Below are positions 1 through 64,000 of a DNA stretch of 64,000 nt, in pieces. The translations under genes and the position numbers were made by a program. Source of the stretch: Acidobacteriota bacterium (GTDB lineage Bacteria > Acidobacteriota > Thermoanaerobaculia > Gp7-AA8); NCBI GenBank assembly GCA_003223645.1, contig QHVT01000010.1, forward strand, positions 62,001 to 126,000. Direction: 5' to 3'. The notes under the pieces were generated by a model, which was not told the DNA's origin, did no database searches, and worked only from the letters and a program-made list of their open reading frames with translations. Each line of letters opens with the position of its first letter. Position 1 is the stretch's first letter.

Positions 1-2
1 CA

Positions 3-410
3 TACGTTTCCCAACTCGAAGCGGAGTACCGGCACACCGACTACCTCGCGCTTGCCGCCAACCTGCGGCGTCGCCTCCACCACCGCACATTGATCTTGAT
101 TTTGACGGTGCTGCCCGAACGCGAAGAACGCTTCGACTTGCTCCGCGCCGTCGACCTGCTCGCACCGCAGCACTTGCCGTTGTTCGTCGTCCTCACGGAT
201 CGCGATTTGCGCGCGCAGGCAGAGCTGTTGCCCGCAAATCGTGATGAACTCTCGCGCACGCTAGTCGCCCGCGATTTGTGGCTCGGACATGTTGAGCTCA
301 CCCGAGAACTTCGCTCTCGCGGAGCGATGGTCGTTGATTCGACAGCTACCGATTGGGGCGTTGATGCAGTAAACGCGTACATCGAAGTGAAGCGTCGTCA
401 GCTGCTTTGA
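3..410 (+). CDS. DUF58 domain protein, C-terminal part (cut by window start)
   Basis: The last 135 codons of a gene that begins before the window. The fragment reads as the end of a DUF58 (von Willebrand A-like) protein: a Leu/Ala/Arg-rich helix (LAANLRRR), a hydrophobic strand (LILILTVL), then a segment on acting on the chain 'L..LLAPQHLPLFVVL', and a final helix ending in VKRRQLL. DUF58 proteins typically sit with MoxR ATPases, SpoIIM-like and RDD membrane proteins, and the next two genes are exactly those. That context supports the assignment more than the short sequence does. Stop codon TGA at 408-410. Confidence 0.6.
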   Translation, partial: YVSQLEAEYRHTDYLALAANLRRRLHHRTLILILTVLPEREERFDLLRAVDLLAPQHLPLFVVLTDRDLRAQAELLPANRDELSRTLVARDLWLGHVELTRELRSRGAMVVDSTATDWGVDAVNAYIEVKRRQLL

Positions 411-434
411 TTTCGTTCGCCTGCTCTTTCAATC

Positions 435-560
435 TATCCCGCGCGCAGACGCGGGATCTCGGGTTATATCGCGACACATGTCGCCCACTTGTCGCCTGTG
501 GTAGCGATCTTCGCGGTACAACCGGAGATCCCGCGTCTGCGCGCGGGATAAACTGAAAGA
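435..560. repeat. Long palindromic element, family H
   Basis: The left arm TATCCCGCGCGCAGACGCGG is repeated inverted at 535-552, before ATAAACTGAAA. The same arms recur at 14.6-14.83 kb, where they enclose another palindrome. It fills most of the 173-bp gap between the DUF58 and SpoIIM-like genes. Confidence 0.85.
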
Positions 561-583
561 AGCGAGCGAAGCGAAAAAACACC

Positions 584-1561
584 ATGAACATCGAACGCTT
601 TCTCTCCGACCGCCGCCCCGTTTGGGAGGATCTCGCTTCGCTCGTTCAGCGCGCCGAAGACGTCGAGCTCTCGCGCAAGGAGATGCAGGAGCTGGTCGCG
701 CTTTATCGCCGCACGTGCTCGGACCTCAATCGCGCGCGGTCGTACACGGCGAATCCGGAGATTCTCGGCTACCTCAATCAGCTCACCGGACGCGCGTATC
801 GCTACATCTATCGCGCGGGACACGAGACTCCGGTGTGGCAGTCCTTCGTCCAACTTCTCACGCGCGAGATTCCGGCCGCGTTCCGGCGCGAGCGGTTGTA
901 TGTCGCGCTCGCCGCGTCCGCGTTTCTCGCCGGCACGCTCTTCGGCGCGGGCGCGGTGCTCATCGATCCGGCCAACGGCGAGCGGCTCGTGCCGCCGATG
1001 TTCTTCACCGAGAGTCCGCGCGATCGCGTCGAGAAGATCGAGTCCGGCAAAGAGCGCGTGGACAATCTCGAGAAAGCGGTCGTCTTCGGCGCGTCGCTCT
1101 ACACGCACAACATCAAAGTCTCGTTCCTCGCCTTCTCCCTCGGCGCGCTGACGATCGTGCTCGGCCTGGCCATCCTGTTCTACAACGGCGTGACGCTCGG
1201 CGCGATCATGGCGATGTACATCCTCGATAAGGTGCCGCTCTTCTTCTTCGCCTGGGTCGGTCCGCACGGCGCGCTCGAGCTCCCGGCGATCATCTTCAGC
1301 GGCGCGGCGGGACTCCTCGCCGGCCGCGCGCTCCTGATGCCCGGCCAGCTCTCGCGCGGCGCGTCGCTGCGGCGCGTGCTGCCGTCGGTGTGGCGGATGA
1401 TCATCGGCGCGGCGTTCGTCCTCGTCCTCGCCGGTCTCATCGAAGGCTCGTTCTCGCAGTTCTCCGCGAAGACGTTCCCCTACATCGTGAAGATCGGCGT
1501 CGCGATCGTGCTGTTCTGCGGACTGATGGCGTACCTCTTCCTGCGACGGAGCGACGAATGA
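584..1561 (+). CDS. SpoIIM/DUF95-family integral membrane protein
   Basis: A 325-residue membrane protein of the stage II sporulation protein M (DUF95) family. About 100 soluble residues (helical, LSRKEMQELVALYRR) are followed by membrane segments near residues 105-130, 180-225, 235-262, 270-292 and 297-318. The family signature is visible as GPHGALELPA around residue 225. In non-sporulating bacteria the family travels with MoxR ATPase, DUF58 and RDD genes; the upstream DUF58 tail and the downstream RDD gene fit. Its stop overlaps the next start (ATGA), so the two are probably translationally coupled. Molecular function is unknown. Confidence 0.88.
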   Translation: MNIERFLSDRRPVWEDLASLVQRAEDVELSRKEMQELVALYRRTCSDLNRARSYTANPEILGYLNQLTGRAYRYIYRAGHETPVWQSFVQLLTREIPAAFRRERLYVALAASAFLAGTLFGAGAVLIDPANGERLVPPMFFTESPRDRVEKIESGKERVDNLEKAVVFGASLYTHNIKVSFLAFSLGALTIVLGLAILFYNGVTLGAIMAMYILDKVPLFFFAWVGPHGALELPAIIFSGAAGLLAGRALLMPGQLSRGASLRRVLPSVWRMIIGAAFVLVLAGLIEGSFSQFSAKTFPYIVKIGVAIVLFCGLMAYLFLRRSDE

Positions 1562-2301
1562 GTGCCGCCGCCGAGCTGACGATCGTCACGCCCGAGCACG
1601 TGCACATCCGCCTCGAGCCCGCGGGACTCGGCAGCCGCTTCCTCGCGATCTGCATCGACTCGGCGATCGTGCAGGGCGTGTCGATGATCATCCTCACGTC
1701 GCTGTCCGCGTTTCTTCCGCGCGGTATCGCCGTCGCCATCGGCATCACGCTCAACTTTCTCCTGACATGGAGCTGGCACATCTACTTCGAGACGCAGATG
1801 CAGGGACGCACGCCCGGCAAGCGGATGCTGCGCCTGCGCGTGATCGACGCGCGCGGACTGCCGGTCTCGCTCTACCAGTCGCTCGTCCGCAACATCACGC
1901 GCGTCCTCGACTTCGCGCCGCTCTTCTACGGCGTCGGCGCGATCGCCTCGATGATCAGTCCCTCCCGCCGCCGCCTCGGCGACATCATCGCCGACACGCT
2001 CGTCATCCGCGATACGCAGCCGCTCGCCTACAAGGGCCAGCTCGCCGCTGAGCGCCGCTACAACTCGCTGCGCACGCCGCGCGTGCAGCGCCTCATCCGC
2101 CACCGCATCAGCCTCCAAGAACGGGAGTTCCTCCTCGCGCTCTGCCTCCGCGCCGACAGCATGTCCGCCGCCGCGCGCTACGACGTGATGGAAGAAGTCG
2201 CGGCGAAATATCGCATCGAGCTCGGACTCGAGGACGAGCCGATCAGCGGCGAGAATCTCGTGCGCGATTTGACGGCCGTGCTCTTCAATCCGGTAGGATA
2301 G
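1558..2301 (+). CDS. RDD family membrane protein
   Basis: A 247-residue RDD-domain protein. The ATG at 1558 overlaps the stop of the SpoIIM-like gene. The RDD domain spans about residues 15-150: a first Arg-Asp signature (LGSRFLAICIDSAI), the TPGKRMLRLRV motif, and the closing RRRLGDIIADTLV. About 90 further soluble residues, rich in Arg and Glu, follow and look cytoplasmic. RDD proteins are small multi-pass membrane proteins of mostly unknown role; some are linked to ion homeostasis. The neighbouring genes make it part of a membrane-associated DUF58/MoxR-type cluster. Confidence 0.9.
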   Translation: MSAAAELTIVTPEHVHIRLEPAGLGSRFLAICIDSAIVQGVSMIILTSLSAFLPRGIAVAIGITLNFLLTWSWHIYFETQMQGRTPGKRMLRLRVIDARGLPVSLYQSLVRNITRVLDFAPLFYGVGAIASMISPSRRRLGDIIADTLVIRDTQPLAYKGQLAAERRYNSLRTPRVQRLIRHRISLQEREFLLALCLRADSMSAAARYDVMEEVAAKYRIELGLEDEPISGENLVRDLTAVLFNPVG

Positions 2302-2312
2302 CGACGTCCAAA

Positions 2313-2894
2313 ATGCTGGCTTGCCGGAACCACCCCGACGTGATCGAGGGTCTGCGTCACTGCTCGCGCTGTGGCAACCCGTATTGCCGCGACTGCCTCG
2401 TGACGATGAACGATCGCCTCTACTGCGCGACGTGCAAAGTCGAGCAGCTCCGCGACGTGCAGTCCGGCGTCGATCGCACGCGCCTCAATTACGCCGGCGC
2501 GGGAAAACGATTCGGCGCGCTCATCATCGACCGCCTCATCGTCGTCCTGCCGCCGTACGCGCTTTTTTTCATCCTGATGATCACCGGCGGCAACAACCCC
2601 AGTCCTTTCATCTTCATCCTCCTCCTGCCGGTGTTTCTCGGGATGCCGTTCTACGAAGCGCTGATGATGCAGCAAAAGAACGGGCAAACCCTCGGCAAGA
2701 TGGCGATGAAAATCCGCGTCGTCCGCGTCGACGGCTCCCCTCTCTCGGCCGGCCAGTGCTGGGGCCGCGCCTTCCTCCGCTTCGCGCTGGAGAGCTGCAT
2801 CTCCTTCATCGACTACATCCCAGCCTTCTTCACCGACGAGAAGACCGCGCTGCACGACATGGGAGCATCGACGCGCGTGGTGGAGACCTACTGA
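2313..2894 (+). CDS. B-box zinc-finger RDD membrane protein (paralogue 1)
   Basis: A 193-residue protein with an N-terminal B-box-like zinc finger: CRNHP, CSRC, CRDC and CATC supply Cys/His ligands in residues 4-43. An RDD membrane domain follows (KRFGALIIDRLIV; GQTLGKMAMKIRVV; DEKTALHDMGASTRVV). The gene at 3206-3796 is a close paralogue with the same order and nearly the same termini, so a local duplication is likely. The function is unknown. The zinc finger probably mediates protein contacts on the cytoplasmic face. Same strand as the SpoIIM and RDD genes, with an 11-bp gap. Confidence 0.88.
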   Translation: MLACRNHPDVIEGLRHCSRCGNPYCRDCLVTMNDRLYCATCKVEQLRDVQSGVDRTRLNYAGAGKRFGALIIDRLIVVLPPYALFFILMITGGNNPSPFIFILLLPVFLGMPFYEALMMQQKNGQTLGKMAMKIRVVRVDGSPLSAGQCWGRAFLRFALESCISFIDYIPAFFTDEKTALHDMGASTRVVETY

Positions 2895-2964
2895 GGGTAT
2901 CGCAGCAACCTCGCAGGTAACGCGTGCGCATCGCACGTTGCGCGATCGTTCGTGCACGGGACCA

Positions 2965-3088
2965 GGAATGCAGAATGCAGAAGGCAGAATGCAGAAGTTA
3001 GAAATCCGCCCCCGAGATCCGACTATGTGCGCCACACGCGTGACGGTGTTTCTCACTTCTTCATTCTGCATTCTGCGTTCTGCATTCC
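2965..3088. repeat. Palindromic tandem-heptamer element, family A
   Basis: The left arm is a run of GCAGAAT/GCAGAAG heptamers. The right arm is its inverted complement (TTCTGCATTCTGCGTTCTGC). Other copies lie at 51167-51266 and 61562-61639. This copy separates the two B-box/RDD paralogues and would fold into a hairpin of about 35 bp per arm. Confidence 0.85.
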
Positions 3089-3205
3089 CGGCCGGTGCGC
3101 GATGATTTAGCCACGCATGGCGCGCGCGCCCAACGCATGCGCGCGCCCGTCCTCCCGCAACATGCGGTAGCATTCCCCCCACAAAATCGCCTAACGAGGT
3201 TCCCC

Positions 3206-3796
3206 ATGCTCGCTTGTCGTAATCATCCCGACGTGACGGAAGGTTTGCGCCACTGCTCGCGATGCGGCGGTGCCTTCTGCCGCGACTGCACCGTCACGAT
3301 CGGCGACCGCCTTTATTGCGCGACATGCAAGAACGAGCAGCTCCTCGACGTCCGCTCCGGCTTCGACCGCTCGCGGCTCAACTTCGCCGGCGTCCTCAAA
3401 CGCTTCGGCGCGATCTTCATCGACTACCTGATCTTCAATTTCCCGCTCTACTTCGTCATCGTCAACATGGTGATCAAGCAGATCCGGACTCCGGGATATC
3501 AGCCGAATCCGTTCATCAACCTCATCGGCCTGCCGGTGATGTTGATCATGATCGTGTACGAGGCGCTGATGCTGCAGCACAAGAATGGGCAGACGCTCGG
3601 CAAGATGGCGCTGAAGATCCGCGTCGTGCGGCCCGACGGCTCGCCGCTCACGCCCGGGCAGTGCTGGGGCCGCGCCGGCATGCGCGCGATCCTCGGCTGT
3701 CTCTGGATCGTCGACTACATCCCCGCGTTTTTCACTGACGAGAAAACGACGCTGCACGACATGGCCGCGGGCACGCGCGTGGTCGAGCTCTTCTGA
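3206..3796 (+). CDS. B-box zinc-finger RDD membrane protein (paralogue 2)
   Basis: A 196-residue paralogue of the 2313-2894 product. The ATG at 3206 gives the same MLACRNHPD start as the paralogue and follows a GAGG ribosome site, so I prefer it to in-frame starts further upstream. The B-box ligands (CRNHP, CSRC, CRDC, CATC) are kept. The RDD part has the paired signatures KRFGAIFIDYLI and GQTLGKMALKIRVV and ends DMAAGTRVVELF. The next gene, another zinc-finger membrane protein, starts 2 bp after the stop, so the two are likely cotranscribed. Confidence 0.88.
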   Translation: MLACRNHPDVTEGLRHCSRCGGAFCRDCTVTIGDRLYCATCKNEQLLDVRSGFDRSRLNFAGVLKRFGAIFIDYLIFNFPLYFVIVNMVIKQIRTPGYQPNPFINLIGLPVMLIMIVYEALMLQHKNGQTLGKMALKIRVVRPDGSPLTPGQCWGRAGMRAILGCLWIVDYIPAFFTDEKTTLHDMAAGTRVVELF

Positions 3797-3798
3797 CC

Positions 3799-4401
3799 AT
3801 GGCCATCGCTCTCGCGTACGCAGGTCCGCAGTGCCCGCGCTGCGGCATCGTGCTCACCGCCGATCATCTCCGCAACGGCATCATCACCTGTCCCATCTGC
3901 GTGCGTCCGTTCGAAGCGACCGTCTTCACGCCGCCCGAGCGTCCGCGCGTCGCCGTCGCCGAAACGCACGTCGTTGCCGGCCCCGTCGAAGCGAACGCCT
4001 GCGCGAACCACGCGCGCAATGCCGCGGTCACGAGCTGCGCGCGCTGCGGACTCTTCATCTGCTCGTTGTGCGAGATGAACGTCGGCACCGGCTCGTATTG
4101 CCCGTCGTGCTTCGATCGCGTGCGCGCGGAAGGCACGCTCGCGCCCGTCGCCACGCGCTATCGCGACTGGGCCTCGATCGCGCGCCTCACCGCGATCGTC
4201 GGCCTTCTCTTCTACATCTTCTGGCCGTTCGTCGGCGGACTCGCGCTCTTCTTCGCCGTGAAAGGCATGCGCCAGCGCAAGGAGCAGGGACGCTCGCGCA
4301 TCGGGATGGCGATCGTGATGCTGATCGCAATCGGAGAGATCGTCGGCGGCATCGTCATTTACGGATTCATGGTCTGGGCGTTCACGCGGGGGATCAAGTG
4401 A
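3799..4401 (+). CDS. Double zinc-ribbon/B-box membrane protein
   Basis: 200 residues. The N-terminus carries a zinc ribbon (CPRCG ... CPICV, residues 12-35). A second B-box-like cluster follows (CANHAR, CARCG, CSLCE, CPSCF, residues 66-103). Two C-terminal membrane segments lie near 124-153 and 165-192, around a basic KGMRQRKEQGRSR loop typical of DUF4190-like small membrane proteins. It is the third consecutive zinc-finger membrane protein here, and its stop overlaps the next GTG start. I do not recognise a specific function. Confidence 0.75.
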   Translation: MAIALAYAGPQCPRCGIVLTADHLRNGIITCPICVRPFEATVFTPPERPRVAVAETHVVAGPVEANACANHARNAAVTSCARCGLFICSLCEMNVGTGSYCPSCFDRVRAEGTLAPVATRYRDWASIARLTAIVGLLFYIFWPFVGGLALFFAVKGMRQRKEQGRSRIGMAIVMLIAIGEIVGGIVIYGFMVWAFTRGIK

Positions 4402-4946
4402 TCGATCCGAACCGCACGCTCCTCGGCAAATGGTCCTCGCCGCTCAACCGCGTGCGCGTGTACCAGACCGCCGAGGGGCTCGACGTCGAGACGCATGAAC
4501 ACTTCGAAGTCGCGAACACGCGCGTCTTCTACGAAGACGTGCAGCTCGTGACGATTCATCGCGAATACGGCACGCTCTATCTCACGCTCACCGGACTGTT
4601 CTCGTTCGGCTTCCTGCTGTTGTTCGGCTACATGGCCACCCTCGGCGAAGCAGGTGTCGTCGCCGGCGCCGTGATCTTCATCATGATGGGGCTGCCGTTC
4701 ACGGTCGCGTTTCTCACGCGCGCGTTCTGGGGCGTCGACGTCGTCACGGTCTTCGGACGCCGCTCCAAGGCAACGTTGCGTTTCAAATTTCGCAAGCGCC
4801 ACGCACGCGAGGTCTACGGAAAAATCTGCGCGCTCGTGCGCGCGGCGCAGCGCGTGGCGTTCGCGCCGCCGGCCGAGGCTAGCCCTGCAGAATCTCTCGC
4901 GCCACCGATCCCGGACTCCGTCCTTCTCCCACCGCCCGAACAATAG
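4398..4946 (+). CDS. Hypothetical membrane protein
   Basis: 182 residues from a GTG start that overlaps the previous stop (GTGA at 4398-4401). Two hydrophobic stretches near residues 60-82 and 85-108 flank short loops. The soluble N-terminus is strand-rich (VRVYQTAEGLDVETHEHF) and the C-terminus ends in a Pro/Ala-rich tail. There is no family I recognise. The last 68 bp run antisense to the 3' end of trpA, so the Pro-rich tail may be constrained by trpA rather than by its own function. Confidence 0.65.
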   Translation: MIDPNRTLLGKWSSPLNRVRVYQTAEGLDVETHEHFEVANTRVFYEDVQLVTIHREYGTLYLTLTGLFSFGFLLLFGYMATLGEAGVVAGAVIFIMMGLPFTVAFLTRAFWGVDVVTVFGRRSKATLRFKFRKRHAREVYGKICALVRAAQRVAFAPPAEASPAESLAPPIPDSVLLPPPEQ

Positions 4947-5667
4947 CGCTGCCGACGACGATGAAGTCGCAGTGCCCGCGCAGCAGCTCGTAGTGCTCGT
5001 GGCGCGAGATGCCGAAGCCGACGGCGATCGGCTTCGTCAATTTCGCGCGCACTTCGTCGAGGCGATCGATGAGCGTCGGATCGAGCTCCTTGCGCGCGCC
5101 AGTGACGCCGGTCGTCGAGACGTAGTAGACGAAGTCGTCGCTCGCGCGATCGACCGCTTTGATGCGCGCGTCCGTCGACGTCGGCGCGAGCAGGAAAATC
5201 GTCCCGATGGTCTGCGCGTGCATCGCCGCGCGAATTTCCTTCGCGCTCTCCGGCGGCAGGTCAGTGAGCAGCAGCGAGTTGACGCCGGCGCTCGCCGTGT
5301 CGCGCGCGAAGTTCTCGACGCCGTAGCGCATGACGGGATTGAGATACGAGAACGCGATGAGCGGGATGGCGCTCTTTTTTCGAATCGACTCCGCGATCGC
5401 GAACACGTCGCGCGTCTTCGTCCCGTTCTGCAGCGCGCGCTGCGACGCGGCTTGAATGACTGGACCGTCGGCGATCGGATCGGAGAATGGGATGCCGAGC
5501 TCGATCAGGTCCGCTCCCGCCTCCTCGAGCTCTTCGACAATGCGCACCGTGTCGCCGTCGCCGCACGTGACGTACGCGATGAACTTCGGAGTGGTGCGCG
5601 CCTCCGGCGCGTCTCCCGTCAAAAGCGCGCCGGAGGCGCGCACCACTCCAATGCCATGATCTTTCAT
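4879..5667 (-). CDS. trpA: Tryptophan synthase alpha chain with palindrome-encoded N-terminus
   Basis: 262 residues. It cleaves indole-3-glycerol phosphate to indole and glyceraldehyde 3-phosphate, passing indole to TrpB. Family motifs are present: YVTCGDGD near the start, the catalytic-Glu region [16 protein letters not shown], the loop [10 protein letters not shown] and the phosphate site VGFGIS and VVGSAIV. The start at 5667 overlaps the trpB stop (ATGA). Oddity: residues 7-27 (VVRASGA...APEARTT) are the translation of a family I palindromic element. They stand where other TrpA proteins have their first helix. Expected function is normal tryptophan synthesis, but the N-terminal helix contacts deserve attention. 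Confidence 0.95.
5588..5650. repeat. Family I palindromic element inside trpA
   Basis: The arm GGAGTGGTGCGCGCCTCCGG is mirrored by the complementary right arm ending CGCGCACCACTCC. The unit is about 62 bp. It lies wholly inside the trpA reading frame. Related copies are at 22811-22871 and 25331-25384, also within genes. Confidence 0.9.
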
Positions 5668-6833
5668 AGTGCCGCCACCGTCGGCACATCCTTGTCGCCG
5701 CGCCCCGACAAATTCACGACCACGTCGCCGGAGATCGACGCGCCGTTGCGCAGCAGCCAGCCCAGCGCATGCGACGACTCGAGCGCGGGGATGATGCCCT
5801 CGCTCTCGCTCAGTTTGTGGAACGCCTCGAGCGCGAGGTCGTCGCTGCAGTCGTGATACTCGACGCGCCCGATCTCCTGCAGGTACGCGTGCTCGGGACC
5901 GATCGACGGATAGTCGAGTCCCGCCGAGATCGAATGCGTCTCCGCGATTTGTCCGTGCTCGTCCTGCAGCACCATCGAGCGCGTGCCGTGCAGGACGCCG
6001 AGGGCGCCGCCGGAAAAACGCGCGGCATGATTGCCGAGCTCGGGACCGCGTCCGCCGGCCTCGACGCCGATCATGCGGATCGACTCGTGTGGGAGCATCG
6101 CGTGAAACAAACCGATCGCGTTCGAGCCGCCGCCGACGCATGCGATCGCGACGTCGGGAAGTTTTCCCGTTCGCTTGCGCAGCTGCGCGAGCGCCTCGCG
6201 TCCGATGACCGATTGAAAGTCGCGCACGACCATCGGATACGGATGCGGACCGAGGACCGAGCCGATGATGTAGTGCGTCGTGCGGACGTTCGTGACCCAG
6301 TCGCGGATCGCCTCGTTGATCGCATCCTTCAGCGTGCGGCTGCCGCTGGACACGGGAACGACTTCCGCGCCGAGGAGTCGCATGCGGAAGACGTTCAGCT
6401 CCTGCCGCGCCATGTCGACTTCGCCCATGTAGACGACGCATTGCAGGCCGAGGAGCGCGCAGGCGGTGGCGGTCGCGACGCCGTGCTGGCCCGCACCCGT
6501 CTCGGCGATGATGCGCTGCTTCCCCATCCGCTTCGCGATCAATGCCTGTCCAATCGCGTTGTTGATCTTGTGCGCGCCGGTGTGATTCAGGTCCTCGCGC
6601 TTGAGGAACAGCCGGAAGCCGCCGCACATCTCCGCGAACTTCGGCGCCTCGGAAAGCGCCGTCGGACGGCCGACGAAGTTCGCAAGGATGTCGTCGAGCT
6701 CCCGGCGAAACGACTTGTCGCGTTTCACCTTCTTGTATGCGGACTCGAACTCATCGAGCGCCGCCATCAGCGTCTCGGGAACGAACTTCCCGCCGAATTG
6801 ACCGAAGAACCCTTGCTTGTTCGGGACTGTCAT
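5664..6833 (-). CDS. trpB: Tryptophan synthase beta chain
   Basis: 389 residues, the usual TrpB length. A PLP enzyme that condenses indole with serine to make tryptophan, in complex with TrpA. Seen: the N-terminal [13 protein letters not shown], the PLP lysine in [12 protein letters not shown], the adjacent [13 protein letters not shown], the phosphate-binding GGGSNAIG, and [17 protein letters not shown]. The ATG at 6833 overlaps the trpF stop, and its own stop overlaps the trpA start, giving strict translational coupling in the trpG-D-C-F-B-A operon. No palindromic insertion is visible in this gene. Confidence 0.98.
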
Positions 6834-7456
6834 GCGCGCACCCTTTCGAAGAGCTTGCGCACTTTGTCGTGATCCTTCACGCCCGGCGCGCTCTCGACTC
6901 CGCTCGCGACGTCGATCGCGTCCGGCTTCACGATGCGAATCGCTTCGCCCACGTTGTCCGGCGTGATCCCGCCCGCGAGAAAAAACGGCTTCTCGCGATA
7001 GCCGTCGATCAGCTTCCAATCGAACACGCGTCCCGTTCCTCCACCCGAGTCGAACATCACCCACTCCGCCTTCGTCTGAACGGCCGGCAACGCATCGCCC
7101 ACGCGAAAGGCTTTGATCGCGGGCATGCCGATCGCCGCGATGTCATCGTCTGTTTCGTTGCCATGCAACTGCACGACATCGAGTCCAACTTCGTCGACGA
7201 TCCTGCGAACCGTCTCGCGAGACTCGTTCCGAAACACGCCGACACAGTGGAGCGGCGGCCGCTCTCGGCCGCCGGATTCTCGCGAGAGGTCGACGGCCGA
7301 AGCGGCCGCCGCTCCACAGATCTCTGCCGCGTGCTCGGGCTCGACATACCGCGGACTATCGCGCACGAAAATGAACCCGAGGAAATCCGCGCCCTGCTCC
7401 GCGCAGAACAGCGCATCCTTCACATTGGTGATCCCGCAAATCTTGATCAGCGTCAT
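6830..7456 (-). CDS. trpF: Phosphoribosylanthranilate isomerase with in-frame palindromic insertion
   Basis: 208 residues. Catalyses the Amadori rearrangement of phosphoribosylanthranilate in tryptophan synthesis. Seen: the catalytic-Cys start LIKICGITN, the strand [23 protein letters not shown] and the phosphate loop [11 protein letters not shown]. Between helix 2 (HAAEICGA) and the strand VGVF, about 24 residues are encoded by a family F palindrome (positions 7247-7317), making the protein slightly longer than typical TrpF. The insertion keeps the frame and falls in a surface loop of the TIM barrel. Both ends overlap neighbours by ATGA. Confidence 0.95.
7247..7317. repeat. Family F palindromic element inside trpF
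   Basis: GTGGAGCGGCGGCCGCTCTC opens the element and its complement ending GCGGCCGCCGCTCCAC closes it. The centre holds TCTCGCGAGA. The same arms and the same core occur in the intergenic copies at 14687-14757 and 29122-29191. It is fully contained in the trpF frame. Confidence 0.92.
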
Positions 7457-8226
7457 CCCGCCACCAGCGCGCGCACCGCGGCCGCGCGATCGTTCTGCCG
7501 CAGCAGCGACTCGCCGATCAGAAACGCGTTGAATCCCGCCGCGCGCAGTCGATCGATGTCCGCACGCGTGCGAATGCCGCTCTCCGCGACGCGAACCACG
7601 TCGTTCGGCATCGCCGCACCGAGCCGTTCGGAGATGCCGAGGTCGACATGAAAATCGCGAAGGTCGCGATTGTTCACGCCGATCAATCGCGCGCCGCCCG
7701 CCACCGCCCGCTCCAGCTCCGCCTCGTCATGCACTTCGACCAGCGCATCGCACGCATACGCCTCGGCGATCGCCACGAAGTCGCGAATCTGCGCGACGTC
7801 GAGGATCGATGCAAGCAGCAGAATCGCGTCCGCGCCCGCGGCGATGCCGCGCACGATCTGTGACGGCTCGACGACGAAGTCCTTCATGATGACCGGCAGT
7901 CCCGCCGCGGAACGCGCGCGCGCGATCCAGTCGCGCGAGCCGTGGAAAAACTCCGGCTCCGTCACGATCGAGATCGCCGCCGCGCCGCCGGACGCGTAGT
8001 CGCCGGCGATGCGCTCGACCTTCGGATCTTCGACGATCCATCCCGCGGAAGGCGAAGCCGACTTGATCTCCGCGATCACGTTCACGCCTTCGCACGCGAG
8101 CGCGATCCGGAACGCGAACGGCATCCGCTGCTGCGCGACTTCTTCCGCCGCGCGCCGGTCCGGCTTCGCCTCGTCGCGCAGCCGCGCGCGCGTCCGCTCC
8201 ACGATCTGATCGAGCACCGTGCTCAT
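7453..8226 (-). CDS. trpC: Indole-3-glycerol phosphate synthase
   Basis: 257 residues. Ring closure and decarboxylation of CdRP to indole-3-glycerol phosphate. Motifs seen: VIAEIKSASPSAG (first catalytic lysine), SIVTEPEFFHGS, LPVIMKDFVVEP, DAILLLASIL, LVEVHDEAEL, IGVNNRDLRDFHVD and VAESGIRTRADI. The start at 8226 overlaps the trpD stop and the stop overlaps the trpF start. It is a stand-alone TrpC, not fused to TrpF, and no insertion is visible. Confidence 0.97.
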   Translation of the reverse strand: MSTVLDQIVERTRARLRDEAKPDRRAAEEVAQQRMPFAFRIALACEGVNVIAEIKSASPSAGWIVEDPKVERIAGDYASGGAAAISIVTEPEFFHGSRDWIARARSAAGLPVIMKDFVVEPSQIVRGIAAGADAILLLASILDVAQIRDFVAIAEAYACDALVEVHDEAELERAVAGGARLIGVNNRDLRDFHVDLGISERLGAAMPNDVVRVAESGIRTRADIDRLRAAGFNAFLIGESLLRQNDRAAAVRALVAG

Positions 8227-9260
8227 TGCGCACCTCCCAGCTCGTTCGAGACCGCGATCAGTTGCTGCAATTTCTCCGACGCGCGTCCGCTGCGCAGCGA
8301 CTCCCTCGCCAGCGCGACGCCATCGCGCATCGTGGGGGCGAGCCCCGCGACGTAGCACGCCGCGCCCGCATTCGCGAGCACGATGTCGCGTCGCGCGCCG
8401 TTCTCGCCGCCGAGGATCGCGCGCGCGATCGATGCGTTCTGCTGGATGTCTCCTCCAGCCAGTCGCTCGAGTGCATGTCGCGACACTCCGATCTCCTCGG
8501 GTGTCACGTCGTACGAGCGCACTTCGCCGTTGCGCACTTCGCAGACATGCGTCGCAGCCGACACCGAAATCTCATCGAGCCCGTCGCGGCTGTGCACGAC
8601 GAGCGCGTGCTCGGCCCCGAGCGCAGAAAGCACTTGCGCGACGACTTCCGTCAGCCGGTCGCTGTAGACACCGAGCACTTGTCGCCGCGCGAACGCGGGA
8701 TTCGTGAGCGGCCCGAGAACATTGAAGATCGTGCGGACGCCGAGCTCGCGTCGTACGGCGGCAACCGCGCTCATCGCCGGATGCAACTTCGGCGCGAAGA
8801 GAAACGCGATGCCGACGCGGCGCAGCACCTGCGACATCCGCGGCGCGTCGAGATCGATATGCACGCCGAGGGCGGAGAGAAGATCGGCGCTGCCGCAGGA
8901 GGACGAGACCGCGCGATTGCCGTGCTTCGCGACGTTCGCGCCCGCGCCCGCGGCCACGAGCGCCGCGATCGTCGAGATGTTGAACGTGCCGCGTCCGTCG
9001 CCACCGGTGCCGCACGTGTCGACGAGTCCATCGCGGATATTGTCAGCATCCAGGTCGAGCGGCGTCACCCGCTCGCGCATCGCCATCGCCGCGCCCGTGA
9101 GCTCGTCCGGCGTCTCGCCTTTCATCCGCAGCGCGACGAGCAGCGCCGACTTCTGCACGTCCGTCGCCTGCCCGTCCATCACCGCGGAGAACACCTCATA
9201 CATCTCGTCGCGCTCGAGATGCTTTCCATCCACGACGCGTTTGATGGCCTGCGCGATCAT
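8223..9260 (-). CDS. trpD: Anthranilate phosphoribosyltransferase
   Basis: 345 residues, typical length. Transfers phosphoribose from PRPP to anthranilate. Seen: the PRPP/Mg site DTCGTGGDGRGTFNIST, the anthranilate-site stretch AKHGNRAVSSSCGSADLL, FLFAPKLHPAM and FNVLGPLTNPA. Start and stop both overlap the flanking trpG and trpC genes by four bases. The start is one to two codons after the trpG terminal codons and begins MIAQAIKRVV. Confidence 0.97.
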   Translation of the reverse strand: MIAQAIKRVVDGKHLERDEMYEVFSAVMDGQATDVQKSALLVALRMKGETPDELTGAAMAMRERVTPLDLDADNIRDGLVDTCGTGGDGRGTFNISTIAALVAAGAGANVAKHGNRAVSSSCGSADLLSALGVHIDLDAPRMSQVLRRVGIAFLFAPKLHPAMSAVAAVRRELGVRTIFNVLGPLTNPAFARRQVLGVYSDRLTEVVAQVLSALGAEHALVVHSRDGLDEISVSAATHVCEVRNGEVRSYDVTPEEIGVSRHALERLAGGDIQQNASIARAILGGENGARRDIVLANAGAACYVAGLAPTMRDGVALARESLRSGRASEKLQQLIAVSNELGGAQ

Positions 9261-9838
9261 TGGATGGCTCCCAAAAAATTGCGGATCACCTGATCGCCGC
9301 CCGGAGTGCCGTACGACTCGGGATGAAACTGAATCCCGAACAGCGGGCGCGCGCGATGCGAGATGGCCATGATCGCGCCATCGTCGCTCTCCGCGTCGAT
9401 CGCGAATTCGTCCGAGAGCGTCGCCGGATCGACGACCAGCGAGTGATAGCGCGCGCTCTGCATCGGGTCCGGACACCCCGCGAACAACCGCTCGCCGCGG
9501 TGATGCACGCCGGTGACTTTTCCATGCACCGGCATCTCCCCGCGCACCACCCGCGCCCCGAACGCCTCGGCGATCGCCTGATGTCCGAGACAAACGCCGA
9601 GCATCGGGATGTCGTTGTTTGCCCTTGCTAAAGCATGGATCAGATCGATGCAACGTCCCGCGCGCGAAGGCGTCCCCGGCCCCGGCGAGATCACCAGCGC
9701 GCGCGGCTTGTCGGCGAGCAGCGCATCGGGATCGAAGTCGTCGTTGCGAATCACGCGCAACCGCTCGCCCGCGAGCCGTTCGATCTGCTGCACCAGGTTG
9801 TAGGTGAAGGAGTCGTAGTTGTCGATGATGGTGATCAT
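9257..9838 (-). CDS. trpG: Anthranilate synthase glutamine amidotransferase subunit
   Basis: 193 residues, a class I glutamine amidotransferase that feeds ammonia to TrpE. Seen: IDNYDSFTYNLVQ at the start, the oxyanion strand ISPGPGTP, the nucleophile loop GVCLGHQAIAEAFG, and the His/Glu of the triad in FGIQFHPES. It could equally be PabA in folate synthesis; the location at the head of the trp genes favours TrpG, and such proteins often serve both. A GAGGAA ribosome site precedes the ATG. No trpE lies upstream; the gene is preceded by about 200 bp of spacer and then the group II intron. Confidence 0.95.
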   Translation of the reverse strand: MITIIDNYDSFTYNLVQQIERLAGERLRVIRNDDFDPDALLADKPRALVISPGPGTPSRAGRCIDLIHALARANNDIPMLGVCLGHQAIAEAFGARVVRGEMPVHGKVTGVHHRGERLFAGCPDPMQSARYHSLVVDPATLSDEFAIDAESDDGAIMAISHRARPLFGIQFHPESYGTPGGDQVIRNFLGAIQ

Positions 9839-10035
9839 GTTCGTTTCCTCGTTCGTTCGTGCGCGCGCGTCAGACCAGGCGGAGACACCATCGCCAGGGA
9901 CGCCAACGAACGATCAACGGGAAACTGAAAGGTGGGAGGCTAGACGTGCCAAAGACACGCGCAGAGCACGTGCGGTCGCTGCGGCGCGTTCTCCTTCGGT
10001 GTCATCACGTCGCGCAGATTACCACAAACCAGGTG

Positions 10036-10779
10036 ATAGAGGTAGGGAGAGACCCGTACGGGTCTCCCCCTCCCTCCGAACCGGACGTGCGGATCTCCCG
10101 CATCCGGCTCTCCAGTTGGTGGTTCCGTTTAGGGCAGACGGAACGTGGAGCTGGTAGCGCGTGAAAGCAGCTGTACACGTCTGAGTTCTTCACCTCGTCG
10201 CCGAGGCCATCCGCATGAGCATCTGGTTCGATCGCGTCGGCTTCAGCCTAGCTATCACTGAAGCTGTCACCGCCGGTTAGCTCTAAGAGCACTCACGTTG
10301 GTCGGTTTTTCCTGTCGCAGATCTTGCCTTCCTCTCATCCACCTTCCTACCTCCCTTTGCTCCACGCCCGTTATGGCGCTTCTTCGCTCGTATGGAGGTT
10401 CTGACTCCCGGCTGCCTTTCAGTCACGCAGCGGGGTATCCCCGATTCACCGCACCTGAATCTTTCTGTCGTTCTGTGTTCAACCACCCCAGTGTCTTCCC
10501 ATGTCCGCTTTCTGTTCGCTCATTTGTTCTCGCGTTCTGGGGCCGTTGCCTTAGGACCGTTTCTAGTCCGCGCCCACAGGCTCTCTCGGCTTCGCCACTC
10601 GCTCGCAGGCTCGCCAAGACACAAGGCCGAATCAACTTTCTCTCGTACGGACCGACAGACTCGCCTTCCGTTGCTCTCCACCCCGCCTTCCGGCGACGCA
10701 GTTACGGTCGGCTTTCAACCAGTTGAGCGTTTGGTTGAGAGTGTTTCCACCTCCTCTTCAGGTGCGCTCTCGGGCGCAC
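10036..10779 (-). mobile_element. ORF-less group II intron
   Basis: Read on the minus strand, the segment starts GTGCGCCCGAGAGCGCACC, a group II 5' end (GUGYG). Near its 3' end it has a domain V hairpin: GAGCCGGATGCGGGAGATCC, then GCACGTCCGGTTC. Domain VI follows as GGGGGAGACCCGTACGGGTC plus TCTCCCTACCTCTAT. The length is about 744 nt. No reverse transcriptase/maturase ORF is present in domain IV, so splicing or mobility would need a maturase supplied elsewhere. The 5' exon is GGCGGCCGCCGCTC and the 3' exon starts CACC. Joining them restores the CTCCAC end of a family F palindrome, which gives the exact boundaries. Small ORFs inside it are not credible proteins. Confidence 0.85.
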
Positions 10780-10868
10780 GAGCGGCGGCCGCCCTCGGCC
10801 GCCGGAGCGCAGCGACAAACCGCCCGGAGCGCTTCCGTTTCGGCGGCCGAGGGCGGCCGCCGCTCCAC
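10780..10868. repeat. Family F palindromic element (5' exon side of the intron)
   Basis: GAGCGGCGGCCGCCCTCGGC and its inverted complement GGGCGGCCGCCGCTCCAC, separated by a second GC-rich inner repeat around CGCTCCGGGCGG. The rmuC stop codon (CTA on the plus strand, 10868-10870) lies at the edge. The outer GTG of the left arm is displaced by the group II intron. Confidence 0.85.
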
Positions 10869-12205
10869 TAGCTTTCGGCTTTGATCTGAACGACGACACC
10901 CGGCTCTTCGCTCTGCATCGTGAGCCGCAGCTTCGATGACTCGAGCGGCACGGCTTCGATTTGTTCGAGCGAATCCATCCCTTTGCCGACGCCCGCGAGC
11001 TGCTGCAGCTCTTCGCCTTTCGGCCAGAGGCGCGAGTCGATCGAACGAATGGTCTCGTTGTACTTCTCGACCGTTTTGCCGAGGCGCGCGCCGACGTCGC
11101 GGAGGTGATCCATGACCTTCACGAAACGATTGAACAGATCGACTGCCGCGTCGTGCATCCGCTTCGCGTTCTCCTCGGTCTTCTCCGCTTTCCAACTCGC
11201 GGCGACCGCGCGCAAGAGAGGCAGGAGCACGGTCGGCGATGCGAGGAAAATTTTTCGCTCGGCCGCGTATTCGAGCAGCGTGAGATCGGCCGCGAGCGCG
11301 GCGGCGAGGAAGTGCTCGCCCGGGATGAACATGACGGCGAAGTCGAGCGTCTCGCCGATGTTCGATTGATAGTCGCGCTTCGCCAACGCGTCGATGTGGC
11401 GCCGTAAATTCTTCGCGTGCTGCTGTAGCAGCGCGGCTTTGCGCGTCTCGTCGCTCTCATTGCACGCGGCGATGTATTCGGAGAGCGATGCCTTCGCGTC
11501 GATCGCGATTACGCGCTGATTCGGCAGATTGATGACGATGTCGGGACGGAGGCGCCGTCCGTCGTCCGAGAAAAAGGTGTGCTGCGAGTCGAAGTCGCGG
11601 CAGTACTCGCTCATCCCAGCGAGCTCGATGCAGCGCTTGAGCGACATCTCGCCCCATGATCCCTGCACCGTCGGCGACTGCAGCGCGTTCGCGAGCCGCG
11701 CCGCTTCGCGCGACGCCTGCTCCTGCGTCGCCAGCAGCGTGCGGATCTGCTCCTGCAGTCCGCCGTAGCCGATCGCGCGCTCCTGCTCGCTCTTCTGCAC
11801 CTCGCCGCGATAGGCGTCGAGCATCTCGCGCACCGGCATGAGCATCGAGTCGAGCGTCCCGCCCACCTGCGTCTTGTTCGCGCTGACGAGCGACTCGCTC
11901 ACGTTCTTGAAGGCCTTCTGCGCGAGCGCCGTGAACGTGTCTTCGACTTTTTGCAAATTGGAGAAGTGACTCTCCGCCACCGCGCGCGCCTGCTGCGCTT
12001 CTTCGAGACGCTGCTGCATCTCGGCGCGCAACTTCTCGCTGCGCTCGCGCTCCTGCTTCGCGGAGTCGCGCTCAACGATTACTCGATCGCGCTCCGAGCG
12101 GGCCCGCTGCGCTTCCGCGCTCTTTCTCGCGCTCCCGACCATCCACCCTGCGATCGCGCCGAGCATCAACGCGATCACGACGAGAAACAACGCTGTGATC
12201 GTCAT
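10868..12205 (-). CDS. rmuC: DNA recombination protein RmuC homologue
   Basis: 445 residues. RmuC proteins limit recombination at inverted repeats and carry a PD-(D/E)XK-like nuclease fold. An N-terminal membrane anchor (residues 3-24, ITALFLVVIALMLGAIAGW) is followed by a long Glu/Arg/Gln coiled coil (about 28-80). The RmuC core runs from about residue 130 to 400, with VQGSWGEMSLKRCIELAGM, RPDIVINLPNQRVIAIDAK and FIPGEHFLAAAL. It is notable that a putative inverted-repeat-processing protein lies next to a hairpin element in a hairpin-rich chromosome. The gene stands alone on the minus strand. Confidence 0.93.
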   Translation of the reverse strand: MTITALFLVVIALMLGAIAGWMVGSARKSAEAQRARSERDRVIVERDSAKQERERSEKLRAEMQQRLEEAQQARAVAESHFSNLQKVEDTFTALAQKAFKNVSESLVSANKTQVGGTLDSMLMPVREMLDAYRGEVQKSEQERAIGYGGLQEQIRTLLATQEQASREAARLANALQSPTVQGSWGEMSLKRCIELAGMSEYCRDFDSQHTFFSDDGRRLRPDIVINLPNQRVIAIDAKASLSEYIAACNESDETRKAALLQQHAKNLRRHIDALAKRDYQSNIGETLDFAVMFIPGEHFLAAALAADLTLLEYAAERKIFLASPTVLLPLLRAVAASWKAEKTEENAKRMHDAAVDLFNRFVKVMDHLRDVGARLGKTVEKYNETIRSIDSRLWPKGEELQQLAGVGKGMDSLEQIEAVPLESSKLRLTMQSEEPGVVVQIKAES

Positions 12206-12224
12206 GACGTTATGGTCTCACGAG

Positions 12225-12291
12225 AGGCTCACAGGCTCATAGGCGCACAGGCTTACAGGAAGTCGCTATGAGCCTATGAGCCCGTAAGCCC
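12225..12291. repeat. Palindromic element, family C
   Basis: The left arm has AGGCTCACAGGCTCATAGG. The right arm has the inverted complement CTATGAGCCTATGAGCCCG. A longer copy lies at 15619-15809. The right arm runs into the last codons of the class V aminotransferase gene (its GLTGS C-terminus and stop). Confidence 0.8.
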
Positions 12292-13446
12292 CTTCAACGC
12301 GTCGATCACCCGCTGCACCTCATCTTCATCGTTGTAGTAATGCGGAGAAAACCGCACCAGTCCTTCGCGCGGCGCGGTGATGATGCCTTTCTCCTCGAGT
12401 TTTCCATGAATCCAGCGGATCGATTTCTCTACATCCGGTGGAGTCGCTCCAACGATCGGAGACCGGATCGGAAGGGGGGACGCGACGTTCCAGCCGATCG
12501 ATTGCAGCCCCTCAGCGAGGAGCGTCGCCACGCGCACGGCATGTTCGCGAATGACATCGACACCGATCTCCAGCGCGAGATCGATCGCCGCGCGCATGCC
12601 ATAGACGCCGGCGGTGTTCAGCGAGCCGGCCTCGAACCGGCGCGCCGAAGGGAGGAGCTCGACCGAGCAGTCGATGAATTTCCCCTGCCGGTCGACGTTC
12701 GTCCAGCCGGTCTCGAGGACCTCCAACTCATCGCGCCGCTCTCTGGCGACAAAGAAGATGGCCGCGCTCTCGGGACCGCACGTCCATTTGTGTCCGTCGG
12801 CCGCGAGGAAGTCGACTCTCGCGGCGCGAACGTCGAGCGGCAGCACGCCGAGGGCTTGGATCGCGTCGACGCAAAACCGCACGTTGCGACGCGCGCAAAC
12901 CTCGCCGATCGCCTCGAGGTCGGCGACCGCGCCGTTGTGAAACGCGACCGCGGACACCGTGACGACGCGCGTACGGTCATCGATCAGCGCCTCGATGTCG
13001 CTAGCACTAAATGAACTTGCAACGCGACATTCCACGCCTCGTGGCTCGAGCCGTTTCCACGGCGTCCAGTTCGATGAGAACTCCAGCGCGGTCGTGACGA
13101 CGTTGTCGCCTTCGTTCCAGCGGATGCCCTGCGCGACGAACGACAACCCTTCCGAGGTGTTCTTGAGAATCGCGATCTCTTCCGCGTCGGCATTGATCAG
13201 CTTCGCCGCCGACTCGCGAAAGCGCGCATCCTCCGCATACCACTTCTTCCAATGCAGCGCGCCGTAATCGCGCTGATCGCGCACGAACTGCTCCATCGCT
13301 TCGGCTGCGCGAACGGACAGCGGACCGAGTGCGGCGTGATTGAAATAGACGAGATTCCGCGTGACCGGAAAGAGTTCTCTAAAAGCGCTGCGCGAAGCGC
13401 CGCTAAAAGCGCTGCGCGAAGCGCCGTCAAAAGCGATGGAGCTCAT
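12274..13446 (-). CDS. Class V aminotransferase-fold PLP enzyme
   Basis: 390 residues, fold type I, of the cysteine desulfurase/isopenicillin-N-epimerase-like group. The PLP lysine sits in FLAADGHKWTCGPE. Upstream NHAALGPLS and TSEGLSFVAQGI are typical cofactor-contact regions, and the C-terminal RFSPHYYNDEDEV is also seen in this class. I see no RxGHHCA-type catalytic cysteine loop, so a true cysteine desulfurase is unlikely. The start at 13446 overlaps the aroC 3' end by 20 bp. The N-terminus contains a tandem 8-residue duplication (GASRSAFS) coded by a 24-bp DNA repeat. The last residues come from a family C palindrome. Confidence 0.85.
   Translation of the reverse strand: MSSIAFDGASRSAFSGASRSAFRELFPVTRNLVYFNHAALGPLSVRAAEAMEQFVRDQRDYGALHWKKWYAEDARFRESAAKLINADAEEIAILKNTSEGLSFVAQGIRWNEGDNVVTTALEFSSNWTPWKRLEPRGVECRVASSFSASDIEALIDDRTRVVTVSAVAFHNGAVADLEAIGEVCARRNVRFCVDAIQALGVLPLDVRAARVDFLAADGHKWTCGPESAAIFFVARERRDELEVLETGWTNVDRQGKFIDCSVELLPSARRFEAGSLNTAGVYGMRAAIDLALEIGVDVIREHAVRVATLLAEGLQSIGWNVASPLPIRSPIVGATPPDVEKSIRWIHGKLEEKGIITAPREGLVRFSPHYYNDEDEVQRVIDALKGLTGS
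13381..13435. repeat. 24-bp tandem repeat in an aminotransferase N-terminus
   Basis: AAAAGCGCTGCGCGAAGCGC plus CGCT is repeated at 13381 and 13405, with a partial third copy. The 24-bp period keeps frame and encodes two copies of GASRSAF near residues 7-20 of the class V aminotransferase. It is located immediately after the aroC stop codon. Confidence 0.85.
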
Positions 13447-14593
13447 CGACATACGCCTTGTAGTTGCGTTGCATCTCGCCGAGAGAATCGCCGCCGAACT
13501 TCTCGCGCATCGCGCCGGCGAGAACGATCGCGAGCATCGCCTCGCACACGACACCGCAGGCAGGGACGGCGGTGACGTCGCTGCGCTCCCACTGCGAGCG
13601 ATGCGCTTCGCGCGTTTCCGTGTCCACCGACGGCAGGCCGCGACGCAGCGTCGAGATCGGCTTCATGAACGCGCGAACGACGACATCCTGACCGTTCGTC
13701 ACGCCGCCTTCGAGCCCGCCGGCGCGATTCGTGTTGCGGTGATAGCGCCGCTCGTCGTCGAAGTAAATCGCGTCATGGACTTCCGAACCAATCTTCCGCG
13801 ACGCACTCACGCCGTCGCCGATCGCGACCGCCTTCACCGCGTGAATCGAGAGAATCGCCTGTCCGATGCGTCCGTCGAGCTTCTCGTTCCATTGCACGTA
13901 CGAGCCGAGTCCGACCGGCACGCCGCGCGCGGCGATCACGATCGTTCCGCCGAGCGTCTCCCCCGCTTCGCGCGCGCGATCGACGGCCGCGATCATCGCC
14001 GGCTCGTGTTCTTTGTGGACCGCGCGCAACGGCGATTCATCGTCGACGTCGCCGAGATCTTCGAACGTCGGAGACGCCTCCGGATCACCCCCGTCGCCAA
14101 CCGACACGACACCGGAACGAATCTCGATGCCGAACGCGCGCAACAACTCCTTCGCGATCGCGCCGGCAGCGACACGCGATGCCGTCTCACGCGCGGACGC
14201 GCGCTCGAGGATGTCGCGCAGATCGCGGCGGTCATACTTCATCCCGCCCGGCAGATCGACGTGACCCGGACGCGGCGCATGCACGCGCCGCTTGTGGGCT
14301 TCCTCTGCGTCGAGCTCCCACGGATCCATCGCGCCACGCCAGTTGTCGAAATCGCGATTCCGAATCGTCATGGCGATCGGCGACCCGAGCGTCTCACCGC
14401 CGCGTACGCCGGCCGTGATCTCCGCCTCATCGCTCTCGATCTTCATCCGCCCGCCGCGCCCGTACCCGTGCTGCCGCCGCTTCAAATCACGGTTGATCGC
14501 ATCGCGATCGAGACGCGCGCCGGCAGGCATCCCCTGCACGATGATCGTGAGCTGCGGCCCGTGCGACTCCCCGGCTGTCGTGAACTTGAACAC
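13427..14593 (-). CDS. aroC: Chorismate synthase
   Basis: 388 residues, typical length. Last shikimate-pathway step: anti-1,4 elimination of phosphate from EPSP to chorismate, with reduced FMN. Seen: the N-terminal signature FTTAGESHGPQL, the RRQHGYGRGGRM loop, GHVDLPGGMKYDRRDLRDIL, ERASARETA, and NRAGGLEGGVTNGQ. Its product feeds the trp genes a few kilobases away. The downstream aminotransferase gene starts within its last codons, so the two are probably cotranscribed. Confidence 0.97.
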   Translation of the reverse strand: MFKFTTAGESHGPQLTIIVQGMPAGARLDRDAINRDLKRRQHGYGRGGRMKIESDEAEITAGVRGGETLGSPIAMTIRNRDFDNWRGAMDPWELDAEEAHKRRVHAPRPGHVDLPGGMKYDRRDLRDILERASARETASRVAAGAIAKELLRAFGIEIRSGVVSVGDGGDPEASPTFEDLGDVDDESPLRAVHKEHEPAMIAAVDRAREAGETLGGTIVIAARGVPVGLGSYVQWNEKLDGRIGQAILSIHAVKAVAIGDGVSASRKIGSEVHDAIYFDDERRYHRNTNRAGGLEGGVTNGQDVVVRAFMKPISTLRRGLPSVDTETREAHRSQWERSDVTAVPACGVVCEAMLAIVLAGAMREKFGGDSLGEMQRNYKAYVDELHRF

Positions 14594-14601
14594 CTTTTTT
14601 T

Positions 14602-14830
14602 TAGTTTATCCCGCGCTTTCAGTTTATCCCGCGCGCAGACGCGGGATCTCCAGTGATCCCGCAAGTTTCTCTTCAACGACGAGTCTGTGGAGCGGCGGCC
14701 GCCCTCGGCCGCCGGATTCTCGCGAGAGATCGGCGGCCGAGGCGGCCGCCGCTCCACCAGATTCATTCAAGTGGCAACTGCAACGCCGGTGTCACCGGAG
14801 ATCCCGCGTCTGCGCGCGGGATAAACTGAA
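14602..14830. repeat. Nested palindromes: family H enclosing family F
   Basis: The outer arms TCCCGCGCGCAGACGCGGGA (14628-14647) and its complement at 14800-14822 are family H. Inside them lies a complete family F element at 14687-14757 with the TCTCGCGAGA core. The right outer arm is translated as the C-terminus of Lgt. This fills the whole aroC-lgt gap. Confidence 0.88.
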
Positions 14831-15607
14831 ACCGCGGGTCACCGAAAGCCACACGATGCCGGAGATGATGAGGATGACCGAGATGAGCTGCGCGATCGTG
14901 AACGGTCCGAGGAAACGGTCGTCTTTCGCGCGGACGAACTCGACGAGGAAACGCTCGATGCCGAGGAGGATGAGGAACGCGGCCCAGACGCGGCCCTTCG
15001 GATGCGGGCGGCGGTTGAGCCACATCAAAATCGCGAACATCGTGAACGCCGACGCCGACTCATAGAGCTGCGTCGGATGCACGCGCAGGATCGCGTCAGG
15101 TGGAATCGACGGATCGACCGCCACGCCGAAGCGCCGCAACTCCGCGGCGGTCGTCGGCGGCGAGCCCTTCGGAAACGCGATCCCGATCCACGACGTCGTC
15201 GGGCGTCCGTAGTCGTCGCCGACGAGAAAACATCCGATGCGTCCGATCGCGTATCCGATCGCGAGCGCGGGTGCCGTCGCATCGGCGGCGGTCAGATAGT
15301 CGACGTGATGGCGCCAGATCAGCCACGTGCAGGCGAGGAACCCGCCGATCAATCCGCCGTACCAGACCAGGCCCGCGCGATCGAAGAGCAGATGCCAGTC
15401 ATGAAAGAGGATCGCGTAGTAGATCTTCGCGCCGACGATCCCGCCGATCGCCGCGGCGACGACCATCGACGAAGCCAGCTCCTCATTGAGGCCGTAGCGT
15501 TTGAATTGCCGCGCGAGCACCCAGCCGGAAGTGATGAACGCGAGGAACATCATCAGGCCGAAGGTGGTGATCTCGAAGTTGCCGAAGCGAACGAGCGTGG
15601 GCCACAT
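14792..15607 (-). CDS. lgt: Prolipoprotein diacylglyceryl transferase
   Basis: 271 residues. It transfers diacylglycerol from phosphatidylglycerol to the lipobox cysteine of prolipoproteins. It is a multi-pass inner-membrane protein (hydrophobic segments near residues 14-36, 45-70, 87-107, 115-135, 190-208 and 230-255). The Lgt signature region is GYAIGRIGCFLVGDDYGRPT, with YGGLIGG earlier and HPTQLYES later. The start MWPTLVRFG is at 15607. The last 13 residues (GFSLSRAQTRDLR) are coded by the right arm of a family H palindrome and are probably not part of the conserved fold. Confidence 0.95.
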   Translation of the reverse strand: MWPTLVRFGNFEITTFGLMMFLAFITSGWVLARQFKRYGLNEELASSMVVAAAIGGIVGAKIYYAILFHDWHLLFDRAGLVWYGGLIGGFLACTWLIWRHHVDYLTAADATAPALAIGYAIGRIGCFLVGDDYGRPTTSWIGIAFPKGSPPTTAAELRRFGVAVDPSIPPDAILRVHPTQLYESASAFTMFAILMWLNRRPHPKGRVWAAFLILLGIERFLVEFVRAKDDRFLGPFTIAQLISVILIISGIVWLSVTRGFSLSRAQTRDLR

Positions 15608-15618
15608 GGGCGGGCAGG

Positions 15619-15809
15619 ATAGGCGCAAAGGCTCAAGGGCGCAAAGGCTCAGGGGCGGAGGCTCAATGGCGCAAAGGCGCAAAGGCTCTGAGGCTCTGAG
15701 GCTCTGAGGCGGAGGCTCAAGGGCGCAAAGGCTCAGAGGCTCAAAGAAGAACCGCGGTCGGGTGGTGGCCTCCCTCTGAGCCCATGAGCCTCTGAGCCCA
15801 TGAGCCTCG
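15619..15809. repeat. Long family C palindromic element
   Basis: The left arm is many imperfect copies of GGCGCAAAGGCTCA and AGGCTCTG. The right arm is CCTCTGAGCCCATGAGCCTC, repeated twice. It fills the gap between lgt and the DUF4388 gene and ends 4 bp before that gene's stop codon. Confidence 0.8.
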
Positions 15810-15813
15810 GTCG

Positions 15814-16944
15814 TCAGGCGGTCGCTCGTTCCAATGACGCCTTCTGATCGGAGATGAAGCGGAAGACGTCGACTTTCCCTGCCTGATCGAGATGCTGCGA
15901 GACTTCGAAGAGCTGCACGGACAGCAGCGTGTTCAGTCCTTCGTCGAGCACGGCCTTGCGCCGCTCGAACGGCAGCTCGGAGATGTTCGCGATCAGCATG
16001 TTCTCGTCGAAGCGGCCGTACTGATCGAAGAAGACGCCCGCCCACAGCTCGTCCGTTTCGGCGCTCTGCAGGATGCTCATGAAAATCTCGCGCGCCTGCT
16101 CCTCGCCGACGCTTTTCTCGAGCGTCTCGAAGAGACGTCCGAACATGTCGTTGTACGTCGAGATGATCTTGAGCAGTTCCGGCGAGTCCTCGACATCGAG
16201 GAACACGGGACGGAACGATTTCTCCTCCGGCAGCGCCTCGATCAAACGCGCGGAGAGGAGTTGAAAGAGGATGCGCGCGACTTCGAACTGCGTGAGGTCG
16301 GAGCGGCCGGTGAGCTCGCGCACGTTGCGGATGCCGTCGATGTCCTGATAGATCGCGATCTCCGCCTCATTCAACTCCAACGCGCGAAAGTCGGGCGCCG
16401 CGCCCGGGACTTTCGCGAACACGAGATCGAGACTCGGAATCTTCTCGCGAATCCGCGCCGACTCATCGAGCCGCCGGATGCCCTCCATGATCACGCTCGA
16501 GGTGTGGAGGTGATGCACGATCCGCTCGTGCGCCAGATCCTCGTCCGCGTCATAAAACGCGAACTCCCCTTCCTTCCAGCCGAAGAGCGAGTAGATGATC
16601 TCCAGGACCTGATTCTTCACGCCCCACCAAAGATCCTTCGGCGAGATCGCCCCCATCTGCACGAGGATCTTCCCGTGCCGCAGCTGCGGCGTCACCCGCC
16701 GCTTCGACTCCTCGTACTGCTCCTGCGTGATCTTCCCGTTGCGCAGCAGGAACTGCCCCAGCGAATGCTCCGGCGAGTTCGAAGACGCGAACACGATCTC
16801 CCCGCTCGCCCAGTGAATGTTCCGCTCGAGATCCTCCCGCGTGAGCACAAGCTTCCCCGACTCGCGAATCATCGCGACGAAACTGAGGACATCAGGAAGC
16901 TGGATCTTCGAGAGATCCCCTTGCAGTATCGGCCGATCGGGCAT
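15814..16944 (-). CDS. DUF4388 (PATAN-type) domain protein
   Basis: 376 residues. The N-terminus (PILQGDLSKIQLPDVLSFVA ... SGKLVLTREDLERNIHWASG, residues 4-55) is the DUF4388/PATAN domain, found in bacterial signalling and motility regulators of delta-proteobacteria and acidobacteria. The rest is mixed helix, with a region reading WWGVKNQVLEIIYSLFGWKE in the usual continuation and an Asp/Glu-rich C-terminus. I chose MPDRPILQG (16944) because the domain begins there; an ATG at 16998 would add 18 Pro/Thr-rich residues. Likely a cytoplasmic regulatory protein with unknown partners. Confidence 0.75.
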   Translation of the reverse strand: MPDRPILQGDLSKIQLPDVLSFVAMIRESGKLVLTREDLERNIHWASGEIVFASSNSPEHSLGQFLLRNGKITQEQYEESKRRVTPQLRHGKILVQMGAISPKDLWWGVKNQVLEIIYSLFGWKEGEFAFYDADEDLAHERIVHHLHTSSVIMEGIRRLDESARIREKIPSLDLVFAKVPGAAPDFRALELNEAEIAIYQDIDGIRNVRELTGRSDLTQFEVARILFQLLSARLIEALPEEKSFRPVFLDVEDSPELLKIISTYNDMFGRLFETLEKSVGEEQAREIFMSILQSAETDELWAGVFFDQYGRFDENMLIANISELPFERRKAVLDEGLNTLLSVQLFEVSQHLDQAGKVDVFRFISDQKASLERATA

Positions 16945-17131
16945 GGTGACGATCTGATGGGGAATTGTAAGGGAGGTGGGGAGGGGGCCAGTCATCATCG
17001 GACGTGACGGCTACGCGTGTAATAGCCATGAAGTGCTCGGAGAACCGTTTGCGGAAATTGTTGCGCGAGAGATTTTTCGGCGTGAGGTATTCGGTGTCGA
17101 AGATCATCTCGTCGGCGCCGTTGAACTTCAT
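16892..17131 (-). CDS. Small hypothetical ORF
   Basis: A possible 79-codon gene with a GAGGGG ribosome-site-like stretch 9 bp before the ATG. The first 45 or so codons show the strong G/C third-position bias of the neighbours (MKFNGADEMIFDTEYLTP...), but the remainder is Pro/Ser/Arg-rich and overlaps the start of the DUF4388 gene. It may be a truncated gene whose 3' part was lost. No family recognised. Without this ORF, 16945-17188 would hold nothing I can identify. Confidence 0.3.
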   Translation of the reverse strand: MKFNGADEMIFDTEYLTPKNLSRNNFRKRFSEHFMAITRVAVTSDDDWPPPHLPYNSPSDRHHARSADTARGSLEDPAS

Positions 17132-17188
17132 GCGGGTGTTTCCCCTCTTCCAAAGGAGAGACGCATCGAGGCTTTCCCTATCTCGCGG

Positions 17189-18619
17189 TCAGCTTGCGTC
17201 CAACTCGGCCACCGCGCGATCGAGCATTGACTGCACACGCGCAGCATCAGGACTCTCGCAGTAGATGCGGATGATCGGCTCCGTTCCCGACTTTCGGAAG
17301 AGCAGCCAGCCGCCGTCGGTGAAGTTCATCTTCACGCCGTCTTTTTCTTCGCGATTCGCAAGCGGCACGCCGAATCGATCATCGAGCTCGCCGGAGCGCA
17401 CGCGCTCGATGAGGCGCGCGCACTGTTCCATTGGGCGGTGCACGTCGCGGCGGTCGTAGTGCAGCGTGCCGAACTCCTGCTCCATCTCTTCGATGACGCG
17501 CGACAGCGGTTTGCCGTAGTGCGCGACCGCTTCGGCGACGAGGAGGCCCGAGAGGATGCCGTCGCGCTCGGGCATGAAGCGGCCGAAGCCGATGCCGCCG
17601 CTCTCTTCGCCGCCGAGGAGGACGTCGCGCGCGAGCATGAGATCGGCGACGTACTTGAAACCGATCGCGGTCTCGTGCAGCGTCGCGCCGAGGGCGCGCG
17701 CGACTTTCTCGACGAGGCGCGACGTCGAGAATGTTTTCACGATCTCGCCGGCGCGTTTTTTCTCGCGCACGAGATAGAGCGCGAGGAGGGAGATGATCTT
17801 GTGCGGCGAGACGAAGTCGCCGCGCTCGTCGAGAATGCCGAGGCGATCGGCGTCGCCGTCGTTGCAGATCGCGAGATCGTAGTTGCCGCTGCGCATCGCG
17901 TCGCGCGCGGCGCCGAGGTTTTCGGGAATCGGCTCGGGATTCACGCCGCCGAATGACGGATTTACCTCGCCGCGGATCGTGTCGACGTGGGTGCCGCTGC
18001 CCTCAGCGGCACCGCGATCGCTGAGGCAGCGGTCGCCACATTGCAGGACGCGCGACGGGATGCCGGACGCCGCGCCGTAAATCGGATCGTGCAGGATGCG
18101 CAATCGATGTTTACCATCGAACTGCGCACGAATCGCGGCGATGTAGTCGTCGAGAATGTTTTCTTCGGCGATCGCGCCGCCGTCGCGCGCGTTGCGCTCG
18201 CCGAGGCTCGAGGCGATCGCGTCGTACATCTCCGGCAGCGCCGAGCCGCCGTACCACGCCTTGAATTTCAGTCCGTTGTATTTCGCGGGATTGTGACTCG
18301 CCGTCACCATCACGCCGCCCAACAGCTTGCGATGGCGCGCGGTGAACGAGATCGTCTGCGACGGCGTCGCGCGATCGGAGAGGACGACGCGATAGCCCGC
18401 GCCGCGCAGCGACTCCGCGACGGCGTTCGCGAATTCGCGGGAGAGAAAACGGCGATCGAATCCGACGGCGAGCGCGTTGCGATCGATGTCGCTCGGCGGA
18501 TTCAGCGAACGCGCCGCGACCGCGATCGCGTCACTGACGAGCCGCACGTTATCGAAGGTGAACGTTTCGGCGATCACGGCGCGCCAGCCGTCGGTGCCGA
18601 AGGTGATGGAGTGGCTCAT
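17189..18619 (-). CDS. Phosphoglucomutase/phosphomannomutase family protein with palindromic insertion
   Basis: 476 residues, alpha-D-phosphohexomutase superfamily, interconverting hexose 1- and 6-phosphates. Seen in order: FGTDGWRAVI, the active-site phosphoserine loop VTASHNPAKYNG (Ser about 108), the Mg site NDGDADRLG, the sugar loop GGEESGG, and the phosphate loop RKSGTEPIIRIYCE. Between DPIYGAASGIPSRVL and the strand THVDTIRGEVNPSFGG, about 17 residues (CGDRCLSDRGAAEGSG) come from a family J palindrome at 17987-18039. The frame is kept and the insertion falls in domain 2, away from the four catalytic loops. The ATG at 18619 gives the natural MSHSITFG start. Substrate preference is not evident. 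Confidence 0.93.
   Translation of the reverse strand: MSHSITFGTDGWRAVIAETFTFDNVRLVSDAIAVAARSLNPPSDIDRNALAVGFDRRFLSREFANAVAESLRGAGYRVVLSDRATPSQTISFTARHRKLLGGVMVTASHNPAKYNGLKFKAWYGGSALPEMYDAIASSLGERNARDGGAIAEENILDDYIAAIRAQFDGKHRLRILHDPIYGAASGIPSRVLQCGDRCLSDRGAAEGSGTHVDTIRGEVNPSFGGVNPEPIPENLGAARDAMRSGNYDLAICNDGDADRLGILDERGDFVSPHKIISLLALYLVREKKRAGEIVKTFSTSRLVEKVARALGATLHETAIGFKYVADLMLARDVLLGGEESGGIGFGRFMPERDGILSGLLVAEAVAHYGKPLSRVIEEMEQEFGTLHYDRRDVHRPMEQCARLIERVRSGELDDRFGVPLANREEKDGVKMNFTDGGWLLFRKSGTEPIIRIYCESPDAARVQSMLDRAVAELDAS
17987..18039. repeat. Family J palindromic element inside a phosphohexomutase gene
   Basis: GTGGGTGCCGCTGCCCTCAG pairs with the complement ending CTGAGGCAGCGGTCGCCAC. 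The intergenic relative is at 50094-50188. It is wholly inside the reading frame of the phosphohexomutase. Confidence 0.85.
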
Positions 18620-18649
18620 GCGGCGCACATTGTAGGGGACGCTTCCTGT

Positions 18650-18669
18650 GTTACAGTTATTTACATTCA
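18650..18669 (+). promoter_or_regulatory. AT-rich promoter-like motif shared by two FN3 genes
   Basis: TTACAGTTATTTACATTCA lies directly before the ATG at 18670. The only similar stretch I saw, ATAGTTATTTACAT, stands before the paralogous gene at 25.9 kb. TATTTA could be a -10 element, which would make both transcripts (nearly) leaderless. Confidence 0.5.
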
Positions 18670-21033
18670 ATGACACGCCTGCTTGCCATTCTCGCGTCGC
18701 TTGTCGCGTCCACTCTCGTCGCAGCGCCGGCCTTTCAATTCGGCGAGCCGTTCCCGCTCACGAACACGCGTTACGAAAACCACAGCGTGGACGTGAAGCT
18801 CGCCGCGAACGGCAGCGATGTCTTCATCGTCTGGTCCGACACGGGCGGCGTCAAGATCCGGAAGCTGGGCGCCGCCGGCGACACGATTCTCGGCCGTCCG
18901 ATCGCGAACGGCTCCGCGCCGGCGATCGTCTGGACGGGACAGCATTTCATCGTTGCAGCGCGAAACCACGTGAGGCTCCTCGACGCGCAAGGTGTTCCGA
19001 TCGGCGCCGAGACCGCGCCGGTTCCGTATGCATATCAGACCGCGCTGGCAACGAACGGGCGCAACGCGATGCTGATCGGACCTTCGCCCGGAACGCGCGC
19101 GTACGTGCTGAGTTTGCAAGGCGTCGCAACGAGCGGCGAGCAAGTGATCGATCCGGTGACGTCTCCGTGGATGGCGGCAATCGCGAGCAACGGCACCGGC
19201 TACGCCTCGATCCATTCCGACGTCAACGGCAATCGCGTTCAAATCACGACATTCGATGCAGACGGAATGCTGCGCACGCGGCAGGACATCGACAGTCACG
19301 CTCCACGCAACGTCGTCATCGCCAGCGACGGCAAGGACTATCTGGCCATCTGGAGCGACGGCGACCGGATCCAGGACGGCGGCGACGGCAAACTCCACGC
19401 GGTGCGCGTGCAGTCCGACGGCACGATGAGCTCTCCATTCGTCCTCACCACCGCGCCGGCCGGAGACACACCGCTCGTTCCCGCTTCGCTCGTCTGGAGC
19501 GGGAACCATTACGCGCTGGCGCTGAACGTCGGAGCGATCTGGCAGTTTCGCAGCACGCAGGTCGCCTCGATCTCGCGTGAAGGCGCCTTCGGCTCCGCGA
19601 CCGCACTCGACGGCACTGCGTACAACTATCCGTCGCTGGCGATCGCCAATGGACATCTGCTCGCCGCATGGGGCAGCGACGGAGTGACGAAAGTGCGCGA
19701 TCTCACCGCGCCGCTGGATGATCGCGCGTTCACGACGCTCACGGCGAGTCCGCAAAGCGTGTTTCGCGCGGTGTCGGGAAGTGACTCGACGCTGCTTCTC
19801 TGGACGGAATATCCGGGATGGCACATGGGCGTGCGCCGCAACGACGGCTCATGGAGCGAGCGCCTGCTGTCGAACAGCATCTCCAAACGAATCGCGACCG
19901 ATGGACGCGGCTTCGTCGTTGCCGATTTCAACGATCGCACCGGTGTCGCGACGTACTACGAATCGGATGGAACGCCGCGATGGTCCAACGTCTCGATTCC
20001 GATCTCGGTCGACGACATTCTGTGGAACGGACGCGAGTTCCTCATCACCGGGACCGATTCGTCAGGAACGTTGAAGGCCGTGCGATTGAGCGCATCGGGA
20101 GCGGTATCGCCCACTGTTCCTCTTGCCGCGATCGGGTACGGAACGATGAGCGCCGGATGGTCGCAACTGGCGACCGACGGCAGGAACATCCTCGTGGTCT
20201 ACCGGCCGCTGTTCTTCTGCGTCCAGCCGTGTACGTCGTACGGGATGCTCTACGGACTCCTGCTCGATCGCGACTTGAAGGCAGTGTCTCCGTCATTCTT
20301 CATCGGGGACGTCGGCTATCTGAATCGTCACGCGCTGATCTGGGATGGAACGCAATATCTGGCCATCTACAGCGCATCTCCCACAGGCTCGCCGGCTGGA
20401 ATCTTCGTGACACGAATTTCGCAGGCGGGCGTACCGGATCCCAACAGGATCGATCTCACGCACAGCGCCGAAAGCGCATTCTCGATTGCATCCACGAAGT
20501 TCGGCACAGCCGTGATGTGGTTCGCGTTGCGCGACGGTGCGGCCGTCGACGAAGCGCGCTTCGTCGCGGCGAATGGAAGCGTCTCGCCGGCCGAGTCCTT
20601 CGGCGCCGGCAGCAACGGTCTCCTGGTCTCTCAGTCCGACGGCAAACTCGCGCACATCACCGCGCAAACGATGGGAACGGAACCATACTTCGGCAGCCCT
20701 CACGTCACGATGGCGATCGGAGACGTCGTTCCGCCCGCGCGCGTTCCCGATGCGCCGAAGATCTCCGTCACGCTCGATGCGGATCAGAAACTGCGCGTGC
20801 AATGGACCGTGCCGCCGCAGCCGGTCGCGGGGTATCGCGTCGAATACAAGGCCCTGAACCAGGAGTGGATGGAGCTCGAGGCGTGGTTCCGTCCAACGGA
20901 GCGAAGTCTCGTCGTGAAACCGGCGGGCGATCCGGCGACGTACGCGTTTCGCGTTCGCGCGTGGAGCGACTCCGGGACGAGCGCGTATTCGGCGCAGGGT
21001 TCCTTGCCCGCGAAGCGGCGTTCCGTGCGTTGA
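18670..21033 (+). CDS. Secreted protein with C-terminal fibronectin type III domain
   Basis: 787 residues. A signal peptide (residues 1-19, LLAILASLVASTLVAAPA) is followed by a long strand-rich body with recurring blocks such as WSDTGGVKIRKL, VWTGQHFIVAA and IWDGTQYLAIYS. These blocks suggest repeated beta-propeller-like blades. The last 95 residues form an FN3 domain (PDAPKISVTLDADQKLRVQW ... FRVRAWSDSGTSAYS). It is probably exported to the cell surface or periplasm; no lipobox or anchor is visible. The gene at 25889 encodes a shorter relative with the same start of the mature part (FPLT), the same FN3 end and a similar promoter motif. Ligand unknown. Confidence 0.8.
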   Translation: MTRLLAILASLVASTLVAAPAFQFGEPFPLTNTRYENHSVDVKLAANGSDVFIVWSDTGGVKIRKLGAAGDTILGRPIANGSAPAIVWTGQHFIVAARNHVRLLDAQGVPIGAETAPVPYAYQTALATNGRNAMLIGPSPGTRAYVLSLQGVATSGEQVIDPVTSPWMAAIASNGTGYASIHSDVNGNRVQITTFDADGMLRTRQDIDSHAPRNVVIASDGKDYLAIWSDGDRIQDGGDGKLHAVRVQSDGTMSSPFVLTTAPAGDTPLVPASLVWSGNHYALALNVGAIWQFRSTQVASISREGAFGSATALDGTAYNYPSLAIANGHLLAAWGSDGVTKVRDLTAPLDDRAFTTLTASPQSVFRAVSGSDSTLLLWTEYPGWHMGVRRNDGSWSERLLSNSISKRIATDGRGFVVADFNDRTGVATYYESDGTPRWSNVSIPISVDDILWNGREFLITGTDSSGTLKAVRLSASGAVSPTVPLAAIGYGTMSAGWSQLATDGRNILVVYRPLFFCVQPCTSYGMLYGLLLDRDLKAVSPSFFIGDVGYLNRHALIWDGTQYLAIYSASPTGSPAGIFVTRISQAGVPDPNRIDLTHSAESAFSIASTKFGTAVMWFALRDGAAVDEARFVAANGSVSPAESFGAGSNGLLVSQSDGKLAHITAQTMGTEPYFGSPHVTMAIGDVVPPARVPDAPKISVTLDADQKLRVQWTVPPQPVAGYRVEYKALNQEWMELEAWFRPTERSLVVKPAGDPATYAFRVRAWSDSGTSAYSAQGSLPAKRRSVR

Positions 21034-21465
21034 TCAGGGACGGCCGAAGCCGCCCTTGAGCATCGGACGCCGCTGATCCCGCTGCACGATCGCCACGCCG
21101 TCCGGTCCGCCGACGATTGCGACGCGTCCGTTGCCGCGCGCCGCCATCGGCGGTGCGATCGTTGACGCGGGCGGCGTGATGACCGCGGACTGCTCCGCCA
21201 TCACCGGCGGCGTCAGAGATTCGACGGGAGCCGAAGGCGCGGCTTCCTGCACGGGCTCGATCGATTTGTGCTCGACATGTTCGGTGACGACCTGCTGCGG
21301 CGTGAGGCGGCCGTAATCGTGCATGTGCCGTCCGCGCAGCTCGGAGCGCAGCGAGATCGCGGCGAACACCAGCAGAAACGCCAGCATGAACCATGCGAAG
21401 TTCCGCAGCGTGACGATGCGGATGTGCTGTCGCCGTTCCGGGTACAAGCGGTTGCGCTGAGTCAT
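21034..21465 (-). CDS. Hypothetical single-span membrane protein
   Basis: 143 residues. A basic N-terminus (residues 1-20) precedes one membrane span (about 24-42, FAWFMLAFLLVFAAISL). A Pro/Ala/Glu-rich extracytoplasmic region and a Gly/Arg-rich tail ending GGFGRP follow. It looks like a type II membrane protein with a disordered outer part. It ends immediately at the stop of the FN3 gene on the other strand (convergent, no gap). No family recognised. Confidence 0.6.
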   Translation of the reverse strand: MTQRNRLYPERRQHIRIVTLRNFAWFMLAFLLVFAAISLRSELRGRHMHDYGRLTPQQVVTEHVEHKSIEPVQEAAPSAPVESLTPPVMAEQSAVITPPASTIAPPMAARGNGRVAIVGGPDGVAIVQRDQRRPMLKGGFGRP

Positions 21466-21495
21466 CTGGAGTGTGATCTACTCAAGATCGCTGCC

Positions 21496-22542
21496 ATGGC
21501 ACGCATCGGAATCATCGGAACCGGCTTCGGTGCTCGCGTGCAGACGCCGCTGTTTCGCGAAGCCGGACTCGACGTGGTCGCGCTCGCCGGTTTCCATCCT
21601 GCGAAGACGCGCGAGATCGCCGGCGAGCTCGGTCTTCGCGCGTACGACGACTGGCGCGAGCTCGCGGCCGCCCCGGACATCGATCTCGTCTCCGTCACCT
21701 CCCCTCCTTCGCAACATCGCGAGATGGCGACCGCCGTGCTCGACGCAGGCAAGCACTGCCTCTGCGAGAAACCGACGGCGCTGAACGCGGACGAAGCGCA
21801 GCAGCTCGTCGACGCGGCGAAGCGGCATCCGAATCAGATCGCGATCATCGATCACGAGCTGCGCTTCGTACCGTCGTGGCGCGACGCGCGAGCGCGCATC
21901 GGCGAGATCGGCGCGCTTCGCTACGCAGAAGTGCGCTATGCGAGTCCGAGCCGCGGCGATCGCAAGCGCGCGTGGAACTGGTGGAGTGACGCCACGGCCG
22001 GCGGCGGAATCCTCGGGGCAGTCGGCTCGCATTACATCGACGCGCTGCGCTGGCTCGGGATGGAAGTCGAAGAGGTGCGAGCGCATCTGCGCACGATCGT
22101 CGATCGGCGTCCGTTCGAAGACGGATCGCGCGAAGTGACGTCGGACGATTTCGCATCTGTCGAACTGAAACTACGCGGCGGCGCGAACGCGGTGCTGGCG
22201 CTGAGCGCGGTCACGAGCGGGCCGGACGAGACGTCGATGCTGACGATCTACGGCGAAGACGGCGCGCTCCGTTTTGTCGCCGAGGAAGTGTTGCTGTCGC
22301 GCGGCGGCGCAGCGTTCGAACGACTCGCGAGTCCTGCGCCCGACCTCCCCGGCAACTCTCCCGGCGGCGCCTTCGGCACCGGCACGCTGCACCTCGGTCG
22401 CGCACTGCGTGCCGCACTCGACGACGGCAATCGCGACGCGCTCGCGTCCGCGGCCACGTTCGAGGACGGTTTGATGCAGCAGCGCGCGCTCGACGCGGCG
22501 CGCAAGTCGTCGGCGTCAGGCGGCGGCTTCGTCGCGCTTTGA
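21496..22542 (+). CDS. Gfo/Idh/MocA-family oxidoreductase
   Basis: 348 residues, NAD(P)-dependent sugar-type dehydrogenase fold. The N-terminal Rossmann motif is GIIGTGFGARVQ. The family lysine is in HCLCEKPTALNADEA, and the substrate-side GAVGSHYIDALRWLG carries the usual His. Start MARIGIIG at 21496. The last 27 bp overlap the end of the convergent GT87-like gene. The substrate cannot be told from sequence, and no sugar operon surrounds it. Confidence 0.9.
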   Translation: MARIGIIGTGFGARVQTPLFREAGLDVVALAGFHPAKTREIAGELGLRAYDDWRELAAAPDIDLVSVTSPPSQHREMATAVLDAGKHCLCEKPTALNADEAQQLVDAAKRHPNQIAIIDHELRFVPSWRDARARIGEIGALRYAEVRYASPSRGDRKRAWNWWSDATAGGGILGAVGSHYIDALRWLGMEVEEVRAHLRTIVDRRPFEDGSREVTSDDFASVELKLRGGANAVLALSAVTSGPDETSMLTIYGEDGALRFVAEEVLLSRGGAAFERLASPAPDLPGNSPGGAFGTGTLHLGRALRAALDDGNRDALASAATFEDGLMQQRALDAARKSSASGGGFVAL

Positions 22543-23748
22543 GAGCGCCCACACGCCGCACGCGAACAGCGCAAGCAACGCGGGCGTGATCAGCGTCGCG
22601 TCGTGCGGATACACCGGCGTGCGCGTGATCCACTCGAACGGCACTTCCGCGATGACGGCCAACGCGAGGAGCGAAACGATGGCCGTCCAGCGGCAACGCA
22701 ACAGCGCGATCGCGAGCGGCAGCGCGAGCACCATGTAGTGCAGCCACACGACCGGCGCGGAGATGAGGTAGATGAGGATCGCGAGACCGACGAGTAGTGC
22801 GTCTCGTCGAGTGGTGCGCGCCTCCGGCGCGCCCCGGCCAGCCGAAGGCGCGCCGGAGGCGCGCACCACTCCATAACAAACAATCGCGATCAGCAGCGCA
22901 GCGATGACGTAACCCAACCACGTTCCGTGCTGCTGGAACAGCGACAGCGCGGGCGCGACGTTGCGTTCGTCGCGCGTTTGCAGGCGGTGGAAGAATTCGT
23001 TCGCGGCGGTGTTCCACTGCAGCCAGACGCGGAACGTGCCGTAGTTGATCGCGGTGACGACGATCGCGATTGCGACGCCGATCGCGCCGCCGAGGATCTC
23101 GATTCGCAGACGATGCCACTCGCGCAACACCACGCGTGCAATGAAGACGACGACCGCGATGAGGATCAGATTCGGCTTGAACGCGATCAGCATTCCGAGG
23201 ATTGCGGCGGCAAGGAGCGGAGGACTCCAGAGCATCGCGGCGACGGCGGCGAGCTGGAGCGAGTTCACACTGCCGACGCGCAAGTCCGCTTCGAAGCCGC
23301 GATACCAAAGCAAAAGCGCGGCGAGAAGAAGCAATGACCAGCACCACGGCACGCGCGCGAGGCGGCAGAGCGCGAGCACGCCGGCGATGAACGCGATGAG
23401 TAGCAGCGCATGATCCTGGAGCAGCGCGCGGTCGTAATCGCGGCTCACCCAGCGCAGCGTCGTGTAGAGAAACGGACTCGAGACGTTGTCGAGGCGGCGG
23501 CGGCGCGTGGCGTCGTACTTGCGCAGCTCCGAGCTGCTCGCCTGCGCGCGCGCGTAGTACTCCTCCCCGATCCGCTCCTGCGTTTCCGGCGAGTAGATGT
23601 TGTCGACGTCGGCGCGCGACGGGAGCTGCGAGTTGACGTAGTAGAGATAGAAATCGAGACCGGCCGCACGCTCGTTCTTCTTCCACGTCACGACGATCGC
23701 ATAGAGCGCGGCCAGCAACGCAATCGTGGTGAGAACCGCGCGCTTCAT
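22516..23748 (-). CDS. GT87/DUF2029-like polytopic membrane protein with palindromic insertion
   Basis: 410 residues with about ten hydrophobic segments, an N-terminal anchor and a periplasmic Tyr/Asp-rich loop (AAGLDFYLYYVNSQL, DNIYSPETQERIGEEYY). This pattern matches DUF2029/GT87 polyprenyl-phosphate-dependent mannosyltransferase-like proteins, whose loop Asp residue is catalytic in known members. Residues 293-312 (VVRASGAPSAGRGAPEARTT) are the translation of a family I palindromic element, which splits a predicted membrane helix pair (LLIAIVCYG ... DALLVGLAILIYLI). The reading frame survives. The function as a glycosyltransferase is inferred from topology only. Confidence 0.7.
   Translation of the reverse strand: MKRAVLTTIALLAALYAIVVTWKKNERAAGLDFYLYYVNSQLPSRADVDNIYSPETQERIGEEYYARAQASSSELRKYDATRRRRLDNVSSPFLYTTLRWVSRDYDRALLQDHALLLIAFIAGVLALCRLARVPWCWSLLLLAALLLWYRGFEADLRVGSVNSLQLAAVAAMLWSPPLLAAAILGMLIAFKPNLILIAVVVFIARVVLREWHRLRIEILGGAIGVAIAIVVTAINYGTFRVWLQWNTAANEFFHRLQTRDERNVAPALSLFQQHGTWLGYVIAALLIAIVCYGVVRASGAPSAGRGAPEARTTRRDALLVGLAILIYLISAPVVWLHYMVLALPLAIALLRCRWTAIVSLLALAVIAEVPFEWITRTPVYPHDATLITPALLALFACGVWALSKRDEAAA
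22811..22871. repeat. Family I palindromic element inside a GT87-like gene
   Basis: GTGGTGCGCGCCTCCGGCGC is mirrored by GCGCCGGAGGCGCGCACCAC about 20 bp later. It uses the same reading frame (VVRASGA ... APEARTT) as the copy in trpA. Confidence 0.9.
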
Positions 23749-23762
23749 CGCGCGCGCATTCT

Positions 23763-23884
23763 AGCCGCCACGGGCGGCTGCGTGGATTGCTCCGCCTTGC
23801 GGCCTGCTTGCCGCCACGTCACGAATGCGGCTTCGAGCGGCGCAACGCGCCTGAGATCGTCGTTTCTGCCGCGCAAACTCGCTA
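23763..23884 (-). repeat. About 120-bp dispersed repeat, copy 1
   Basis: The reverse complement of this stretch is identical by eye over about 114 bp to 40059-40179 (beginning GAGTTTGCGCGGCAGAAACG, ending CGCCCGTGGCGGC). It sits just upstream of the GT87-like gene start. It is not one of the simple two-arm palindromes. Confidence 0.9.
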
Positions 23885-23953
23885 GGACGTTCCATCACGA
23901 GACTGTGGGGCGGCGGCCACCGCTCCACAGAACCTCGTCGAAGGAACGCTAAT

Positions 23954-24107
23954 CTGCATTTCTCACAGCATCTGAAAAGGCGTGGAGCAAGTGTCAAACG
24001 TCATCCTGAGCCGGCAAAGCGCGGCGAAGGATCTCAAGTTACGTAGATTGAGATCTTTCGCCGTCTCCGCGGCTTCAAGATGACGGCAAGGTGTGAGAAA
24101 TGCAGAC
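23954..24107. repeat. Nested inverted repeats with a family L element
   Basis: The outer arms TCTGCATTTCTCACA and TGTGAGAAATGCAGA enclose an inner imperfect palindrome (GTCATCCTGAG ... AAGATGACG) with GAAGGATCTCAA opposite TTGAGATCTTTC. The inner part resembles TCATCCTGAG-type repeats common in acidobacterial genomes. A partial family F-like hairpin (GTGGGGCGGCGGCCACCGCTCCAC region) lies just before it, near 23.91 kb. Confidence 0.8.
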
Positions 24108-24874
24108 TAATGCCTGCGCACGTACATCCCGTCGTAGCCGGCCGCCCAGGTCTTGCCGTTGTCGGTCGAGGTCTCGATGAACTGGCGCACGCGATCGGGG
24201 CCTTCTTTCGAATAGGTCATGCGGTTGATGACCTTCGCGCCGTTCTGATCGAACTCTGTCGTCATCACCATCTTTCCTTCGACGAGCGCGCCGCTCCAGA
24301 AGCGCGCGCCGCCGGCGGTGTCGCAGTAATACTGTTCCCAGCGTGTGCCGTTCCACGCGCTGAGGCTCTTGCCGCTGTAACCGACAGCCTGGTAGTTCTC
24401 GAAGATCACGCATTCGTCGACGACGAGCTGGATGCTGCTGCGCGCGATTCGTTGTCCCTTGGCTTCGACGTCCCATTCGCCCAGCCAGAAATCGAGCTCG
24501 CGATACTTCGGATCGTTCCGACACGGATATTGATTTTTCTTCGCGGCGGCGAGGAGCTCCGTCCACTTCGCATCGTCGCGGATCGACAGGAAATCATTCT
24601 CGGCGTTGAGCTGCTCGGCATTGCCGTAGCCGTTGTCGATCGCCTGCTTGAGGTTCTCGAATGCCTTGTCCTTGTTGCCGAGGCGCGCGTATGTGCGCGC
24701 GAGGCGGAGCGGAAGCAGGATCGGCGCGGGATGCTTGAGCTCGCGCGCTTTCTCGAACGCGGTGACGGCGCCCGCGTAGTCGCGCGCGTCGTGACGCGTG
24801 ACGCCGAGCTGAAACCAGTCCTGCGGCGTCGACGGTTCGGTGGCCAACAAGAGAACGATGAAGAGCAGTCGCAT
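24107..24874 (-). CDS. Exported protein: TPR-like N-terminus plus DUF1579-like domain
   Basis: 255 residues. A short signal peptide (MRLLFIVLLLATEPS) is followed by one to two TPR-like helix pairs (WFQLGVTRHDARDYAGAVTA; RLARTYARLGNKDKAFENL, residues 20-80). A lipocalin-like region follows that opens with LDFWLGEWDVEAKG (about residue 127), which is how DUF1579-type domains start. Two Cys residues (YPC, DEC, YYC region) could form disulphides outside the cytoplasm. Its stop codon touches the nested repeat at 23954-24107. No specific function can be given. Confidence 0.7.
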   Translation of the reverse strand: MRLLFIVLLLATEPSTPQDWFQLGVTRHDARDYAGAVTAFEKARELKHPAPILLPLRLARTYARLGNKDKAFENLKQAIDNGYGNAEQLNAENDFLSIRDDAKWTELLAAAKKNQYPCRNDPKYRELDFWLGEWDVEAKGQRIARSSIQLVVDECVIFENYQAVGYSGKSLSAWNGTRWEQYYCDTAGGARFWSGALVEGKMVMTTEFDQNGAKVINRMTYSKEGPDRVRQFIETSTDNGKTWAAGYDGMYVRRH

Positions 24875-24910
24875 ACCCGCGAAGATGCGCGCGCGCCGCG
24901 TGCGGCGCTA

Positions 24911-25801
24911 TCACACGCTTGCGCGGAACTGTCGCGGAGTGATGCCGAAATGGCGTCGGAATGCGAACGTGAAATGCGAGTGGCTCGAGTACCCGAGCTC
25001 CAGCGCGAGCTCGCTGAGGTCGATCGACGAGTCGCGCAGGCGCTCCAGCGCGAGCGACAGACGCAGGCCGTGACGATAGCGCGTAATCGTCTCGCCCGTG
25101 CGCGCGCGAAAAACGCGGCAGAGTTGAAACGGCGACTGCCCGCACGCGCGGGCGAGCGAGCGCAGCGAGACGTTCTCGGCGGGATGCGCGGCGATGATGC
25201 GGCGCGCGTGCTCGACGGAGTCGGCGTGGCGCGATGACACGCGCAAAGCGCGCGGACGCGCGTCGTAGGCCGCGCGCACGACGCGGCGAAGAAGGCCGAG
25301 TACCGATTCCTCAATCGTCAACGCGTCGAAGTGGTACGCGCCTCCGGCGCGTCTCTGAGGCGCGCCAGAGGCGCGCACCACTCCATCCAGCGCATCGAAC
25401 AATCTCCGCTGCTCGAGAAAACTCTGCGCGTCGCTCACGCCTTCGGCGATCCGGAACGGCTGCCGCGGCGACGCGGCCGGATCGTGCTCGCGGATCATCT
25501 CCAGCAGCACGTCGTCCGCAATCGTGAACCAGTCCGACGCATCGACGTCGTTGATCTTCGTGCGCGTATAGAGCTGGTGCTGGTTGTAGAACGCGACGCG
25601 TCCCGGCTCGCCGACGAACGACGGCCCGCCGAGGTGATGGATGCGCGTGATCGTGCGCGGAAAAACGAACGTGTGATGGCTGCACGGACCGGAGTCGCGG
25701 AAGAGCGGATGCGTCGCGTCGCAGCGAAAGCGTCCAACGGCGACGATCTCACCGCGAAAGAGCAACTGTTCGACCGGCTTGAGTTGGATGTCGATGGGCA
25801 C
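24911..25801 (-). CDS. AraC-family transcriptional regulator with palindromic insertion
   Basis: 296 residues. The C-terminal 100 residues carry the two HTH motifs of AraC regulators (VSLRSLARACGQSPFQLCRV; LSELALELGYSSHSHFTFAF) and end FGITPRQFRASV. The N-terminal half is a cupin-like sensing region (SHHTFVFPRTITRIHHLGG). Residues 140-157 (VVRASGAPQRRAGGAYHF) are coded by a family I palindrome in the linker between sensor and DNA-binding domains. The linker position makes it likely that function is retained. It is divergent from the FN3-protein gene at 25.9 kb and could regulate it; this is inference. Confidence 0.9.
   Translation of the reverse strand: MPIDIQLKPVEQLLFRGEIVAVGRFRCDATHPLFRDSGPCSHHTFVFPRTITRIHHLGGPSFVGEPGRVAFYNQHQLYTRTKINDVDASDWFTIADDVLLEMIREHDPAASPRQPFRIAEGVSDAQSFLEQRRLFDALDGVVRASGAPQRRAGGAYHFDALTIEESVLGLLRRVVRAAYDARPRALRVSSRHADSVEHARRIIAAHPAENVSLRSLARACGQSPFQLCRVFRARTGETITRYRHGLRLSLALERLRDSSIDLSELALELGYSSHSHFTFAFRRHFGITPRQFRASV
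25331..25384. repeat. Family I palindromic element inside an araC-like gene
   Basis: GTGGTACGCGCCTCCGGCGC is paired with GCGCCAGAGGCGCGCACCAC. It is shorter in the loop than the trpA and GT87 copies and has two diverged bases per arm, but again reads VVRASGA in the host frame. Confidence 0.88.
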
Positions 25802-25875
25802 ACCTCATCGTGCGGCAGCGACGCGACTTGCGGGCGTCACGAAACATAAAAGTTGCGGTGAAGCCCTGTCGGTCA

Positions 25876-25890
25876 TATAGTTATTTACAT
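25876..25890 (+). promoter_or_regulatory. Promoter-like motif matching the one at 18.65 kb
   Basis: ATAGTTATTTACAT just before and across the first possible ATG (25889). The match GTTATTTACAT is 11/11 to the motif before 18670. If this is the -10 region, the ATG at 25901 (MRVAVLV) would be the better start. Confidence 0.45.
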
Positions 25891-27445
25891 GCACAAAATG
25901 AGAGTCGCCGTGCTCGTGGCCGCGATGTATTGCATGTTTTCCGCGCGGTCGCAGCCGAACGTCCTCGGCCGCGCGTTCCCGCTGACCGACGCGCGTTACG
26001 GCCAGCGCAGCGGCCCGCTGTTCGCGCCGGCGAGCGAGGCGAATGCCGTTCCCAATGAGCATCTCGGCCTATTCGGCACAGCGGATCAGAAGCTCGTGCT
26101 CATGACGTCGTCCGACGACGGCGTTTTCGTGGTCTGGTTTGAAGTGCGCGACTTGCAGAAGACATATCACGCCGGCGTGCGATCGCCGCTCGGCGACTGG
26201 AAAGAGATTCAGTTGCCTGACGATGTGAAGCCGATCGCCGCGGCGGCGGGCGGCGGACAGTTCCTGCTCATCGTGCCGAGGGGCGATGACTCGCGGGAAT
26301 GGGTCGACGAGTTCGGACTGCTGCGGTGGACTGCGGCGCTCGAGCCGACTGGAAGCGAGATTCTGCTCCGGAAGACACTTCTCACGTCGGAGGCATACCA
26401 CCTCGCCACCGGTTGGGTGGGATCCGCGTTCGCGATCGTCGGCGCTTTCGCGGACGACACGGCGGACACCGCGGCGGTGCTCCTCTCCCCGTCCGGCACG
26501 CTCGGCCCGCCGAAACTGATCTACGACCATCGACAGTCCGGCGCGTACTACTCGTTCAAGAACGTGTCGATCGCATCCAACGGCAGCACGTTCGTCGTGG
26601 CCTGGAGAGCGAACCGTTTTGGAGGCTGCTTTCCCGAGGATTGCGCCTTTCTGCTGAACGGCCAGGCGCGCGGGCTGCGCGTAAGTGCGGATCTCAGCAC
26701 CGCCGAGCCGCTCGAAGTCGCGTCGTACACGCGCAACGTCGGAACCATCGGCGGCGTCGCATGGGACGGCAGCGCATTCGTCGTCGCGTGGAAGGACAGC
26801 ACATCGTTGTCCACGCGCCGCATTCCTCCGGCCGGCGCGATGGAGCCGGCAGTCAACATGCTGACTGATTTCACCGCGCAGGAAATCAATCGCGCGACCC
26901 TCGCCGACGGCGGCGCGGTCGTGCCGATTCCGGGCGGAATCGCGGTGTTGTGGCATCAGGGCGACGAGCTGCGGCAAAGCATCGTGCGATCGGGTACGGC
27001 GACTCCGGCCACAACGTCGTTTGAGCACGCGCCGCAGCGAATGGCTTCGATCGGAAGCGCGATCGCGTACGCGTCCATGGCATCGCAGGACGGGATTCCG
27101 CACTACGGCGCGACGCGCGTGATGATGAATATCGGAGACGTGACGCTGCCGGACAGACCGGACGCGCCGCGACTCAGTGCGACGCTCGCATTGGATGGAC
27201 ACGCGGTCCTCACCTGGACCGCGCCGCGGCAGGAAACGAACGGGTATCGAATCGAACAGCGCGGTAGCGACGGCGAATGGCTCGAAGTCGAACGCTGGCT
27301 CTCATCAGCCAACGCGAAACTCCTGTCGATTCCTATCAATGGCCCGGCCTCGTTCCGCATTCGGGCGTGGAACGATGCAGGCGTGAGCGCGTACTCGAAC
27401 GTCGCGTCGCCGACGCTTCCGCCGCGGCGCGCGGTACGACACTGA
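25889..27445 (+). CDS. Secreted FN3-domain protein, shorter paralogue
   Basis: 518 residues from 25889, or 514 from the ATG at 25901, which begins a cleaner signal peptide (MRVAVLVAAMYCMFSARS). The mature part starts FPLTDARYGQ, paralleling FPLTNTRYEN in the 18670 protein. Strand-rich body blocks are seen (GWVGSAFAIVGAF, AWDGSAFVVAWKD). The last 90 residues are an FN3 domain (PDAPRLSATLALDGHAVLTW ... FRIRAWNDAGVSAYS). Two Cys pairs in GGCFPEDCAF may be bridged. The role is unknown; secretion and beta-propeller-like structure are inferred. Confidence 0.8.
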   Translation: MHKMRVAVLVAAMYCMFSARSQPNVLGRAFPLTDARYGQRSGPLFAPASEANAVPNEHLGLFGTADQKLVLMTSSDDGVFVVWFEVRDLQKTYHAGVRSPLGDWKEIQLPDDVKPIAAAAGGGQFLLIVPRGDDSREWVDEFGLLRWTAALEPTGSEILLRKTLLTSEAYHLATGWVGSAFAIVGAFADDTADTAAVLLSPSGTLGPPKLIYDHRQSGAYYSFKNVSIASNGSTFVVAWRANRFGGCFPEDCAFLLNGQARGLRVSADLSTAEPLEVASYTRNVGTIGGVAWDGSAFVVAWKDSTSLSTRRIPPAGAMEPAVNMLTDFTAQEINRATLADGGAVVPIPGGIAVLWHQGDELRQSIVRSGTATPATTSFEHAPQRMASIGSAIAYASMASQDGIPHYGATRVMMNIGDVTLPDRPDAPRLSATLALDGHAVLTWTAPRQETNGYRIEQRGSDGEWLEVERWLSSANAKLLSIPINGPASFRIRAWNDAGVSAYSNVASPTLPPRRAVRH

Positions 27446-27532
27446 CCCGGAAACAAATCCGCACGCGCATTCGTCTTAAGGATGGAAAAGCGCTGGCAGG
27501 GCGCAGATCGGGAGAGGTAGCGGGACGGTGGC

Positions 27533-27868
27533 ATGTCGAGTCTCCGCTACGCGGTCGATCACTATCTTCACCGTTGCTTCTCGATGGAGGAGACGCCGCG
27601 GGTTTCGGAGCTGGCCGCGCTTCTCGGCATGACGCGCGAGAAGTTGAGCCGCGACTTCACGGCCGAGCAGCGCGTCGCCCTCTCCGCCTATCTCAAACAG
27701 CGCCAGGTCGTACACGCCGCGCGGCTGCTCGAGCGCTCGCCGCTGTCTACGACTCGTATCGCCTACCTCGCCGGATTCGGCACGCGACGCACGTTTTACC
27801 GTGCATTTCGGAGAGAGACCGGTCTGTCTCCGGATCAGTATCGGCGGATTCGCGCACGTAAGTCCTGA
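27533..27868 (+). CDS. Small stand-alone AraC-type HTH protein
   Basis: 111 residues consisting only of an AraC DNA-binding domain: first HTH PRVSELAALLGMTREKLSRD, second HTH STTRIAYLAGFGTRRTFYRA, closing motif TGLSPDQYRRIRA. No sensor domain is present, so it may be constitutive or act with a partner. It follows the FN3 gene by 87 bp on the same strand and precedes the exported two-module protein. Confidence 0.85.
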   Translation: MSSLRYAVDHYLHRCFSMEETPRVSELAALLGMTREKLSRDFTAEQRVALSAYLKQRQVVHAARLLERSPLSTTRIAYLAGFGTRRTFYRAFRRETGLSPDQYRRIRARKS

Positions 27869-27965
27869 CGTCACGAAATGTCTCTAGTCGCCGTTCAGGA
27901 GGCGGTGCATTCTGCCCGAGTCAGATTCGTCGGGCGCCCGCGAACGCGAACAAGGAGGCTAGTAC

Positions 27966-29078
27966 ATGAATCAGAGTCGCAGACTCTTCGTGCTCGTCGT
28001 GTCTCTCGCAATCGCGCTGTTTGGCGCGGCCAACGCTTACTCGCAATGCACCACCGCTTTCGCAGCGCAACCGTCACCTCCCGGAACGGACGACGTGTAC
28101 ATCGACGACTCTCTGCCATCGGGCGCGTCCGTCAGTTCCGGCTCGCTGAACTGGGACACCGGGCAGTACGCGACGGGATCGCAGTCGTTCTATCTCAGCG
28201 GCAGCGGAACGCAGACCGTCGAGATCAGCGATCTCAGTCAGTTTCACAAGTTCGGCAGCGGCAAGGCGATCTTCTACGCGCTGATCGACGAATGCAGCAC
28301 GACCTCGGAGATCAAGGTCACCTACGAGTCGACATCCCGCAAGGCGGCGGTGTACTGGGGCTCGAACAGCGTCGGCGCTGACCCCGGCATCATCCAGTTC
28401 AGCCGCGGCTCGCTGCCGTCCGGAGGAGTGTGGACGCGCTTCGAAGTTCCGATCAGCTCGCCGCTCGCCCTGCGCGGACACACCGTCGTCCGTTTGAAGT
28501 TCCAGATTTACGGCGGCCACGTATGGTTCGATCACGTCGGCACCGACGGCGTCGGCTGTACGCCTACGACTGCTTCGACCCCGTCGATTCCGGGCGGCGG
28601 GACGGTGTGGGTCGACGACAGCGTTCCGTCCGGAGCGACGATGGTCGCCGGCGATCCATACACGTCCCAGGCCGCGAGCGGCTCGCTCTCGTTTGCCTAT
28701 CCGTACTTCGGACAGACCGCGACGGGCGTCGTGCGCGTGAACGATCTCACGCAGGCGACGAGCTCCGGCGACAAACTGTTCCTCTACGTCATGCCGACCA
28801 GCTGCGAGACGCTGAAAGAGTTGAAGATCACGTGGTACAGCGGCACCAACTTCAGCACCAGCGGCTGCATCTGGTACGGATCGACGACGCCCGCGCCGTC
28901 GCTCGGCGGCGAGAGCTCGTGCACGTTCATCAGCTCGACCGTGCCCACGGCCGATACGTGGACACGGATCGAGATCCCCGCGGCAACGGTAGGACTCGAC
29001 GGAGCGACGATTACCGCGTTCCGGGTGGAGAACATCGGTAGTCAAGTGTGGGTCGACTACGTCGGGAACACGCCGTAA
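27966..29078 (+). CDS. Exported protein with two tandem beta-rich modules
   Basis: 370 residues. The signal peptide (residues 1-26, ending GAANAYSQ) is preceded by a strong AAGGAGG ribosome site. Two homologous modules follow, about residues 40-190 and 215-370. Each opens with a V(Y/W)(I/V)DDS(L/V)PSGA motif and ends with VWFDHVG or VWVDYVG. Shared inner features are FYLSGSGTQTVEISDL/SFAYPYFGQ and WTRFEVPIS/WTRIEIPAA. This looks like two carbohydrate-binding-like jelly-roll domains, but I do not recognise a named family. No anchor is visible. Confidence 0.75.
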   Translation: MNQSRRLFVLVVSLAIALFGAANAYSQCTTAFAAQPSPPGTDDVYIDDSLPSGASVSSGSLNWDTGQYATGSQSFYLSGSGTQTVEISDLSQFHKFGSGKAIFYALIDECSTTSEIKVTYESTSRKAAVYWGSNSVGADPGIIQFSRGSLPSGGVWTRFEVPISSPLALRGHTVVRLKFQIYGGHVWFDHVGTDGVGCTPTTASTPSIPGGGTVWVDDSVPSGATMVAGDPYTSQAASGSLSFAYPYFGQTATGVVRVNDLTQATSSGDKLFLYVMPTSCETLKELKITWYSGTNFSTSGCIWYGSTTPAPSLGGESSCTFISSTVPTADTWTRIEIPAATVGLDGATITAFRVENIGSQVWVDYVGNTP

Positions 29079-29083
29079 AGAAG

Positions 29084-29226
29084 GTGGAGCGGTGGGCTCT
29101 CAGCCCACCGCTTCCTTTCGTGTGGAGCGGCGCCCGCTTCGGGCGCCGGGATCTCGCGAGAGCCCGGCGGCCGAAGCGGCCGCCGCTCCACTAAACAAAC
29201 GGCGGGCTAAAGCCCGCCGCTCCACA
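29084..29226. repeat. Compound palindromes: family K, family F, family K
   Basis: GTGGAGCGGTGGGCTCTCAG with CCCACCGC, then a complete family F element at 29122-29191 (core TCTCGCGAGA), then GGCGGGCTAAAGCCCGCCGC. Between the convergent exported-protein gene and pnp these may act as bidirectional terminators. Confidence 0.82.
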
Positions 29227-29248
29227 AATGCATCGCTGGGAAATGTGT

Positions 29249-31591
29249 TTAGCTCTGGCCTTCGCCCGAGTTGGAACCACCGCCGCCGCCGTGGCCGCCG
29301 TCGCGGCGCGGCGGGCGGGGGCCGCGGTCGTCGCGGCGCGGGCCGCGGTCGCGGAATCCGCCACCACCACCACCTTCACGGCGCGGACCGCGATCGCGAT
29401 CGCCGCCGCGGAATCCACCGCGATCGCCACCACCACCGCCGCCACCCTCGCGCGGAGGACGATTGCCGCGTGCCTGTGCCGCAGCGGCGAGCTCCTCTTC
29501 GGTCGGAGGCGGAAGGAGAGGCTTGCGCGACAAGCGGATCTTGCCGGTGTCGGGCTCGATGCCGACGACCTGCACTTCCACTTCGTCGCCGAGCTGGAAA
29601 AGGTCGGTGACCTGGCCGACTCGCGTATGCGCCATCTCGCTGATGTGCAGGAGGCCGTCCTGACCCGGAAGGATCTCGACGAATGCTCCGTACGGCTCGA
29701 TGCGCTTGACCGTGCCTTTGTAGTTTTTGTTGACTTCGGGCGATGCGGTGAGGCCTTTGATGATGTCGATCGCGCGCTCGGCCGCTTTCGCGTCCATCGA
29801 CGCGATCGTGACTTTGCCGTCGTCCTCGACGTCGATCTTCGTCCCCGTCTCCTCGACGATCCAGCGAATGGTCTTGCCGCCCGATCCGATGACGTCGCGG
29901 ATGCGGTCCTTCGGAATCTGGATCGTGTAGAGGCGCGGCGCAAACTCGGAGAGCTCGGCGCGCGGCTCGGAGATCGCCGCATTCATCCGGTCGAGGATGA
30001 AGAGGCGTCCGGCTTTCGCCTGCGCGAGCGCCTGCGCCATCACTTCGCGCGACAGTCCGCTGACTTTGATGTCCATCTGCAGCGCGGTGATGCCGGTGCG
30101 CGTGCCGGCGACTTTGAAGTCCATGTCGCCTTCATGGTCCTCCATGCCGGCGATGTCGGAGAGGATCGCGTGCTTCACGTTGTCATCGCTGGAAACGAGT
30201 CCCATCGCGACGCCCGCGACGGCGGAGCGCATCGGAACGCCGGCCTGCATCATGGCCAGCGAGCCTCCGCACACCGAGGCCATCGATGACGAGCCGTTCG
30301 ACTCGAGGATGTCGCTGACGATGCGAATCGCGTAGGCGAATTCGTCTTCCGGCGGCAGAAGCGGCGCCAGTGCCCGGCGCGCGAGATTGCCGTGGCCGAT
30401 CTCGCGCCGCGCGGGACCGCGCAGGAACTTCACTTCGCCTACCGAGAACGGCGGGAAGTTGTAGTGGAGCATGAAGCGCTGGAAGGTCTCGCCTTCGAAG
30501 TCCTCGATCTTCTGCGCCTCGCGCGGAGTGCCGAGGGTCACGGTGACGAGCGCCTGGGTCTCGCCGCGGGTGAAGATCGCCGAGCCGTGCGTGCGCGGCA
30601 GAACCCCGGTCTCGATCGAGATCGGACGGATCTCATCGAACGCGCGTCCGTCGACGCGCTTGTTCTCGTTGAGCATGAGGTTGCGGAAGATCCGCACTTC
30701 CATCTCGCCGAATGCCGCCGTGACGGCGGTAAGGCGCTCGATGTCTTCAGCGGGAACCGAGCCGACGACCTGAGCCTTCACTGCTTTCAGCGCGGCGTAG
30801 CGCGCGTGCTTGCCGGTGGTGAGCATCGCCATCTTCAGCGCGTCGCCGTACTGCGCCATCAGCTCATTGACGACTTCGTCCGTGAACTTCGGCGTGTACT
30901 CGACTTTCAATTTCTCTTTGCCGGCATCGTCGCGCAGCTGGCGCTGCAGGTCGCAGATGCGGCGGATTTCGGCGTGCGCGGCTTCGAACGCGTCGAGAAC
31001 GATTGACTCGTCGACTTCCCGCGCGCCCGCTTCGACCATCACGATCGCGCTGTCGGTTCCGGCAACGACGAGGTCGAGGTCGGAGAGATCGCGCTGCGCG
31101 TTGGTCGGATTGACGACGATCTGTCCTTCAACGTAGCCGACGCGGACCGCGGCGAGCGGATTGAGGAAGGGGATTTCGGAGATGAACAGCGCCGCGGATG
31201 CAGCGTTGATCGCCAGCACGTCGGGATCGTTCTCGCCGTCGGCGGACAACACCAGCGCGATGATCTGCGTCTCCTGGCGATAGCCCTTCTGGAACGACGG
31301 GCGCAGCGGACGATCGATGAGACGCGACGTCAGGATTTCTTTTTCAGTCGGACGTCCTTCGCGTTTGAAGAAGCCGCCAGGGATGCGTCCGCCGGCGTAG
31401 GTGTACTCCTTGTAGTCGACGGTGAGCGGCATGAAGTCGCCGATCACCGTGCCCTCTTTGTAGCAGGCGGTCGCGAGAACGACCGTGTCGCCATAGCGCA
31501 CGACGACCGCACCATGAGCCTGCTTGGCGATCGCACCCGTCTCGAGAGACAGGGTTTTCCCGCCGATTTGCATTTCTCTTTTGTGAGCCAT
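29249..31591 (-). CDS. pnp: Polyribonucleotide nucleotidyltransferase (PNPase)
   Basis: 780 residues, 3'-5' phosphorolytic exoribonuclease. Two RNase PH domains are seen: LSLETGAIAKQAHGAVVVRY at the start and the second around PISIETGVLPRTHGSAIFTRGETQALVT. They are followed by KH (IRDVIGSGGKTIRWIVEETG) and S1 (YKGTVKRIEPYGAFVEILPG) domains. The tail beyond S1 is about 50 residues of Gly/Arg/Asp repeats (GGGGGGFRDRGPRRDDRG), longer and more RGG-like than in enterobacterial PNPase. The ATG at 31591 gives MAHKREMQIGGK. Upstream frame-open codons only translate a palindromic repeat. The rpsO-pnp order is the common one. Confidence 0.97.
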   Translation of the reverse strand: MAHKREMQIGGKTLSLETGAIAKQAHGAVVVRYGDTVVLATACYKEGTVIGDFMPLTVDYKEYTYAGGRIPGGFFKREGRPTEKEILTSRLIDRPLRPSFQKGYRQETQIIALVLSADGENDPDVLAINAASAALFISEIPFLNPLAAVRVGYVEGQIVVNPTNAQRDLSDLDLVVAGTDSAIVMVEAGAREVDESIVLDAFEAAHAEIRRICDLQRQLRDDAGKEKLKVEYTPKFTDEVVNELMAQYGDALKMAMLTTGKHARYAALKAVKAQVVGSVPAEDIERLTAVTAAFGEMEVRIFRNLMLNENKRVDGRAFDEIRPISIETGVLPRTHGSAIFTRGETQALVTVTLGTPREAQKIEDFEGETFQRFMLHYNFPPFSVGEVKFLRGPARREIGHGNLARRALAPLLPPEDEFAYAIRIVSDILESNGSSSMASVCGGSLAMMQAGVPMRSAVAGVAMGLVSSDDNVKHAILSDIAGMEDHEGDMDFKVAGTRTGITALQMDIKVSGLSREVMAQALAQAKAGRLFILDRMNAAISEPRAELSEFAPRLYTIQIPKDRIRDVIGSGGKTIRWIVEETGTKIDVEDDGKVTIASMDAKAAERAIDIIKGLTASPEVNKNYKGTVKRIEPYGAFVEILPGQDGLLHISEMAHTRVGQVTDLFQLGDEVEVQVVGIEPDTGKIRLSRKPLLPPPTEEELAAAAQARGNRPPREGGGGGGGDRGGFRGGDRDRGPRREGGGGGGFRDRGPRRDDRGPRPPRRDGGHGGGGGSNSGEGQS

Positions 31592-31700
31592 TTTTTCCTT
31601 CGGATGCGCGAGCCACTCATCACTCGCGCTGTTTTTCGTTTCGTGGGCCGAATGATGGGATCCGGCCGGGGGGAGGTTGCTGCAGGCTTCAGGCCTGAAG

Positions 31701-31769
31701 CGTGGAGGACAGGCAATCCTGCCTGTCCGCAAAAACCAGAAGGACAGGCAAGATTGCCTGTCCTCCACT
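31701..31769. repeat. Palindromic element, family G, between rpsO and pnp
   Basis: GTGGAGGACAGGCAATCCTG ... and the complement GGCAAGATTGCCTGTCCTCCAC, with a small GCTTCAGGCCTGAAGC palindrome beside it. The second copy is at 59460-59513. In the rpsO-pnp spacer it could be an RNA-processing hairpin, comparable in place to the known rpsO-pnp attenuator/RNase III site. Confidence 0.85.
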
Positions 31770-31777
31770 TGATCGCA

Positions 31778-32047
31778 TTACTTGCGGATGCCGAGCTTGT
31801 CGATGATCGAGCGGTAGCGCTCCACGTCGACGTTCTTCAGGTAGTCGAGAAGACGGCGACGGCGGCCGACGAGCTTCATGAGGCCGCGGCGGGAGTGATG
31901 ATCCTTCGCATGCGTCTTGAAGTGCTCGGTGAGGTAGGTAATGCGGTTCGAGAGGAGTGCGATCTGCACTTCTGGCGACCCGGTATCGGCGTCATGGACC
32001 CGATACTGGTTGATGAGGTCCGACTTCTGCTGCTTGGTCGTGGACAA
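31778..32047 (-). CDS. rpsO: 30S ribosomal protein S15
   Basis: 89 residues, the family's standard length. Binds 16S rRNA helices 20-22 early in small-subunit assembly. Seen: [23 protein letters not shown] and the basic [21 protein letters not shown]. First gene of rpsO-pnp; a GGAGATT site precedes the ATG. Confidence 0.98.
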
Positions 32048-32172
32048 AATCCAATCTCCTTAATCAGTTAGCCTGTTTCTGAATACACGTATCTCTTGTA
32101 AACGCGACACCATAACAGCGGGAGGGTGGGAAAACAATCCCAGCCGGCACTCCAACCCAGAGGAGGTGGCAA

Positions 32173-33036
32173 ATGCCTCAGGACGTAGGGGTTGTGATCA
32201 TCCACGGGATGGGTTCGCAGAAGAAAGAGTTCGCCGTGCCGATGGTCGAGCGGCTGGAAGCCGAAATCCGAAAGCGAGGCGCGAACCCCGAACGAATCGC
32301 ATTCCATGCACTCTGGTGGGCGCCGATCCTCGACGACAAAGAACGCGAATTGATGAACGGGATGTTGAGCCACACGAGGCTCGACTGGCTCCGCCTGCGA
32401 ACGTTCGTCGTGAACAATCTCGCGGACGCCGTGGCGTATCACAAGAGCTACGCGATGCCCGACTCGCAGAATGAACGGCCGGTGTACACGCAGATTACGC
32501 AGACGGTGGCGATGGAGATGAACGAGCTCGCGAAAAAAGTTCATCCGACTTCACCGCTCGTCGTGATCGCGCACTCCCTCGGCTGCCACATCATGTCCAA
32601 CTACATCTGGGACACGCAGCAGCCTGCGAGCGAACCCAAACACGTCATCAAGCAGGCAAGTCCGTTCGAAAACTGCGAGACGCTCACCGCGATGAAGACG
32701 TTCGGCTGCAATGTCCCGCTCTTTCTGCTCTCGAATGAGAACATCGAGCCGATCCGCTTTCCCGGCGACGGCATCGCCGCGGCGTTCCCGCAAGCGACGC
32801 CGGCGCAAATCGAGAGCGTCGCGAAATGGACGAACTTTTTCGACCGCGACGACGTTTTCGGCTGGCCGCTCGCGCCTCTCAGCACGGCTTACGGAAAGAT
32901 CGTGAACGACGTGCAGGTGAATGTCGGCGGCTGGTTCACGTCGGCAACGCCGCTGTCGCACGATCAGTACTGGACGGACAACGATGTGATCCGGCCGATT
33001 GCGGCGTCGCTCGCGGATATCCTGGCGCTGCTCTAA
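32173..33036 (+). CDS. Putative alpha/beta hydrolase
   Basis: 287 residues. The opening VGVVIIHGMGSQKKEF gives an oxyanion HG motif. VVIAHSLGCHIMSN (about residue 138-150) is the nucleophile elbow (A-H-S-L-G). Conserved Asp/His candidates follow later (NVGGW, SHDQYW). The overall pattern fits lipase- or esterase-like hydrolases without a signal peptide, so cytoplasmic. A strong AGAGGAGGT ribosome site precedes the ATG. Its last four bases overlap the end of truB on the other strand. Substrate unknown. Confidence 0.8.
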   Translation: MPQDVGVVIIHGMGSQKKEFAVPMVERLEAEIRKRGANPERIAFHALWWAPILDDKERELMNGMLSHTRLDWLRLRTFVVNNLADAVAYHKSYAMPDSQNERPVYTQITQTVAMEMNELAKKVHPTSPLVVIAHSLGCHIMSNYIWDTQQPASEPKHVIKQASPFENCETLTAMKTFGCNVPLFLLSNENIEPIRFPGDGIAAAFPQATPAQIESVAKWTNFFDRDDVFGWPLAPLSTAYGKIVNDVQVNVGGWFTSATPLSHDQYWTDNDVIRPIAASLADILALL

Positions 33037-33962
33037 CCCGCCAAAACCACCTTCGGTCTCACCTCCACCGGCCCGCCCTCGCGCAGGACGTTGACGACTT
33101 CGGCGATCGCGACGAGCTGATCGTGCGGATTGCCGAGGGCGAGGAGGTCGCCTTTGCGGAGCGGGACGGGCGGGACGAGGATCACGGCTTGCCCCTGCAT
33201 CAGCTTTCCCTGCTGCGCCCAGTCGATGCGGAGTTTCTCGAGCGGCAGGTCGATGTCGGCGAGCGATTGGAAGTGCGGCTTCGCGAGCAGCACGTCCGGG
33301 CCGGACTCGGAGAGTTTGTCGAAATGGATCGCGTCGCGCACGTTGAAGTTGCCGATCGCGGTGCGGCGAAGTTTTTTCAGATGCGCGGGGACACCGCAGG
33401 ATTGCCCGAGGTCGTGCGCGATGGAGCGCATGTAGGTGCCGGCGGAGGAGCGCACACGAAATTGTGCAGTCGATCCTTCGACCTTCAGGATCTCGAACTC
33501 GTACACGGTCACGCGCTTCGGCTGCAGCTTCACCTCTTCGCCTTTGCGAGCGAGCTCGTAGGCGCGCACGCCGTCGATCTTCTTCGCCGAAAATGCGGGC
33601 GGCATCTGCTCGATCTCCCCGCGGAACTTCGCGACGTGCGGCGCGAGGTCGACGTCTTCGATGCTGCGCTCGGCTGCCTCGCCGGCCGGCACGCCCGCGG
33701 CGTCGTACGAATCGGTCGCCCAGCCGAACTGGATCGTGCCCTCGTACGTTTTCTCCATCCCCATCAGATATGCCTGCAGGCGCGTGGCCTTGCCGGCGCA
33801 GAGGACGAGCAGTCCCGTCGCGAGCGGATCGAGCGTGCCGGTGTGTCCGACTTTCTTGATCTTCGCGCGGCGGCGAAAACGCTCGACGACGTCGTGGGAG
33901 GTGATTCCCGAGATCTTGTCGACGAGCACCACTCCGTCGACGCTTTTCTTCTGTGGCTCCAT
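33033..33962 (-). CDS. truB: tRNA pseudouridine(55) synthase
   Basis: 309 residues. It isomerises U55 of the tRNA T-loop. Motif I is VVLVDKISGITSHDVVERF. The catalytic aspartate is in GHTGTLDPLATGLLVL. RVTVYEFEIL and SSAGTYMRSIAHDLG follow, then a C-terminal PUA-like part. In many bacteria truB follows rbfA; here the rbfA operon lies 6 kb away, so the cluster has been split. Confidence 0.96.
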   Translation of the reverse strand: MEPQKKSVDGVVLVDKISGITSHDVVERFRRRAKIKKVGHTGTLDPLATGLLVLCAGKATRLQAYLMGMEKTYEGTIQFGWATDSYDAAGVPAGEAAERSIEDVDLAPHVAKFRGEIEQMPPAFSAKKIDGVRAYELARKGEEVKLQPKRVTVYEFEILKVEGSTAQFRVRSSAGTYMRSIAHDLGQSCGVPAHLKKLRRTAIGNFNVRDAIHFDKLSESGPDVLLAKPHFQSLADIDLPLEKLRIDWAQQGKLMQGQAVILVPPVPLRKGDLLALGNPHDQLVAIAEVVNVLREGGPVEVRPKVVLAG

Positions 33963-33984
33963 TCGGCTGCGTACGATATCAGGC

Positions 33985-34659
33985 TCAGTCTTCTTCGACG
34001 GCGCGAAGCACTTTCAGCGCGCGCTTGCGCAGCGGTCCCATGAACGGGAGCGAGGCCGCGCGCAGGAGCTGGACGACGAGGTCGAGCGTCGCGCCGGTGA
34101 GGCGATGCGTGCGGCGCTGCTTCGGCGAGTCGTCGATGATCCAGTAGTAGATGAGTCCCATCTCGTACAGCCAAAGTAAATGCGGGAGATGCGGTGCGAT
34201 ATCGCGCGGAACTTTCAGGTCGGAGCCGTCGAGCGCACGCCAGAACCAGGCGATGTGATCGTCGCGCACTTCCTTCGTCTCTTTGCTGAACGGTGAGAGC
34301 GGATTGCGCGGATCGACACCGGTTTTCAGAAGCGCCGCGAGCAGCTTTCGATGCGCGGAGAACTGCTCGAACTTCGCGTCGATGATTCCGGCGATGCGTT
34401 TCCGCAGGTCTTTCGTCGACGCGATGATCTTCGCGAACGTCTCCGCCGACTCCTCCTCGGTGCGCAAATAGAACGCCAGAACGAGATCTTCCTTCGATCG
34501 ATAGTAGTAGTAGGCCGCACCCGTCGCGACGCCCGCCTCGGCCGCGACGTCGCGCATCGTCGTGTCGTCGAACCCGCGCTCGCGAAAGAGACGCAGCGCG
34601 GCATCGAGAATGCGGTTGCGCGTCTCTTCGGCTTTCGGAGTGGGCATCGGCGCGAGCAT
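33985..34659 (-). CDS. TetR-family transcriptional regulator
   Basis: 224 residues. The N-terminal HTH (residues about 12-58) is classic: RNRILDAALRLFRERGFDDT ... GVATGAAYYYYRSKEDLVL. The rest is a helical ligand domain with KLLAALLKTGVDPRNPLSPF. A GGAGG site stands 7 bp before the ATG at 34659. It lies downstream of the epimerase gene, separated by a family D hairpin. Candidate operators (GAACGTGTTC dyads) flank the promoter region of that epimerase and of orn. Confidence 0.9.
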   Translation of the reverse strand: MLAPMPTPKAEETRNRILDAALRLFRERGFDDTTMRDVAAEAGVATGAAYYYYRSKEDLVLAFYLRTEEESAETFAKIIASTKDLRKRIAGIIDAKFEQFSAHRKLLAALLKTGVDPRNPLSPFSKETKEVRDDHIAWFWRALDGSDLKVPRDIAPHLPHLLWLYEMGLIYYWIIDDSPKQRRTHRLTGATLDLVVQLLRAASLPFMGPLRKRALKVLRAVEED

Positions 34660-34672
34660 ATCGATTTCCTCC

Positions 34673-34749
34673 GTTGCGCGGTCGCTCGTTTGCGCGGTTG
34701 CGCGGGCTCGCGATTCGGACAACCGCGTGACTGCGCAACCGCGCAACCG
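34673..34749. repeat. Palindromic element, family D
   Basis: GTTGCGCGGTCGCTCGTTTG opposes CGCGTGACTGCGCAACCGCG. Other copies are at 56441-56510 and, as split arms, at 60213-60252 and 60675-60719. Confidence 0.85.
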
Positions 34750-34753
34750 AAAA

Positions 34754-35731
34754 TCAGTAGCTCGGCGCCGGCTCTCCCAACTCGCCGCCCGCGCCGCGCC
34801 AGCGCGCGCAGAGGTCGTGCGCGGCCGCGCGCCAGTCGGGGAACGAGAACTCGAATCCGCTTTCGAGGAGACGTCGCGGGACGGCGCGGCGGCTTTTCAA
34901 CACCAGCTCAGTCTCGGTGTGAAAGAGAGCCGCGCCGAGCGGCAGCAGCCAGCGCGGAACGGGGAGCGAAAGGTGCGCGCCCCATTCGTCGCGAAGCGCG
35001 CGCATGAACTCCGCGTTCGGGAGCGGATGCGGCGACGCGAGGTTGACCGCGCCGGACATTTCGCGATGCGCGATCAGCCAGCGGATCGCGCGCACGAAGT
35101 CGTCGGCGTGGATCCAGGACATGTACTGTTTGCCGTCGCCGAGGCGGCCGAAGCCGAGGCGGATGTTCCGAAGGAGCGCGTGAAACGCGCCGCCGTGCTC
35201 GGGCATCATCACCATCGCCGTGCGCAGCTTCACCTTGCGCGTGGCGGGACAAATCGTGAGATCGGTTTCGCGCTCCCACGCCTGCGCGACGTCGATCGAG
35301 AAGCGCCACTCCGCCGGCGCCTCCGGCTCGATGCCGCCGATGATGCCGGTGCGCTCGTCGTTCGGAGCGTCGAAGCGATGCGCGTAGATCGTGGCGGTGC
35401 TCATCTGCAGCCAGACCTTGGGCGAGCGGCGTACTTTCGCGATTACGCGGCCGAGGACGCGCGTGGAGAATACACGCGACTCGAGGATCTCGCGCCGGTT
35501 CACTTCGTTGTAGCGGCAGTCGACGCTGCGCCCGGCGAGATTGATCACCGCGTCCGCGCCGTCGATCTCCTCCGCCCACACGCCCACCGACCGCCCGTCC
35601 CAATTCACCACCCTCCACGGCGCGGGCTGAGGATTGCGGCTGAGCACGACCACCTCCTCCCCTCCTCGATGGAACGACTCCGCCAGCAGCGTGCCGACGT
35701 GTCCTGTGCCTCCGGGAATGACGATCTTCAT
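34754..35731 (-). CDS. NAD-dependent epimerase/SDR protein, TIGR01777 (SulA/YfcH-like) family
   Basis: 325 residues. The nucleotide motif is IPGGTGHVGTLLAESF (GGTGxxG). DAVINLAGRSVDCRY and LQMSTATIYAHR are typical of the YfcH-like extended SDR family, as is the C-terminal domain (LPVPRWLLPLGAALF ... RRLLESGFEFSFPDW, DUF1731). The active-site Tyr of ordinary SDRs is replaced in context by an ATIYAH segment, as is usual here. The promoter region contains two TetR-type dyads, so regulation by the downstream TetR gene product is likely. Confidence 0.9.
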   Translation of the reverse strand: MKIVIPGGTGHVGTLLAESFHRGGEEVVVLSRNPQPAPWRVVNWDGRSVGVWAEEIDGADAVINLAGRSVDCRYNEVNRREILESRVFSTRVLGRVIAKVRRSPKVWLQMSTATIYAHRFDAPNDERTGIIGGIEPEAPAEWRFSIDVAQAWERETDLTICPATRKVKLRTAMVMMPEHGGAFHALLRNIRLGFGRLGDGKQYMSWIHADDFVRAIRWLIAHREMSGAVNLASPHPLPNAEFMRALRDEWGAHLSLPVPRWLLPLGAALFHTETELVLKSRRAVPRRLLESGFEFSFPDWRAAAHDLCARWRGAGGELGEPAPSY

Positions 35732-35747
35732 GGCCTTGCCTCGTTTC

Positions 35748-35817
35748 TGAACGTGTTCAAAAGTAATGTAGGCTCGCCGCCCGCAACCGTCAAGTAAATT
35801 TTTGAACGTGTTCGAAA
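35748..35817. promoter_or_regulatory. Paired GAACGTGTTC operators in a divergent promoter region
   Basis: TGAACGTGTTCA at 35748-35759 and TTTGAACGTGTTCGAAA at 35801-35817 share the dyad GAAC-GT-GTTC. They lie between the epimerase start (35731, minus) and orn (plus). A TATAAT at 35820-35825 directly abuts the second site. The layout fits a TetR repressor binding both sites. Confidence 0.7.
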
Positions 35818-35819
35818 CA

Positions 35820-35825
35820 TATAAT
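35820..35825 (+). promoter_or_regulatory. Putative -10 box of orn
   Basis: A perfect TATAAT, 11 bp before the chosen orn ATG. Transcription would begin within a few bases of the start codon, giving a leaderless or near-leaderless message. Confidence 0.5.
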
Positions 35826-35835
35826 GCGCGGAGAC

Positions 35836-36396
35836 ATGGCGACCAAGCGCAGCAAGAAGCACCTCGTCTGGATCGACTGCGAGATGACCGGCCTCGACGC
35901 GGAGCAGGACGTGCTGCTCGAGATCGCGACGATCATCACGGACTACGAGCTCGAGATCGTCGCGCGCGGGCCGGTGCTGGCGATCAGGCAGAGCGAGGCG
36001 AGACTAAAGTCCATGAACGCGTGGAACCGCAGCACGCACGGCAAGAGCGGTCTCACCGAGCGCGTGCGCAACGAAGGAGTTCCGCTGGAGGAAGCGGAGC
36101 GGCTGACGCTCAATTTCGTGAAGCGCTGGTGCTACAAGAAGACCGCGCCGCTGTGCGGCAACTCGATCGGGCAGGACAAGCGGTTCCTCATCCACTACAT
36201 GCCGCAGCTCATCGACTTCCTGCATTACAAAGTCGTCGACGTCAGCTCGATCAAGGTGCTGGTGAATGAATGGTACGGAGGCCGCTACTGCCCGCCGCCG
36301 AAGAAGGACCTGCACCAGGCGCTGGCGGACATCGAGGAGTCGATCGCGGAGCTGGATTACTACAAGCGGAATGTGTTCGTGAGGTCAGGCCCCTAG
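35836..36396 (+). CDS. orn: Oligoribonuclease
   Basis: 186 residues, the usual length. A 3'-5' exoribonuclease that degrades nanoRNAs of two to five nucleotides. DEDDh residues: HLVWIDCEMTGLD (first Asp/Glu), GNSIGQDKRFL (Asp), and HQALADIEESIAEL (His and Asp). MATKRSKKHL at 35836 is preferred over an ATG at 35824 that overlaps the TATAAT. The promoter overlaps a TetR-type operator, which is unusual for a housekeeping RNase. Confidence 0.95.
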   Translation: MATKRSKKHLVWIDCEMTGLDAEQDVLLEIATIITDYELEIVARGPVLAIRQSEARLKSMNAWNRSTHGKSGLTERVRNEGVPLEEAERLTLNFVKRWCYKKTAPLCGNSIGQDKRFLIHYMPQLIDFLHYKVVDVSSIKVLVNEWYGGRYCPPPKKDLHQALADIEESIAELDYYKRNVFVRSGP

Positions 36397-36511
36397 AGGC
36401 ATCCAAGTCTTCAGCCACTCCCGCAGTTGGTTCCAACTCAGAGGATCAAGGGCTACCAAACTTCCTCTAAACACAACTTCCGCCAGAAGTTGCGCGGCGA
36501 CGCGGACATCG

Positions 36512-37570
36512 TCACCGCCGATCGCCGTTTGGTCCAGCGCTTTTTCGACCGCTCGCGGATGGTGGAGCAGATGCCCGCTTCGGCCGCGGCTCGAACGAAA
36601 GATCCAACGCCGGCCGGTCCATCAGCTCGCCGATGGCCGCACGGTCGATCCCTGCGTCTTCGAGAGCCCGCCGCAGCGCCTTGAACAAGCGGTCGAGGCG
36701 CTTGTAGATCTTCTTCGGCTCGAGGCCCATGATCCGCGCGATCTCCGGCACCGGCGCTTCATTCCAGAACCGCAAACGCAGAATGAGCCGGTCTTCCGGG
36801 CTGAAGCCGCCCATCGCGCGATCGAGACCAGCGGCAGCGGAGCGCAATGCGAGCTCGCGCTCGCCGGCGCGCACGCGTTCGTCCGCCGAATCCTCGCCGG
36901 GAAGCGCTGCCAGCACGTTCTCGTCCGAGACGAGCACCGGCCGAGGTTTGCGGAGTGGGAGTCGGATGTAGATGGCTTCGAGCTCTCCGACGGAGTAGGA
37001 CTGCGAATGGCCCTGCGTGAGCAGCGTCACGGCCTCCGAGAACGAGAAGCCGTCGCGACTCAGCAGGCGTTCGAGAGTGATGGCCTTCTCCCCAAGCGCT
37101 CTTGCTTGGGCGGATGGCCGCCATTTCCCCCATTGCTCGACGCGCCACTGTTGGAACAGACGCATGATCACGGTGGTGAGATAGGTGGTGAAGCTGCTGC
37201 GGCCTTCGAATTTGCGGATGATCTGGTAGTCGTTTTCGAGCAGTTTCACGAGCACGGCCTGGGCGAACTCCGCGGTCTCGTCAGCGGTCAAATGGCTTCG
37301 GCGCGCGATGAACGCAGCGATTCGCTTCATCGATGCCATTTGTTGGAGGAACGTCGTTGCAGGATTGGGCGCGGAAGCGGGGCGCGCGGAAGCTTGCCGC
37401 ACGCGCGGAGTCCGCTCGTCGATCAGTGCCCGAACCGCGGCGATCGCCGGCTCCACGCGCACGCCGTAGTGCTCCAGCTCGCGACGGATCTCGTCGGTCG
37501 GAGCCGTCGCGTAGTGACGCTCGTCGGCGTCGAGCTCGCGGTATAAGCGATCGTCAGTTCGGTCGTTCAT
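36512..37570 (-). CDS. ECF-like RNA polymerase sigma factor (large)
   Basis: 352 residues. Region 2 is recognisable in ETAEFAQAVLVKLLENDYQI and FEGRSSFTTYLTTVIMRLFQ (residues about 95-145). Region 4 is in FSPEDRLILRLRFWNEAPVP and EIARIMGLEPKKIYKRLDRL (about 265-310). About 90 residues precede region 2, an extra linker lies between regions 2 and 4, and a Pro/Ser/Arg-rich tail follows. It is larger than normal ECF sigmas (about 180-200). It overlaps the next upstream sigma-like gene by 17 bp. No anti-sigma gene is seen. Confidence 0.8.
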   Translation of the reverse strand: MNDRTDDRLYRELDADERHYATAPTDEIRRELEHYGVRVEPAIAAVRALIDERTPRVRQASARPASAPNPATTFLQQMASMKRIAAFIARRSHLTADETAEFAQAVLVKLLENDYQIIRKFEGRSSFTTYLTTVIMRLFQQWRVEQWGKWRPSAQARALGEKAITLERLLSRDGFSFSEAVTLLTQGHSQSYSVGELEAIYIRLPLRKPRPVLVSDENVLAALPGEDSADERVRAGERELALRSAAAGLDRAMGGFSPEDRLILRLRFWNEAPVPEIARIMGLEPKKIYKRLDRLFKALRRALEDAGIDRAAIGELMDRPALDLSFEPRPKRASAPPSASGRKSAGPNGDRR

Positions 37571-38147
37571 CGGTCGGTCTCGTTTCCCGTCTCTGCCGGT
37601 CGCGGTAGCGCGCGAGGCGACGGTTCATGTTGTGAATCTCAGCGACGGTGACGCCGAGAGCGTGGGCATATTCAGCGGCGTTCCGGCACTGCTCTTCGAT
37701 CAGCAGGCGGATGTAATCCGTCATCAGTTTGTCCGCCGCGAAGTCCCGGAGCACGCACGCTACATCCGCGGCTGCCGCGAGCTCCGACTCTCGCGGCGTG
37801 TACTTCCAATCCATCAAGAGATCCCCGCTTTCTTCGATCGGCGTGTGGACGTAGCGGTTCTCCTCTTTTTCGGCGAGATGGCTGACGAGGCTTCTCACCA
37901 CCATCACGAAGAAGACGTAGAGGCCGACGTTTTCCTTCGGAAACTTGCGGACGCCGCTCAGCGCCTGCTGGAACGCCTTCTGGACGACGTCTTCCGGCGT
38001 CTCGCCGGACGGCGGTAAGCCCTTCCAGCGGCGGCACATCTTCCTGCGTGCGAGGCCGAGCAGCCTGGTCACGAGCTCGTCCAGGTCCGCCTTCGCCAGC
38101 GCGGCCAGCAGGCGCGGATCGGCGGGCGGTTGTTCGTTCTCGCTCAT
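37554..38147 (-). CDS. ECF-like sigma factor (small)
   Basis: 197 residues. Region 2 is seen around GETPEDVVQKAFQQALSGVR and YVFFVMVVRSLVSHLAEKEE. Region 4 is weaker (AAEYAHALGVTVAEIHNMNR). The ATG at 38147 starts MSENEQPPAD. The 3' end overlaps the following larger sigma gene, so both are made from one message. A TATATA stretch 13 bp upstream may be the promoter. Two sigma-like genes in tandem without an anti-sigma are unusual. Confidence 0.7.
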   Translation of the reverse strand: MSENEQPPADPRLLAALAKADLDELVTRLLGLARRKMCRRWKGLPPSGETPEDVVQKAFQQALSGVRKFPKENVGLYVFFVMVVRSLVSHLAEKEENRYVHTPIEESGDLLMDWKYTPRESELAAAADVACVLRDFAADKLMTDYIRLLIEEQCRNAAEYAHALGVTVAEIHNMNRRLARYRDRQRRETRPTDERPN

Positions 38148-38268
38148 GGCCTCACATCGTATATACCGGCGGCGAGCGCAATTTCGCCATCCATCCTCCT
38201 CCGCTCTCCACCCTATAATTTCGGGAGCAGATCCCCATTCATTCCAATCGCACTGCAAGGAGGGTTGT

Positions 38269-38529
38269 ATGTCCCGACATCTCCTCGTCCTTTCTTTGCT
38301 CATCATCGCCGCCTTCGCCGCGACCGCCGACGACTGGCAGTTCATCGGGCCGAAGAACTTCGGCGCGCGCGTGACCTCGCTGGCGGTTGATCAAAAAAAG
38401 CCAACCATGTTTTTGCCGGCTCGGCGAGTGGCGGGCTTGGGGAGAAGAGGGGCGCGAGCGAGAGCTGGCGCTACGTCAACACTGGCTTTCAAGAGTCGAA
38501 GTCGAGCCGGAGAAGTGCGTCAAGCCTGA
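38269..38529 (+). pseudogene. Broken exported sortilin/BNR-repeat-like protein (5' remnant)
   Basis: A perfect AAGGAGG precedes the ATG. The start is a signal peptide (HLLVLSLLIIAAFAATA) followed by DDWQFIGPKNFGARVTSLAV, the usual opening of exported beta-propeller/BNR-repeat proteins. After VDQKKP the frame is lost at the A7 run near 38393. The other frame continues HVFAGSASGGL, the expected next strand. Beyond about 38.45 kb no similar coding remains. It is either a frameshifted and truncated pseudogene or, less likely, an assembly error. Confidence 0.7.
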
Positions 38530-38691
38530 AAAGTCAAAAGGCGTTTGCACGATCAGTTCGAACAGCAACGGACCACGCCAAGACTGGGTTGTCTGCCCGT
38601 ACCGTATCTTTGATCCGAATCTCATCGACTCGGTCGCGGCACGGCTCTACGGCGTCACGAACGCAGACTCTCTCCACACCGTGGCAGCCAC

Positions 38692-39164
38692 GATTGATAT
38701 CACCCCATATCAATCACGCGTCCGCCGCACCCGTCCGAGCAGTCGCCGAGGCCACGATTGATATGGCCCCATATCAATCGCACGGTCGCCGTGTCCACGA
38801 TTGATATCACCCCATATCAATCGCACGTCCCCCGCACCCGTTCGTGCGCTCGCCGAGGCCACGATTGATATGGCCCGATATCAATCACAGGCTCGCCGAG
38901 GTCACGATTGATATGACCCCATATCAATCACACGTCCCCCGCACCCGTTCGTGAGGTCGCCGGGGTCACGATTGATATGGCCCCATATCAATCACGGGCT
39001 CGCCGGGGTCACGATTGATATGACCCCATATCAATCACACGTCCGCCGAACCCGTTCGTGAGGTCGCCGGGGTCACGATTGATATGGCTCCATATCAATC
39101 GCACCTTCGCCGCACGCGTCCGGGCGGTCGACGAGGGAAGGATCGATGTCACTCCGTCTCCCTC
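38692..39164. repeat. Regular array of 24-bp palindromes (107-bp super-period)
   Basis: Eight units GATTGATAT-N6-ATATCAATC start at 38692, 38756, 38799, 38863, 38906, 38970, 39013 and 39077. The steps are 64, 43, 64, 43, 64, 43 and 64 bp. The odd units have centres CACCCC or GACCCC; the even ones GGCCCC, GGCCCG or GGCTCC. Long spacers contain CCGCACCCGTTCGTG-like text, short ones GGCTCGCCGGGGTCAC. A decayed ninth unit is visible at 39141. The 107-bp period is not a multiple of three and the frames contain stops, so it is not coding. No cas or transposase genes are near. Confidence 0.93.
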
Positions 39165-39193
39165 CTGGCTCCGGGGCCTGCATAATCAGGCCA

Positions 39194-39776
39194 TGCAGAG
39201 CGATGATCGGGAGACCTCCGCTCCTCCCGTGGTGACAGTCGAGCCGGCCGGGACGCCGGCCACACTGGTTGTGACGGACATCCTCGCGCCGGTGCAGACG
39301 GCTCCTCCGCCACTGGCCGAACCGGAAGTGCTCGTGGCGGGGCTGCGCTATCTGCAGCAGCGCATCCCCGAGTTCACGCAGCTGTCGGTGCAGGAAAAGC
39401 GATCGCACGCCCGTGCGGCGAACCTCGATCCGGAGTTCATCGAGAACGGTCTGCACGCGGCCGGCGTCTTCCGGGACACGAAGCTTCTCGTGGGCCGGAA
39501 CAGCGAGGAGCTTCGGGAGGAGGACGAGGAGATCCGCCGCTGGGACGCGGTCATCCTGGAAATGCGGGCCCTCATTGACGGGATCGAGGCTGCGAACCTG
39601 AAGCGGAAGCACCGCCTCGGCAGCGCCATCCTGACGATTTACCGAGTCATCGGAATCTACCTCCGCACCCCCGCCCAGAGGACGCCTACCTGCGCCCGTA
39701 CTACGAGAACATGAGACGGGCCTATCTGAAGACGCAGCGGTTCCGCGGGCGGAAGAAGAAGGAAGAGCCGGAATGA
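39194..39776 (+). pseudogene. Hypothetical protein gene with a C-run frameshift
   Basis: From MQSDDRETS the frame reads through a helical protein (LRYLQQRIPEFTQLSVQEKR; LDPEFIENGLHAAGVFRDTK; RWDAVILEMRALIDGIEAAN) to YRVIGIYLR. At a CCCCC run near 39670 the frame shifts. The next frame continues EDAYLRPYYENMRRAYLKTQ and a Lys/Glu-rich end at 39776. The continuation is clearly one protein of about 190 residues, so this is a single-base indel, either a true mutation or a sequence error. I do not recognise a function. Confidence 0.65.
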
Positions 39777-39799
39777 GCTTCGCCCGCGCTGAGCTGTCT

Positions 39800-40050
39800 A
39801 CCCTCGCAGTTTGATTGCGGCTGCTACGGCCGACGCGCGGTAAGGGTCATCAACATCCACGCGGACAACGTGGGACCGCCGACGGCTTGCACCGTGAGCG
39901 TTGCTGACGCGGCGGCGCCGGGGGGCCGCGTTGGTTGAGGTGACTTGCGGCGTGGTGTTGAGCTGCCTTCATCCTTCGCGGGATCGAGCGTGATGTCTCC
40001 CCACGTCAGCGCGAGATTATTGCTCGGCCGTAAAAGTCAGCGTAGAAGTG
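39800..40050 (-). pseudogene. Possible remnant of an exported protein C-terminus
   Basis: On the minus strand, codons ending GGPTLSAWMLMTLTARR and then a stop resemble IPTL-type C-terminal sorting tails (xPTLSxWxLxxL). Before it a short run LTWGDITLDPA looks coding, but the frame is interrupted and no start exists. This stretch otherwise holds nothing I can identify. Confidence 0.3.
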
Positions 40051-40058
40051 GTCCTCGA

Positions 40059-40179
40059 CTAGGAGTTTGCGCGGCAGAAACGACGATCTCAGGCGCGTTG
40101 CGCCGCTCGAAGCCGCATTCGTGACGTGGCGGCAAGCAGGCCGCAAGGCGGAGCAATCCACGCAGCCGCCCGTGGCGGC
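40059..40179 (+). repeat. About 120-bp dispersed repeat, copy 2
   Basis: The inverse copy of 23763-23884; by eye no mismatch over about 114 bp. It ends exactly at the rbfA stop codon (CTA at 40180-40182 on the plus strand). Confidence 0.9.
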
Positions 40180-40584
40180 CTACTCCTCGGAGGCCGGGAG
40201 GCCAGGCGGCTCGGAGGCTTCCTCCTCGTCGTCCGGCGGCTTCGGCGGCATCACCTCACGTAGCAACGTCTCGATTCGCAGCGCGCGCATCGCCGTCTCG
40301 TCGTATCGGAAATCCAGTTCCGGCGTATAGCGGAGGTGAATGCGCTTGCCGAGGAGATGGCGCACTTTGCCGGCGACGCGGCGCAGCTCTTCGACCGCTT
40401 GCTTTGTGTCCTCTTCTTTGAGGCCGGTCATGTAGACGCGCGCGTAGTGGAGGTCGGGGCTGACTTCGACTTCGCTGATGGACGACCAGCCGATGTTCAC
40501 GTCCTTCAGATCGGTGCGCAGGACCTGCGCGAGTGCGTCGCGGATGTTTTCACCGACGCGCGAGGTGCGTCTCGTTTTTTTCAT
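40180..40584 (-). CDS. rbfA: Ribosome-binding factor A
   Basis: 134 residues. Binds the 30S subunit during late 16S rRNA maturation. Seen: the N-terminal RTSRVGENIRDALAQVL, the strand VSPDLHYARVYMTG, and LRYTPELDFRYDETAMRALR. A Glu/Pro-rich tail (DDEEEASEPPGLPASEE) extends beyond the KH-like fold. The start overlaps the DUF503 stop (ATGA). Last gene of the rimP-nusA-infB operon; its stop abuts a dispersed repeat. Confidence 0.96.
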   Translation of the reverse strand: MKKTRRTSRVGENIRDALAQVLRTDLKDVNIGWSSISEVEVSPDLHYARVYMTGLKEEDTKQAVEELRRVAGKVRHLLGKRIHLRYTPELDFRYDETAMRALRIETLLREVMPPKPPDDEEEASEPPGLPASEE

Positions 40585-40886
40585 AGCGAAGCTTCTTCGT
40601 CGAAATCCAACTTCTCGCTGGTCCAGCCGGCCAGCACCGCGTTGGCGTGGCCGTCGACCCAGTTCTGGATTTTATCCAGCAATGAGTCTGCCGAGTCGTG
40701 GCGATCGGCCACGAACGAGACCGCCAGCCGCGCGCGCTGATGCACGTCGTGCAGCGCCACTTCGTTCGCGGAGATGTTGAAGGTGTGGCGAAGACGGTCG
40801 CGAAGAGACTTCACGACCGCCCTCTTGTCTTTGAGTGATTGCGCGTATTCGATGTGGATCTCGAAGAGTGCGACGGCGACGACCAT
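40581..40886 (-). CDS. DUF503 (YlxP-like) protein
   Basis: 101 residues. VALFEIHIEYAQSLKDKRAV followed by VKSLRDRLRHTFNISANEVA is the DUF503 signature. The family sits between infB and rbfA in many bacteria and is thought to help ribosome maturation; the biochemical role is unsettled. Start MVVAVALFEI at 40886; a family B hairpin lies between it and infB. Confidence 0.93.
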   Translation of the reverse strand: MVVAVALFEIHIEYAQSLKDKRAVVKSLRDRLRHTFNISANEVALHDVHQRARLAVSFVADRHDSADSLLDKIQNWVDGHANAVLAGWTSEKLDFDEEASL

Positions 40887-40890
40887 GGTT

Positions 40891-40981
40891 AGATGGCGGA
40901 TGACGGATGGCAGATGGCAGAACCGAGACGCAACGCGTGCGCTCGCGCTTTCTGCCATCCGCCATCGGCCATCTGCCATCC
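40891..40981. repeat. Palindromic element, family B
   Basis: AGATGGCGGATGACGGATGG opposes CCGCCATCGGCCATCTGCC. The second copy is at 57783-57852. It lies inside the infB-DUF503 gap of an operon, so it is unlikely to be a strong terminator. Confidence 0.85.
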
Positions 40982-40983
40982 GA

Positions 40984-43854
40984 TCACGCCAGCGCCGCCT
41001 CCAGCTGCTCGGTCTTGAACGCTTCGATCACGTCGCCGACCTTGATGTCCTGGAACCTCTCGATGCCGATGCCGCACTCGAAGCCCTGCCGGACCTCGGA
41101 CACATCGTTCTTGAAGTGCCGCAGCGAGCCGATCTTGCCTTCGTAGATCACGCGGTTGTCGCGCAGGAGGCGCACGCTCGCGGTGCGCGGGATCACGCCG
41201 TCGACGACCATGCAGCCGGCGATGACGCCGATCTTCGGCACCTTGAAGGTGTCGCGCACTTCGGCGCGGCCCTGGAAGACTTCATGGAACTTCGGATCGA
41301 GCAGGCCGACCATCGCCGCCTTGATCTCGTCGACCAGCGTGTAGATGACGGTGTAGAGCCGGATGTCGACGCCTTCTTTTTCGGCGAGCTCCGCGGCGTT
41401 GCGCTCGGGACGGACGTTGAATCCGACGACGATCGCATCGGATGCGGTCGCGAGGAGAACATCGTTCGTCGAGATCGCGCCGACCGAGGAGTGGATGACG
41501 CTGACTTTGACCTCGGAGGTGGAGAGCTTGCGGAGTGTTTCGTTGAGCACTTCGACCGAGCCCTGCACGTCCGCTTTCACGATGAGGTTCAGCTCTTTCA
41601 CGCCACCGGTCTGCATGCGCTGGAAGAGCTGATCGAGCGACATGCGGCCGGAGCCTTGCTGCGCGGCATCGCGCGCCTTCTCCTGCCGCATTTGTCCGAT
41701 CATGCGCGCCTGCGTGTCGTCGTCGACGACGGCGATCGAGTCCCCCGCTTTCGGCACGTCATCGAAACCGGTGAGCTGTACCGGCGTCGCGGGACCGGCC
41801 TCGGTGATGCGCTTGCCGCGCTCGTCGCTCATCGCGCGCACGCGTCCCCAGGTCGAGCCGGAGAAGAACGGGTCGCCGATCTTCAGCGTACCGTCCTGGA
41901 TGAGAACCGTCCCGACGATGCCGCGTCCGACTTCCTTCTTCGCCTCGAGCACGACGCCCTTGGCGGGCATGTCGGGATTCGCTTTGAGATCGAGGAGATC
42001 GGCAGTCAGCACGATCATGTCGAGCAGATCGTCGATGCCTTTCTTCTGTTTCGCCGACACTTCGACCGACACCGTCTCGCCGCCCCACTGCTCGACGAGC
42101 ACGTTCGCATCGGCGAGCTCGCGGCGGACCTTCTCCGGATTCGCGTTCGGCTTGTCGATCTTGTTGATGGCGACGATCATCGGGACCTTCGCGGCTCTCG
42201 CGTGATCGATCGCTTCCTTCGTCTGCGGCATGACGCCGTCGTCGGCCGCGACGACGAGGACGACGATGTCCGTCACCTTCGCGCCGCGCGCGCGCATCAT
42301 CGTGAACGCTTCGTGACCCGGCGTGTCGAGAAAGACGATCTTGCGGCCCTTCTTCTCGACGTGGTACGCGCCGATGTGCTGCGTGATTCCGCCGGCTTCG
42401 CCTTCCGCGACGTTGGCCTCGCGGATGACGTCGAGGAGCGAGGTCTTGCCGTGGTCGACGTGACCCATGACGGTGATGACCGGCCCGCGCGGCACCGTGC
42501 CTTTTGCGTCGGTGCGCTCCATCGCCTCGAGCTCGAACGCTTCTTCGAACGAGACCATCTCGGCGTCGATCCCCAGCTCGCCGGCGACTTCCAGCGCGAG
42601 CTCCTTGCCCAACGGCTGGTTGATCGAGACCATCAGCCCCTTCTTCATGAAGAGGTGCTTCATCAGATCGTTCGCTCTGACGTCGAGCTTCTCGGCGAGC
42701 TCTTTCACCGTGACGCCTTCGGTCAGCGCGACCTTGCCGGTCGGCCTTTTGAACTCGAGCACTTTGGCAGTCGGAGCGGCTTGCTTGCGCGAGTCGCGGC
42801 GCGAAGAGACTTTCTTCGGCTCTTCGTCGAGGTCCGTCATCACGATGTCCGGACCGATGTCATCGGCGATGACCTGCGTTCCGGAGAACGGACCCTTCGT
42901 CAGGAGCTCCTGATCGAACTCCGCGGCGCGCGTCGTTTTTCCGCGCTTGCCGGTCTTCTTTTTCTGCTGCCCTTCCTCACCGGCCGTCTCTTCTTTCTTG
43001 CGGCGGATGATGTTCGAGCCGGGCATCAACGGCGGAGGCGGAGCGCCCATCGGACGTCCCGGTCCGCCGGGACGAAGACCCGGACCACCGCCGGGACTGC
43101 GCATGCCCGGACTCGCCGGACGCGCTCCCATCGGAGCGCCGGGACGCGCGCTCGGACCGCCGGGACGCGGACCACCCGGTCCGGCGGGACGTGCGCCCAT
43201 CGGCGCGCCGGGACGCTGTGCTCCCGGACCCGCTGGGCGCGGCGGTGGCGGAGGCGCACCTTGTCCCGCGTAATTCGGACGCGGACCTTGCGGAGCGCGC
43301 GCGCGCGGGCCGGTCGGTCCGATCGGACGTCGCGAGTCCGCGGCGGGCGGAACATGCGGCGGCGCGGCGGCCGGCACTTCTTTTTCCATGGCAGGGTGAG
43401 CAGCGGGAACGTCGGCGTGCACTTCCTTCGCGGCGACGCGCGGCTTCTCCTGCACCGGAGGCGCGGGCGGCGCTTCTTTCGCTGCGCGCTCCTCGGCCTC
43501 TGCGGCTTCGACGAACTCCGGGATGATGACGGTGGGCGTCGGCGGCGCGGCGACCGGCTCTTCCCCTTTCGGCGCCTCGGTCTTCTTGCGGACCGGCGGC
43601 TGCACGATCGGGCGCGGCGGGCGCACCGCTTCCTTCTTCTTCTCCAGTACCGGCTTGTCCTCGCGCATGATGACGCTTCTGCTGCGCGCGGTCAGCTTCT
43701 TGCCGGTAATCAGCGCCTGGATCACTTCAGGCTCGAGGACCTGATTCGCGTCCGATACTTCGGCGCCAAGCGACTGCAGTTGGAAGATGAGGTCCTTCTC
43801 GGACTTTCCCATCCTCTTCGCTACGTCGCTCACTCGAAACTTTGGTGCCGCCAT
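40984..43854 (-). CDS. infB: Translation initiation factor IF-2
   Basis: 956 residues. GTPase that positions initiator tRNA. Residues 1-55 form the N-terminal domain ([20 protein letters not shown]). They are followed by a long Pro/Gly/Arg/Ala-rich linker (about 120-290, repeated [13 protein letters not shown] blocks) and a second IF2_N domain. The G domain shows [14 protein letters not shown] (G1), [15 protein letters not shown] (G3) and [12 protein letters not shown] (G4). C-terminal domains II-IV complete it. The linker is unusually long and low-complexity; otherwise canonical. Confidence 0.98.
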
Positions 43855-43922
43855 TCAATCTCCCTGGGGTTTCCCGCCTAACCGTCGTGCTTGTGTTTTT
43901 CTTTACATGATGACGTCTCGCG

Positions 43923-45437
<1,515 letters not shown>

Positions 45438-45478
45438 CACGTTCTCGCTGCTTGCCTTCTCTGCTGCGGCGCGCCGTG

Positions 45479-45946
45479 TCACAGCTCTACCTCCAGACGT
45501 GTTTCCTTGATGTCGGCGAGAGGGATCGCGTAGTCCGGATCCTTCTTCACCGCGGGGTCGGACACCACGACCGTCTCGCCGTCGAATTCCTTCAGACGGC
45601 CGACGATGACGTGCAGTCCTCGAACAGCCTTGCCGGTTTTGACCCGCACGAACCTGCCGAGGAACTTCTGATAGTCCGACGGTTTATAGAACCTGCGATC
45701 GAGTCCGGGCGACGAAACCTGCAGCTCGTACTCGGCGGGAATCGGATCTTCGACGTCGAGCCAGGTCGAGACCTGCGTCGACACGAGCTGGCAGTCGTCG
45801 ATCGTGACGCCGCCGTCTTTGTCGATGTCGACACGCAGCAAGTAGCCGCGTCCCTGTTTCCGATAATCAATGTGAACGAGCTCCAGCCCTTCGGATTCGA
45901 CGATCCGCTGGATCTGCTCCTCCACATGGCCCGGTACGTCGTTCAA
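45479..45946 (-). CDS. rimP: Ribosome maturation factor RimP
   Basis: 155 residues. Needed for 30S assembly. Seen: IVESEGLELVHIDYRKQGRG, LRVDIDKDGGVTIDDCQLVS, and ELQVSSPGLDRRFYKPSDY, all family hallmarks. First gene of the operon. Immediately upstream stands a terminator serving the previous gene. Confidence 0.96.
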   Translation of the reverse strand: MNDVPGHVEEQIQRIVESEGLELVHIDYRKQGRGYLLRVDIDKDGGVTIDDCQLVSTQVSTWLDVEDPIPAEYELQVSSPGLDRRFYKPSDYQKFLGRFVRVKTGKAVRGLHVIVGRLKEFDGETVVVSDPAVKKDPDYAIPLADIKETRLEVEL

Positions 45947-45961
45947 ATTTTCGCCCCTAGA

Positions 45962-45992
45962 ACAAAAAAAGCGGCCGATCGGCCGCTTTCGA
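45962..45992 (-). terminator. Rho-independent terminator
   Basis: On the minus strand, AAGCGGCC-GATC-GGCCGCTT is followed by a run of T (AAAAAAA on the plus strand at 45962-45968). It ends transcription of the exported-protein gene at 46162-47205 just before rimP. Confidence 0.85.
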
Positions 45993-46074
45993 AAGTTGTG
46001 TTGCTCGAAAGCCGTCGAATACTAACACACCATTGCGAGCGGCAACAACAGAGGGTGCCGCGGGGTGATTCCGG

Positions 46075-46140
46075 TGTGTAAGGCGGGCTTTCCAGCCCGC
46101 CCCAAAACGAAAACGGCGGGCTGAAAAGCCCGCCGCCACA
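46075..46140. repeat. Palindromic element, family K
   Basis: TGTGTAAGGCGGGCTTTCCA plus GCCCGCC, and the opposing GGCGGGCTGAAAAGCCCGCC with GCCACA. Each arm is itself a GGCGGGCT...AGCCCGCC hairpin, so two nested structures are possible. Confidence 0.82.
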
Positions 46141-46161
46141 CGAGAGGAAATCGAAGAAATA

Positions 46162-47205
46162 TTAGTGGTGCACGCTGCGGCGCATGAGCGTCTTGCCCGA
46201 GCCCTGCGTCGACGGATAAATCGCCGCGATCGCTTCCGGTCCGAGCTCCTTCAGATACTGCGGCTCGAGCGTGGTCGCGTCGCCCGACGCGTTGTCGAGG
46301 ACTGAACCGTACGCGAGGAACGCCGGGCAGCCCTGGCCGCCGCACGAGGTCGGAACGTCCGAGCCTTCCGCGGTGCTGTTGGTCTGTTCGACGACGACAA
46401 AGAAGTTCGAGCCGGTGAACTCTGTCCCGAACCAGTCACCGATACCCTTCGGCGCGGTGCTGCCGAGAGGTCCAAGGGTGACGGTCGCTTCTTTCTTCTT
46501 GTCGGTGTCGGTCATCGTGCCCTGATAGAGCGTCAGTTTGATCGTCGTGCGCGAATACTGCGACGCGTTGACCACGCCGATATTCGTGCGGACAGTGCCG
46601 ACGGCACCGGCGAGACCGGTCTGCGTGACGCCGGTGATGAAGAGCTTGTCGAGGCCGGAGTTCGACTGCAGCGAGCTGACGAAGTTGTACCAGGGAACGC
46701 CGGAGAACAGCTGGCCGGTAATGCGGCGATTCGCCGCCGGCAGCGCAGGGTCGTCACCAGGGATCTGATAGATGCGGCTCTCGACACTGATCGCGCGGAA
46801 GTTCGGGCTCACGCCGGTGTTCGGATCCTGCGTGTCGGTTCCACAGCTCGCGCTCTTCTTGCAGCCGTTGAAGATCAGCTGACCGAACGCGTTGCCCTGC
46901 AGGTTCAGGGCGCTTCTGAAGAAGTCGAGGTACTCCTTCCGCTCGAAGCCCTTGAGCGTGATCACGTTCTTGAACTCCGTGCCCGTGCCGCCACCTTCAC
47001 TCGCTGCCTGATAGATGACCGACACTTCGACGTCGTCGGACGAGAGATTGGAGATGTAGACGTCGGAAATGAACGTACCGCTCGATCCGGCCGCGTGACC
47101 CGCTGCCGGGACGTAGACCTGATCGGCACCACGGAAGTTGCTTGCGGACGCTCCAACTGCCACGAGCATGAAAGCCGCCGCAATACCAAGCTTCTTCATG
47201 AACAT
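46162..47205 (-). CDS. Exported hypothetical protein
   Basis: 347 residues. Signal peptide (residues 1-23, KKLGIAAAFMLVAVGASAS) after AGGGG. The mature part is Ser/Gly/Asn-rich and strand-rich (YVPAAGHAAGSSGTFISDVY; VYISNLSSDDVEVSVIYQAA). Cys residues (NGCKKSASC, SCGGQGC) probably form disulphides. The style matches acidobacterial exported proteins with an N-terminal VYVPAAAH-SGxxGTxWxTD-type module, but I cannot name a function. A terminator follows at 45.98 kb, so it is monocistronic. Confidence 0.75.
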   Translation of the reverse strand: MFMKKLGIAAAFMLVAVGASASNFRGADQVYVPAAGHAAGSSGTFISDVYISNLSSDDVEVSVIYQAASEGGGTGTEFKNVITLKGFERKEYLDFFRSALNLQGNAFGQLIFNGCKKSASCGTDTQDPNTGVSPNFRAISVESRIYQIPGDDPALPAANRRITGQLFSGVPWYNFVSSLQSNSGLDKLFITGVTQTGLAGAVGTVRTNIGVVNASQYSRTTIKLTLYQGTMTDTDKKKEATVTLGPLGSTAPKGIGDWFGTEFTGSNFFVVVEQTNSTAEGSDVPTSCGGQGCPAFLAYGSVLDNASGDATTLEPQYLKELGPEAIAAIYPSTQGSGKTLMRRSVHH

Positions 47206-47371
47206 TTTTTCCCCTTTTGCTAACCGCTGGATTTTAGATATTTGAAGTACTCGATCGGTTATGCTGCCCGCGCATTCTAAACGATCTTTTGCTCGTTCGG
47301 ATAGCCCTAACAATAACGATATACGGACGTGTTGTCCAAAACGTCACTGCTCTCCTCCGTATACTCCAACC

Positions 47372-48331
47372 GTGCTGGAACGCCAGTTTGTAACAGTCAC
47401 AGCCGCTCAGGACGGTCTCCGGCTCGACCGTGCGCTGGGCGAGCTCTTCCCTGCCCACAGCCGCAGCGCGCTCGCACGTCTGGTCGAAGAAGAGCACGTC
47501 CGGTTGGACGGCAGAACGGCGAAAAAACCTTCGCAGCGGGTGGAAAGCGGACAAGGGATCGAGATCGATTTCCCCGATGCCGCGTCGGCGACTGTCGAGG
47601 CGCAGGAACTTCCGCTGCACATTCTTCATGAGGACGACGATCTCATCGTGATCGACAAGCCGGCCGGTCTCGTCGTTCATCCCGCCGCGGGTCATCGCGA
47701 TCAGACGCTCGTCAACGCGCTCCTGTTTACGGTGAAAGATCTCAGCGGAATCGGAGGTGAGATCCGTCCCGGCATCGTGCATCGACTCGATAAAGACACG
47801 AGCGGTGTGATGGTCATCGCGAAAAACGATGAAGCGCATCGCAAGCTCACCGCCGCCTGGGGAACGGACGCGGTGAAGAAAGAGTACCTCGCGCTCGTCT
47901 ACGGCACGCCGTCAACGGATCGAGGAACGATCGATGCCGCGATCGGCCGCGATCCGCGCGACCGCAAACGCATGGCCGTCGTCGCGCACGGACGCCGCGC
48001 CATCACCGAGTATGAGGTCGCGCAGCGATTGCGCTACGTCTCGCTCCTCCGCTGCACGCTGCGCACGGGACGCACGCATCAGATTCGCGTGCACCTCAAA
48101 CACATCGGACATCCGATCGTCGGCGATCCCGTCTACTCCGGACCGCAGTGGCGCGGCATTCCCGAGAAGCGCGTACAGCGCGCGATCGCGCGCATGGAGC
48201 GGCAGGCGCTGCACGCGGTACGACTCACGTTTCCGCATCCGGCGACCGGCGAGACGATGACGATGGAAGCGGCGCTGCCACACGATTTCGCTTCGCTGCT
48301 CGACGAGCTCTCGTCATCCCAGAACAGATAG
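47372..48331 (+). CDS. RluD-family pseudouridine synthase
   Basis: 319 residues from a GTG start (VLERQFVTV). The N-terminal S4 domain (LRLDRALGELFPAHSRSALA) is followed by the RluA/RluD core with the catalytic-Asp motif HRLDKDTSGVMVIAKND. DDLIVIDKPAGLVVHPAAGH, GRTHQIRVHLKHIGHPIVGD and ALHAVRLTFPHP complete it. Architecture equals RluD (23S rRNA U1911/1915/1917), but RluC or RluB-type specificity cannot be excluded. The TAG stop lies within a hairpin that also carries the stop of the convergent ftcD. Confidence 0.92.
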   Translation: MLERQFVTVTAAQDGLRLDRALGELFPAHSRSALARLVEEEHVRLDGRTAKKPSQRVESGQGIEIDFPDAASATVEAQELPLHILHEDDDLIVIDKPAGLVVHPAAGHRDQTLVNALLFTVKDLSGIGGEIRPGIVHRLDKDTSGVMVIAKNDEAHRKLTAAWGTDAVKKEYLALVYGTPSTDRGTIDAAIGRDPRDRKRMAVVAHGRRAITEYEVAQRLRYVSLLRCTLRTGRTHQIRVHLKHIGHPIVGDPVYSGPQWRGIPEKRVQRAIARMERQALHAVRLTFPHPATGETMTMEAALPHDFASLLDELSSSQNR

Positions 48332-48376
48332 GACAGATAGGACGTGCTATCGGTCCTATCGGTCCTATCTGTCCTA
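48325..48376. repeat. Palindromic element, family E, holding two convergent stop codons
   Basis: ACAGATAGGACAGATAGGAC pairs with GTCCTATCGGTCCTATCTGT. The RluD-type gene ends with the TAG at 48329-48331, and ftcD ends with the TAG (CTA on plus) at 48374-48376. Confidence 0.85.
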
Positions 48377-50038
48377 CAAGCTCCCCCGCAACTTCTCGAG
48401 AATCTCACGCTCCGCTTCCGCGTGCGCGCTCTTCGCCGCCGCCCACGCCGCGTCCGCGCGCGCGAGCAATGCTGCGCGGCGCGCGGCATCAGTGAGACCG
48501 CCGAGGTTGATGCAGACGTTTTGATAGGCGCCGGCGCCGCCGGCACGCGCCATCTGCGCGCCGACTCCGGCGTCGGAGAGCGACGCCTGCAAGCCGATGC
48601 GTGCGATCTCGCGGTTCAGCTCGACGATCTCCGGACAAGCTTCGAGCACGCCGAGCGGAACTTCGGCCGCGGCGACCGTCGCATCGGCGAGCGCCGCTTC
48701 GCGGGCGGGATTGTCTTTCGGCATCCGCATCACGTCGAGCAGGGCATCGAATGCAGCGGTGTCGGCGTCGACCGCTGCGAGCATCCGATCCTTCAACTCC
48801 TGCGCGCGCACCGCGATGCGATCGAGATCGCTCTGTTTCGACTCGAATCCCTTCTTCGTGTGCGACAGCACGGCCACCATCGACGCGAGCCCCGCCGCCA
48901 TCGACGCGGCGAGCGCGGACACCGATCCGCCGCCCGGCGCCGGCGACTCGCTCGACAACTCGTCGGTGAACTCGCGCAGCGACATCGACGCAAGCGGCGC
49001 CGGCGTCGCGAGCCGGTACTCGATCACGCGCTCCTTCGGATCGAACTCCTTCACCTCCGACAACCCGAGCGTGCGAATCGCCGCGTGCACGAGCGCGGAC
49101 TCCGGCACTCCGGTCGGACGTCCCATCTTCTCGAGGTAGTGACGGCCGGAGTCGAGCAGCACCTGACGCGGAACGAGTCCGACGATCTCTGATCCCGTCA
49201 CGCGCAAACCGCGCTCGCGCGCACGCTCGTCGCACGTGTCGAAGACAACGTGCAGCGGCGTGACGTCGAGGTCTGTCAGATTGATTGACACCTGCGCGCA
49301 GCCGAACTCCGGAATCACCCACCCCACTGCCTTTACGGCTTTCAGGATCCCCGGCTCCCATACCGGCTCGCCCTTGGCGTCGAGCACCGGCTGATCGTTG
49401 GCATTGCGTTTCATGCGGCCGCGCTCGCGGATGTCGAACGCGACGCGATTCGCGAGCCGCTTGTCGAGCGTGTTGAGATTCACGTTGTATGCGACGAGGA
49501 ACTTGCGCGCGCCGACGACGGTCGCGCCGGAGCGCGGCACGAACTGCATCGGGCCGTAGTCCGGCTTCCACGACGGGTCCTGCAACTTCCGCTCGCATCC
49601 TTCATATTCGCCCTCGCGGATGTCCGCGAGGTTGCGCCGATGCGGCGCGCTGCACGCGTGCTCGTACAAATACACCGGCACGCCGAGCTCCTTGCCGATC
49701 CGCTCGCCGAGGCGTCGCGCGAGGTCCGCGCATTCCTCCATCGTCACGTTCGCGACCGGGATGAACGGCACGACGTCGACCGCGCCGATGCGCGGATGCG
49801 CGCCGCGATGCGTCGTCATGTCGATCATCTCCACACCCTTTTGCGTGAGACGAAACGCCGCCTCCAGCACCGACTCCGGATCGCCGACGAACGTGATGAC
49901 CGTACGATTCGTGTCCGCGCCCGGATCGACATTGAGCAACGTGACGCCGCTGACCGACGCCGCCGCGGCCGCCACCGCGTTGTACACCTCAGGCCTGCGG
50001 CCGTCCGAAATGTTGGGAACGCACTCAACGAGCTTCAT
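48374..50038 (-). CDS. ftcD: Bifunctional glutamate formimidoyltransferase / formimidoyl-THF cyclodeaminase
   Basis: 554 residues. The N-terminal formiminotransferase part (residues 1-about 300) shows VECVPNISDGRRPEV, THRGAHPRIGAVDVVPFIP and VGARKFLVAYNVNLNT. The cyclodeaminase part (about 350-550) shows FTDELSSESPAPGGGSVSAL and later GGAGAYQNVCINL. It transfers the formimino group of histidine degradation to THF and then releases ammonia. The fused form is well known in eukaryotes and some bacteria. No hut genes are near it in this window. Confidence 0.95.
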   Translation of the reverse strand: MKLVECVPNISDGRRPEVYNAVAAAAASVSGVTLLNVDPGADTNRTVITFVGDPESVLEAAFRLTQKGVEMIDMTTHRGAHPRIGAVDVVPFIPVANVTMEECADLARRLGERIGKELGVPVYLYEHACSAPHRRNLADIREGEYEGCERKLQDPSWKPDYGPMQFVPRSGATVVGARKFLVAYNVNLNTLDKRLANRVAFDIRERGRMKRNANDQPVLDAKGEPVWEPGILKAVKAVGWVIPEFGCAQVSINLTDLDVTPLHVVFDTCDERARERGLRVTGSEIVGLVPRQVLLDSGRHYLEKMGRPTGVPESALVHAAIRTLGLSEVKEFDPKERVIEYRLATPAPLASMSLREFTDELSSESPAPGGGSVSALAASMAAGLASMVAVLSHTKKGFESKQSDLDRIAVRAQELKDRMLAAVDADTAAFDALLDVMRMPKDNPAREAALADATVAAAEVPLGVLEACPEIVELNREIARIGLQASLSDAGVGAQMARAGGAGAYQNVCINLGGLTDAARRAALLARADAAWAAAKSAHAEAEREILEKLRGSL

Positions 50039-50093
50039 GCGCGGCGGATGCTATCGCACCGCTGCGCGGGCGATGAGCTTGACCGACACGAAT

Positions 50094-50188
50094 GTGGCGA
50101 CCGCTGCCCTCAGCGGTCGCGGCGGCGCGAAGCGCCGCTGGCGCCTCCATAGGCGGCTGTGGTGACCGCTGACGGCAGCGGTCACCAC
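50094..50188. repeat. Palindromic element, family J (intergenic copy)
   Basis: GTGGCGACCGCTGCCCTCAG and the facing GTGACCGCTGACGGCAGCGG plus TCACCAC, with an inner GGCGCGAAGCGCC hairpin. Family member of the insertion in the phosphohexomutase gene. Confidence 0.85.
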
Positions 50189-50216
50189 AACCCACTGTTT
50201 CAAGTTTGGCGGCGTA

Positions 50217-51158
50217 CTACGCCGTGTCCGGCCGCGTCCGCACCGACATCCAACTCCCCGCCCACCCCGCGAGCATGCCGCCCGCGATCAGCGCGAGGAT
50301 CTTCTGCCACGGCAGAAAGCCGGCGAAGAGGAAGCCCCAGAGGATCGAGCTCGACGGCGCGAGCGCGCGGCGGCCGGCTTCGAAGAGCGCGAAGAGGAGC
50401 GCGACCGAAAGGCAGCCGCCGATGAGTCCCTGCAGGAAGCCCTCGATGAGAAACGGTCCGCGGATCATGCGCTCGGTCGCGCCGACGAGGCGCATGATCT
50501 CGATCTCTTCGCGATAGAGCATCATCGTCAATCGAATGACGTTCGCGATCGTGAACGCCGCCGCGATCGCGAGCACACCCCCGGCGATGAGGCCCGCGAC
50601 GTTGATGATCTGAATCAGCCGTCGCAGCCGCACGATCCACTCCCAGTCGTACTGCACCTGATCGACGCCGGGCAGCGCGCGGATCGCGTTCATGCGCATG
50701 TTGAACGCGCGCGACTGCGCGAGCGCGGGAGTGACGTCGATCTCGAACGACGGCGGAAACGGATTCGCGTCGAGCTGTCCGACCACGGCCGACAGATTCG
50801 CGAAGTACTTTTTGAATCGCGCGAGCGCTACTTCGCGCGTGACGAAGCGCCGCTGTGCGAGCGTGCGATCGCCCGCCAAATTCTGACCGACTGCCGCGAT
50901 CTGCTGCACCGTCGCCTCGGGGGCTAGATAGATCACGACTCGCGATCGTCCCTGCCACTCCGCGGCGGCGCGCCCGAGGTTCTCGGCGACGAGGAGAAAC
51001 GCGCCTACGGTGACGAGCGAGATGGTGATCATCGCCACGGCGACGAAACTCGTGCGCTTCGAGACCCAGATGCGTCGCACGGCTTCGCGGAAAAAATAGG
51101 AGAAGCTGTTGGAAGGGATCTCGGGCTCGCGGCGGCCGGGGATGAACTCGCGAGGCAT
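50217..51158 (-). CDS. ftsX: Cell division protein FtsX
   Basis: 313 residues, four membrane spans (about 40-62, 185-210, 233-255 and 278-300). A large periplasmic domain lies between the first two. Family regions include VSKRTSFVAVAMITISLV, FTIANVIRLTMMLYREEIEI and MRLVGATERMIRGPFLIEG. With FtsE it forms an ABC-type complex that activates septal amidases. It lies downstream of ftsE with a family A hairpin between them. Confidence 0.95.
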   Translation of the reverse strand: MPREFIPGRREPEIPSNSFSYFFREAVRRIWVSKRTSFVAVAMITISLVTVGAFLLVAENLGRAAAEWQGRSRVVIYLAPEATVQQIAAVGQNLAGDRTLAQRRFVTREVALARFKKYFANLSAVVGQLDANPFPPSFEIDVTPALAQSRAFNMRMNAIRALPGVDQVQYDWEWIVRLRRLIQIINVAGLIAGGVLAIAAAFTIANVIRLTMMLYREEIEIMRLVGATERMIRGPFLIEGFLQGLIGGCLSVALLFALFEAGRRALAPSSSILWGFLFAGFLPWQKILALIAGGMLAGWAGSWMSVRTRPDTA

Positions 51159-51166
51159 TAGATGAC

Positions 51167-51266
51167 GGCAGAAGGCAGAACGCAGAAGGCAGAAGTGAGA
51201 AGGTTGGCGTGCACGCGGCGCTCGCGTGTTCTGCCTTCTGCTTTCTGCCTTCTGCCTTCTGCCTTC
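51167..51266. repeat. Palindromic element, family A, inside the ftsE-ftsX operon
   Basis: GGCAGAAGGCAGAACGCAGA with the facing TTCTGCCTTCTGCTTTCTGC; arms of about 35 bp. It occupies nearly the whole gap between the ftsE stop and the ftsX start. Confidence 0.85.
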
Positions 51267-51978
51267 ATCCCCCGATCCCGAAGATCCCTTCGCGCGCGGG
51301 CGCGCGCTCGACCGGCCGCGGTTTCTCTTCGATGAGCCGTCCGTGCTCGAGCACGATCACGCGGCGTCCGCTGCTGCGAATCAGCTCGCGGTCATGCGTC
51401 GCCAGCAGCACCGTCGATCCACGCAGGTTCGCTTCCGAGAAAATGTGCAGGATCTCGCGCGACAGATCGGGATCGAGATTTCCGGTCGGCTCGTCGGCGA
51501 TCAGCACGAGCGGATCATTGATGAGCGCGCGCGCGATCGCGACGCGCTGCTGCTCGCCGCCCGACAGCTGCGGCGGATACGCGTTCAGCTTGTGATGCAG
51601 GTCGACGCTGCGCAGCGCCTGATACGCCTTTTTCTTGTGCTCCTTCGGCGCGACGTTGAGCACCGTGAGGATGAACGAGAGGTTCTCGAACACCGTCATC
51701 CGCTCGATCAGTTTGAAGTCCTGAAACACCATTCCGATCTCGCGCCGAAAGTATGGAAGCTGCGACGGCTTCATCGCAGCGAGGTTGCGCCCGTTGACGA
51801 TGATCTGTCCTTCCGTCGTCGTCATCTGACGCAGAATCAGCTTCAGCAGCGTCGACTTTCCCGCGCCGCTCGGGCCCGTGAGAAAAACGAACTCGCCTTT
51901 CTCGACGTGAAACGTGACGTCGTTCAGCGCCGTGGAATAGCGATCGAAGCGCTTCGTCACGTGATAGAAATGGATCAT
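51265..51978 (-). CDS. ftsE: Cell division ATP-binding protein FtsE
   Basis: 237 residues, ABC ATPase. Walker A FLTGPSGAGKSTLLKLI, Q-loop RREIGMVFQDFKLI, signature [15 protein letters not shown], and Walker B VLIADEPTGNLDPDLS. It ends with a short Pro/Arg-rich tail. It is the partner of FtsX and opposes crcB across a 13-bp divergent gap. Confidence 0.96.
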   Translation of the reverse strand: MIHFYHVTKRFDRYSTALNDVTFHVEKGEFVFLTGPSGAGKSTLLKLILRQMTTTEGQIIVNGRNLAAMKPSQLPYFRREIGMVFQDFKLIERMTVFENLSFILTVLNVAPKEHKKKAYQALRSVDLHHKLNAYPPQLSGGEQQRVAIARALINDPLVLIADEPTGNLDPDLSREILHIFSEANLRGSTVLLATHDRELIRSSGRRVIVLEHGRLIEEKPRPVERAPAREGIFGIGG

Positions 51979-51991
51979 CGAGCGTCACCTC

Positions 51992-52366
51992 ATGATAGCC
52001 CGCTTCTTTCTCGTCTGCCTCGGCGGCGCCCTCGGCAGCGGCGCGCGCTACGCGACGTCTGTGTGGGCGGCAGGCGCAATCGGCACCGCGTTTCCGTTCG
52101 GCACGCTCATTGTTAACCTGCTCGGTTCGTTTGTTCTCGGCTTCCTCATGCACGCGATCCCGGTGTCGTCCGATCTGCGGCTCACGCTGACGACGGGCGT
52201 GATGGGCGGCTTCACGACGTATTCGACGTTCAACTACGAAACGATGCAGTACTTTCGCGAGGGAGCGTTAGCGGTCGGCTTCGTCAACGTGTTGACGACC
52301 GTCGCCGGCTGCCTCGTCGCCGGATTTCTCGGCTTCGCACTCGCGCGATTGATCTTCGGGAGGTGA
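51992..52366 (+). CDS. crcB: Fluoride exporter CrcB/Fluc
   Basis: 124 residues with four hydrophobic segments. The motifs GGALGSGARYATSVW, FGTLIVNLLGSFVLGF and TTGVMGGFTTYSTFNYE are diagnostic of Fluc channels (dual-topology dimer expelling fluoride). The start is only 13 bp from the divergent ftsE, so no fluoride riboswitch fits upstream. Followed by a DUF190 gene, its frequent partner. Confidence 0.96.
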   Translation: MIARFFLVCLGGALGSGARYATSVWAAGAIGTAFPFGTLIVNLLGSFVLGFLMHAIPVSSDLRLTLTTGVMGGFTTYSTFNYETMQYFREGALAVGFVNVLTTVAGCLVAGFLGFALARLIFGR

Positions 52367-52368
52367 CG

Positions 52369-52710
52369 ATGCGGGCACTCGAAGGCGAACAGGTCATGGT
52401 GCGCATCTTCTTCGGCGAATCGGACAAGTGGAAACATCGCCCGCTCCACGTCGCCCTGCTCGAGCGCCTGCGCAGCGAAGGCTTCGCCGGCGCAACCGTC
52501 GTCCGCGGCATCGCCGGCTTCGGCGCCACGAGCGTCATTCACACGACGCACCTTCTCGACCTGTCGACCGATCTTCCGATCGTCGTCGAAGTCATCGACA
52601 CCGAGGACCACATCGCGCGGCTCACGCCGATTCTCGACGAAATGCTCGGCGGCGCGCTGGTGACGATGGAGAAAGTGCGCGTGCTGCGATACGTGGCGGC
52701 GAAGCGCTAA
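52369..52710 (+). CDS. DUF190 protein
   Basis: 113 residues from the ATG at 52369, 5 bp after GGAGG; a GTG at 52363 overlapping the crcB stop is an alternative. Small ferredoxin-like fold protein with VRIFFGESDKWKHRPLHVAL and VVRGIAGFGATSVIHTTHLL, the DUF190 signature. The family is repeatedly found next to or fused with CrcB; a PII-like sensory role is suspected, not proven. Its end overlaps the toxin gene on the other strand by 4 bp. Confidence 0.9.
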   Translation: MRALEGEQVMVRIFFGESDKWKHRPLHVALLERLRSEGFAGATVVRGIAGFGATSVIHTTHLLDLSTDLPIVVEVIDTEDHIARLTPILDEMLGGALVTMEKVRVLRYVAAKR

Positions 52711-53108
52711 CGCTCGGACAGCGGCACCGTGACGATTTGGGGAATGCGCTCGAAGTGTCCATCGAGCGTAAGCAGCGGAAGACCATGCTGCATCGCTGAC
52801 GCGGCGATCCACATATCGTTCGTTGGGATCAGCGCTCCAGCGGCGCGAAGACCGTTATAAATGTCCGCGTATCGTTCCGCGGTTTCCTCATCGATCTCGA
52901 CAATGTTGACGCGTGGTGATTCGACGAATTCCCGAAGCGCAGCCAGATTTGCTGCCTGTCGACGACTCCGTTTGAATCCGCCAAGAAGTTCGCCAAACAC
53001 CGTCGCGTTGAGGTAGACCTCGTCGGCATCTTCCACGGCAGCGATCACCTCTGCTGCTCCGCGCTTGAACGCGGAGTAACCCGAAGTGTCAATGAGGAAC
53101 CGCCTCAA
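52707..53108 (-). CDS. vapC: VapC-type PIN-domain toxin
   Basis: 133 residues. PIN-domain RNase with acidic residues in RRFLIDTSGYSAFKRG (first Asp), VFGELLGGFKR (Glu), PTNDMWIAASAMQHG (Asp) and LPLLTLDGHFERIP (Asp). The start overlaps the antitoxin stop by 4 bp. Type II toxin-antitoxin pair, expected to cleave tRNA or rRNA when free. Confidence 0.93.
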   Translation of the reverse strand: MRRFLIDTSGYSAFKRGAAEVIAAVEDADEVYLNATVFGELLGGFKRSRRQAANLAALREFVESPRVNIVEIDEETAERYADIYNGLRAAGALIPTNDMWIAASAMQHGLPLLTLDGHFERIPQIVTVPLSER

Positions 53109-53359
53109 CGCCAGAGTTCCTCGTCGATTTGCCGTTGCTCACGAAGCGACCTGTCGAATTCTTCCGCTTCAGCGTCGCTCCACGTTCCAGCTAAATGAGT
53201 GAGATCAGTATGTTTCCTTCGTGGCTTCGATGGCTTGCCCACTCGCTCCTGTAGCAACTCCAGCACCGCGCGATTGATGCTGATCCGCTGTTCTTTCGCC
53301 TTCGCGCGGATCGCCTTCTGAATCTCGGGCGGGATGTTTCGGAGCGTGATCGCCTTCAT
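53105..53359 (-). CDS. vapB: VapB/FitA-like antitoxin
   Basis: 84 residues. The N-terminal ribbon-helix-helix (KAITLRNIPPEIQKAIRAKA, RISINRAVLELLQERVG) is followed by a toxin-binding C-terminal tail (SDAEAEEFDRSLREQRQ). The promoter region contains a TGCATCAC/GTGATGCA inverted repeat, a probable autoregulatory operator. Confidence 0.92.
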   Translation of the reverse strand: MKAITLRNIPPEIQKAIRAKAKEQRISINRAVLELLQERVGKPSKPRRKHTDLTHLAGTWSDAEAEEFDRSLREQRQIDEELWR

Positions 53360-53385
53360 GCATCACAATGTGCATCGCAGTGATG
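53357..53385. promoter_or_regulatory. Inverted-repeat operator of the toxin-antitoxin operon
   Basis: TGCATCAC (53357-53364) and GTGATGCA (53378-53385) are perfect 8-bp arms with a 13-bp spacer containing a further TGCATC half-site. Placed over the vapB start, as usual for RHH antitoxin autoregulation. Confidence 0.7.
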
Positions 53386-53398
53386 CACTTGTCAACGA

Positions 53399-54589
53399 TC
53401 AACGCTCCCTGAGCGCCAACGCCACCGGAATCCGCGCCGCGCGAATCGCAGGGAAGAATCCGCCGACGATTCCGATGAACAGCGCGTAAATGATCGCGCC
53501 GAACATCAATGCGGGCGTGACCTGGAACGCGAACGCGACCTGGCTGAACGTCTGCCAGTTCATCGTCGCGCTGCGGTAGCCGTCGAAGGCGAGATACGCG
53601 CCTAACGAGCCGATGATGCCGCCTAACAGGGCGAGGACGAGCGCTTCGGCCATGACGGAGATCATAACGGCGCCGCCGCCGAAGCCGAGGGCTTCGAGAG
53701 TGGCGATATCGCGGGAGCGCGCGGAGACGGCGGTGTACATCGTGTTGAGCGCGCCGAAGATTGCGCCGAGACCCATCAAGCTGCAGACGATGAATGCGAG
53801 TCCGGTGACGAGGAGGCGCATGGTGCGCGACTGCGCGGCGTAGTAGTCGGTCTCGCGCTCGATCTTCAGGTTCGTGCGCGGATCGGAGGTTAATGTGTCC
53901 TTGAACTGCTGGAAGCTGCCCGCCGACGCGAGCCGCACGAGCACGGTTTGATACGAGCTGCCGCGATGATATGCGGGCGCGAGCACGGCGGCGTCCGCCC
54001 ACACTTCCGACTCCGCGATACCGCCTTTTCCTTCAAAAATGCCAACGACTTTCCAGCGCGTCTGTCCGAACTGCATTTCCGTTCCGACTTCCGTGCTCTT
54101 GAACTGCGTCTGCGCGGAGCGGCCGACGATCACTTCGTTCGTACCCCACGCGAACATCTTTCCCTCGACGATCTTGATCTCCGGCCGCACGGCGAACGCT
54201 TCCTCGCGCACGCCGCGCATCGGCACGTTCGCTTCCGTGTTCGTCGAGCGCTTCGGCAGATCGACGAGCACGAACAGCTCCGGCGACGCGAGCAGTTTGC
54301 CGTCGGCACCGCGCGCGACGCGCGGATCGTTGCGCACGATCTCGACATCGTCGCGCGAGAGCACGCTCGTCATCTCGCTGTCCGCTCCGCCGCGCAAAAC
54401 GATCGCCGTGTCGGGCGATCCGGCCGCGATCATCACGTGACGGAATCCTTCGCCGATCGAGAGCACACCGACGAGCACCGCGACGACGCCCGCGACGCCG
54501 AAGATTGCGGCAGCCGAAGATCCGCGTCGCGCGGGAAGCGTGCGCAGGTTGAATCCGATGAGCGCTGCGAGTTGTCTGAACCAGTTCAT
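53399..54589 (-). CDS. ABC transporter permease (MacB/FtsX type), second permease
   Basis: 396 residues. MacB-like: an N-terminal span (SSAAAIFGVAGVVAVLVGVL, about 25-45), a large periplasmic domain, and three C-terminal spans (about 255-280, 300-330 and 355-385) with LVTGLAFIVCSLMGLGAIFG and SARSRDIATLEALGFGGGAV. Last gene of the adaptor-ATPase-permease-permease operon. Its start shares one base with the end of the previous permease (TAATG). Substrate unknown. Confidence 0.88.
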   Translation of the reverse strand: MNWFRQLAALIGFNLRTLPARRGSSAAAIFGVAGVVAVLVGVLSIGEGFRHVMIAAGSPDTAIVLRGGADSEMTSVLSRDDVEIVRNDPRVARGADGKLLASPELFVLVDLPKRSTNTEANVPMRGVREEAFAVRPEIKIVEGKMFAWGTNEVIVGRSAQTQFKSTEVGTEMQFGQTRWKVVGIFEGKGGIAESEVWADAAVLAPAYHRGSSYQTVLVRLASAGSFQQFKDTLTSDPRTNLKIERETDYYAAQSRTMRLLVTGLAFIVCSLMGLGAIFGALNTMYTAVSARSRDIATLEALGFGGGAVMISVMAEALVLALLGGIIGSLGAYLAFDGYRSATMNWQTFSQVAFAFQVTPALMFGAIIYALFIGIVGGFFPAIRAARIPVALALRER

Positions 54590-55743
54590 TACTCTCTCCG
54601 AAGTGCGTCGACCGCGTTGAGACGCATCGCCTGAATCGCCGGCAGCGCGCCGGTGATGAGGCCGAGGATGATGACGACGGCGATGCCGATCGCGAGATCG
54701 TTCGCCGGGAAGCGAAAGATCGGCAGCGCGCCGCCGGTCGGATCGCCGCCTTTGATGAGCATGTACCCGAGGGCGAGTCCGATCGCGCCGCCGACGATCG
54801 AGATCAGGAGCGACTCCACGAGCACGAGCACGAGCATCTGCGCGTCGGTGAAGCCGATCGCCTTCAGCACGCCGAGCTCGCTGATGCGCTCGCGCACCGC
54901 CTGCGCCATCGTGTTGCCGGCAACGAGGAGGATGGTGAAGAAGACCGCCGTGAGAATCGCCGTCACGATCGCGCCGATGTTGCCCATCTGCTCGGCGAAT
55001 CCTTTGATGAACGCCTTCTCCGTCTCGGTCTTCGTCTCGTACGGCGAGTTCGCGAACTTCTCATCGATCCGCTTCACGATGTCTTCGGCGTGCTTCGGAT
55101 CCTTGATCTTGATGTAGTACCAGCCGGTGAGTCCCTGTCCGCGCAGGCGGTTCTCATCGAGATAGTCGTGGCGGAAGAAGAACGACGACGTGTCGACTTC
55201 TTCGGTCGCGCCGGTCTGAATCGCGACGAGATCGAACGTCCAGGTATTGCCGCCGCCCTTCGGCGTCATGTACGTCGCCTGGATCGGAATCTTGTCGCCG
55301 ACTTTCCAGCCGAGGGCGTCGGCGAGCTTCTTGCCGGCGATTGCGCCGGTGCGCGTCTCCAGCCACTTCCTCTTGCCCTCTGCCGAAATGATGTACTCCG
55401 GATAAACATCGAAGAACTCGGCCGGCTCGACGGCGATCTGCCCGAAGGGACGTTTGTTGTCCTTGTATAAACCGCCGAACCACGAGGCCTGCGTGGCGTT
55501 GGCGACGCCGTCGACCTGCTCGATCTGCGCTTCGTACGCCTGCGGCAGCGGTTGGATCAGCGAGATGCGGTTGCGCACGATGAGGCGGTTCGCGCCGGCG
55601 ACGCTCACGCCCATCTGGAACGCGTTGCGGATCGCGGAGAGATACCCGAAGAGCACGAACGCCACGAGGATCGACAGCACGGTCAGGATCGTGCGCAGCT
55701 TGTGGCGCTTGAAGTTGGAGAGGATCAGCAGGAAGAATTTCAT
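54589..55743 (-). CDS. ABC transporter permease (MacB/FtsX type), first permease
   Basis: 384 residues. N-terminal span about 17-35 (LRTILTVLSILVAFVLFGYL). A periplasmic domain with KRPFGQIAVEPAEFFDVYPE and three C-terminal spans (AIVTAILTAVFFTILLVAGN; ISELGVLKAIGFTDAQMLVL) match the FtsX/MacB family. Its ATG overlaps the ATPase stop (ATGA). Forms a heterodimeric permease with the next gene. Confidence 0.9.
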   Translation of the reverse strand: MKFFLLILSNFKRHKLRTILTVLSILVAFVLFGYLSAIRNAFQMGVSVAGANRLIVRNRISLIQPLPQAYEAQIEQVDGVANATQASWFGGLYKDNKRPFGQIAVEPAEFFDVYPEYIISAEGKRKWLETRTGAIAGKKLADALGWKVGDKIPIQATYMTPKGGGNTWTFDLVAIQTGATEEVDTSSFFFRHDYLDENRLRGQGLTGWYYIKIKDPKHAEDIVKRIDEKFANSPYETKTETEKAFIKGFAEQMGNIGAIVTAILTAVFFTILLVAGNTMAQAVRERISELGVLKAIGFTDAQMLVLVLVESLLISIVGGAIGLALGYMLIKGGDPTGGALPIFRFPANDLAIGIAVVIILGLITGALPAIQAMRLNAVDALRRE

Positions 55744-56429
55744 GCGGCCATCTCGGTGGCGACTTGTCCGTCGACCATGTAGAGGCGGCGCGACGCGCGG
55801 TTCGCGGCATGCGGATCGTGCGTCACCATCACGATCGTCTTCCCGTGCTCCTGATTGAGCGCCTGGAGCAGATCGAGGATGCCGTCGCCGGTCTTGCGAT
55901 CGAGGTCACCGGTCGGCTCGTCGGCGAGGATGAGCGTCGGGTCGGTGACGATCGCGCGGGCGATGCCGACGCGCTGCTGCTCGCCGCCCGAGAGCGTCCG
56001 CGGCGTGTGCTTCGCGCGATGCGAGAGGCCGACGATCTCGAGCGCGTTCGCAACGTGCTTCCTGCGGTCGGAGCTCGACAAATTCGTGAGCAGCAGCGGC
56101 AGCTCGACGTTGCGCTCGGCCGAGAGCACCGGCAGCAGGTTGTAGAACTGAAAGACGAACCCGACGTGGCGCGAGCGCCAGCGCGCGAGATCGCGGCGCG
56201 ACATGTTGTCGATGCGCTTGCCCGCGATTTCGATCGTGCCGGCGGTCGGACGATCGAGACCGGCGAGGAGATTGAGCAGCGTCGACTTGCCCGATCCCGA
56301 CGGTCCCATCAGCGCGAGGAACTCTCCCTCGTCGATATTCAGATCGAGGCGGTTCAACACGTTGATTTCCTCGCTGCCGCGGTGAAATTGCTTCTCCACG
56401 TTGCGCAAAGTGACGAGTTGATTGGCCAT
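55740..56429 (-). CDS. ABC transporter ATP-binding protein (MacB/LolD type)
   Basis: 229 residues. Walker [21 protein letters not shown]-loop [20 protein letters not shown], signature [16 protein letters not shown], Walker [12 protein letters not shown], and H-loop [17 protein letters not shown] site precedes the ATG at 56429. Pairs with the two permeases downstream and the adaptor upstream. A family D hairpin lies between it and the adaptor gene. Confidence 0.93.
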
Positions 56430-56440
56430 GTGTTCTCCTC

Positions 56441-56510
56441 GGTTACGCCATTGCGCGGTCGCTCGGTTGCGCGGCAATTTCGTACCGCGCGACTGCGCAA
56501 CCGCGCAACC
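56441..56510. repeat. Palindromic element, family D
   Basis: TTGCGCGGTCGCTCGGTTGC opposes CGACTGCGCAACCGCGCAAC. It runs to the stop codon of the adaptor gene. Confidence 0.85.
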
Positions 56511-57716
56511 CTATTTTTTGACCTTCACGCGGTCGCCGTCCTTCAAATCAGGCGGACCTTCGATGATCACGCTCTCGCCGTCCGACACTCCGGATGCGAG
56601 GCGCGCGTTGTCGCCTTCAGCGGAGAGCACGCGCACCGCGCGGCGTTCCGCCTTGTCGTCTTTCACCACGAACACGATGTCCTGGTCGCCGTCGTGGCGG
56701 ACTCCGGACTTCGGAATTTCCATTTGCTGCGACGCCGCGGCCGCCGGCTCGTTGGTGATGAACGAGGTTTTCACGCCCATGTCCGGCAGGATGCGCGCGT
56801 CTTTCTGATCGAACGCGATGCGCACTTTCACCGTCGCCTTCTGACGATCGGCGGTCGGCACCGCCGTGATGACGTGCGCGGGGATTTTCCAATCGGGATA
56901 TGCGTCGAGCACCGCTTCGACCTGCTGGTTCGGATGCACGCGATTGATGTAGGCCTCGTTTACGTCGACTTCGATCTCCAGAGAGGCCATGTCGACGATC
57001 GTGCAGATGCCGGTGCGCGTGAAGCCGCCGCCGGCGGAGACCGGCGAGATCATCTCGCCCGGCTGCGCGTCTTTCGAGACGACGACGCCGTCGAACGGAG
57101 CGCGGATGATTGCGTCTTCGACATTCTGCCGCTGCAGATCGACCTGACGCTGCGCGCTGGCGAGCTGATCGCCCTGCGCGGAAAGGCGCGCGCGGTTCGC
57201 CTCGAGCTGCGCGCGCGCATGATCGAGATCGCTGCGGCTTCCGACTTCGCTCTGCGCGAGATGCGCGGCACGGTCGTAGTCGATCTGCGCCTCGCGAATG
57301 CGCACGCGCGTTTCTTCCAGCGCGCTCTTCGCCGCCGCCGCCTCGGCCTGAGCGACCGCGAGTCCGCGCGAGACGATCGACGAGTCCAGCCGCGCGAGCT
57401 CCTGCCCCTGCTTCACGTGCATACCTTCTTCGATGTAGATGTCGATGACTTTGCCCGTGACTTTCGACGAGACGGTCGCCTGACGGCGCGCCGTCACGTA
57501 GCCGCTCGCATTGAGCACCGCGCCGCGCGCCTGTGATGCGATCGCCTTCGCCGGCGCGACGCGCACGCCCTTTCCGCTGCCGCGCGTGAGCACGAGCGCG
57601 ATCACCACCGCCGTAACGATGATCGTCGCCGTGACGAGGATCAGCGGCACCCGGCTCTTCCGCTCGACGTCCGGGCGGGCGATGCGTAATCCGTCGAGTG
57701 TGACTTTGTCGACCAT
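56511..57716 (-). CDS. Periplasmic adaptor (HlyD/MFP family) of an efflux system
   Basis: 401 residues. N-terminal anchor (about 26-45, LILVTATIIVTAVVIALVL), then a biotinyl-lipoyl-like barrel (SSKVTGKVIDIYIEEGMHVK), an alpha-hairpin coiled coil (about 125-210, Ala/Gln/Arg-rich) and the return strand RAPFDGVVVSKDAQPGEMI. First gene of a MacA-MacB-like operon. The divergent histidine kinase/response regulator pair on the other strand could control it. Confidence 0.92.
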   Translation of the reverse strand: MVDKVTLDGLRIARPDVERKSRVPLILVTATIIVTAVVIALVLTRGSGKGVRVAPAKAIASQARGAVLNASGYVTARRQATVSSKVTGKVIDIYIEEGMHVKQGQELARLDSSIVSRGLAVAQAEAAAAKSALEETRVRIREAQIDYDRAAHLAQSEVGSRSDLDHARAQLEANRARLSAQGDQLASAQRQVDLQRQNVEDAIIRAPFDGVVVSKDAQPGEMISPVSAGGGFTRTGICTIVDMASLEIEVDVNEAYINRVHPNQQVEAVLDAYPDWKIPAHVITAVPTADRQKATVKVRIAFDQKDARILPDMGVKTSFITNEPAAAASQQMEIPKSGVRHDGDQDIVFVVKDDKAERRAVRVLSAEGDNARLASGVSDGESVIIEGPPDLKDGDRVKVKK

Positions 57717-57782
57717 TGGACGGCGCACATTATCGCGATGTTGCAAGCGGTTGTCAGTTGACGAATGTCATGGCGGCGCTTC

Positions 57783-57852
57783 GCGGATGGCGGATGGCGG
57801 ATGGCGGATGGCGTACGCCGTGTGCCATCTGCCATCCGCCATCTGCCATCCG
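57783..57852. repeat. Palindromic element, family B
   Basis: GCGGATGGCGGATGGCGGAT repeated, opposing GCCATCTGCCATCCGCCATC. It stands in the divergent gap between the adaptor gene and the histidine kinase gene. Confidence 0.85.
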
Positions 57853-57907
57853 TTTGCAGCGGTGAAGTGACAAATTGTCACAAGTAGCCCGTAACCGGCG
57901 TGCGACG

Positions 57908-59533
57908 ATGTCGTCTCCTAACGAAATGCGCCGCCTCTTCCGCCGCTCCATTCTCTGGCTGCTGCCGGTGGTCGTCGCCCCGCTCGGCGCGCTGCTGGTG
58001 ATGCAGTACAAGACGCTGCGCTCTCTGGAGTCGAAGAGCGCGTCGGCGCAGCGCAACTGGCTCCGCAACTCGCTCGAGATCGCGACGGATGAAGTCGAAG
58101 ACCGTTATCGCCACGACTCCGCGGCCGCGCTGACGATTCCGGCCGCCGAACTGCCCGACGTCACGACGCTCGGACATCACTTCGCACGGCATCACGTCTC
58201 CGGCGCGCGCACGTACTTCGCGATGCGCTTCAGCGGGAACATGTACGAGACCGGCTACTTCGATTCCAGAGGCAAAGAAAAATTGCCCATGGAAGGCGAA
58301 GCCGAGGCGGTGAAGATGGCGACCGTTTCGTGGCATGTCGCGCACAAGTGGAATCGCATCGTGCCGCAGCCGGGGCTCTTCGTCGATGAGCGTGAGTCCG
58401 AACATCGCGTGATCCTTCGTCCGGTAATCGATCCGTCGATGCATGTCGTCGGCGCGGTCGGCGTGGTGCTCGACGAAGCGCTGTCGCGCGAGGCGATGCT
58501 CGAGATCGCGACGCCGATTCTGCACAAGCGCTCGCCGGAGTCGAAGCTGCTCATCGGCGCGTACATCCCGCGCACGAGCGGCGGACGCGACCTCATCTCG
58601 CAGCCCCTCGGCTTCGTGTTCACGAACTGGCGCGCCGGCATCCGCGACATGTGCATGAGCCCCGAGGAAGTCGCGGCGGCGGACTTCCGCCACAATGCGA
58701 TGTGGACCGGCGGCGCGTTTTTCGTCCTCCTCGGCGCGGTCGCGCTGGCCATCGGCGCCGTGATGCGGCAGACGCGCCTGTCGCAGATGAAGAGCGACTT
58801 CGTGTCGAATGTCTCGCACGAGCTGCGCACGCCGCTCTCCTCGATTCGCGTCTTCGGCGAGTACATGCGCCTCGGCCGCGTGACGCAGGCCGACAAAGTG
58901 CGTGAGTACGGCGAGTACATCGAGGCCGAGAGCCGCAGACTCACGGCGCTCATCAACAACATCCTCGACTTCTCGAAGATCGAGTCGGCGGAGAAGCAGT
59001 ACCGCTTCTGCGACGCCGACGTGACGGACCTCGTCGAGCGCACCGTCGCGGCGTTCGCCGTTCCGCTGCGCGATCAGAATGTCGTGATCGCGTTTCATCC
59101 GCCGGCCGCACCGCCGCCGCTGTTGCGCGTCGACAAAGACGCCCTCGGACAGGCGCTCGTCAATCTGCTCGACAACGCGATCAAGTATTCGAACGGCACC
59201 AATGAGATCGACGTCCGCGTGACCGCGTCGCGCGACAGCGTGCGCATTTCCGTGCGTGATCACGGCATCGGCATCCCCGTGGTCGAGCACAAGAAAATCT
59301 TCGAGAAGTTCTATCGCGCCGGCAGCGGTCTCGTGCACGACGTCAAAGGCAGCGGCCTCGGCCTGTCGATCGTGCAACACGTCGCGCAGGCGCACGGCGG
59401 CCGCGTCGAAGTCGAGAGCGCGGCAGGAGAAGGAAGCACATTCACGATCGTGCTGCCGGGTGGAGGACAGGCAATCCTGCCTGTCCGGACAGGCGAGATC
59501 GCCTGTCCTCCACTACGAAGGGAGAACGCATGA
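57908..59533 (+). CDS. Sensor histidine kinase with repeat-encoded C-terminal tail
   Basis: 541 residues. TM1 about 15-35, a periplasmic sensor region to about 260, TM2 about 262-283 ([16 protein letters not shown]). HisKA box [21 protein letters not shown] box [15 protein letters not shown]1 [15 protein letters not shown] box FEKFYRAG, G2 [18 protein letters not shown]. The last 23 residues ([20 protein letters not shown]...) are the translation of a family G palindrome. Its stop overlaps the start of the response regulator (ATGA). ATG 57926 is an alternative start. Confidence 0.93.
59460..59513. repeat. Family G palindromic element in the kinase 3' end
   Basis: GTGGAGGACAGGCAATCCTG and the facing GGCGAGATCGCCTGTCCTCC. 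It is translated as the C-terminal tail of the histidine kinase. The other copy is intergenic at 31701-31769. Confidence 0.88.
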
Positions 59534-60207
59534 ACAACATCCTCATCGTCGAAGACGACCCCGCAATGTCCGTCGCGCTGCGCGACGGTTTCGAGTTCGA
59601 GAAATACAACGTCGAGATGGCTGTCGACGGCGAAGACGGGCTGCGACTCGCCAATCGCGGCGACCACGACCTCATCGTGCTCGACGTGATGCTGCCGAAG
59701 AAAAGCGGACTCGATGTCTGCAAAGAGCTGCGCCAGAACGGCAGCCGCACGCCCGTGATCATGCTGACCGCGCGCGGCCAGGAGATCGACAAAATCGTCG
59801 GCCTCAAACTCGGCGCCGACGACTACGTGACGAAGCCCTTCAGCTTCATGGAGCTCCTCGCGCGAGTCGAAGCCGTGTTGCGCCGCGTCCAGCGAAAAAA
59901 GACAGGCGACGAATTCGAATTCGGCGACATCCGCCTCGACTTCCGCACCTACCAGGCCAGCAAAAGCGGCGACACCATCGAACTGACGCCACGCGAATTC
60001 CGCATCCTGCGTTACTTCATCGACCACGCCGAACAAGTCGTCAGCCGCGAAGCGCTCCTCAATCACGTATGGGGCTACGACAGCTCCGCATTCACGCGAA
60101 CGGTCGACACGCACATGGCGAGACTGCGGCAGAAGGTGGAGGCCACGCCGTCAGAGCCGCGGCACCTTCTAACGGTGCACCGAGTGGGGTACAAGTTCGT
60201 GCCGTAG
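59530..60207 (+). CDS. OmpR-family response regulator
   Basis: 225 residues. Receiver domain with the acidic pair [10 protein letters not shown], the phospho-acceptor Asp52 in [16 protein letters not shown], Thr in VIMLTARGQ and Lys in [11 protein letters not shown]-terminal winged helix (about 130-225, [35 protein letters not shown]). Coupled to the kinase by a 4-bp overlap. Likely target is the divergent efflux operon; that is inference. Confidence 0.96.
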
Positions 60208-60615
60208 TTACCTCGGCTGCGCGGTCGCTCGGTCACGCGGTTGCGCGGCAACGAGTTCCTTTCTTTGTACCCATTTGATCAAGCCGGTCAGTGCGCGGCC
60301 GGTGCCGTGTATCAAAGTGAGAATGTGATGCGTCTCGGCTTCGGCGATGAAGCGTAATTCGTGCGCAGCGATGATTTGCGCCTCGACTTCAAAGAGCGAC
60401 CCGCGAGCCTGACTCAGGAACTGACGCCACTCGCCCAGCGTGATTCGGCCTTCACCTTCGGCAATGTGACTGATCACGCCGATCGCAGCGCGGCGCAGCT
60501 GGGATACGAGTCCGTAGAGTTCATGTTTGGGAAACGTGGCCGTCACGTCATACACAGCGACCACAACTTCCAAGCCGCGCTTGAACGCGACGAGATCCCG
60601 AAATGCTCTGACCAT
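60208..60615 (-). CDS. Four-helix bundle (S23/IVS-type) protein
   Basis: 135 residues. FRDLVAFKRGLEVVVAVYDV, LVSQLRRAAIGVISHIAEGE and FLSQARGSLFEVEAQIIAAH are the signature helices of the family first met in 23S rRNA intervening sequences and since found widely as chromosomal genes of unknown role. The last 13 residues (AAQPRDRATAQPR) translate one arm of a family D palindrome; the opposite arm lies beyond the gene start. It directly abuts the response regulator stop, convergently. Confidence 0.88.
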   Translation of the reverse strand: MVRAFRDLVAFKRGLEVVVAVYDVTATFPKHELYGLVSQLRRAAIGVISHIAEGEGRITLGEWRQFLSQARGSLFEVEAQIIAAHELRFIAEAETHHILTLIHGTGRALTGLIKWVQRKELVAAQPRDRATAQPR

Positions 60616-60715
60616 TCATGATTCGGTCGCTAAGGAGAGAAAAGGCGACGCCGGCCGTGTGGACCCCCATCTTACCTCGGCCGCGCAACCGCGCGACCGA
60701 GCAACCGCGCAACCG

Positions 60716-60719
<4 letters not shown>
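60209..60719. repeat. Split family D palindrome flanking the four-helix bundle gene
   Basis: Left arm 60209-60252 (TACCTCGGCTGCGCGGTCGC) and right arm 60675-60719 (CGCGCAACCGCGCGACCGAG) would normally pair as neighbours; here about 420 bp with one gene separate them. TTACCTCGGC also occurs as a direct repeat at both ends. Confidence 0.75.
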
Positions 60720-61534
<815 letters not shown>

Positions 61535-61561
61535 GGGCGCGGAGTATAGCGACATCCGGCG

Positions 61562-61639
61562 GAACGCTGAACGCAGAGCGCAGAACGTAGAATTGAGAGA
61601 CTTCTCGCTTCTGCGTTCTACGTTCTGCGCTCTGCGTTC
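61562..61639. repeat. Palindromic element, family A
   Basis: GAACGCTGAACGCAGAGCGC with facing CTACGTTCTGCGCTCTGCGT; arms of about 35 bp between the divergent nucleoside phosphorylase and transporter genes. Confidence 0.85.
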
Positions 61640-61718
61640 ACCGTTTCATTGACACGACGCCTCCGAATCAACGACCATCAGAACCCGGCCCAAAATCCAG
61701 CGAGACGGAGTGACGAGC

Positions 61719-63140
61719 ATGGAGCGTTTCACTGCGCTGATCGGATTCTTTGCGATTCTGGCGATTGCCTGGTTGTTGTCGACGAACCGCAAAGCCATCA
61801 AGTGGCGCCCCGTGATCTGGGGACTGATGCTGCAGATCGTCATCGCCGTGCTGGTTCTGAAGGGCAAGCTGATCGAGTCCGCGCTCGCCTCGATCGCGCT
61901 GCCGCTGACGCATGCCGGCGCCGCATTGGTAGTGATCGCGCTCGCGATCGTCGCCTATCTCATCGCGCGATTCGTTCCGGCCGTGTCGAAGGCAATCTGG
62001 ATCGCCTACGCTGTCGCGGCCGCGTACTTTTTTCTGACCTTCAATCTCCTGGCGTTCATCTTCGAAACGATGAAGCATGTCGTGACGCAGCTGATCGGCT
62101 ACACCGCGGAAGGCGCGAAGCTGGTATTCGGGCCGTTGGGTGATCCGGCAACAATCGGCGTCATCTTCGCGACGCAGATTCTGCCGACGATCATCTTCAT
62201 CGCATCGATCTTCGCGGTCCTCTACTACATCGGCGTGATGCCGATCGTGGTGCGTTTCTTCGCAAAGCTGATGCTGCGCTTCATGGGAACGTCGGGCGCG
62301 GAGTCGACGTCGGTCGCCGCGTCGATCTTCATGGGACAGACCGAGGCGCCGCTGACGATCCGGCCGTTCCTCGACCGCATGACGCAGTCCGAGCTGATGA
62401 CGATCATGACCGCGGGCATGGCGCACGTGTCCGGCGGCATCATGGCGGCGTACGTGATGATCGCGCACGTCGATGTCACGCACCTTCTCACTGCGGTGAT
62501 CATGACCGCGCCCGGCGCGATCATGATGTCGAAGATTTTCGTGCCGGAAACCGAGCAGCCCGAGACCGGCGGCGAAGCGAAGATTGAAGTCCCGAAGCAG
62601 GACGTCAACGTCATCGACGCCGCGGGACGCGGGGCGATCGAGGGCTTGCACCTCTCCCTCAACGTCGCCGGAATGCTGATCGCATTCGTCGCGCTCGTCG
62701 CGCTGGTGAACGGCTTGTTCGGATACGTGCACGGCTGGCTCGCCGGCACGGCCCCGGCGATCGCGGCGTATTTCCCCGCCAGTCTCGACACGCTGCTGGG
62801 ATGGATCTTCCGTCCGATCGCCTGGGCGATGGGCGTGTCATGGAAAGACGCGCCGATCGTCGGCCAGCTCCTCGGCACGCGTATGGTGCTCAACGAGTTC
62901 ATCGCGTTCCTGAACCTCGGCAAGATTCCGGCAGGCGTGCTCGATCCGCGCAGCAAGATCATCGTGACGTACGCGCTCTGCGGCTTCGCGAACTTCTCGT
63001 CCATCGCGATTCAGATCGGCGGCATCGGCTCGCTCGCCCCGTCGCGCCGCGGCGACCTCGCCCGCCTCGGCTTCCGCGCGATGATTGCCGGCACGCTCGC
63101 AAACTTCCTCACGGCGACGATCGCGGGAATGCTGTTGTAG
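61719..63140 (+). CDS. Concentrative nucleoside transporter (NupC/CNT family)
   Basis: 473 residues with about ten membrane segments. Family motifs: FMGQTEAPLTIRPFLDRMTQ, MTAGMAHVSGGIMAAYV, VLNEFIAFLNLG, and ALCGFANFSSIAIQIGGIG. Imports nucleosides with Na+ or H+. The start at 61719 follows GGAG by 8 bp. Next to a purine nucleoside phosphorylase, so uptake and cleavage are likely linked. Confidence 0.95.
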   Translation: MERFTALIGFFAILAIAWLLSTNRKAIKWRPVIWGLMLQIVIAVLVLKGKLIESALASIALPLTHAGAALVVIALAIVAYLIARFVPAVSKAIWIAYAVAAAYFFLTFNLLAFIFETMKHVVTQLIGYTAEGAKLVFGPLGDPATIGVIFATQILPTIIFIASIFAVLYYIGVMPIVVRFFAKLMLRFMGTSGAESTSVAASIFMGQTEAPLTIRPFLDRMTQSELMTIMTAGMAHVSGGIMAAYVMIAHVDVTHLLTAVIMTAPGAIMMSKIFVPETEQPETGGEAKIEVPKQDVNVIDAAGRGAIEGLHLSLNVAGMLIAFVALVALVNGLFGYVHGWLAGTAPAIAAYFPASLDTLLGWIFRPIAWAMGVSWKDAPIVGQLLGTRMVLNEFIAFLNLGKIPAGVLDPRSKIIVTYALCGFANFSSIAIQIGGIGSLAPSRRGDLARLGFRAMIAGTLANFLTATIAGMLL

Positions 63141-63150
63141 CTCAATCCCA

Positions 63151-63254
63151 TGTCATCCCGAGCGTGAGCGAGGGACCTGGGGTTCGGGTGGCGGCACGAA
63201 ACTCGTGCCTTGGCGCCCCGCCCGCCCAGGTCCCTCGCTCGCGCTCGGGATGAC
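63151..63254. repeat. Palindromic element, family M
   Basis: GTCATCCCGAGCGTGAGCGA plus GGGACCTGGG pairs with CCCAGGTCCCTCGCTCGCGC plus TCGGGATGAC. A relative of the GTCATCCTGAG-type family L element near 24.0 kb. Confidence 0.85.
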
Positions 63255-63260
63255 AAAACA

Positions 63261-64000
63261 TTACGTCGAATACTCCCACGCGACTTTCTTCAGCACGCGA
63301 TCGGCGCGCTCGATCAGCTGAAGAATGTCTTTCTTCGCGTGCGCCGCGGAGAAGAACGCCGCTTCGAGTTGCGACGGCGGCAAGTACACGCCCTCGGACA
63401 GCATGAGGTGGAAGAAGCGCGCGAACTTTTCGCGGTTCGATTGGTTCGCGGACTCGAAGTCTGTCACCGGCCCTTCGGTGAAGAAGAGCGTCCACATCGA
63501 GCCGACCCGATTGAACGTGATCGGCACTCCATGTTTCTCCGCCGCCTTGCGCACGCCCTCTTCGAATTCGCTGGTGCGCTCTTCGAGATCGTCGTAGATC
63601 GAGGAGTTGCGCAGCACGCTGAGCGTCGCGCGTCCCGACGCGACGGCGAGCGGATTTCCAGACAGCGTTCCGGCCTGATACATCGGACCGAGCGGCGAGA
63701 CGAGCTCCATCAATTTGCGCGACGCGCCGTAGGCGCCGATCGGCATGCCGCCGCCGATGATTTTTCCGAGCGTGGTGATGTCGGGCTTGATGTCGTACAA
63801 CGCCTGCGCGCCGCCGTAGGCGACGCGGAATCCGGTCATCACTTCGTCGAGGATCAGGAGCGATCCTTTTTCATCGCAGATCTCGCGCAGTCCTTGGAGG
63901 AATCCCGGCTGCGGCGGAATGCAGCCCATGTTTCCGGCGACCGGCTCGACGATGATCGCCGCGACGTCATCCGTCATCGCCTCGCGCACGGCTTTGAGAT
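63261..64000 (-). CDS. hemL: Glutamate-1-semialdehyde 2,1-aminomutase, C-terminal part (cut by window end)
   Basis: The last 245 or so residues of a class III aminotransferase-fold enzyme of tetrapyrrole synthesis. Seen: AAIIVEPVAGNMGCIPPQPG, LLILDEVMTGFRVAYGGAQA, the PLP lysine in TTLGKIIGGGMPIGAYG, and MYQAGTLSGNPLAVASG. The 5' part lies beyond the window. The combination GNMG and YQAGTLSGNPLA is specific to HemL within its superfamily. Confidence 0.95.
   Translation of the reverse strand, partial: LKAVREAMTDDVAAIIVEPVAGNMGCIPPQPGFLQGLREICDEKGSLLILDEVMTGFRVAYGGAQALYDIKPDITTLGKIIGGGMPIGAYGASRKLMELVSPLGPMYQAGTLSGNPLAVASGRATLSVLRNSSIYDDLEERTSEFEEGVRKAAEKHGVPITFNRVGSMWTLFFTEGPVTDFESANQSNREKFARFFHLMLSEGVYLPPSQLEAAFFSAAHAKKDILQLIERADRVLKKVAWEYST

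Follow-up and report, generated by a model that had tools for sequence, protein, structure and literature searches.

An ORF-less group II intron within a REPIN of an acidobacterial genome, and covariation of EBS1 with palindromic target sites among its relatives

A complete ORF-less group II intron of 744 nt is located on the minus strand (10036-10779) of the window, the 64,000-nt stretch analyzed here (contig QHVT01000010.1, positions 62,001 to 126,000 of the forward strand; assembly GCA_003223645.1 of an Acidobacteriota bacterium). It interrupts a palindromic element, a REPIN, exactly; among its relatives, EBS1 covaries with the end of the 5' exon, and insertion sites lie preferentially just past a DNA hairpin. 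These features are probably those of a mobile IIC-like intron that lost its maturase gene, whose RNP reads a hairpin together with EBS1, whose lineage re-tunes EBS1, and which was moved in trans.

Structure of the Intron

Intron nt n corresponds to window position 10780-n. The intron starts with GTGCG at 10779, in agreement with the GTGYG start of group II introns, and ends with CCTACCTCTAT at 10036; its relatives could be aligned from the same 5' end. The Rfam model RF00029, which represents domains V and VI, matched positions 10036-10112(-) with 57.2 bits (gathering score 40, E 1.4e-8). Domain V, which has an AGC triad, was delimited at 10078-10111(-) by the Rfam alignment and the sequence, and domain VI at 10038-10076(-) by the Rfam alignment, the fold, and the sequence. 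Judged by its position, nt 737 (window 10043), the eighth from the intron 3' end, is the candidate bulged branch adenosine.

Domains I (nt 1-340; 10440-10779(-)), II (nt 341-377; 10403-10439(-)), and III (nt 381-431; 10349-10399(-)) were derived with RNAalifold from 28 sequences, which we picked from those with placed ends. The consensus fold of the relatives' 5' parts contained many two-sided changes in these three domains, and some domain I pairs were broken in up to nine of the 28 rows. The domain IV region (approximate boundaries nt 433-665; 10115-10347(-)) contains no reverse transcriptase (RT) ORF. Folding of the single sequence yielded -295.2 kcal/mol (z -3.05), a value that none of 20 shuffled sequences reached. 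The preliminary description of this DNA had recognized an ORF-less group II intron from the 5' GTGCG and domains V and VI, and had proposed the domain V model search and the folding of the 744 nt whose results are given above; the consensus structure of domains I-III and the absence of an RT gene confirm that 10036-10779(-) is a complete intron of this kind. Neither of the two outcomes named there as contrary evidence, a lack of domain I-IV structure or an occurrence of the same 744 bp elsewhere with different ends, was found: domains I-III are structured, and the full 744 bp occur once in the genome.

The Insertion Site is a REPIN

When position 10035 is joined to 10780, a 92-nt palindrome of the form GTGGAG...CTCCAC with 28-bp perfect terminal repeats is regained, in which no nucleotide is duplicated and none is missing compared to the symmetrical form. 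The 5' exon comprises the palindrome up to CTC (10780-10868(-), 89 of its 92 nt) and contains a hairpin with a 9-bp stem located 3 nt from the insertion site. The last three nucleotides of the REPIN (CAC, 10033-10035(-)) follow the intron on its 3' side, the C at 10035 being assigned as IBS3 by position only. It had been proposed that excision rejoins GCCGCTC with CACC to form a normal element end, as is indeed the case, and that the intron had entered a hairpin element, which is borne out both by the regained palindrome and by relatives at the equivalent spot of other palindromes. The setting is intergenic, between rmuC (10868-12205(-); PF02646, 286.6 bits), whose stop codon shares 1 nt with the REPIN, and a downstream gene for a class-I glutamine amidotransferase (9257-9838(-); PF00117, 181.9 bits), which is probably trpG as inferred from its neighbors.

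Uninterrupted elements of the pattern GTGGAGCGGC-N(40-70)-GCCGCTCCAC are present in 198 copies in the genome assembly (6.38 Mb in 51 contigs, 96.67% complete), compared to none for a reversed-pattern control. The elements are organized as GTGGAG-hairpin-spacer-hairpin-CTCCAC. The only Y1_Tnp match of the genome is a RAYT (NF047646, 103.5 bits; cut-off 80), and element copies lie on both sides of its gene, at C4:52935-53004 and from positions 53500, 53624, and 53748; one copy overlaps the end of the RAYT ORF. Published marks of REPs are GT(A/G)G heads and rayt genes situated between inverted REPs (PMC2817692), and GTAG-headed families have been described (PMC3733652). Since the GT(A/G)G head, the inverted hairpins, and the RAYT gene flanked by copies match these marks, the 92-nt palindromic element is a REPIN. 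It resembles known REPIN/RAYT systems in these features and in its more than 100 copies, and differs from them in that it hosts the intron. In the window, uninterrupted copies are found at 7247-7317, 14687-14757, and 29122-29191. The first of these lies inside trpF (PRAI; PF00697, 166.8 bits), whose reading frame stays open through the REPIN, and about residues 47-70 are therefore repeat-encoded. Another repetitive region of the window (38689-39176) gave four overlapping 210-nt matches spaced by 107, 107, and 64 nt, corresponding to a head-to-tail repeat of approximately 107 nt.

An exact search with the ends and the core of the element found no copy at the same intergenic place in G017 (same genus), G009, G012, and G008. 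The first three genomes have a short spacer without an intron at this place, and the spacer in G008 is longer. No Y1 transposase match was obtained in G017. Because REPs are thought to be mobilized by RAYTs (PMC2817692, PMC3733652), a REPIN that already carried the intron could also have been brought here by the RAYT, in which case the site would not have been chosen by the intron, and the lack of an element at this place in the four other genomes would fit such an event. However, the assembly holds no second REPIN with an intron, and relatives of the intron occupy the equivalent position of unrelated palindromes, a pattern that is explained by targeting through the intron but not by RAYT activity. 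We therefore regard this scenario as very improbable.

Other Intron Copies and RTs in the Assembly

A six-frame RVT_1 search of the genome found no RT gene in the intron and matched only on contigs C42, C22, and C37. Possible RT remnants in the intron were sought by tblastn with four group II RTs, which gave only chance-level matches (best E 0.69). The RTs on C42, C22, and C37 were considered as cognate maturases and rejected, as they are just 36-46% identical to the RTs of the intron family (see below); a fourth maturase fragment of this genome is 28-33% identical to them. The maturase search suggested earlier thus yielded no close RT in the assembly. The search for further intron copies, also suggested, was successful in part: related copies exist but are partial or diverged (one match is the domain VI hairpin matching itself), and only one full intron copy sits in a REPIN. 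Among the related copies, C3a has lost its EBS1 arm, and C3a, C3b, and C4 are either incomplete or degraded. Since eight of the 13 domain V matches in the assembly are located at most 100 nt from a contig end, copies may be missing and the assembly may hide the source of an RT. With no RT in the intron and only distant RTs detected in the genome, the RT of a relative would have to act, or to have acted, in trans.

Two further intron contexts were observed in this genome. On contig C3 (approximately 65650-67700), two degraded relatives of the window intron, one of them without the EBS1 arm, are situated among small genes. Two of the neighbors scored as a TIR-domain protein of the CAP12/Pycsar type (92 bits) and as an FRG-domain protein (41.9 bits), and a PIN-like ORF remained slightly below the Pfam cut-off. 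In its appearance, the stretch resembles an array of cassettes carrying defence-type genes. Contig ends (C17, C31, C47, C20, and C26) harbor another family of group II introns. Four of these five introns have the 3' exon start CAGATCGC in common, and three of the four share a repeat ending in GCCGTGCAGCTTAGGC that appears attC-like by eye; the ORF-less intron on C3 adjoins the same GCCGTGCAGCTTAGGC repeat.

The lack of a close RT in the assembly, the degraded state of the three related copies, and an intergenic location at which splicing would not be needed are also compatible with a dead relic, which would have inserted at a time when an RT was available and would since have lost both splicing and mobility. 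Against this speak the intact domains with a candidate branch adenosine, the full EBS1-IBS1 match of five base pairs, the two ORF-less relatives in other genomes that are likewise complete and matched to their sites, and the fact that the assembly breaks at introns. On balance, the relic is the less probable interpretation, albeit one with appreciable weight, and a mobile intron without its own maturase is preferred here.

Relatives in Other Genomes

Matches to the intron were found in 5 of the 18 genomes searched from the same bacterial family (its own genome included) and in 7 of 148 genomes of the class, with at most four candidates scored per genome. Three relatives carry an RT of 445-446 amino acids in domain IV, which scored above the TIGR04416 cut-off and contains RVT_1 and GIIM as its only Pfam domains. 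Two further relatives are ORF-less and have lengths of 735 and 739 nt (G008 and G013). Although these two genomes belong to different genera, their ORF-less introns share 83% identity over 737 nt, domain IV included, and reside at different sites with different, matched EBS1 sequences. The closest relative of the window intron is that of G008 (90% identity over nt 1-452 and 85% over nt 613-744); the window intron has a domain IV of its own.

A scan of named genomes by RT alignment recovered 84 relatives among 117 candidate stretches, and the best 80 of these 84 are distributed over many phyla; the 5' end was located for 40 of these 80. Mini-introns of 717-813 nt from which most of the RT is missing were observed in other bacteria at five loci (L175, L180, L181, L184, and L185). 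The genomes carrying L180 and L175 also contain full-length relatives (L149 and L124) with a different EBS1 and at a different hairpin.

EBS1 Follows the 5' Exon

EBS1 of the window intron is GAGCG (nt 176-180; 10600-10604(-)) in a terminal loop of domain I, and forms five of five pairs with IBS1 (CGCTC; 10780-10784(-)), which belongs to the right REPIN arm. This assignment rests on covariation with the 5' exon end, where the pairing extends over 5-6 nt. Forty-three loci were listed for the pairing count, of which 40 were counted; L113, L124, and L185 have less than 6 nt of 5' exon, and G012, G013b, and G013c were left out as duplicates of L106-L108. Watson-Crick pairs are formed at 167 of the 200 EBS1-IBS1 positions, compared to a mean of 70.5 (sd 7.8, maximum 103) in 20,000 shuffles of the exons among the introns and to 92 for the next-best intron window against the exon end. 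The count includes L147 and L181, whose 5' end was misplaced, as well as the doubtful L141, and these three loci lower the score. Among 35 distinct EBS1/IBS1 combinations, 15 pair at five of five positions, 14 at four, and six at three or fewer; weak pairing of the last kind includes L106 (identical to G012), L141, and L184.

Since related introns are not independent, sister pairs were compared as well; G012, G013b, G013c, L141, L147, and L181 were left out of this comparison, as were rows for which no partner reached 60% identity. In 18 non-overlapping nearest pairs, 34 EBS1 differences were counted, of which 25 are paired on both sides, nine on one side, and none on neither. The divergence of EBS1 amounts to 0.38 per site versus 0.18 elsewhere. 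The window intron and its G008 relative illustrate this pattern, as their EBS1 sequences (GAGCG and TAGCC) differ at two positions that are matched by two differences between the exons (CGCTC and GGCTA). No EBS2 was found: against exon offsets 5-12, no intron window scored above 86 of 175 positions, compared to 154 for EBS1 in the same 35 rows. The 3' exon begins with C at 25 of 35 loci, and no covarying intron column that could represent EBS3 was detected across the aligned loci.

Hairpins Upstream of the Insertion Sites

For 41 insertion flanks the presence of an upstream hairpin was compared with 680 random flank sites taken from 34 loci. These flanks comprise 34 of the loci with placed 5' ends, the window, G008, G013a, and four introns of G007; L141 was left out, as were loci at which the upstream DNA was too short. 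Hairpins with a stem of 6 bp or more and a loop of up to 12 nt, located at most 8 nt from the insertion, are present in 30 of the 41 flanks but in only 30 of the 680 controls, and those with a stem of 5 bp or more in 35 flanks and 67 controls. With loops of up to 70 nt allowed, 32 flanks score, versus 115 of the controls, which thus also score often; in 24 of these 32 the insertion lies 2-4 nt past the stem. A stem-loop just upstream of the insertion is a feature of group IIC introns. In addition, 15 of the 41 flanks end in CTA, a trinucleotide that makes up 0.5% of flank trinucleotides, and of the CTA flanks with a known 3' exon nine of ten continue with C, which yields the complement of a GTAG REP head. 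As EBS1 starts with UAG in nearly all of these introns, a single inherited preference may account for this.

The repeat status of the occupied hairpins varies. The hairpin type that is occupied in G007 and by two of the three introns of G013 has 82 copies in the former genome and 87 in the latter, and 0-3 copies in G000, G017, and G008. G012 contains 52 copies of a close type, which is not the exact hairpin occupied in this genome; of the latter, six further near-copies lie inside its 8.3-kb locus. The target in G008 is at best low-copy, with seven matches (up to two mismatches, one match being the occupied site) against one for a reversed control. At the distant loci, a second copy of the hairpin with up to two mismatches was detected at only nine loci within the short DNA fetched. 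The earlier suggestion that the dispersed hairpins are a supply of landing sites is supported, beyond this one intron, by the EBS1 sequences of relatives, which match their own palindromes, and by the many copies of the G007 and G013 hairpins.

These data also bear on the question whether any hairpin with a suitable 5-nt tail would be accepted, the REPIN identity being incidental. Such generic targeting would agree with the known terminator habit of group IIC introns (PMC7923331, PMC8919778, PMC4424553), with the second copy seen at only nine of the distant loci, for which short DNA was fetched, and with the at best low-copy hairpin of G008. It is at odds with the occupied type being a repeat of 82-198 copies in the window genome, G007, and G013, with an EBS1 that follows the palindrome arm, and with the frequent CTA followed by C, although the last point is weakened by the inherited UAG. 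Generic targeting is therefore considered possible but rather unlikely, and recognition of a repeated palindrome by a re-tuned EBS1 remains the preferred reading.

Relation to Group IIC and Other Known Systems

Like the stem-loop, the short EBS1-IBS1 pairing without EBS2-IBS2 conforms to group IIC, the length being 5-6 bp here while 3-4 bp are quoted for IIC. The three RTs of the family lack an endonuclease domain according to Pfam, as do IIC RTs, and the window intron has no RT. The family RT scored highest with 7uim (220 bits), followed by GsI-IIC 6ar1 (209), 6me0 (150), and LtrA 5g2x (126), in a reference set of solved structures that is without other bacterial classes. A CGC triad in domain V marks group IIC, and the window intron has AGC. 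The triad is described as AGC, with CGC occurring in some introns (PMC4424553). The targeting is group IIC-like, a term that here names the targeting style and not the formal class. Accordingly, the initial assignment to group IIC introns at terminator-like hairpins holds for the style of targeting and the hairpin; in view of the AGC triad and of a reference set of RT structures without other bacterial classes, membership in IIC is not established, and the target is a RAYT-associated REPIN in which the 5' exon ends with GCCGCTC and has no T-run as intrinsic terminators do.

Established insertion sites of group IIC introns are attC sites and positions after terminators (PMC4424553, PMC7923331, PMC8919778), and other inverted repeats have also been reported (PMC7923331); by cryo-EM, a IIC intron has been visualized together with a DNA stem-loop (PMC10190682). 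With introns inserted after terminators (B.h.I1, PMC4424553; the E.r. intron, PMC10190682) the present lineage shares the 5' exon stem-loop, a short EBS1-IBS1 pairing, the lack of a detectable EBS2, and, in the relatives, an RT without a detected endonuclease domain that is nearest to IIC RTs among the solved structures. It differs in the dispersed REPIN target without a T-run, the rapid change of EBS1 with the site, the ORF-less form, the AGC triad, and a pairing of 5-6 nt instead of 3-4 (PMC7923331) or 4+1 (PMC10190682). By description, bacterial g6, U1, and U2 introns are also similar, being placed close to class C by the RT tree and frequently lying just past terminators (PMC8919778). The group IIC-attC introns of integrons are likewise specialized on one class of palindromic repeats, but attC has the consensus TTGT/T (PMC7923331), whereas the palindrome here varies from genome to genome.

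Group II introns at REPs are known from Pseudomonas putida KT2440 (two of nine in a 2006 table), the passage on this table giving the count only, with nothing on EBS1, RAYTs, or ORF-less forms (PMC1525189). Passages of a study on IS481 in REPINs (PMC11708052) and of a meeting report (PMC2936281) make no link between group II introns and REPs. Tuning of EBS1 to REPs was not reported in the literature matches listed by our search, which leaves out most subscription literature. Insertion of group IIC introns at terminators and attC sites and of P. putida introns in REPs is thus known already, and the case described here is a variant of these.

Proposed Mechanism and Implications

The proposed mobile intron, derived from a IIC-like lineage by loss of the maturase gene, would as an RNP recognize a short DNA hairpin, 5-6 nt of EBS1-IBS1 pairing, and probably also a single base of the 3' exon, in most cases C, and would reverse-splice mostly 2-4 nt past the stem. 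The hairpin used here is the right-hand unit of a REPIN that was presumably spread by RAYT to about 200 places, in principle with two sites each, and this abundance may have made the site available. By changing EBS1, the lineage would re-tune to the palindromes that it meets. The RT-less copy must, on this mechanism, have been moved, and presumably would be spliced, by the RT of a relative.

A more far-reaching interpretation, for and against which we see about equal chances, is that the intron lineage is specialized on REPs and REPINs, with EBS1 being rewritten for each host's RAYT-driven repeat family and entry often occurring at the GTAG/GTGG head (CTA^C), and that it gives rise to derivatives without an RT, which would persist as non-autonomous elements and pass from one genus to another. 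ORF-less introns are described as rare in bacteria, and a related protein is nearly always present alongside them (PMC4424553); the introns described here would be an example from bacteria in which introns without an RT seem to spread. If this interpretation is true, the intron, itself a selfish element, relies on two further ones, the RT of a relative and the RAYT. It appears that one selfish DNA furnishes the sites at which another lands, and the EBS1/hairpin pairs found in nature are a set for the study of hairpin-dependent introns. They also form a natural series of compensatory changes in which the RNA guide of a retroelement evolves after the presumably harmless sites of another selfish element, which would explain how mobile introns can persist without hitting genes.
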